Below, in pieces: positions 1-26,643 of a stretch of 26,643 nucleotides of DNA; within the stretch, counting starts at the first letter, position 1; each line of letters starts with the position of its first letter. Under the pieces are notes generated by a model. It had not been told where the DNA came from and ran no database searches. It saw nothing but the letters and a program-made list of their open reading frames with translations. Source of the stretch: Candidatus Desantisbacteria bacterium CG1_02_38_46 (lineage in GTDB: Bacteria; Desantisbacteria; UBA1551; UBA1559). The stretch is taken from NCBI GenBank assembly GCA_001871015.1, contig MNUO01000106.1, positions 1 through 26,643 of the forward strand. Direction: 5' to 3'. Both the position numbers and the translations under genes were made by a program.

Positions 1-433
1 GGCTCAATCCCAATTTCTGAATTTCTCCACGAGAAAGTGTTCCTCTCTTTACTCTTCTGAAAGCCTCTTTCTCCATAAGTCTTCTTATTAATTCAACCAG
101 GGTTAAAACTAATTTAGCTAAACCCTGCTCTGTCTCCCTGGGGCTATTGGCATTGATGACTTTGGGAATATTTTCTTCTGCTTTTTTTATTTCTCTTTGT
201 AATTTTTCTATATACTTTAGATCTTCAGGAGTAAGTTCTTTTTCTGAATTACTAAAACTTTTACCTGATATTTCCTCTGCTTTGGAAATTGATGTAAGAA
301 TAAGCCTCAGACCCAGAAAAACAAGGTCTACATCGGCTACCCTTATGACAACATCTCCATTGATAACCGCGCCTTTCTCTATAACCTTGTCCAGGGCATC
401 TACTAATGTAACATTATCTTCTTTGGTAAGCAT
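1..433 (-). CDS. gvpK: Fusion of a GvpA-family (GvpJ/S type) domain to GvpK, 3' end off the window
   Basis: The frame is open from an ATG at 431-433 to the left edge (144 codons), so the C-terminus is missing. Residues about 8-50 match the GvpA/J/S/M family: VDALDKVIEKGAVINGDVVI followed by VADVDLVFLGLRLIL. This sub-type has NGDVVI where GvpA has VDAWVRV. After a charged linker (about 50-95), the sequence EQGLAKLVLTLVELIRRLME and then RRVKRGTLSRGEIQKLGL is characteristic of GvpK. I translated the whole stretch by hand and found no stop or frame change between the two parts. In Bacillus megaterium gvpS and gvpK are separate neighbours, so this looks like a fusion of adjacent genes. Both are minor proteins needed for vesicle assembly. 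The start lies 1 nt after the stop of the upstream gvpL/F, so translation is probably coupled. Family assignment of both halves is firm; J versus S is not resolved. Confidence 0.85.
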   Translation of the reverse strand, partial: MLTKEDNVTLVDALDKVIEKGAVINGDVVIRVADVDLVFLGLRLILTSISKAEEISGKSFSNSEKELTPEDLKYIEKLQREIKKAEENIPKVINANSPRETEQGLAKLVLTLVELIRRLMEKEAFRRVKRGTLSRGEIQKLGLS

Positions 434-434
434 T

Positions 435-1235
435 TTATGAAATGAAATTATAAGGAGGCCAGGGGCCAGAATGCTCAAGGGTAAACCCCTTTGCTTCAAT
501 CTCCTGTTTTACCCACACAGCCTCTACTTTAAAATCTTCTATCCTTTCTTTTTTGACCAGATAAGAGGTATTTAAAACCATGTGTTCTCTCTGGGTTAAT
601 GCCTGATCTAAAATTTTACCTTCCACGACTTCCTCGGCAATTTTTTCAAATCTTTCAAAAAGGACTTCACTGGTCTTTTTTAATTCCCTATCTATTTCTT
701 TTCCGAGCAATTCCTTTAATTCTTCCTCCATAAAATATGCCATACCCTCAGGCATAGAAGCTATTTCTTTTTCCTTTTCTTTTATTGCTTCAGTTCCTTT
801 TATTACCTCTTCGAGTTTTTTCTTGTTCGTTAGATATACCTTTATATTCCACTCCTGTTTTCCCTGCAGTTTCTCCAGTATAGTCCTGAATTGCTCATAA
901 TGTTCATCTATATTTTCCCTTAAGCCCTTTTCTTCCTTAAAAATTGTTCCAAATTTCATGGGGATTAAAGGAAGAATCTCCTCCTCACTTCTCATCGCCT
1001 CTTCAATAACCTGCTCATGAATAACCGCCTTTTCTCTAAGCCATTTCATGTCATTCTGGGCCTTAATTTGAATTTCCTCAGAATCAAACTCCTCTAATGG
1101 AACCTTGCTTATCACTGCTTCTAAATCACGGCAGGCAAAGGTTGTAACCTCGTATTTTTCGTCTATGCCTTTTCTGAAGAATGAAAAGGGAGTATCAATT
1201 CTTCTCCTGATACAATAAAGATATAATCCCTCCAT
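435..1235 (-). CDS. gvpL: Gas vesicle protein GvpL/GvpF family
   Basis: This 266-residue protein opens with MEGLYLYCIRR, the YLYCI start typical of GvpF/GvpL, and ends in SGPWPPYNFIS, matching the conserved GPxPPYxF ending. The middle contains HEQVIEEAM and LPLIPMKFGTIF, the family's second hallmark (an H-x-x-x-I-E segment followed by a P-x-R/K-F-G-T strand). GvpF/L proteins are accessory assembly factors; GvpF contacts GvpA and lies at the gas-facing side or the growing tip. This copy is the most divergent of the four in the cluster and lies apart from the other three, next to gvpO and the J/S-K fusion. The ATG follows an AAAGGA ribosome-binding site. The L rather than F name rests on position and divergence only. 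Confidence 0.88.
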   Translation of the reverse strand: MEGLYLYCIRRRIDTPFSFFRKGIDEKYEVTTFACRDLEAVISKVPLEEFDSEEIQIKAQNDMKWLREKAVIHEQVIEEAMRSEEEILPLIPMKFGTIFKEEKGLRENIDEHYEQFRTILEKLQGKQEWNIKVYLTNKKKLEEVIKGTEAIKEKEKEIASMPEGMAYFMEEELKELLGKEIDRELKKTSEVLFERFEKIAEEVVEGKILDQALTQREHMVLNTSYLVKKERIEDFKVEAVWVKQEIEAKGFTLEHSGPWPPYNFIS

Positions 1236-1251
1236 TTCTTTTTTCCTTTCT

Positions 1252-1515
1252 TTAACTACTCACTTCTGTGTCCATACGTCTGCGCATTGCCTTTCGCTCA
1301 AAACCCAAAAGATTTCCCCCTTCGTCAAGCAAAACCTCATAGATGGCCAATATATCCATTTGATCCGGTATAGATGTCTTCTCTAACATTTCTATGGATA
1401 TATGCCAGCCTTTTTCATCCTTTGTCGCCCCTATAGTAGAAGAGGGTTTAAGCCCGGTCACTTTACCTAATTCCTTACGCGCCTGTTCAATTAATGTTCC
1501 TATATCCTTTGCCAT
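1252..1515 (-). CDS. gvpO: Gas vesicle protein GvpO
   Basis: This 87-residue protein has the GvpO pattern: an N-terminal helix (LIEQARKELGKVTGL), then a beta-rich core with KDEKGWHISIEMLEKTSIPD and MDILAIYEVLLDEGGNLLGF. The W-x-x-x-x-E-x-x-E-x-x-x-x-P-D spacing and the MDxLAxYEV strand are the best-conserved parts of the family. In haloarchaea GvpO is essential for vesicles and affects gvp transcript levels or assembly; its biochemical job is not settled. The start is well defined by a strong AAGGAGGT site 6 nt before the ATG. The protein is shorter than haloarchaeal GvpO because it lacks their long acidic N-terminus, as bacterial members usually do. Confidence 0.85.
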   Translation of the reverse strand: MAKDIGTLIEQARKELGKVTGLKPSSTIGATKDEKGWHISIEMLEKTSIPDQMDILAIYEVLLDEGGNLLGFERKAMRRRMDTEVSS

Positions 1516-1550
1516 TTTGGTACCTCCTTAAGTTTTAATCTTTTTTCTTT

Positions 1551-1775
1551 CTATATAACTGTTTTCTTTTTATGTGGTTCTTCCTTTGGAACGGTAGTAT
1601 AGGAGAGTCTAGTCGTCTTTACGCCACAGGAAGGGCAAAATTTATATTCATTCATATAGCGCCACTTGTATCCACATTTATGACATGTAATAGTAAGTGG
1701 TTCACCGCAATTTGGACAATACTTGAGATTACCCCAGGTAGTTGTCCTACACTTGGGACACTTAAATGCTTTCAT
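1551..1775 (-). CDS. Small double zinc-ribbon protein in the gvp operon
   Basis: This 74-residue protein carries four CxxC knuckles: C6/C9 (CPKC), C20/C23 (CPNC), C31/C34 (CHKC) and C47/C50 (CPSC). They pair naturally into two zinc ribbons, each presumably binding one zinc ion with four cysteines. The C-terminal 20 residues are basic and unstructured. The AAGGAGGT ribosome-binding site sits 9 nt before the ATG. No signal peptide or membrane segment is present, so it should be cytoplasmic. It is co-directional with, and tightly packed between, the GvpG-like gene and gvpO, so a role in vesicle assembly or its regulation is likely, but I know of no named Gvp family that it matches. A rubredoxin-like or RNA/protein-binding zinc ribbon are alternatives. 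Confidence 0.75.
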   Translation of the reverse strand: MKAFKCPKCRTTTWGNLKYCPNCGEPLTITCHKCGYKWRYMNEYKFCPSCGVKTTRLSYTTVPKEEPHKKKTVI

Positions 1776-1790
1776 TATTTAACACCTCCT

Positions 1791-2171
1791 TTATCTTTCC
1801 TCTTCTTTTGTTTTATTATGTTCCTTAACTGTTTTTAATTCAGAAATAAGTTTCTCAACACTCTTTTTATATTCATCTTTTGTTAACATATCTGAGTCGT
1901 AAAGCATCTTTAGATTGAAAAGTTCTTTCTTTAGATCTTTCTTACCGGCTGTCTCGGCTAAGGATTTGTCCATAATTTCTTCAGTAAAAACGGTGAATAC
2001 CTCTAACGGACAAAATAACAATTTTGCTAAGTCATCCAGATATAATAGATCATATTCTCTGGGCTCTCTATCCGGGGGCATCTCTGAAATAGTCTTCTTC
2101 TCCCTTTTTCTTGGATACATTATAGACGGTAAGAAAGGCAGCAATTTCCTTCTATGTAGTTTTTTAGCCAT
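1791..2171 (-). CDS. GvpG-like protein with a basic N-terminal extension
   Basis: The C-terminal part (about residues 45-115) resembles GvpG: a hydrophobic start DDLAKLLFCPLEVFTVFTEEI, a short helix, then KKELFNLKMLYDSDMLTKDEYKK, closely matching the GvpG signature ELLNLQMMLESEEITEEEYKK in the true gvpG at 4148-4390. Residues 1-40 form an arginine/lysine-rich extension (RKREKK) absent from ordinary GvpG of about 80 residues. GvpG is a small accessory protein that works with GvpF/L in assembly. Having two GvpG-type genes flanking the ArsA-like gene suggests a duplication with specialisation. The ribosome-binding site is weak (CAGGTAGG), and the gene starts 5 nt after the ArsA-like stop, so translational coupling is likely. 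The SHOCT-like short C-terminal helix is a possible alternative family. Confidence 0.6.
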   Translation of the reverse strand: MAKKLHRRKLLPFLPSIMYPRKREKKTISEMPPDREPREYDLLYLDDLAKLLFCPLEVFTVFTEEIMDKSLAETAGKKDLKKELFNLKMLYDSDMLTKDEYKKSVEKLISELKTVKEHNKTKEEER

Positions 2172-2176
2172 TTTGC

Positions 2177-4147
2177 CTACCTGTTTGAAAACATAATTTC
2201 AGCAAGTTCATTTAATTTATCTTTACCTTTGATATCATGCTGAAATAAAGGTATAAAAATAATACTTCCATCGTTCACTTTAGATTCAATAGATTGAATA
2301 TACTTTTGTTGCTCTTGCCTTTTAGCATTACAAAAATCACATTTAGATAATGGAGTTATCATATTGATAATGGTATGAGAATTAGGGATTTTAAGATTAC
2401 GAAGTGCAGAAGAAAGGTCTTCCATCTCTCGTACCCCCATCTCTTCAGGAATGGTAATCATTACAAACTCAGTTGTGTGGGGATTAGTTAATACTTCCTG
2501 TATTTTGCGTATATCCCTTGATAAGTCTAAAAGAGTTTCTATTGAATGAATCTTAGACAAATTTATCAGTCCTTTATATTTTAAAAGCAATCTAAACGCC
2601 GTTTTTAGCCAATCCCTCACTATATTAGGCATTTGTAAAAATCTGAGCAGATGCCCTGAGGCAGAAGAGTCCATAACAAAGAGGTCATAGTCAGAAACCT
2701 TCATAAGTTCTGCAATCTTTTTCAGGGCCATAAGTTCTTCCAATCCAGGTGGAGAGAGAGTAATAAGACTTCCCAGCACTTCCCTATCAAACTTTATGTC
2801 TACCCCTGCCTCTGATGATGAGGCAAACTTATCAAACAGTTCTTCTATATCTTCTCTATACTCTTCTTTGAGGTCGTCTAACATTTTGCTTGCATCTAAT
2901 TCCAGGGCATATAGATTGTCTGTTTCATTTATAAGTGTAAACTCATTACCTATGTGTTGATTGAAACTGTCAGAGAGAGCATGTGCTGGGTCAGTTGAGA
3001 AAATGAGAACCTTTTTCTCTTTGTTATATCTGGCTAATCGCAAACCAGTGGCAGAAGATATTGAAGTCTTACCTACTCCGCCCTTTCCACCAAAAATAAT
3101 TAATTTAAGATTTTTCTCTAAAAGGTCTTCTGCTCTTCCATCAGGAAAAGGAGACATTTTGGATAAGCCCCTATTAGATGCCGGATAAGGCAAATTCCCA
3201 TTTTCCCCAAAGAGAATTTCTCCATACAGAGTTAAATCTTCTATCCCTTGAATTTGCTCAGGAAACAAAGGCGTCTTGATTAAATTATAAGGAGCGAGGT
3301 TTTCTTCAATTTCGTTTACATATTTTTCTTGTTCTTTCTTCCTTGCTAAACAAAAATGGCATTTATCATCCCCCGTGGCAATACGATTAACAACAACACT
3401 ATTAATTGACATCTTCTTTCCCCTCACGAATTGAATAAGCCTTTTAATTTCGTAGATGCTCATTGGCTCAGGAATGGTCACTGGTACAAACTCAGTTGTT
3501 TTGGAATCTATAAGCAGTTTTTTTACTTTGCTTATATCTTCTCTCTGTGACTGAATAAACTCATCACACTCATCCTTTACATATTTACCCACAAAGCGTT
3601 TGGCAATATAACGATGCTTTTCCATCATCATATCTACTACTTTAATCCAGTTCTCCATCTTCTCAGGCAGAGATAGGAAGACAGTGGTATGTCCAGTAGG
3701 GGCAGTATCTAAAATGATAATATCATACTCTCGGCTATTCAGAATGTTGGCAATCTTTATTATTGCCATAACCTCGTCTAAACCTGGCAGAGACATTAAA
3801 AAAAAGTTCTCGATGTCTTCCTTATCAAAAAATGTTCCCCTTTCAGCTATTTCTTTAATTATCTTCTCATATTTTGTTTTATATTTCTCTAATAACTCAT
3901 TGGCATCCATTTCATAACCCTGGAGATTTTTCGCGATATGAGTAATTTTATTGCCAATTGTAAGGCTAAAACTATCACCTAAAGAGTGAGCGGGGTCAAT
4001 TGAAACAACCAGTATTTTTTTCTCAGGTTTAATCTTATTTAAGAATAATGCAGTAGCTGCTGAAGAAGTAGTTTTGCCACTTCCCCCTTTGCCAGCAAAG
4101 ATTATAAATTGCAAGTCGGGATTGCACAGGAATTTTGAATTTGGCAT
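2177..4147 (-). CDS. Tandem ArsA/Get3-family ATPase within the gvp operon
   Basis: This 656-residue protein has two homologous ATPase halves. Half 1 has a deviant Walker A GKGGSGKTT (19-27), SIDPAHS (49-55), the switch II motif DTAPTGH (147-153) and CHFC (263-266). Half 2 has GGKGGVGKT (353-361), STDPAHA (384-390), DSSASGH (493-499) and CDFC (603-606). This is the ArsA/Get3 layout; in Get3 the CxxC pair binds zinc at the dimer interface and the protein carries tail-anchored membrane proteins, while ArsA drives arsenite export with ArsB. No arsenic genes are nearby. The gene is butt-joined to gvpG upstream (stop and ATG adjacent) and 5 nt from the GvpG-like gene. I infer a chaperone-like role for hydrophobic Gvp proteins rather than arsenic resistance. 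The second switch II motif departs from the consensus, so the halves may be functionally unequal. Confidence 0.85.
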   Translation of the reverse strand: MPNSKFLCNPDLQFIIFAGKGGSGKTTSSAATALFLNKIKPEKKILVVSIDPAHSLGDSFSLTIGNKITHIAKNLQGYEMDANELLEKYKTKYEKIIKEIAERGTFFDKEDIENFFLMSLPGLDEVMAIIKIANILNSREYDIIILDTAPTGHTTVFLSLPEKMENWIKVVDMMMEKHRYIAKRFVGKYVKDECDEFIQSQREDISKVKKLLIDSKTTEFVPVTIPEPMSIYEIKRLIQFVRGKKMSINSVVVNRIATGDDKCHFCLARKKEQEKYVNEIEENLAPYNLIKTPLFPEQIQGIEDLTLYGEILFGENGNLPYPASNRGLSKMSPFPDGRAEDLLEKNLKLIIFGGKGGVGKTSISSATGLRLARYNKEKKVLIFSTDPAHALSDSFNQHIGNEFTLINETDNLYALELDASKMLDDLKEEYREDIEELFDKFASSSEAGVDIKFDREVLGSLITLSPPGLEELMALKKIAELMKVSDYDLFVMDSSASGHLLRFLQMPNIVRDWLKTAFRLLLKYKGLINLSKIHSIETLLDLSRDIRKIQEVLTNPHTTEFVMITIPEEMGVREMEDLSSALRNLKIPNSHTIINMITPLSKCDFCNAKRQEQQKYIQSIESKVNDGSIIFIPLFQHDIKGKDKLNELAEIMFSNR

Positions 4148-4390
4148 TTATTTCTCCTCGATTTCTTTGCGCTTGTTACTTTCCTCTAACTTTTCTATTA
4201 AAATAGCCTCTGCCTTTTTATATTCTTCCTCGGTTATTTCCTCTGATTCCAGCATCATTTGTAAATTCAAGAGTTCCCCTTTAATCTTATCTTCGCCATA
4301 AAGTTCATTCTCAGCCATATCCCTGATTTGCTCAACTATCTTTACACCCAATTTTATAGGTGTTAATAACAAATCATCTAAAATAAACAT
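4148..4390 (-). CDS. gvpG: Gas vesicle protein GvpG
   Basis: At 80 residues this has the normal GvpG length. It starts with the hydrophobic MFILDDLLLTPIKLGVKIVEQI, followed by AENELYGEDKIKGELLNLQM and MLESEEITEEEYKKAEAILIEKL, the standard family pattern. It ends in a charged helix. GvpG is a small accessory protein needed for vesicle formation and usually sits beside gvpF and gvpL, as it does here directly after three gvpF/L genes. Its ATG follows a GAGGAA site that lies in the last codons of the upstream gvpF/L, and its stop touches the ATG of the ArsA-like gene, so the three are probably translationally coupled. Confidence 0.88.
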   Translation of the reverse strand: MFILDDLLLTPIKLGVKIVEQIRDMAENELYGEDKIKGELLNLQMMLESEEITEEEYKKAEAILIEKLEESNKRKEIEEK

Positions 4391-4391
4391 T

Positions 4392-5156
4392 TTAATATTC
4401 CTCCATATTTATTATTAAGTTAACAAAATTAAATGGCGGCAGTGTCCCAACATATTTCAATTTAATTCTGTCGTTATATTTATCTGCAAGTCCCTGAACC
4501 CTCTGGTCAAATTCTTGTTCTCTGTGTTTTTCTACAAAAAAAGCAGCATTGAGAATCATTAGCTCACCATAGGTATTATTGGTTTTAACTTCCACTGCTA
4601 ATGGCGATATGGTATCTAAAATATCTTTTTCATAAATCTCTTTCTCTTCTTGCAAGGCAGATTCAACCATTTTTCCTATTTCCATTCGTTGATAATAAGT
4701 CTTTTCAGAAGGTAGTACCATAAGTTTTTCTTTTAGTGTCCTTATATGTTCATATTTTTCTAAAATATCCTTGTAAATAATATCTTCTTTAAACATCGCT
4801 TTCAATCCAAGCTCCTTTTTGCCTTCAATCTTATTTAACAAACCTTTAAATCTGTCGTATTCTTTTTCTAATATCTTTTTGACTTTTTCTTCATCCTCGG
4901 CAATTGTAGCAAATCGAACTGGCAAAACAGTATATTCTTTCATCACTTCCTCAATTGCCTTTTCGTGAGCGAGCATGTTTTCCCTCGAAACTGAATAATT
5001 TATTATCGGAGAATTACTCACTACCGCTGCTATGTTATCGAAACAAATTGTATATAATTCATCACCTCTGCCGCCAATCCCTTGCGAACCAAAGGTTTTT
5101 GTAACTCCTGCTCCTATTATGCAATAGATATATTTGCCTTCTTTCACTTTTCCCAT
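4392..5156 (-). CDS. gvpF: Gas vesicle protein GvpF/GvpL family (third copy in the operon order)
   Basis: This 254-residue protein starts KEGKYIYCIIGAG, contains NMLAHEKAIEEVMKEYTVLPVRFATIAEDEE and ends YVGTLPPFNFVNLII, all GvpF/L hallmarks. It is clearly a recent paralogue of the gene at 5144-5914: the openings (KEGKYIYCIIG), the RENMLAHEKxIEEVMKE segment and the FNFVN endings agree nearly residue for residue. It overlaps that gene's end by 13 nt. The first ATG lies only about 1 nt after a GAGG motif; a GTG three codons later (giving VKEGKYIYC, like its paralogue's MEKEGKYIYC) has better spacing and could be the true start. GvpF/L proteins act as accessory assembly proteins that bind the shell protein. 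Confidence 0.9.
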   Translation of the reverse strand: MGKVKEGKYIYCIIGAGVTKTFGSQGIGGRGDELYTICFDNIAAVVSNSPIINYSVSRENMLAHEKAIEEVMKEYTVLPVRFATIAEDEEKVKKILEKEYDRFKGLLNKIEGKKELGLKAMFKEDIIYKDILEKYEHIRTLKEKLMVLPSEKTYYQRMEIGKMVESALQEEKEIYEKDILDTISPLAVEVKTNNTYGELMILNAAFFVEKHREQEFDQRVQGLADKYNDRIKLKYVGTLPPFNFVNLIINMEEY

Positions 5157-5914
5157 TCCTCAGGATAAATAACAATGTTAACAAAGTTAAATACAGGCAG
5201 GGGACCTGCATACATAAATTTTATTCTATCCTTATATTCATCACTTAAATCATCCATTATATTATCAAACTCTTTTTCTCTTCCCTTATCTATTAAAAAA
5301 GCAGCATTCATGAACATTCCATCACCAATAGTGTTATTAAGTTTATAATCAAAAGACGTTTTTCTTAATACATCTATAATTTTTTCTGCTTCTTTCTCTT
5401 TTTTTCTTCCCAGGGCCTTCTGGACCAATTTGCCCACCTCTATCTTTGCATAGATATTTTTTTTACTTTCATCCTTCTGAATTTTCTCTTTTAACTTCTT
5501 AATTTCTTTGTTTTCCTCTACAATTTCTTTAAAAATTATCTCCATATTTTTCCATATTCCTTTAACACCCAATTCTATCTTGTGCTCCATAGCCCTTAAT
5601 GCATCTTTAAACTCTCTGTACCTCCTATCTAAGAGATTTCTTATTTCCTCAGCATCAGAGGCAATAGTGCCAAACCTTACTGGAAGCACACTATCAAATT
5701 CTTTCATCACTTCCTCAATTACTTTCTCATGAGCTAACATATTTTCTCTATTCACTACAAATTTGGTCATTGGGTGATTGCTCATCACCATACTGAGATC
5801 ATTATAGCCAATGGTTAAGACTTCATCACTTCTTTCGCCAATTCCTATAGGTCCAAAATTTCTCTCCTGGTTTGTTCCAATAATACAGTATATATACTTT
5901 CCTTCCTTTTCCAT
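5144..5914 (-). CDS. gvpF: Gas vesicle protein GvpF/GvpL family (second copy in the operon order)
   Basis: This 256-residue protein starts MEKEGKYIYCIIGTN, contains NMLAHEKVIEEVMKEF and VLPVRFGTIASDAEEI, and ends YAGPLPVFNFVNIVIYPEEW. These are the standard N-terminal, central and C-terminal GvpF/L signatures. The canonical family ending GPLPPY/F reads GPLPVF here. The gene starts 2 nt from the stop of the GvpF-J-domain gene and overlaps the next gvpF/L by 13 nt, so the three form one translationally coupled block. High similarity to its neighbour points to tandem duplication. It probably acts in vesicle assembly, in contact with GvpA. Confidence 0.9.
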   Translation of the reverse strand: MEKEGKYIYCIIGTNQERNFGPIGIGERSDEVLTIGYNDLSMVMSNHPMTKFVVNRENMLAHEKVIEEVMKEFDSVLPVRFGTIASDAEEIRNLLDRRYREFKDALRAMEHKIELGVKGIWKNMEIIFKEIVEENKEIKKLKEKIQKDESKKNIYAKIEVGKLVQKALGRKKEKEAEKIIDVLRKTSFDYKLNNTIGDGMFMNAAFLIDKGREKEFDNIMDDLSDEYKDRIKFMYAGPLPVFNFVNIVIYPEEWEK

Positions 5915-5915
5915 A

Positions 5916-6947
5916 TCACTGCCTCAATTTAACTAATATCAGGCTCTTTTTAAATTCTTCTTCCTTAAAAGAAGACCTCTGTCCTGCCTGTTCGCAAGCC
6001 TTAAAATAGTCAACAAATATTTTATAAGCCTTTGTTACCTCGTCAAATTCCTTTTCCATACCCGGCGTATTTGGATTTTTATCAGGGTGGAAAGAAAGAG
6101 CTTGTTTCCGATGCGCTTTCTTAATTTCATCTTTAGTTGTAAAATCATTTAAAAGTCCGAGTTTTTTTCTTGCCCAATCTATTTCTTCAAATTCCATTTT
6201 CTTTACTTCTAAAGTATAAAAACTATATGGAGGAAGTGGACCTACACATCTAAAATTTAATTTTTCAGCAAATTCATTATTTAAATCTTGAACTTTTTTA
6301 TCAAAATCTTTTTGCTTTGTTTTATTTATTAAAAATGCTATATTGCAAACCATCTTATCATCCATAAGTTCATGGACTCTGATATCTTCGCTAACCTCAC
6401 TTAAAGATACCTGAATTTTATTAGCATATTTTTCTCTTTTTTCATCCAGTGTCTTCTTGACCATAACTCCTATTTTCATCTGGTCATCCACTGTCACACC
6501 TTCTTTTTTATTCAGAAGTAATTGTTTAAATTCTTTTATTTTTTCTTCCTCTCCAATTTCTTTTAGAACATAATTAAAATCACTCCAGGTCACTGCAACA
6601 TCAATCTCTATTTTATCAAATGTTTTATTAAGTACCTCTTTGATTATTGAATAGCCCTTACTCAAAATATCTCTAACTTCATCTTCATTTAAAGCAAAAG
6701 TCCCTAATCTCAAAGGAATAATTGCATATCCCAGACCCATAATTCTTTCAATAACCTCTTGATGTCTAACTAACAACCTTGCTAGAGTATCCTTAAGAAT
6801 GTAGTCATAATCAACTATCTCTGAATCACTTACCACTGCAGATATATCCTGATAAGAAATAGGATATGTCCCATTAGCCCCACCTCCGATGAAAAAGTGG
6901 GGAGCAGAATTTATAATTCCATAAATATATTTTCCAATCTCAGCCAT
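5916..6947 (-). CDS. GvpF/GvpL domain fused to a C-terminal DnaJ (J) domain
   Basis: Residues 1-250 form a complete GvpF/L protein: IGKYIYGIIN at the start, RHQEVIERIM and IIPLRLGTFALNEDE in the middle, and CVGPLPPYSFYTLEV at the end. Residues about 257-318 are a J domain with the essential HPD tripeptide at 287-289 (FHPDKNPNTPG), a preceding basic helix (KKAHRKQALS) and a following helix (EFDEVTKAYKIF). J domains activate the Hsp70 (DnaK) ATPase, so this GvpF likely recruits Hsp70 to the nascent vesicle. The total of 343 residues against about 255 for its paralogues fits a simple fusion. It lacks the G/F and zinc regions of DnaJ; a stand-alone zinc module lies at 9869-10249. The gene heads the gvpF block after a 116-nt gap holding a palindromic repeat. 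Confidence 0.9.
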   Translation of the reverse strand: MAEIGKYIYGIINSAPHFFIGGGANGTYPISYQDISAVVSDSEIVDYDYILKDTLARLLVRHQEVIERIMGLGYAIIPLRLGTFALNEDEVRDILSKGYSIIKEVLNKTFDKIEIDVAVTWSDFNYVLKEIGEEEKIKEFKQLLLNKKEGVTVDDQMKIGVMVKKTLDEKREKYANKIQVSLSEVSEDIRVHELMDDKMVCNIAFLINKTKQKDFDKKVQDLNNEFAEKLNFRCVGPLPPYSFYTLEVKKMEFEEIDWARKKLGLLNDFTTKDEIKKAHRKQALSFHPDKNPNTPGMEKEFDEVTKAYKIFVDYFKACEQAGQRSSFKEEEFKKSLILVKLRQ

Positions 6948-6980
6948 AATGCTCTCTTATGTAATTATTTAGCCCTGCGA

Positions 6981-7033
6981 TGTAACTCAGGACTTTAGTC
7001 CTGAACTAATCAGACCTGAAGGTCTGAGTTACA
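6981..7033. repeat. Paired-hairpin palindromic element (BIME/REP-like), copy 1
   Basis: Outer arms TGTAACTCAG (6981-6990) and CTGAGTTACA (7024-7033) are exact complements. Inside lie two perfect 8-bp hairpins: TCAGGACT/AGTCCTGA (6987-7004) and TCAGACCT/AGGTCTGA (7010-7027), each with a 2-nt loop. The architecture is the same as at 9821-9873 and 13422-13520, though the sequence differs. It sits in the 116-nt gap between the CDC48-type gene and the gvpF-J gene. In the transcript it would fold as a three-way junction and might affect mRNA stability. Confidence 0.85.
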
Positions 7034-7063
7034 CATCTGACAGCTTAAGTATTACTCTCTTAT

Positions 7064-9205
7064 TTACTTGTTCGGTTCTTCTGCTAACTTAACAACTTCT
7101 TCAAAATGTTTTTTCTTAATAGTAAGTCCATTTTTCTTTTTTGTCTCGAATGTACTTCGGGATATAAATTCCTTTATCGCAAACATAGATGCCTTTCTGC
7201 AGATAAATTCAATATCAGAGCCTACCTTACCCGCAGTCTCCCTGGCTAACTCTTTTAAATCAACATCCTTAGCAAGTGGTTTATTTTTAGTATGAATCTT
7301 AAATATTTCCTCCCTTGTTTTTTCATCTGGTTTTGGAAGCTCAAGCAAAAGGTCAAATCTTCCACTTCGTAAGATGGCCGGGTCAACTAAATCCAATCTG
7401 TTAGTCGCTGATAAAACCACAACTCCCTTAAGTTCTTCAATTCCATCCATCTCTGTTAAAAATTGGCTGATAACCCGCTCAGTAACATGTGCATCTGTAG
7501 AACTCGAACCTCTTCTGGGCACAACACTATCAATTTCATCAAAAAATAGAATTGTAGGAGAAGCCTGTTTTGCTGTCTTAAATACTTCACGAATTGCCCT
7601 TTCACTTTCTCCAACATATTTGGATATAAGAGCAGGTCCTTTTACAGAAATGAAATTAACACCGGTCTCATTTGCCACAGCTTTAGCTAATAAAGTCTTT
7701 CCTGTACCCGGAATTCCATAGAGTAAAATCCCTTTGGCTGGATTTGTATTTGCTTTCTTAAAAATATCTGAATATTTAAGCGGCCATTCTACTGTTTCTC
7801 TTAATTCCTCTTTTATATTCTCAAGCCCACCCACATCTTCCCATTTGACATCAGGAACTTCCACAAAAACTTCCCGTATCGCTGATGGCTCAACTTCTTT
7901 CATCGCCTCTAAAAAATTATCCATTGTTACTTCTAACTTCATTAAAGTTTCATAAGGAATATCTGCCATTTCAAAATCAATTTTAGGTAAAATTTTTCTC
8001 AAGGCTGACATTGCTGCTTCCCTTGCTAAAGCTTCTAAATCCGCTCCCACAAATCCATGGGTAATTTCTGATAATTTTTCTAAATTTACCTCCTTAGCCA
8101 AAGGCATACCTCTTGTATGAATCTCTAAGATTTCCAATCTTCCATTTTTATCTGGAATAGGAATAGAAATTTCTCTATCAAATCTACCAGGCCTTCTTAA
8201 AGCAGGGTCCAATACATTAGGGATGTTTGTAGCTCCAATTACAATAATTTGACCACGGGATTCCAATCCATCTAACAAAGCCAAAAGTTGAGCTACCACT
8301 CTTCTCTCAACCTGTTTCTCGCCACCCATCTCTTCTCTTTTAGGTGCAATGGCATCTATTTCATCAATAAAAATAATTGCTGGAGCATTTTTTTGTGCAT
8401 CTTCAAATAAGGATCTTAGACGTGCTTCGCTTTCACCGTAGAACTTGCCCATAATTTCAGGGCCTGAAATATGAGTAAAATAAGCTTCTGTTTCATTAGC
8501 CACTGCACGGGCAATCAAAGTCTTTCCTGTTCCTGGGGGCCCATACAAAAAAACACCTTTCGGCGCATCAATTCCTAATCTTTCAAATATTTGAGGATAT
8601 TTTAGAGGGAGTTCTATCATTTCTCTAATTCTTTGAATTTGTGGAGAAAGTCCACCAATATCTTCGTATGAAATTTTGGCTGGATTAGTTTCTCCTGCCT
8701 CTTTTGTCTCCATCCTTATTAAAGTAGTCGAACCTATCAGGACCACGCCATCAGGAACAGTATCCAATACTTTAAAATCGCAGGGCCTTGCTCCAAAAAG
8801 CATAGCCCTCACCCTGTCACCAGCAACTACAGGAAGTCCCTCTATAAGTGAACCGACATATCTGGTATCTCTATCTCTTTGAAGAAGACTTGATACAGTT
8901 AAAGGCGAAAGTATAAGCTTGTTGGCAGGTTTATAATCAATTTTGCAAATCTTTACTTTTTCATCCAATCCAATTTGTGAATTTTCCCTGGATATTCCAT
9001 CTATTTGAATAATTTTTTTTCCTCTATCTTCAGTATAGCAGGGCATTACCTTAGCAGGAGTTTTTCTTTCCCCTGTAATCTCTATAATGTCGCCTACTTC
9101 CAACCCGAGAGTTTTCATATCTTCCGGGTCAATCCTGGCAATAGCCCTGCCTGCATCTTTTGCTAAAGCCTCTTTTACCTTCAGGGTCAGAACATTATTT
9201 TTCAT
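7064..9205 (-). CDS. CDC48/VAT-type double AAA ATPase
   Basis: This 713-residue protein has the complete CDC48/p97/VAT layout. Residues 1-160 form the N-domain (double-psi barrel, [20 protein letters not shown]). Domain D1 has Walker A GPPGTGKT (222-229), Walker B IIFIDEID (277-284) and RRPGRFD (337-343). Domain D2 has Walker A GIPGTGKT (497-504), Walker [10 protein letters not shown] (552-560) and RSGRFD (613-618). Such ATPases form hexamers that unfold or extract proteins using ATP. The D2 Walker A has Ile where Pro is usual, but all catalytic residues remain. It begins within the end of gvpH (ATGA overlap), so it belongs to the gvp operon. I infer that it remodels or disassembles vesicle proteins. 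CDC48-type proteins are mainly archaeal and eukaryotic, so acquisition together with gvp genes is plausible. Confidence 0.9.
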
Positions 9206-9780
9206 TTTTTCACTCTCACTTCCAATATACCGTTTTTATAACTTGATATAAGGGTCTCTGCCTTCACTTTTACTGGAAGCAAAATTTCTTTGTGGTATTT
9301 TTTATCTCCGCTTTGTGCTGAAATTTCAAGAATATCAACTTTTTTTTCCGAAGGCGAACCAGCCTCTGGCGGGAAACCAACTTTAATATCTTCTTCATTT
9401 ATTCCTGGCATTTCAGCGTAAACCCGCACTTCTTCCTTTTCGTCAAAAACATCTGTAATGGGCTCTCTCTCCTCCTCAACCGTAGGTCCTTTAGGAGTTT
9501 TCTTGATGTTGCCAAACGGTTCCACTACTGGCTTTCCTCCTGCCATTGTCTTAACAGAGAAACCAAAAACTCCCTTCATACCTTCTTTCAGGTGGCTTAA
9601 ATCTATCTCGCCTTCTTTTTTGATTTCGCCTCCACCCTCTTCTAACTTTGCTGCCAGGTTAACTAATTTCTCAACACCCTTAAATAAACCTCCTAAGGTT
9701 AATTTACCTATTCCAAAATCAATATCTAATCCTTCTTCTTCATCTTTTCCACCTCTGGTGGACTTTTCCTCTTTTGCCAT
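9202..9780 (-). CDS. gvpH: GvpH, Hsp20/alpha-crystallin-like gas vesicle protein
   Basis: The ATG at 9778-9780 (MAKEEKST) is preceded by a nine-G run that serves as ribosome-binding site, so I prefer it to the in-frame start 27 nt upstream. The product has 192 residues. The N-terminal half holds a GvpH-like segment [23 protein letters not shown] and a charged region ending in [17 protein letters not shown]. The C-terminal half is an Hsp20 (alpha-crystallin) domain: [20 protein letters not shown], then [19 protein letters not shown] and [13 protein letters not shown]. Hsp20 proteins hold unfolded clients. In haloarchaea GvpH is known to interact with GvpM and keep it from aggregating. Its stop overlaps the CDC48-type ATG by 4 nt. 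Confidence 0.85.
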
Positions 9781-9820
9781 TTTGCCCCCCCCCTTTTTTA
9801 TATGCAACGCATTAAATATT

Positions 9821-9873
9821 TGTAGTGGTCGAGCTTGCTCGACTTTATTTGCAGAGTAAACTCTGCCACTACA
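9821..9873. repeat. Paired-hairpin palindromic element (BIME/REP-like), copy 2
   Basis: Outer arms TGTAGTGG (9821-9828) and CCACTACA (9866-9873) are exact complements. Hairpin 1 is TCGAGC/GCTCGA (9829-9842) and hairpin 2 is GCAGAGT/ACTCTGC (9851-9866), both with a 2-nt loop. Both strands begin with GTAG followed by a hairpin, the classical hallmark of REP elements arranged as an inverted pair (BIME). The TAG stop of the zinc-motif gene (9869-9871) is supplied by the element itself. It lies between that gene and gvpH. Confidence 0.9.
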
Positions 9874-10249
9874 TTTTCGGAATAATGCCTTTGCCTTTAC
9901 AGATTAAACAGGGTAAATCAACGCCTTTTTCTCGACCCCTACCTTTACAAGTTTGGCATATTTCAATATCTTTGCTGTTTACATTCACTACACCTTTTCC
10001 TTTACAGATAATGCAGGTAAGGTCCCTGTTTAAATATGACCTTCCTTCTCCGTTACAATAAGCACAAATAACAGCCGGGGAAGGAACCTGGACAGTTCCT
10101 GCTCCTGAACAAACAAAGCACTTTGTATTTCCCTTAGAAGATATAAATCCTGTCCCCTTGCAAAATCCACATTTATAAACCACTTTAGTGAGGACCTCGC
10201 CTTTTTGACCTACTTTTTGATTCTTCCAGTCAAATGTTTTCCATTCCAT
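9869..10249 (-). CDS. DnaJ-type cysteine-rich (CxxCxGxG) protein
   Basis: This 126-residue protein carries six CxxCxGxG motifs: residues 27-34, 44-51, 62-69, 79-86, 98-105 and 114-121. The cysteine-rich region of DnaJ normally has four, binding two zinc ions; six would allow three. There is no J domain or substrate-binding C-terminus, so it is a free-standing zinc module. The J domain in this cluster is instead fused to GvpF (5916-6947), so the two may act together as a split DnaJ. An AAAGGAAG site precedes the ATG. The stop codon lies within a palindromic repeat, so the native C-terminus may have been altered. Similar stand-alone proteins occur elsewhere as thiol-redox or assembly factors; function here is inferred from context. 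Confidence 0.85.
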   Translation of the reverse strand: MEWKTFDWKNQKVGQKGEVLTKVVYKCGFCKGTGFISSKGNTKCFVCSGAGTVQVPSPAVICAYCNGEGRSYLNRDLTCIICKGKGVVNVNSKDIEICQTCKGRGREKGVDLPCLICKGKGIIPKM

Positions 10250-10271
10250 ATTTCTTCCTTTGACAAGAGAA

Positions 10272-10577
10272 TTAATAATTTATTGCCATTGTTTTAAGTG
10301 GTCGTGTTGGTATACCTCTATAAGTTTTAATCTTTTGCTCTTCGTGCACTTCTTTTTGTAACTTTTCAATTCGCTTATTAATGCTCTCTAATTGTCTATT
10401 TGCTAAGTTTCTTCTTTTATCTAACGCAAAGAGCTCTTTCTCCAATCTATCCTTCTCTCTTCTAAGCATGTATAATTCTAAATATCTTGACCTTTGAACT
10501 TTCGGGATGGACCGCGCACCTATAGAATGTATACTTTTTATATCTCTAATACCCGGCATTTGCAAAGTTCCTTTCAT
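10272..10577 (-). CDS. GvpV-like coiled-coil gas vesicle protein
   Basis: The ATG at 10575-10577 has a GGAGG site 8 nt upstream and is preferred over the in-frame TTG at 10595, which overlaps that site. The 101-residue product has an N-terminal basic segment SIHSIGARSIPKVQRSRYLE, then a long coiled coil (about 40-85, REKDRLEKELFALDKRRNLA) and a basic tail. No signal peptide or membrane span is present. It lies directly after gvpN, the position of gvpV in the Serratia gvpA-C-N-V order as I recall it, hence the name. The HSIGARSIPKVQRS motif looks strongly conserved-like, but its function is unknown. The gene starts 22 nt after the gvpN stop. Confidence 0.65.
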   Translation of the reverse strand: MKGTLQMPGIRDIKSIHSIGARSIPKVQRSRYLELYMLRREKDRLEKELFALDKRRNLANRQLESINKRIEKLQKEVHEEQKIKTYRGIPTRPLKTMAINY

Positions 10578-10598
10578 TTGAGATGCCTCCTTCAATTA

Positions 10599-11513
10599 TT
10601 AACAGTATTTTCCAACCAGTTCTTTAACAATCTCCTTTACTCTAACTTGATTTGTTTTTGAACCGACCCTGCTTGTTTCAGAAGCCAATATATCCTGGCA
10701 CATTTGTGTAAAAGCACCGTTTGCTTTAGAAGGAGTAATATTCTTGATTTTAAGGGTTTTTGCAATCATAATACAACCCCGAATAGTTGGTGCAAATTCA
10801 CACTTTCCAGATTCTCTCAAACCCCGGACAATATCAACTATTGTTTCGGCATTTCTTTTAAAAAGTTTGGATTTCGCCTGGGTGATAGCAACCTCTGTAT
10901 CATAATCAAAGTGGTCTAAATCCATAGTTATCATCCTGTCCCTTAAAGCATCCTGACTCCTGTGCACACCGGCATATTCCTCAGGGTTACTTGTAAAAAT
11001 CGCTGTAAACTCTGGGTCAACCTTTAAATACGGCTCTTCCCCGCCTCTTCCAACTGGCAAATCCATCATTTTTTCCTGTAAAATAGAAAGAAGAATGTTG
11101 TTTGCTTCTGGGCGCGAGCGTGTGAACTCATCATATATTAAGGTAAACCCATATTTACAGGCAACGGTCAAGCGATTATCCACCCAGCGTTTTATCATAT
11201 CCTCTTCCATCTTCAACACCCGGGATACAAATCGGTCGACAACCTTCCTGATTCTATACCCATATTCTCCACCTACTAAATCAGAAGTTGTAAACTCTTC
11301 ATCGCCGTGAATCATTACTACCGGCCTTTTAATTTTACTTGCGATGTGCATCGCCAGCGTTGTCTTTCCTGTGCCAGACACTCCCCTAAAATGAACTGGA
11401 AAACCAGCTTTAATATAGGAAAGGGCTCTATTAGTAATCTCCTTTATATACTTTGTCTCTACAAAGTCTGGTAAAGGACTTGGCTCTAATACTGTAGTCA
11501 TCTCATCAATCAT
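10599..11513 (-). CDS. gvpN: GvpN, MoxR-type AAA+ ATPase for gas vesicle assembly
   Basis: This 304-residue protein has Walker A GVSGTGKT (44-51), Walker B LIYDEF (125-130), a sensor segment AIFTSNPEEYAGVH (171-184), RDRMITMDLD and a C-terminal lid. N-terminal EPSPLPDFVETKYIKEITNRA and HFRGVSGTGKTTLAMHIA are characteristic of GvpN within the MoxR AAA+ branch. GvpN uses ATP to promote gas vesicle growth; mutants elsewhere make only small vesicles. It follows the second gvpC, as in many gvp clusters. An AAAGGAGGTG site lies 9 nt before the ATG, favouring this start over the Met four codons in. The length is close to the usual 300-350 residues. Confidence 0.93.
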   Translation of the reverse strand: MIDEMTTVLEPSPLPDFVETKYIKEITNRALSYIKAGFPVHFRGVSGTGKTTLAMHIASKIKRPVVMIHGDEEFTTSDLVGGEYGYRIRKVVDRFVSRVLKMEEDMIKRWVDNRLTVACKYGFTLIYDEFTRSRPEANNILLSILQEKMMDLPVGRGGEEPYLKVDPEFTAIFTSNPEEYAGVHRSQDALRDRMITMDLDHFDYDTEVAITQAKSKLFKRNAETIVDIVRGLRESGKCEFAPTIRGCIMIAKTLKIKNITPSKANGAFTQMCQDILASETSRVGSKTNQVRVKEIVKELVGKYC

Positions 11514-11573
11514 CTTGTCTCACCTCCTTTTCGAACAACCTCCCTATGCGTCTTACTTCCTTTACCTCGATAC

Positions 11574-12344
11574 TTACTTTTTGCCTCTTTTTTTACCCTT
11601 TTTCCTGCCCCTCTTTTTAGGCTTCTCAATCGCTTCTTCAACTGTAGTTACTTTTTCTTCGGCTTCAATTGTTGGTATTATACCTTTTCCCCTGTCCTTA
11701 GCCAAAGTGGAAGACATTTTTTGCCAGGCTCCTCTTGCTCCTTTCATATCCGAGCTATATTCGCCTAAGAGTCTCTTGACACCGCTGACTATACCATCAA
11801 CATATTTTGCTAGATCTTCCTTAAGTTCTTCGCTCATGTCAGCGCGGGCATCAGAAAATTCCTTGAGTTTGCTTTTCACATAACTCTCAATTTCTTTTAT
11901 ACCCTTTTGAATATTATCCCTCATAGCCCTGAAATCCTTAAGCCTCTCATTTTCCTCTTTATTAAGCGTTGTTCTAAGATTGGCAGCCATTTCCTTATTG
12001 TTGGCAGCTATTTCCTTAAGGTCTTTCTGAAAGCCCTTTATCATGGTGGCCATATTCTTAGTTAAGTCTGTCACAAAATCTGCTAAACTTTTTGCCTGCT
12101 CGTCACTCATTTCTTTATGGTTCTTCCGGAATCCTTTAAGCATATTTCCTACGCTTCCTGACAAATCCTTTACAAAATTAGCCAGGTTTTCTGCCTGTTC
12201 CTTAGCCATTTTCTCCCTATCAGATGCAAACTCTTTTAAAGTTTTACGGGTATCAGCCACTATATCGCCCAGTGCCTTTACCCTTGCATCATAGGAAGCA
12301 ACAATACCTTCTGTAATCCCTTTCATACTCTCCGCTATTCCCAT
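11574..12344 (-). CDS. gvpC: GvpC-like protein with 33-residue repeats and a basic tail
   Basis: This 256-residue protein is helical and highly charged. It contains a repeat of exactly 33 residues: EQAENLANFVKDLS from residue 49 and EQAKSLADFVTDLT from residue 82, each followed by a GF(R/Q)K segment. A 33-residue repeat is the classical unit of cyanobacterial GvpC, the outer scaffold that stiffens the vesicle. Its opening (IVASYDARVKALGDI) resembles the opening of the upstream paralogue (VLSSYGARVQSIADT). Unusually, the C-terminus ends in KKRGRKKGKKRGKK, a histone-like tail not expected of a shell protein. The AGGAGG ribosome-binding site lies just after a 26-nt palindrome. The gene starts 10 nt before the upstream gvpC ends. 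Confidence 0.8.
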   Translation of the reverse strand: MGIAESMKGITEGIVASYDARVKALGDIVADTRKTLKEFASDREKMAKEQAENLANFVKDLSGSVGNMLKGFRKNHKEMSDEQAKSLADFVTDLTKNMATMIKGFQKDLKEIAANNKEMAANLRTTLNKEENERLKDFRAMRDNIQKGIKEIESYVKSKLKEFSDARADMSEELKEDLAKYVDGIVSGVKRLLGEYSSDMKGARGAWQKMSSTLAKDRGKGIIPTIEAEEKVTTVEEAIEKPKKRGRKKGKKRGKK

Positions 12345-13036
12345 TTTACCCTCCTTTTTGGATTCCCGTGAAAACGGGAATCCATTCTTTCCTTCTTAAA
12401 TCCTTCAAGCATACTGCGAACTTCTTGCTTTCTTTCTTCCTGGTGAGATATCCGCTTTTTATGTTGGAACCTGAATTCTTTAAGCATTGATTTAAAATCT
12501 TTTATCCGAAGTTCTCTTCTTTTTGCTAAAAGTCCTTTAAGTATTTTTGCCATTTCCTGCTGCTCTTTTTGAAAATTTTTTAACTTAGAAGTAACTTCGT
12601 TCTTTCTCTCGTCCTGCTTGGTAAGAATATCTTTAATTAATACCTGGAATTCCCTGACCCTCTGGACTTCGCCTTTGGCAAGAGAATTTTTAAACTTCTC
12701 TAAATCCTCTCTTAAAACCTGTACCATCTCTTTCTGTTCATTAAGGTAGTTTTTTAACAAATTCCTTACTTCTTTCTCCCTTTCATCCTGAGTTGAAAGA
12801 ATGTCTTGCATCATATTGTCAAAGTCTTTCTTTCTTAGATGCTCATTTTTAGCAAGATTCTCCCGCAATTCAGCACTAACTTTTTCCCTTTCTTGTTTTG
12901 TATCAAGGAAGAAACCCTGGAAGCCTTCAAGGAGCTGGCTGGTAGTGTCAAAGGTGTCTGCAATGCTCTGGACTCTGGCCCCATAAGAAGAAAGGACATT
13001 ATCCACAATATTTTCCATATCTTTTACTGAAGGCAT
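12335..13036 (-). CDS. gvpC: GvpC-like coiled-coil protein with 58-residue repeats
   Basis: The ATG at 13034-13036 (MPSVKDME) is 9 nt after AAAGGAG; the ATG nine bases upstream abuts that site, so the shorter 233-residue form is preferred. Counted on the longer form, the motif (I/L)-x-x-Q-(D/E)-E-R recurs at residues 86-89, 144-147 and 202-205, a repeat of 58 residues, with a shortened unit 36 residues earlier. Between motifs are basic helices such as RVREFQVLIKDILTK. I see GvpC-like architecture (scaffold repeats on the vesicle surface) but a different repeat length from the downstream paralogue. The last 16 residues (DSRFHGNP and beyond) are encoded by a palindromic repeat and are not native-looking. 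The gene is separated from gvpA by a large hairpin. Confidence 0.75.
   Translation of the reverse strand: MPSVKDMENIVDNVLSSYGARVQSIADTFDTTSQLLEGFQGFFLDTKQEREKVSAELRENLAKNEHLRKKDFDNMMQDILSTQDEREKEVRNLLKNYLNEQKEMVQVLREDLEKFKNSLAKGEVQRVREFQVLIKDILTKQDERKNEVTSKLKNFQKEQQEMAKILKGLLAKRRELRIKDFKSMLKEFRFQHKKRISHQEERKQEVRSMLEGFKKERMDSRFHGNPKRRVKWE
12359..12384. repeat. Perfect 11-bp palindrome in the 3' end of the first gvpC
   Basis: TGGATTCCCGT (12359-12369) and ACGGGAATCCA (12374-12384) are exact complements around a GAAA spacer. On the coding strand it encodes the peptide DSRFHGN, a signature I recognise from common bacterial intergenic palindromes that have inserted near gene ends. It lies directly before the ribosome-binding site of the second gvpC, so a stem here could tune its translation or protect the upstream mRNA. 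Confidence 0.85.
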
Positions 13037-13064
13037 TACTTTCATCTCCTTTTTTCTCTCAAAT

Positions 13065-13177
13065 CAGAAGGAATTCCTTGGCGAATTATGCTTTCTCCCC
13101 CCTTCTTGCTTTCGTCGCAAGACCTACTCGGCAAGAAAGCAGGGGGGATAAGGATAATTCGGCAAGAATCCTCTTCG
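13065..13177. repeat. Long imperfect palindrome between gvpA and gvpC
   Basis: The outer arms run from about 13065 (GGAATTCCTTGGCGAATTAT) and up to about 13177 (ATAATTCGGCAAGAATCC). They pair with few mismatches. An inner stem pairs the C6 run (TCCCCCCTTC) with the G6 run (GCAGGGGGGA). No T-run follows, so it is not a classic terminator, but a stem of this size in the gvpA-gvpC gap would stall polymerase or block 3' exonucleases. It could allow gvpA mRNA to greatly exceed downstream mRNA, as the shell protein requires. A small non-autonomous transposon (MITE) is an alternative. Confidence 0.75.
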
Positions 13178-13191
13178 TTATTAACCAATCC

Positions 13192-13401
13192 TTAAGCAGC
13201 TGCTGTTGCTGTTAAACCAACAGCCTCAGCATACTTCAGGAATGTTTCGACTGATGCGACTACGACTCTTGCCTCAATCGCGAGTATTTCAATACCCACT
13301 AAAGAGACTCTTACCCAGGCATCAACTACAACACCCTTGTCCAGGATTCGGTCAATAACCTCAACCAAACTGGAAGAACCAATCGCTTTTTCTACTGCCA
13401 T
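13192..13401 (-). CDS. gvpA: GvpA, major gas vesicle shell protein
   Basis: This 69-residue protein is a textbook Gvp[22 protein letters not shown], then [20 protein letters not shown] and [14 protein letters not shown]. The family is among the most conserved known; both amphipathic beta-strands and flanking helices are intact, and the length is normal. GvpA polymerises as ribs into the gas-permeable, water-excluding shell. A strong AAAGGAGGTG site lies 8 nt before the ATG. It is the first gene of the cluster and lies downstream of a predicted sigma-54 promoter. It is the only complete gvpA-type gene seen here; the other GvpA-family domain is in the fusion at the left edge. The leader contains an expanded palindromic repeat. 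Confidence 0.98.
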
Positions 13402-13421
13402 TTTAATTCACCTCCTTTTTT

Positions 13422-13520
13422 TGTAGTGGTCGAGATTGCTCGACTTATTTGCAGAGTAAACTCTGCCACTACCACCAGAGTAAACTCTGCCACTACCACC
13501 AGAGTAAACTCTGCCACTAC
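13422..13520. repeat. Paired-hairpin element (BIME/REP-like), copy 3, with a 24-bp tandem expansion
   Basis: The left half matches copy 2: TGTAGTGG (13422-13429), hairpin TCGAG/CTCGA (13430-13443), then GCAGAGT/ACTCTGC (13451-13466) and CACTAC. It is followed by two exact 24-bp units (13473-13496 and 13497-13520), each beginning CACCAGAGTAAACTCTGC and ending CACTAC. The right-hand hairpin therefore occurs three times. The array starts about 20 bp before the gvpA ATG and fills most of the predicted gvpA leader. Confidence 0.92.
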
Positions 13521-13538
13521 TTCTTTAACATATCTTAA

Positions 13539-13555
13539 TGCAACTTCTATGCCAA
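13539..13555 (-). promoter_or_regulatory. Sigma-54 (-24/-12) promoter of gvpA
   Basis: On the minus strand the sequence reads TTGGCATAGAAGTTGCA. The invariant GG (13553-13552) and GC (13541-13540) are separated by exactly 10 nt, and the flanks TTGGCA and TTGCA match the sigma-54 consensus well. The predicted transcript start is near 13528, giving a leader of about 127 nt before gvpA. An NtrC-family activator gene is about 1 kb upstream. Confidence 0.85.
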
Positions 13556-13570
13556 CTTTCCCCTTTAAAT

Positions 13571-13600
13571 AAAAAAACCACCTCAATTTTCTTGAGATGG
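13571..13600 (-). terminator. Rho-independent terminator upstream of the gvpA promoter
   Basis: On the minus strand CCATCTCAA (13600-13592) pairs with TTGAGGTGG (13586-13578), with one G-U pair in RNA, around a GAAAA loop. It is followed at once by seven T (13577-13571). It would end transcripts from the toxin-antitoxin and regulator genes about 16 nt before the -24 element, insulating gvpA. Confidence 0.85.
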
Positions 13601-13708
13601 CTTAAGTTACAATCACTCACTTACACCAAAATTATTTTTATTTTCCGGAATTTGGAAAGTTTATCCTTCTTCTATCGTTTTTGGTCTGGTATTTTCTAAC
13701 AAAAACTA

Positions 13709-13742
13709 TGGAATTATTTCCACACCTCTGGAATTACTTCCA
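13709..13742. promoter_or_regulatory. Two 14-bp dyads, candidate activator (UAS) sites for gvpA
   Basis: TGGAATTATTTCCA (13709-13722) and TGGAATTACTTCCA (13729-13742) differ at one base. Each has 5-bp arms TGGAA/TTCCA. They are exactly 20 bp apart, about two helical turns, so both face the same side. Their centres lie about 188 and 208 bp upstream of the predicted gvpA start, the usual distance for NtrC-type enhancers. A weaker related sequence (TTTCC..GGAAA) lies near 13642-13658. Binding is inferred. Confidence 0.7.
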
Positions 13743-13811
13743 TAAAGAACATTTACAATTCTTCCTACCCAAATTTATAACACCATCTTTCTTTGCATCA
13801 AGAATAATTGG

Positions 13812-14168
13812 TTATCTCCTTATTCGATATTTTCCTTCTTCAATAATAATAATTGCTCCCTTTATTTTTTCTTCAGTAATTTCTTGAAAAAATTCTCTTA
13901 TTACTTCATTTATTTCCTCAACACAACGCTCCATAGGTAACCTCAAAATTATGATTCCCCCATGAGTTCCTGGAGGATATTTTAAAATATTAGCAAAGTC
14001 CATGTCCCTGGTAATAAAGATTCTTTCTTCGCTCTGAGCAAAGGCAAATATTCTTTTGTCTTCTTCTCCTCTTAAATTTGTATCCTTTACATCTCTTACA
14101 TCGTGTTCTAATTCGTTCAGGACAAATTTGGTAGAATAAGGAAGATTTTCATCAATTAAAATTTTCAT
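13812..14168 (-). CDS. DUF5615 PIN-like protein, probable toxin
   Basis: This 118-residue protein has the PIN-like pattern of the DUF5615 family: KILIDENLPYS at the start, HDVRDVKDTNLRGEEDKRIFAFA, then IFITRDMDFANILKYPPGTHGGIIILRLP. The acidic residues D7/E8, D35-E36 and D54/D56 would form the metal site of a PIN-type nuclease. A C-terminal helix and a basic end follow. DUF5615 genes usually pair with DUF433 genes, as here, where the ATG overlaps the partner's stop by 4 nt. The pair is taken to be a toxin-antitoxin system, though few have been tested and RNA cleavage is inferred. It lies between the regulators and gvpA and is unrelated to vesicles by family. Confidence 0.85.
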   Translation of the reverse strand: MKILIDENLPYSTKFVLNELEHDVRDVKDTNLRGEEDKRIFAFAQSEERIFITRDMDFANILKYPPGTHGGIIILRLPMERCVEEINEVIREFFQEITEEKIKGAIIIIEEGKYRIRR

Positions 14169-14392
14169 CTCGCTTTTAAAGAAAAAACTTCTTCTTTCTC
14201 AATGGATTCCGCGGCATATTCCATGGCAGCTAAAATATCTTCTCTATTTATTCTGTACTCTTTCTCAATTTCTTCAAAAGTCATTCCACCAACTAAAGAA
14301 CCAAGAATCAATTGAACTGGTATCCTTGTTCCTTTTATCACAGGTTTCCCATGAAGAATCTGTTCATCAATTGTTATCCTTTCTTCAAACAT
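14165..14392 (-). CDS. DUF433 protein, probable antitoxin
   Basis: The ATG at 14390-14392 (MFEERITID) follows an AGGAGGT site 5 nt upstream and is preferred over the in-frame start 27 nt earlier. The 75-residue product has the DUF433 signature: HGKPVIKGTRIPVQLILGSLVGGMTFEEIEKEY, a winged helix-turn-helix-like fold, then a helix NREDILAAMEYAAE. DUF433 proteins are proposed antitoxins for DUF5615 PIN-like toxins and may bind their own promoter. The coupling to the next gene (ATGA overlap) and a strong promoter upstream fit that model. Confidence 0.88.
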   Translation of the reverse strand: MFEERITIDEQILHGKPVIKGTRIPVQLILGSLVGGMTFEEIEKEYRINREDILAAMEYAAESIEKEEVFSLKAR

Positions 14393-14433
14393 CGTTACCT
14401 CCTGTATTGTTTCCCACATCTGGTGTATTACAT

Positions 14434-14462
14434 AGTATACTCAATTCCAAAGAAAATGTCAA
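14434..14462 (-). promoter_or_regulatory. Sigma-70 promoter of the DUF433/DUF5615 pair
   Basis: On the minus strand TTGACA (14462-14457) is followed after exactly 17 nt by TATACT (14439-14434), almost a perfect consensus promoter. It begins about 40 nt upstream of the DUF433 ATG. The -10 lies within the palindrome AGTATACT, which could be an autoregulatory site. Confidence 0.85.
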
Positions 14463-14482
14463 ATTTTTGGATTTCTCCAAAG

Positions 14483-15913
14483 TCAATCTTTCAGTTGGGC
14501 ATGGATATTATATTTCTTTATTTTATTATATAAAGTTTTGTAGTCTATTTTTAAGAGGCGGGCTGCCTTACTTTTGTTTCCATTTACTTCTTTTAATACC
14601 CTAAGAATTGCTTGCTTTTCTACTTCTTTTTTTGCTGTTTTTCCTATTTCTTTAAGAGAACCTTGAGCAATGTCTTTTTTTTCTTGAGATTCTTCATCAG
14701 GAACTACTTTACTGGATAGAACTCTCTCAGAGAAAACTTCATCTAATTGTATTTCCTGGGGAAAGTTTTCTGGAAGGATATATTTTTTAGCTAAGAGAAC
14801 TGAACTTCTCATTACATTTTTTAATTCCCGCACATTGCCTGGCCAGGAATATCTCATCAATAAAGCCATTGCCTCTGGAGAGATTTCTTTAACTTTCTTA
14901 TTAAATTCCTTATTGAATTCATTTAGGAAAAGTCGGGCTAACAGCAAAACATCTTCTTCTCTTTCCCTTAAAGGAGGAAGTACAATAGAAAACTCTTTCA
15001 AACGATAGTAAAGGTCTTCGCGGAAAACTCTCTTTTTGATTAATTCTTCTAAATTGGTATTGGTAGCAGTGACAATCCGCACATCTATTTTTATCGGTTT
15101 ATTACTGCCGAGACGCACAATTTCTCTTTCCTGTAGCATTCTGAGCAACTTCTTCTGGGTATCTAAACTTAAATTTCCAACTTCATCGAGAAATAGGGTT
15201 CCTTCATTTGCTAATTCGCATTTGCCCAATTTTCTTGATATTGCCCCTGTAAAAGCACCCTTCTCATAACCAAATATTTCACTTTCTACAAGAGTCTCGG
15301 GCAGAGTGGCGCAATCCACAGTTATAAAAGGTTTATCCTTTCTTAAGGAATTATAATGAATAATTCTTGCAGCAAGTTCTTTACCGGTTCCACTTTCTCC
15401 TCGCAGCAAAACAGAAACATCAGTAGAAATTGCCTTTTCCAGAAGAGCATAAAGTTTTTGCATTGCAGCGCTCTCTCCATCGAGAGAAGCAAATTTAAAT
15501 CTTTCTTTCAATTCTTCTTTCAGTCTAAAAACCTCCTGGGTTAAATCTAAGGTCTTAAGTGCATTTTTAATGATTATCTTTAGTTTTTCATTATCAATAG
15601 GCTTGCTCAGGTAATCATATGCACCCATTTTCATGGATTTCACTGCAGTCTGCACTGTCTCATAAGCAGTCAACATAATCACCAATAACTCCACATTAAT
15701 TTCTTTTATTCTACGTAGTGTCTCCAGTCCATCCATTCCAGGCATTTTTATATCGAGAATCACCAGGTCAGGAGATTCATTCTCAATTTTTTTCAAACCC
15801 GCTGGTCCATCAGTAGCCGTGAGCACCTGATAGCCTTCTTCACTCAAGACTTTGGAAAAAATCCAGCCCTGTTCTGGTTCATCATCAATAACCAAAATTT
15901 TCTTTTCGTCCAT
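14483..15913 (-). CDS. NtrC-family sigma-54 response regulator, probable gvp activator
   Basis: This 476-residue protein has a receiver domain (1-120) with phospho-acceptor D54 (VILDIKMPG) and K104. The AAA+ sigma-54 activation domain (about 143-375) has Walker A GESGTGKE (172-179), the sigma-54-contacting loop GAFTGA (219-224) and Walker B LFLDEVG (240-246). A Fis-type helix-turn-helix ends it (NGNKSKAARLLKIDYKTLYNKI). All key residues are intact, so it should activate sigma-54 promoters when phosphorylated. A sigma-54 promoter with paired upstream dyads lies before gvpA, and Serratia gas vesicles are also governed by an NtrC-type regulator (GvrA), so gvpA is the likely target. The gene follows a receiver protein and histidine kinase with 1-2 nt gaps, forming one operon. 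Confidence 0.93.
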   Translation of the reverse strand: MDEKKILVIDDEPEQGWIFSKVLSEEGYQVLTATDGPAGLKKIENESPDLVILDIKMPGMDGLETLRRIKEINVELLVIMLTAYETVQTAVKSMKMGAYDYLSKPIDNEKLKIIIKNALKTLDLTQEVFRLKEELKERFKFASLDGESAAMQKLYALLEKAISTDVSVLLRGESGTGKELAARIIHYNSLRKDKPFITVDCATLPETLVESEIFGYEKGAFTGAISRKLGKCELANEGTLFLDEVGNLSLDTQKKLLRMLQEREIVRLGSNKPIKIDVRIVTATNTNLEELIKKRVFREDLYYRLKEFSIVLPPLREREEDVLLLARLFLNEFNKEFNKKVKEISPEAMALLMRYSWPGNVRELKNVMRSSVLLAKKYILPENFPQEIQLDEVFSERVLSSKVVPDEESQEKKDIAQGSLKEIGKTAKKEVEKQAILRVLKEVNGNKSKAARLLKIDYKTLYNKIKKYNIHAQLKD

Positions 15914-15914
15914 T

Positions 15915-16535
15915 TTAAAACCTTTTTGAACTTTCCCTTATCGCCCGCAATATCTCTTTTATGGTAAAGGGCTTATCAAGAAAATAGGAAGCTCCTTTAT
16001 TTCTTGCCTCCTTGCGCAAATCTGGTGTTCCATAAGCAGTAATTATGCATACGGCAATTTTTGGGTTGATTTTTTTAATCCTGTGCAGGACTTTTGTACC
16101 ATCAGTATCAGGTAATTTCAAATCTAAAAATACCAAATCTGGAATTTCCTTTTTTACCTGAGCAATTCCTTCTTTTCCAGTGCTGGCAGTGGTTACCTTA
16201 TACCTTCTCTTGCACAATGCCTCAGAGAGCAGCCAGCACATATCTTTTTCATCATCAACAATAAGAATCTTTTTTATCTTTTTTCGTGGAATTAAAACCT
16301 TTCTTTCTTTTTTTAGTTCTCTTAGCTGTTTTTTCTTATACTCTTCAAAAAAAGGTATTAATTCTTCAAGTTCTTCAGGCTTGCGCCAGCCAGAGAATCC
16401 ACTGCGCCAGACAAAAACATCCCCTTCTTTTATTATACCATTTATAATCCAGTTGCACAACCGAGAAGTATAAATTGTTCGATAAATACCTGCTCCTTTT
16501 TTTATATCCCATTTTATCTCTTTAAAAGTTCTCAT
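15915..16535 (-). CDS. Response regulator with an N-terminal GYF-like domain
   Basis: Residues about 15-65 (IYTSRLCNWIINGIIKEGDV followed by VWRSGFSGWRKPEELEEL) resemble the GYF_2/DUF4339 fold, usually a protein-binding module. Residues 88-206 form a receiver domain with D138 (VFLDLKLP), acidic D94-D95 and K188 (LDKPF). No DNA-binding or enzyme output domain is present, so it probably works by phosphorelay or protein contact. It lies between the PAS kinase (stop adjacent to its ATG, with GGGAGG as ribosome-binding site) and the NtrC-type regulator (1-nt gap), so the three are co-expressed. The GYF-like match is by pattern and less certain than the receiver. Confidence 0.85.
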   Translation of the reverse strand: MRTFKEIKWDIKKGAGIYRTIYTSRLCNWIINGIIKEGDVFVWRSGFSGWRKPEELEELIPFFEEYKKKQLRELKKERKVLIPRKKIKKILIVDDEKDMCWLLSEALCKRRYKVTTASTGKEGIAQVKKEIPDLVFLDLKLPDTDGTKVLHRIKKINPKIAVCIITAYGTPDLRKEARNKGASYFLDKPFTIKEILRAIRESSKRF

Positions 16536-17648
16536 TTACCCTCCCACTATCTCGCCAAGTTTCACTTTCTTAATCGGCAGACTCACAGAAAAAGTTGCTC
16601 CTTTTCCTTTTTTGCTCTCTATATCTATAAGTCCACCATGGCTTCCGATAATTCCATAAACTACTGATAATCCTAAACCCATTCCACCTTCTTTTTCTCT
16701 GGTGGTGAAAAAAGGGTCAAATATTCTGATAATATCTTCTTCAGGAATACCCACGCCATTATCGCTAAACTTAATCACAACAGCATCTCCTTCAAATCTG
16801 GTTTCAATTTTCAATTCACCCCTATCAGGCATAGCCTGCAAGGCATTGAGCACAATATTTAAAAATGCCTGTCTCATATGCTGCTCATCAATTTTTATTT
16901 TTGGTAATTTAGGAGTAAAATTTTTAATCACCTTTACTTTCTGCTTCTGGCATCTGTCTCTAATGAAAGTGAGCACATTATTCAAAACTTTATGTATATC
17001 GCAAGGACGCATTTTGAGCATCGGGGGCCTGGCACAATTTACAAATTCAGTAATGAGATAGTTTAGTTTATCTATATTCTTATTAACCGCTAAGAGATAT
17101 TTTCTCCTCGGGTCGTCCTTTTTAAGTTCCTCCTGAAGGCGCTGAATTGACATACTCACCACATTTAGAGGATTTCTTATTTCATGGGCTACACTTGCAG
17201 CCATTCTTCCTGCAAATGCCAATTTCTCTGAACGAACTAATTGGTCCTTACTTTCTTCTAACTCCTTATATGAAGTTTCAAGTTCGTCCTTTGCTCTGGT
17301 CAATTCCTCTATAATATGTTTCATTTCACCAATGTCTCTCGCTACATAAATTATTTTTTTAGTATTTCCTGTATCATCTCTTTTTACTGATATACTAAGA
17401 TTGACCGGGATTTCTTCCCCGTTTTTCTTTAAATAAATAGCCTCACAGTTTCGCAGGAGAGTTTTTTCTGCAAATTCCTTTTGTGGAAAATTCCTGCATA
17501 TTAAATTGAATGGTTTTCCCACAAGTTCTTCCTTTTTAAATCCTAAAAGTTCGAGGGTTGCGGGGTTCACTTCTTCTATCTTACTTTCTGCATCCAGAAG
17601 GATTATACTATCCGGTATATCCTGTATAACTTCTTTAAGTTCTTCCAT
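16536..17648 (-). CDS. PAS-domain sensor histidine kinase
   Basis: This 370-residue protein has an N-terminal PAS domain (about 1-110; IILLDAESKIEEVNPATLEL), a short coiled coil, then a HisKA domain with phospho-acceptor H155 in HEIRNPL and an HATPase domain with N-box LNIVLNALQAM, G1 DNGVGI (297-302), F-box DPFFTT and G2 GGMGLGLS. No transmembrane segment is present, so it senses a cytoplasmic signal. It has the form of an NtrB-type kinase and probably phosphorylates the NtrC-type regulator encoded two genes downstream. The upstream hybrid kinase gene ends 62 nt away. Confidence 0.92.
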   Translation of the reverse strand: MEELKEVIQDIPDSIILLDAESKIEEVNPATLELLGFKKEELVGKPFNLICRNFPQKEFAEKTLLRNCEAIYLKKNGEEIPVNLSISVKRDDTGNTKKIIYVARDIGEMKHIIEELTRAKDELETSYKELEESKDQLVRSEKLAFAGRMAASVAHEIRNPLNVVSMSIQRLQEELKKDDPRRKYLLAVNKNIDKLNYLITEFVNCARPPMLKMRPCDIHKVLNNVLTFIRDRCQKQKVKVIKNFTPKLPKIKIDEQHMRQAFLNIVLNALQAMPDRGELKIETRFEGDAVVIKFSDNGVGIPEEDIIRIFDPFFTTREKEGGMGLGLSVVYGIIGSHGGLIDIESKKGKGATFSVSLPIKKVKLGEIVGG

Positions 17649-17710
17649 TTTATTCTCTCTTATTACGACTTTTTATCGACGTTCAGTTACGAGTAACAAG
17701 CTATGCTTAT

Positions 17711-19375
17711 TCATCTGCTTGCAAGGGGTAGAGAAATTGTGAAGGTTGTTCCACTCTGGCTTTGTACACTGATAGAACCTCCATGCTCATTAATAATCCG
17801 CTGGACAATAGATAATCCAAGACCGGTACCGTCTGCGCGGGTGGTAAAAAAAGGATTGAATATCTTATCAAGATTCTCCGCAAGAATACCTGGTCCAGTA
17901 TCAGCAAGAGCAATCTTCACCTCATTTTCTTCTGGTTCAAGCCAGGTTCTTACCTTCAGAACACCTCCGCCCTGCATAGCATAAAGGGCATTATTTATGA
18001 TATTTAAGAAAACTTCTTCCATGTGTTCTTCATCTATGGAAACAAGTGGTAGATTATGCTGATAGTTTTTAATTATCTTTACCTTTTGTGAAATGCATTT
18101 ACGCTTCATAAGGTTTAAGGTCTGAGTGAGAATTTTATTGATATCATAAGAACTCAGGTGTAAGGGATGTGGCCTGGCAAATTCAATTAATCTCTTGCTA
18201 ATTTTGTCTAATCTCTGGACATTATTCATCACTACATTTGTAAGTTCCCTGTAAGGATCCTCAGAAGTAAGTTTATCCTGAAGATGCTGGATAGACATTC
18301 CAATAATTGAAAGGGGATTTCTTATCTCATGGGCAACAGCAGCAGCCAATTCTCCTGCAGTAGCTAATTTTTCACTTCTTACTAATTCTTCCTGAGTTTT
18401 TTTTAATTCTTCATGGGCCTGGTCCAGCTTATTATATAAGTATGCGTTCTCAATCACTACTGAAATCTGGGTAGATAGGGCTAAAAGCATATTCTGGTCA
18501 TCCTCATTAAAGACTTCACCAGAAATTTTGTTATTTACATTGATTACGCCTGTTGTCTTACCCTTTATCTTCATGGGCACACTTAAAATGGATTTAGTAA
18601 TATATCTTTCTTCACTCTTTTTCTTAAATCTAAGGTTCTGCTCAATATCCTCAATCAAAAGTGGTTCTCCTGTCTGAGCCACCCATCCAGATATACCCTC
18701 ACCAATTTTTATTCTTGTTTCCTTAATAACATTATCCTGTAAACCCTGAGCAGCCCTGATTATTAAATCGCCCTGCTTCTCATCAATCAGCATCAAGGAA
18801 CATATTTTAACTTTCATTATCCTGGTAATCATCTTCACAATTAGTTCTAACAGCAAATTCAGTTCAAAGATTGCCTCAATTGTTTTTGATGTCTCATAAA
18901 GAGCACTAATCTTCAGGTTCTTCTCCTCTATTAACTCTTCATTGACTTTTTTCAATTCCTCATTAGCCATTTGTAAATCCCCAAGCAATTGCTCTTTAGC
19001 AGCAATTAGAGATTCTCTTTCCAGGCATCTCTTTACTGTGAGCCTGATTTCTTCAATGTTAAAGGGTTTGGTAATGTAGTCATAGGCACCTTCTTTTAAA
19101 GCCTGAATAGTTGATTCTAAAGAAGGATACGCAGTGATGATAATTATGGGCAATGTAGAGTTAATCCGCCTGATGTGGTGTAGTAGTTCTATCCCGTCCA
19201 TGCCTGGCATTTTTAAATCAGTAATAATCAGGTTAAGCTTTCCCTTTTTCAATTCTCCGAGGGCAACATTTCCATCTCCTGTGCCGAGACAGTCATATCC
19301 TTCTGCCTCAAGAAGTTCGCACAGACCTTCCCGTGTATCTTTCTCGTCCTCAACAATAAGAATTTTCTCTTTCAT
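17711..19375 (-). CDS. Receiver-GAF-histidine kinase hybrid
   Basis: I start at the ATG at 19373-19375 (MKEKILIVEDEKD), where the receiver fold begins; the upstream in-frame codons run into the preceding gene. The 554-residue protein has a receiver (1-120, D53 in ITDLKMPG, K103), a coiled coil (125-155), a GAF domain (about 165-312), then HisKA with H349 (HEIRNPL) and HATPase with G1 DTGPGI and G2 GTGLGLS. Its kinase half closely resembles the PAS kinase downstream (LVRSEKLA, IRNPL, HPLHLSS), suggesting duplication. An input receiver lets it be tuned by another kinase. It is soluble and may form a phosphorelay with the neighbouring kinase, receiver and NtrC-type proteins. Confidence 0.9.
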   Translation of the reverse strand: MKEKILIVEDEKDTREGLCELLEAEGYDCLGTGDGNVALGELKKGKLNLIITDLKMPGMDGIELLHHIRRINSTLPIIIITAYPSLESTIQALKEGAYDYITKPFNIEEIRLTVKRCLERESLIAAKEQLLGDLQMANEELKKVNEELIEEKNLKISALYETSKTIEAIFELNLLLELIVKMITRIMKVKICSLMLIDEKQGDLIIRAAQGLQDNVIKETRIKIGEGISGWVAQTGEPLLIEDIEQNLRFKKKSEERYITKSILSVPMKIKGKTTGVINVNNKISGEVFNEDDQNMLLALSTQISVVIENAYLYNKLDQAHEELKKTQEELVRSEKLATAGELAAAVAHEIRNPLSIIGMSIQHLQDKLTSEDPYRELTNVVMNNVQRLDKISKRLIEFARPHPLHLSSYDINKILTQTLNLMKRKCISQKVKIIKNYQHNLPLVSIDEEHMEEVFLNIINNALYAMQGGGVLKVRTWLEPEENEVKIALADTGPGILAENLDKIFNPFFTTRADGTGLGLSIVQRIINEHGGSISVQSQSGTTFTISLPLASR

Positions 19376-19376
19376 T

Positions 19377-20012
19377 TTAAATCCTTGCTGGTTCATAACT
19401 TGCTTTAAATGGCAATCTATAGATAAGATATGTAACAATGATATCTCCTGGAAGTCTCTTATCTACCTCATGCTTCATACCCATAAATAAAATTCCAATT
19501 TCATCCTCACTCAGAGTCCGGTCAATTCGCCTGGCGATGTATACATCGCGCTGAAACAACAATTCTCTACTCTTTTCCTCATATTTTCTTATAGCCATTT
19601 CCTTTTCAGCTAAATTTGTAATTTTACTAATATTCTGCATATATTTGTATTCCTCAAGCAACAACCCGGGATTTTCTGTTCCTTCAAGTATTGCTCCTTT
19701 TGCCATTAACTCCAGGATTATTTCATAATTCTTGCTTCCTTTCTCGGCTACCTCCTGCACTATCTCTTGCTCCCTGCCACAAACAGGAAGGCCATCCTGA
19801 TATATCTTCACTTTTTTATAATTTAAGTTTAATTCATCAATTTTTTTTCTTATTCCATCCCACATATCCTGGATAATTCTGAGGTGTTCTTCCCACTTTT
19901 CCTTACTATATTTCTCTATATATTCTTTTTTTACTACTTCAGACAAAGAACCCATATCTGCTACACTGTGAACAACAGGGATATATATCAACTGTGTTCT
20001 GGTCCAATACAT
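19377..20012 (-). CDS. Conserved-looking protein of unknown function, 5' end disrupted by an IS
   Basis: I do not recognise a named family. From an ATG formed inside the IS terminal repeat the reading frame gives about 211 residues, beginning TRTQLIYIPVVHSVADMGSL. The sequence is soluble, mixed helix and strand, with a conserved-looking core KKVKIYQDGLPVCGREQEIV and a C-terminal segment EDEIGILFMGMKHEVDKRLP and LIYRLPF. It ends 1 nt before the receiver-GAF-kinase start, so it may have been co-expressed with it. The native start and promoter lie beyond, or were replaced by, the IS. Because the opening VVHSVADMGSL looks like an early part of the domain, only a few residues may be lost. It could be a sensory partner of the kinase, but this rests on position alone. 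Confidence 0.6.
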   Translation of the reverse strand: MYWTRTQLIYIPVVHSVADMGSLSEVVKKEYIEKYSKEKWEEHLRIIQDMWDGIRKKIDELNLNYKKVKIYQDGLPVCGREQEIVQEVAEKGSKNYEIILELMAKGAILEGTENPGLLLEEYKYMQNISKITNLAEKEMAIRKYEEKSRELLFQRDVYIARRIDRTLSEDEIGILFMGMKHEVDKRLPGDIIVTYLIYRLPFKASYEPARI

Positions 20013-21039
20013 AGGTAACACTTATTGGCCTTAAAATTTGATGTTTTAACCTATACTTCTCATTATACTCTTTTGGTGTTAAAAAGTCAAGTGATTGGTG
20101 CGGTCTAACGGTATTATATGTTTCATCCCATATTTCTAAGAGATTGTTTTGCTCTTCTATGGTCGGAGCAAGATTTCCCTGTTCATAGAATTCTTTTATG
20201 TCAGTCTGTATTACCCTCTCTACGATAGAGTTTTGTTTTGGAGTAGAAGGATAAATGAAGTAATGAGGAATTTTTTCCTTTTGTAATAGCTTATCAAATT
20301 CAAGAGCAAATTCAGGACCATTGTCTGTCTGTACTCTTTTTATGGGAAAAAGAAATTTATTCTTTACCTCCTGGAAGAATTGTTTTGCTTTCCTTGAGGA
20401 TAGAGTTTTGTATACACGGCTATATTTCATTTTACCCAGACAGTCAATGGCAGTATAATGGTATCTTTTTTCTCCCCAGGGAAGCCAGAAGTGTTTTGTA
20501 TCTATCTGGACAAGGTCTCCAAAGTTATCTATCTTTAGTTCTTTGGATGGTCTTAATCTTTTACGCCTGTAAGCCAGTTGTCTCCTTCTTGTCTGTTTGG
20601 CAAGAATTAAGTTTCTTTTTTTTAAAATTCTTCCTATGGAGGAAGAAGAAATTTTTATTCCATGGTCACGTTTTAGGATAACCTGTAGTTTGTATTTACT
20701 CCATGCAGGATATGACTTTCTTACACTTGATATAAGGTCCTGGGTTTCCAAGGGAATTTTTGAACTGCGAACTCTTTTGGGACGCTTTGAACAGGAATTA
20801 AGGGTGTTCAGATCCCAAGGATTGTATTTCTTCTTCCACTTATGGAATGTTTTTCTGGAAATACCAAAGTATCTGCAAGTTAATGAAATATTTCCGGTCT
20901 TCTGATAATAGTCAAACCACCTGAGTCTTAGTTTTGCTTCGTCAGACAGGTTGCTATCTAGTCCAGCAAGAAAGTTTCTTGTAGACTCAGGGAATATAGA
21001 ATCCAGATGCATGTGGCAGGTTTCATACATACCTTCCAT
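19939..21039 (-). CDS. IS481-like DDE transposase (integrase core)
   Basis: The ATG at 21037-21039 follows GTGAGG; the upstream GTG is in frame but less likely. The roughly 366-residue product has an N-terminal helix-turn-helix (SLTCRYFGISRKTFHKWKKKY), a linker helix-turn-helix (IISSSSIGRI region) and an rve integrase core with catalytic D in LVQIDTKHF, D in VQTDNGPEF and E in NSIVERVIQTD. This is the IS481 pattern. The reading frame runs across the left terminal repeat and stops 68 bp outside the element (19939), so the C-terminus is host-encoded. Whether it is active is unknown, but all three catalytic residues are present. Confidence 0.9.
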   Translation of the reverse strand: MEGMYETCHMHLDSIFPESTRNFLAGLDSNLSDEAKLRLRWFDYYQKTGNISLTCRYFGISRKTFHKWKKKYNPWDLNTLNSCSKRPKRVRSSKIPLETQDLISSVRKSYPAWSKYKLQVILKRDHGIKISSSSIGRILKKRNLILAKQTRRRQLAYRRKRLRPSKELKIDNFGDLVQIDTKHFWLPWGEKRYHYTAIDCLGKMKYSRVYKTLSSRKAKQFFQEVKNKFLFPIKRVQTDNGPEFALEFDKLLQKEKIPHYFIYPSTPKQNSIVERVIQTDIKEFYEQGNLAPTIEEQNNLLEIWDETYNTVRPHQSLDFLTPKEYNEKYRLKHQILRPISVTYVLDQNTVDIYPCCSQCSRYGFFV

Positions 21040-21118
21040 TGGCAACACCTCACTTTCTATCTTGCTATTATACTATAACCACTAGTTTAAAGCAAGTCTA
21101 CAGGTGTTACCTATGTAT
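20007..21118 (-). mobile_element. IS481-family insertion sequence, about 1.1 kb
   Basis: Perfect 15-bp inverted repeats bound the element: ATACATAGGTAACAC at 20007-20021 and GTGTTACCTATGTAT at 21104-21118. One transposase gene fills it. I see no clear target-site duplication: the next bases outside are not direct repeats. The outermost few bases of the repeat could in part be a palindromic target. It separates the regulator/gvp block from the envelope genes. Confidence 0.88.
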
Positions 21119-21175
21119 CTAAACCTCGGCAGAGAAACTGAGAAGAGAATCTGTCAGAAAACAAATCTATGCTTT

Positions 21176-22474
21176 TCAGAAGGAATATTTAATTTTTAAG
21201 TACATCTCGTCGCTGGTTCTGCTTAAATAGAACTTTCCGTTTTCCCAGGAATCCAGGAAATAGGCGCCCAGGAGTATCTCTGTCGCTTCAAAAGGATAAT
21301 AACTGATTTCAGGATAGAACGCAAAACTCGGGAAGAAATGCGCACCACCCCTGAAATCCATTTCTAAAAATCCTGCCAGTGCAATTTTGAGCTTGTCAGA
21401 AAAAAACTTCCTTTCCACTTCTGCAACCAGGTAGTCCCTTATGTCATTTGCCCTTTCATCAAAGAAACCGTGGCAATACTGGATGTTGGCATAAATTCCT
21501 ACGACAGGAAAAGTATAATCTGCACCGATAGTAAATTTTGTGTAGGGATTCTGAAGCAATGTTCCTGTATTTGAAGATGGTAAAGGTGAAATAATATAAG
21601 CTATTGTATCAAATTTTTCAGGTATAGTATAACCGATTTCAGCCCATATGCCCACATCCCCTATAGAACCTGCAGCATCAAGACCTATTGTCTGGATTTT
21701 CGGATATTCCAGTTTTACACCCAGCCCAGCCAGAGTTCCTGTTGGCATTACATAGGTAAGTTCTTTTTGAGCTGGAATATTGTCAAACCCGTAGAAATAA
21801 CTTATTGAAGAATCAAAACCGAATATTCTTCCACCCGCCTTCAATGCAAACATTGAGTTTGTGAAATTTGTGGTCGGCAGGACAAGCGTATCACTTAGCG
21901 GAATACCTGCAGGGAAAGGGTACATCGATTGATAGTCAGATGGCAGTACTGCAGGAACAAACACAGGAACGTAAACGCCCTGAAAATAACAATCGCCAAG
22001 ATAATAAGTCGCCTTTATTGAATTTGTCCCAAGGCGTTTTCCGAGGTCGGTGATGTCTGAAAAATCCAGAGGGTTGATATTGTCGGTCGGGTTCAGCCTG
22101 TCAGCAGTTCCCCAGGTGAGGCGCTGTTTCCCAATGCGAAGGTCAAGACCCTTGAGCAAAAAACCAGTGAGGTCTAAATATCCCTCCTTCAATTCCAGTG
22201 TCCAGGGGCCGACCCTTGTTTTATCATAAAGGCTCAGACTATACAGATTTGTCGTTGTAGAAAAGCCGATATTCTTCAATTCCAAATCTGCGAATGCGCT
22301 GGCTCCTGAACCGAGAGCAGATTTCAATTTCAAATCAAAATCGTTTTCATTGTAGGTAAATTGCCCGCTCCCGTCCACTCTCATCCTCCAGTCTGTCTTC
22401 AGGTACCCGTTCAAATCCAGCGCCCATACCCTGCCTGCCATCAGCAGGCAAACCACCAAGACCAATTTCTTCAT
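21176..22474 (-). CDS. Outer-membrane beta-barrel protein
   Basis: I start at the ATG at 22472-22474, with AGGAGGG 5 nt upstream; the in-frame extension of 15 codons is encoded by a palindromic repeat. The 432-residue product has a signal peptide (MKKLVLVVCLLMAGRVWA, cleavage before LDLNG) and then alternating strands such as FDLKLKSALGSGASAFADLE. The last residues (MYLKIKYSF) end in phenylalanine, typical of barrels inserted by the Bam machinery. It resembles DUF1302/porin-type proteins that travel with RND/MMPL exporters and LolA-like proteins. The envelope genes to the right fit that grouping. Substrate unknown. Confidence 0.8.
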   Translation of the reverse strand: MKKLVLVVCLLMAGRVWALDLNGYLKTDWRMRVDGSGQFTYNENDFDLKLKSALGSGASAFADLELKNIGFSTTTNLYSLSLYDKTRVGPWTLELKEGYLDLTGFLLKGLDLRIGKQRLTWGTADRLNPTDNINPLDFSDITDLGKRLGTNSIKATYYLGDCYFQGVYVPVFVPAVLPSDYQSMYPFPAGIPLSDTLVLPTTNFTNSMFALKAGGRIFGFDSSISYFYGFDNIPAQKELTYVMPTGTLAGLGVKLEYPKIQTIGLDAAGSIGDVGIWAEIGYTIPEKFDTIAYIISPLPSSNTGTLLQNPYTKFTIGADYTFPVVGIYANIQYCHGFFDERANDIRDYLVAEVERKFFSDKLKIALAGFLEMDFRGGAHFFPSFAFYPEISYYPFEATEILLGAYFLDSWENGKFYLSRTSDEMYLKIKYSF

Positions 22475-22489
22475 TTTTCCCTCCTTTTT

Positions 22490-22523
22490 GTCATTGCGAG
22501 TCGCCGCGGCGACTCGCAATGAC
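22490..22523. repeat. Perfect 16-bp palindrome (REP-like)
   Basis: GTCATTGCGAGTCGCC (22490-22505) and GGCGACTCGCAATGAC (22508-22523) are exact complements with a 2-nt centre. GTCATTGCGAG is a very common bacterial intergenic palindrome. It lies between the broken LolA-like gene and the beta-barrel gene, just upstream of the barrel's ribosome-binding site. Confidence 0.92.
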
Positions 22524-22532
22524 TCTTACTCT

Positions 22533-23201
22533 TTAAAATTTTTTTGTATCAAAGACTGAATCGTCGAGATTGTTTATCGCGAAATTTTTGTATATACTCC
22601 TGAGAACCAGAATACCATTCTCGTAGCTCTCATGCCCTATTATTATGCCTGAATCTTTCTCAATAAAGTACCTGTCCATTGTAATCGGTTTTTGATTTTC
22701 AGGCGAAAGGGTGCTTATGACCCAGCAGGGTTGAGCCTCATACTTAATTTCTTCAGTTGTAGTTTTATATCCATTTTTGATTTGCAAGCCAAGAGTTTCG
22801 AGGTTGTATCCCCAGCCGGACTGATAAATTCTGGAACCCCTGAGCGAAAGGACTATTTTATCCGTGGGCTTAAACTTAAGTCTTATGTATTTCAGTATCC
22901 CGCCCTGGCGTGCTCAGACATAATTGTTTTTAAATATTGCCACTCCACCCGAATCCCTGCCTTTTGTCACTTCTGCCCTTATTAAATCCGGTTTTTTGAA
23001 ATAGAACCGCAGGGTCCTCTCTTCGGTTTTTTCTCCGAGTTTTTCATAAATTTCCATCGTGCAGGAATAGCTGTTGACCTTTTCATACTTGTCCCTTATA
23101 TTTTTGAAAAACAATTCTGTATCAATGCCGGAGACAATTCCGTTCCAGCAAGCGAATAGAAAAAGTATGCACGTTGCATTTATTAAAATATGTTGTTTCA
23201 T
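22533..23201 (-). pseudogene. LolA-like/DUF1571-like lipoprotein-sorting protein with one in-frame TGA
   Basis: From an ATG at 23199-23201 the frame gives a signal peptide (MKQHILINATCILFLFACWN..) and a LolA-like start (FFKNIRDKYEKVNSYSCTMEIYEKL, then LRFYFKKPDLIRAEVTKG). It is halted by TGA at 22914-22916 but continues in the same frame without another stop to 22533: ILKYIRLKFKPTDKIVLSLR, then QSGWGYNLETLGLQIKNG and onward. A single nonsense change is therefore sufficient; C-to-T from CGA (Arg) fits the family's positive residue there, and TGG (Trp) is also possible. It would have been a periplasmic lipoprotein carrier. It starts 1 nt after the next upstream gene. Recent inactivation or an assembly error is most likely. 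Confidence 0.75.
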
Positions 23202-23202
23202 A

Positions 23203-23940
23203 TTATTTCTGCAGGTTGCGCTGAGTGAAAATATCGTCACTCAAATTCTGGTCAAAGCTGATTTTTAACATTTTCAGGACAGTTACGTGTCCGTCCTGGA
23301 CGTTCGTCATTTTTATTTCTCTTGCGACCCACTTCCCTTCTATTTTTTCAATAAGGGAATTTGCCATAATCTTCAATAACCTGCCCGCTTTATCGAAAAA
23401 TTCGATTTTTGCAGGTATAAAAGTCTCCCTGCTGACGACTAATTTTACCTTGCGGTAAGTCGCATCTTTTTTGTCTGAAGAAATTTCAAGGGTATAGTTC
23501 TCTCCTTCTTCTTTAAAATCTTTCGTCGTATACTCCTTGCTGAAATTCTCCCCGCCCATATCCTCGTATGAAAAATCCGTTCCCATAAAAGACTGGTTCT
23601 TCACGTGTGACGCGATTCTCCTGATTTTTCCCAGCGCAGGCATATAGAGCCACATTTCATCGCCAGGCAGGGATAAAAATCCGACGCCTTTTACGTCGGC
23701 AGGTTTTAAAAATTTAATCAGGCGCTTCCCACCTTCTTTCTGGAACAGCTCTATTTCCCTCTGCTGAACTATGCCCCGCTTGTCAGTGAGCGTCATCGAG
23801 AGCCTTGCCACCTGATTGCGATAAGTGAGCGCCTCATCGACTTTTTGCAGCACCTCTTCTGCCGTAATGGCAAACAATATCCCTGAATTTATAATAATTA
23901 TACCCACCATCAAAGCAACAACTTTTTTAATTATATCCAC
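23203..23940 (-). CDS. Outer-membrane lipoprotein-sorting protein (LolA-like)
   Basis: I start at GTG 23938-23940, with AAGGAGGT 5 nt upstream; the in-frame TTG upstream overlaps that site. The 245-residue product has a signal peptide (VALMVGIIIINSGILFA) and the MMPL-linked LolA-like domain: ITAEEVLQKVDEALTYRNQV, LFQKEGGKRLIKFLKPADVK, GVGFLSLPGDEMWLYMPALG, KIRRIASHVKNQSFMGTDFS and YEDMGG. This family is typically encoded next to RND/MMPL exporters and is thought to bind a lipid in the periplasm. The exporter gene lies directly upstream here. Confidence 0.92.
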   Translation of the reverse strand: MDIIKKVVALMVGIIIINSGILFAITAEEVLQKVDEALTYRNQVARLSMTLTDKRGIVQQREIELFQKEGGKRLIKFLKPADVKGVGFLSLPGDEMWLYMPALGKIRRIASHVKNQSFMGTDFSYEDMGGENFSKEYTTKDFKEEGENYTLEISSDKKDATYRKVKLVVSRETFIPAKIEFFDKAGRLLKIMANSLIEKIEGKWVAREIKMTNVQDGHVTVLKMLKISFDQNLSDDIFTQRNLQK

Positions 23941-23967
23941 TGTAACCTCCTTCAAAATGAAGTATCA

Positions 23968-24042
23968 AGTATCAAGTGTCAGAGTAGTTTAGATGAGGAA
24001 GTTTTTAGACTATGATACTTTGACACTCTGACCCTTTGACAC
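23968..24042. repeat. Imperfect inverted repeat in the RND-to-LolA gap
   Basis: The 8-bp core GTCAGAGT (23978-23985) pairs with ACTCTGAC (24025-24032), and flanking bases (AGTATCAAGT / CTTTGACAC) pair imperfectly. A short direct repeat AAGTATC/AAGTATC precedes it. The whole intergenic stretch 23941-24050 holds no gene. It may be a degenerate mobile palindrome or a weak RNA stem. Confidence 0.45.
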
Positions 24043-24050
24043 AGTTGTCC

Positions 24051-26312
24051 TTACATATCTCCCTTAACTTTTCCCTTAATTAAAATTAGAATAGGAAATA
24101 TTATCAGTGCACCCATTGAAGAGAATCCCATTGCCATTGCAATGAGTATTCCGAAAGTCCCCAGCATTTTAAAAGTGGAAAAAATAAGTACCAGGAATCC
24201 CACTCCAACAGCAATTGCGTTGAAGAGTATGGGAGTTCCGACAGAGTTTATCGCGATTTCTGCTCCCTTGCTTCTGGTCGCTCCCTTTTTGCGTTCCTCC
24301 TTGTATCTTGCAAAAAAATGACAGGAGTAGTCAATGCCTATGCCTATGGCAATGCTTCCTGACATTGTATTTGCCATGTCGAGGGGGATGTTAAACCAGC
24401 CCATAATTCCGAGTATGCTTATTACCGTTACAAAAATAGGCGTGAGAGTAAACGTGCCGCTCGTTGCAGTCCTGTATATAAGGGTAATGATTAGCAGCAC
24501 GCTTATGAATGAAAAAATCAGGCTTGAATACTGGTTCGAAATGAGAAGTTTCTGCACTTCGTAAATTATAAAAGGGGAGCCGGTTATCATCACTTCGACT
24601 TCTGGACCAAAGCACCTTTTAGCGGTTTCCTCGGTTTCTTTTATGATTTTCTTGAGTATTTTAGTGCGCGCACTGGAGACACGGGCAGTTATGTGTGCCT
24701 CCCTGTAATCGGGGGTAATAAGATTGTTGAGAAAGGAAGAACCGCCCATTGTCAGTAACAGCATATACTGTGCAGACGCTTCTCTTGTCGGCGGGATTTT
24801 CTCGTATGCAGGATTCCCTTCATTAAGGGCTTTGTTTGCATCCTTGAGCACGTCTGCAATGGAATTCGGGTAATTGACGTGCTCTATCTTTTTTATTTCT
24901 TCTTCAAACTTTTCAATCTGTTTCAGGACAGCAGGGTCCAGGATATCTCCTTTCACAACGACGTCGAAGGTGAGCGCTCCTCCAAACTTTTCGTCCACAA
25001 TGTTATGCGCGGTTCTTACGCCGCTCCCTTCCTTAAAATACTGGATGAAATTGCTTTCGGTTTCAATACGCGGGATTGCTATTGCAAATATGGCTACGAG
25101 AACGATTGCTAAAATAAGGATGAAAGCTTTCTGTTTTGCAACGCCCTGCGAAAGAATTCTTAAAAACCCTGCAAAGAACTGATGTCCATTTCCTGTTTTA
25201 GAGTCCGTTTTAAATTTTGGTTTTGGAAACCATAATAAAAGAATCGGGACAAGAGTCAGCGCAAACAGAAATGAGAGTATGACGCCGAACGCAGATGCAA
25301 GTCCGAATATTTTTATCGGGCGCAAGGCAGTAAAGAAGTTAGATACAAATCCGAATGCGGTGGTGATTGCCGCAAGAAAAACAGGGATTCCGGTATTCGA
25401 AATTGATTTTACGATGGCGTCTTTTTTATCAACCCCCAGAGCGATTTCCTCTTCGTACCTTGCTATTATGTGAAGGGCATAAGCAGTACCCACACTGAAA
25501 AGAATCACTGGAAGTATGGTCGTAATCATTGTCAGCGGTTCGTTTAAAAACGCAATCAAGCCCAGAGTCCACATGGTGCTCAGTCCCACAGTAAGGAGGG
25601 GCAGGAAAACGCCTGAAAAACTCCTGAAACTGAGATAAAGGATAACAATGATAATGAGGGCGGTTATTGGCAGAAGGATGCGCAGGTCAGTGATAAGGTA
25701 ATCCTGGATAATCTTTGTTATATACGGAGGACCTATTAAATAAATTTTTTCAGGTCCCTTAATTTCTGCCACTATTTTTTCAGCTTCTGTTGCAACTTCT
25801 GCTTCACTTGCCTTGGGAGCGAGGCGTGCAATGATGATTGTGTATCTCGAATCCGGCGAGACAAAAATCCCTTTGTATCTTTTGTCTGAAAGGAGATACT
25901 TTTTGAAGGATTCGATTTCTTTTTTTGTCTGCGGAACGCGGTCAACAATGGGGTTTACCTCGATTCCCATCTCCACGCCTTTTATTTCGTCCATCTTTGT
26001 GATGCTCAATACTTCTGAAATGTCCGGTAGCCCCTTGAATTTTACAGAGATATCGTCTATCTTCTGAAGGGTAGAAGGATTAAAGATGTCCTCGTTTTCC
26101 ACGAGTGCAATGATGTAATCTGCACCCCCGAATTTTTCGTTCACGTCTTCAATTGCCCTGACCGCCTCAGAATTCATTGGTAGCATTGTCCTGATTTCAG
26201 AATCAATACGCAGTCGCGGGAAAAACATCAGGGAAAGAACGGTTATGGCAATGATGAAAGCAAGTATTTTTTTGGGATGAGCCATTACCAATTTTGCAAG
26301 TTTTTTTAGCAT
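24051..26312 (-). CDS. RND/MMPL-family exporter
   Basis: This 753-residue integral membrane protein has two similar halves, each with one helix, a large periplasmic loop and five more helices. The first helix is KKILAFIIAITVLSLMFF, followed by a long loop (35-205) and the helical block ITALIIIVILYLSFRSFSGV onward. The second half repeats this from about residue 390. The motif IGIGIDYSCHFFARYKEE (second half) and VGTAYALHIIARYEEE (first half) are the MMPL/RND TM4 signatures; the second half has the acidic residue (D) for proton coupling, while the first half has none at that spot. Such proteins export lipids or hopanoids (HpnN type). It likely works with the LolA-like proteins and the beta-barrel. 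The ATG follows AAAGGAA. Confidence 0.92.
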   Translation of the reverse strand: MLKKLAKLVMAHPKKILAFIIAITVLSLMFFPRLRIDSEIRTMLPMNSEAVRAIEDVNEKFGGADYIIALVENEDIFNPSTLQKIDDISVKFKGLPDISEVLSITKMDEIKGVEMGIEVNPIVDRVPQTKKEIESFKKYLLSDKRYKGIFVSPDSRYTIIIARLAPKASEAEVATEAEKIVAEIKGPEKIYLIGPPYITKIIQDYLITDLRILLPITALIIIVILYLSFRSFSGVFLPLLTVGLSTMWTLGLIAFLNEPLTMITTILPVILFSVGTAYALHIIARYEEEIALGVDKKDAIVKSISNTGIPVFLAAITTAFGFVSNFFTALRPIKIFGLASAFGVILSFLFALTLVPILLLWFPKPKFKTDSKTGNGHQFFAGFLRILSQGVAKQKAFILILAIVLVAIFAIAIPRIETESNFIQYFKEGSGVRTAHNIVDEKFGGALTFDVVVKGDILDPAVLKQIEKFEEEIKKIEHVNYPNSIADVLKDANKALNEGNPAYEKIPPTREASAQYMLLLTMGGSSFLNNLITPDYREAHITARVSSARTKILKKIIKETEETAKRCFGPEVEVMITGSPFIIYEVQKLLISNQYSSLIFSFISVLLIITLIYRTATSGTFTLTPIFVTVISILGIMGWFNIPLDMANTMSGSIAIGIGIDYSCHFFARYKEERKKGATRSKGAEIAINSVGTPILFNAIAVGVGFLVLIFSTFKMLGTFGILIAMAMGFSSMGALIIFPILILIKGKVKGDM

Positions 26313-26493
26313 TTTTTATTCCTTTCTTTCGCAATATTTACGTTATGAAAATAATTTTGGAAAAATTATCCGGGAATTTCAGGGTTTGGGGGAACCTGAA
26401 CCTGAAAAATGCGTGAAAAATACATTTTTAGGTGATAATATCGTCGGGAAAGGCTATTTGAAATTAAAAAAATCTTAGCAAATTTTTAAAATT
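26313..26493. other. Intergenic region upstream of the exporter
   Basis: No gene is visible in these 181 bases. They are AT-rich and hold a short stem TTCAGG/CCTGAA near 26380-26405 around a G5 run, and the exporter's ribosome-binding site. The region may include the end of the neighbouring insertion sequence, but I see no clear terminal repeat. Confidence 0.4.
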
Positions 26494-26643
26494 TCATATT
26501 TGTTTCATTTTGTCAATCCTTTTAAGTGCATAATTATATAAATCTTTATACAAGTAGCCAGCAGGAAATCTTAGATGGTTTTTGTTTCCTGTTGTAGTTA
26601 ATCTTGCTTGGACACATAACAGATGTTCTCTTAAAGTTTGTAA
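26494..26643 (-). CDS. C-terminal fragment of a DDE transposase, probably IS1380-like
   Basis: On the minus strand a frame is open from the window edge (26643) to a TGA at 26494-26496, giving 49 residues: LQTLREHLLCVQARLTT, then HLRFPAGYLYKDLYNYALKR and a lysine-rich end. The pattern T-L-R-x-x-L-L-x-x-x-A-R-L followed by a short strand and a final helix LYNYALKRI resembles the C-terminus of IS1380-type transposases as I recall them. The 5' part lies beyond the window. A coincidental frame in AT-rich DNA cannot be excluded, but the composition is protein-like. Confidence 0.55.
   Translation of the reverse strand, partial: LQTLREHLLCVQARLTTTGNKNHLRFPAGYLYKDLYNYALKRIDKMKQI

Follow-up and report, generated by a model that had tools for sequence, protein, structure and literature searches.

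Sigma-54-dependent promoters of the NtrC/glnA type are built from paired enhancer dyads, a -24/-12 promoter and an activator that reaches the promoter by looping. In the general mechanism of this activator family, a looping hexamer opens the closed sigma-54 complex by means of its GAFTGA loop.

The closest described system that governs gas vesicle formation is that of Serratia 39006, in which transcription of gvpA1 requires GvrA, a regulator of the NtrC family, and the mapped transcription start is preceded by a sigma-54 consensus (PMC4982088). The rpoN gene is likewise needed for gvpA1 transcription, and an rpoN mutant is without gas vesicles (PMC11778176). The portions of these two papers available to us name the sigma-54 site and give no enhancer sequence; they also describe an additional layer, quorum-sensing repression by SmaR (PMC4982088, PMC11778176). 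Homologues of GvrA and GvrC are reported in the Thiodictyon genome paper as well.

Here we analyse a 26,643-nucleotide stretch of DNA (the window) from Candidatus Desantisbacteria bacterium CG1_02_38_46, together with gvpA loci from other bacteria. Like the Serratia locus, the window encodes an NtrC-family regulator at the gvp locus and has a sigma-54 site at gvpA, and this combination, which we take to define control of the GvrA type, was found in the relatives too. Since such control is known in Serratia, its kind is not new. Judged from sequence comparison, the window very probably contains the region that controls a gas vesicle operon; RNA polymerase carrying sigma-54 would switch this operon on together with a neighbouring NtrC-type activator of the GvrA kind.

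Results

Organization of the gvpA control region

The relevant features all lie on the minus strand and are listed from gvpA upstream.

13192..13401 (-), gvpA, the main gas vesicle wall protein of 69 aa (NCBIfam GvpA subfamily match, 131 bits against a cut-off of 100)
13402..13528 (-), predicted gvpA mRNA leader, structured, with three 24-nt repeats GTAGTGGCAGAGTTTACTCTGGTG at 13520-13449
13539..13555 (-), sigma-54 -24/-12 promoter TTGGCATAGAAGTTGCA (pattern match; recurs 5' of gvpA in many phyla)
13568..13603 (-), rho-independent terminator separating the promoter from the dyads (12-pair stem-loop at 13603-13575, then a T run)
13709..13722 (-), proximal activator dyad TGGAAATAATTCCA (exact match; motif conserved in other phyla)
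13729..13742 (-), distal activator dyad TGGAAGTAATTCCA (exact match; counterpart in the UBP18 locus L078)
13812..14419 (-), DUF433/DUF5615 (PIN-like) gene pair between regulator and dyads (domain search)
14483..15913 (-), NtrC-type response regulator with receiver, sigma-54 AAA and Fis HTH domains; recognition helix IDYKTL
15915..16535 (-), protein with a C-terminal receiver domain (domain search)
16536..17648 (-), PAS histidine kinase, AtoS-like (domain and NCBIfam search)
17711..19438 (-), receiver-GAF histidine kinase (domain and NCBIfam search)

The original prediction placed a -24/-12 element with exact GG-N10-GC spacing before gvpA, and this element is present at 13555-13539, where the GG-N10-GC core of TTGGCATAGAAGTTGCA sits inside the sigma-54 promoter consensus TGGCAYR-N4-TTGCW. 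The strict promoter pattern TTGGCAYNNNNNTTGCW occurs four times in the 1.73 Mb assembly, and a reversed control pattern does not occur in it at all. Two TGGAA-N4-TTCCA dyads had also been placed upstream of gvpA; they are found where expected, exactly 20 bp apart from start to start and about 180-214 bp 5' of the predicted transcription start at 13528. The strict dyad pattern TGGAANNAATTCCA, with no mismatch allowed, has four occurrences in the assembly, two of which are the gvpA pair, and the 18-bp form of the distal dyad, TATGGAAGTAATTCCAGA, reaches a motif score of 10.5 of 11.2.

Two features, the structured leader and the DUF433/DUF5615 pair, had no part in that earlier account. The three tandem 24-nt leader repeats form very stable stems (fold -48.3 kcal/mol, z -6.75), and an Rfam scan of the window and of four relatives' loci, their gvpA leaders included, returned zero matches. 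The DUF433/DUF5615 pair has its own sigma-70-like promoter, TTGACA-17-TATACT at 14462-14434, and is probably an inserted toxin-antitoxin-like unit.

Leaders of another kind are seen at 33 sites 5' of gvpA in Bacteroidota, Chlorobiota and Ignavibacteria, which carry a strongly conserved mRNA element, GAGGUAAnCCGUCCCUC...AAGYACGG (examples are L071, about 64 nt before gvpA, L059 and L054). This element has no Rfam match and can form a pseudoknot, GAGG pairing with CCUC and CCGU with ACGG; when covariation was examined, the pairing partners proved nearly invariant. Separately, a palindromic repeat, CCCCCCTGCTTTCTTGCCGA...GCAAGAAGGGGGG, follows gvpA at 13150-13098 of the window, and a similar palindromic copy stands just before another strong sigma-54 site of the same genome (L175, before position 8988 of contig C116); it looks like a dispersed repeat.

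Conservation of promoter and dyads upstream of gvpA

GvpA is very conserved, so that a single scan yielded 80 loci. This promoter, with matching sites, is also found before gvpA in many unrelated bacteria that carry gas vesicle genes. The UBP18 bacterium UBA7526 (L078) has, in the same order, an NtrC-type regulator, a receiver protein, paired dyads, a terminator, TTGGCACAGAAATTGCA and gvpA. Its dyads, TGGAAGGAACTCCC and TATGGAAGATAATCCATA, are 21 bp apart, its -24/-12 element is conserved, and its regulator is 59% identical to that of the window, the HTH being masked by N in the record. A longer form of the dyad, TATGGAA-N4-TTCCATA, occurs singly or paired in Syntrophaceae (L027), Acidobacteria (L086) and Neomarinimicrobiota (L094).

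In the first set of loci, seven finds had a motif score of at least 9.8, against 0.1 in shuffled sequences, an enrichment that is not independent because the seven include the window and other seeds. The motif was fixed as TATGGAA-N4-TTCCATA on this set before it was tested on another phylum, that of L027 (Desulfobacterota), from which 30 gvpA loci were taken, 28 of them with sufficient upstream sequence. A sigma-54 site scoring at least 8.5 was present in 24 of these 28 regions (shuffled mean 0.47). Dyads scoring at least 9.0 were found in 16 of the 28 (shuffled, 0.45) and those scoring at least 9.8 in 13 (shuffled, 0.05), the effective number of regions being slightly lower because some loci are near first-set ones (L141 resembles L027, and L146 is identical to L093). 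Among the dyad pairs of the test set, 27 of 28 had spacings of 14, 19-21 or 34-35 bp, where about 2 would be expected over all spacings up to 40 bp. The UBP18 architecture and the enrichment in Desulfobacterota show that relatives keep both the -24/-12 element and the dyads, as the original prediction demands.

These loci also bear on the notion that the dyads, which in the window lie just downstream of the DUF433/DUF5615 genes, belong to that unit or are a chance inverted repeat rather than a gvpA enhancer; this is scarcely credible, since in L078, L027, L086 and L141-L169 the same dyads, located 94-303 bp from the promoter, stand upstream of gvpA with the regulator gene or some other gene directly before them.

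The terminator was predicted to be an insulating one. Its stem-loop and T run are there, and the UBP18 locus has an equivalent, but recurrence as a general feature did not hold up: among relatives overall, terminators were seen at 5 of 33 loci against 2.4 in shuffled sequences, convincing examples being confined to the window and UBP18. Its occurrence is local.

Co-variation of operator and recognition helix

An intact, GAFTGA-bearing NtrC-type regulator had been noted nearby, and the protein encoded at 14483-15913, about 0.7 kb from the dyads, is complete in its domains by Pfam and by inspection of its sequence: a receiver with phospho-acceptor D54, an AAA domain carrying GAFTGA, and a Fis-type HTH. 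Its best NCBIfam matches (AtoC, NtrC) and those of the kinases (AtoS, ZraS) liken the system to the AtoC/ZraR-like group, although all are below their cut-offs; the window regulator differs in falling within no named equivalog and in being linked to gvp genes.

Across the loci, the HTH recognition helices of the regulators are of three main types. Loci of the DYKT type (L152 and L169 among them) mostly have the TATGGAA dyad. DRMT, DRTT and DRVT loci have TGTAG-N8-CTACA dyads, often in pairs about 21 bp apart, and in RDAL loci of Bacteroidota and Ignavibacteria (such as L055 and L071) the dyad is CGCACA-N2-TGTGCG, in most cases 146-167 bp 5' of the -24 element. One-sided rank tests, run on the stretch of 350 bp 5' of the best promoter, gave p = 9e-7 for DYKT, 3e-6 for DR.T and 3e-4 for RDAL, values that are optimistic because the sequences are related and because some of the loci tested had also served to derive the TGTAG and CGCACA motifs. 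In the regulator tree, a single supported clade unites the DR.T proteins with one RK row (L034), and several deep DYKT lineages stand beside it.

The association is not uniform. No good dyad was found upstream of the best promoter in the DYKT loci L093, L160, L179 (Methylocella) and L180 (Methylosinus), and a clear full-strength CGCACA dyad is absent from about half of the Bacteroidota loci. For Alphaproteobacteria (Methylocella, Methylosinus), an association of DYKT with the dyad was looked for and not seen.

The case for the neighbouring regulator itself as the probable reader of the dyads rests most firmly on this co-variation, which, with the conservation described above, lends good support to the proposal that this regulator controls the gas vesicle genes through them. 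The best surviving alternative, which we nevertheless regard as improbable, is that sigma-54 drives gvpA while the dyads are bound by another activator of the genome, or by several, and the neighbouring regulator serves other genes. The assembly does encode two further full-length sigma-54 activators, and the neighbouring regulator is separated from the dyads by about 0.7 kb and the inserted gene pair. The recognition helices of those two proteins are different (GRTT and NPRI), however, one of the two directly precedes a dnaK-like gene with its own sigma-54 site, and it is DYKT helices, the type found in the neighbouring regulator, that pair with TATGGAA dyads across phyla.

Sigma-54 and the distribution of its sites

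Neither two domain models nor a full-length query found RpoN in the window's own assembly, which is 88% complete. RpoN is encoded in all 12 relatives checked, an order-mate (G001) and 11 others. The relatives' RpoN, together with the genome's own activators and its sigma-54 site by the dnaK-like gene, indicates that the rpoN gene of this species most likely lies in the part missing from the assembly.

The missing RpoN also invites the reading that a housekeeping sigma factor transcribes gvpA from TTGGCA-17-TATGTT and that the sigma-54 match is a relic left after loss of rpoN. This sigma-70-like sequence, which overlaps the TTGGCATAGAAGTTGCA site, is a weak match with 9 of 12 positions. Given the incompleteness of the assembly, the RpoN of the order-mate, the three strong sigma-54 sites elsewhere in the same genome (one of them before the dnaK-like gene) and the conservation of the -24/-12 element in UBP18, we hold this to be about as improbable as binding by another activator.

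The dnaK-like gene may itself mark a second sigma-54 circuit. In the window's own genome (L172, C6:3462) it has a strong -24/-12 element and lies directly downstream of a sigma-54 activator; the same gene has a sigma-54 site in the RpoN-encoding order-mate (L171), and half-sites of the TGTTTC/GGAACA type lie upstream in both genomes.

Beyond Desulfobacterota, a sigma-54 site was seen at gvpA in 22 of 34 loci of Bacteroidota, Chlorobiota and Ignavibacteria, and in none of those of Cyanobacteria (0/6), Patescibacteria (0/4) or Actinobacteria and Chloroflexi (0/5).

Discussion

The arrangement in the window suggests the following course of events, in which control rests with sigma-54 and the adjacent regulator. 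The sensor kinases and receivers encoded upstream would phosphorylate the regulator at 14483-15913, whose Fis-type HTH, to judge from the co-variation, would bind the pair of TATGGAA-N4-TTCCATA dyads, which lie some 160-190 bp 5' of the -24/-12 element. By looping, the activator hexamer would then reach the closed complex of sigma-54 polymerase at 13555-13539 and open it by way of the GAFTGA loop. Transcription would begin near 13528 and cross the structured leader before it reaches gvpA and the other gvp genes. Read-through from the regulator and DUF433/DUF5615 genes may be halted at the terminator, in an insulating role; with this read-through stopped, gvpA would depend on its own promoter, and the looped enhancer would be unaffected.

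With NtrC/glnA-type promoters the window shares paired upstream dyads, a presumably looping receiver-AAA-Fis activator and a -24/-12 element; it differs in the sequence of its dyads, TATGGAA-N4-TTCCATA, in their spacing, mostly 19-21 bp among loci of its kind, and in being dedicated to gas vesicles. A lone gvpA on the Thiodictyon plasmid pTs485 (L177), with no other gvp genes annotated nearby, likewise has a sigma-54 site and a perfect TATGGAATGGATTCCATA dyad. A literature search conducted largely outside subscription papers yielded no paper that gives a gvpA enhancer or its spread. As far as we could find, what is new is the sequence of the enhancer, its occurrence across many phyla and the way it co-varies with the activator. 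Sigma-54 control of gvpA, for which we found experimental proof only in Serratia, is here extended to other phyla.

Taken more broadly, it seems likely that bacteria with RpoN, in about a dozen phyla, mostly switch on gvpA by means of sigma-54 and a dedicated NtrC-type activator. Activator and operator would co-evolve as a pair, with at least three specificities, and travel with the gas vesicle genes. The regulation of gas vesicles has been worked out in few organisms so far. With enhancer, matching activator and promoter now named, culturable relatives are at hand in, for example, Polaribacter filamentus, Methylosinus and Thiodictyon, and the three activator-operator pairs identified are suited to swaps. 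From the comparison it can also be predicted which carriers of gas vesicle genes should have phosphorelay control of buoyancy in common and which, cyanobacteria for instance, should stand apart.
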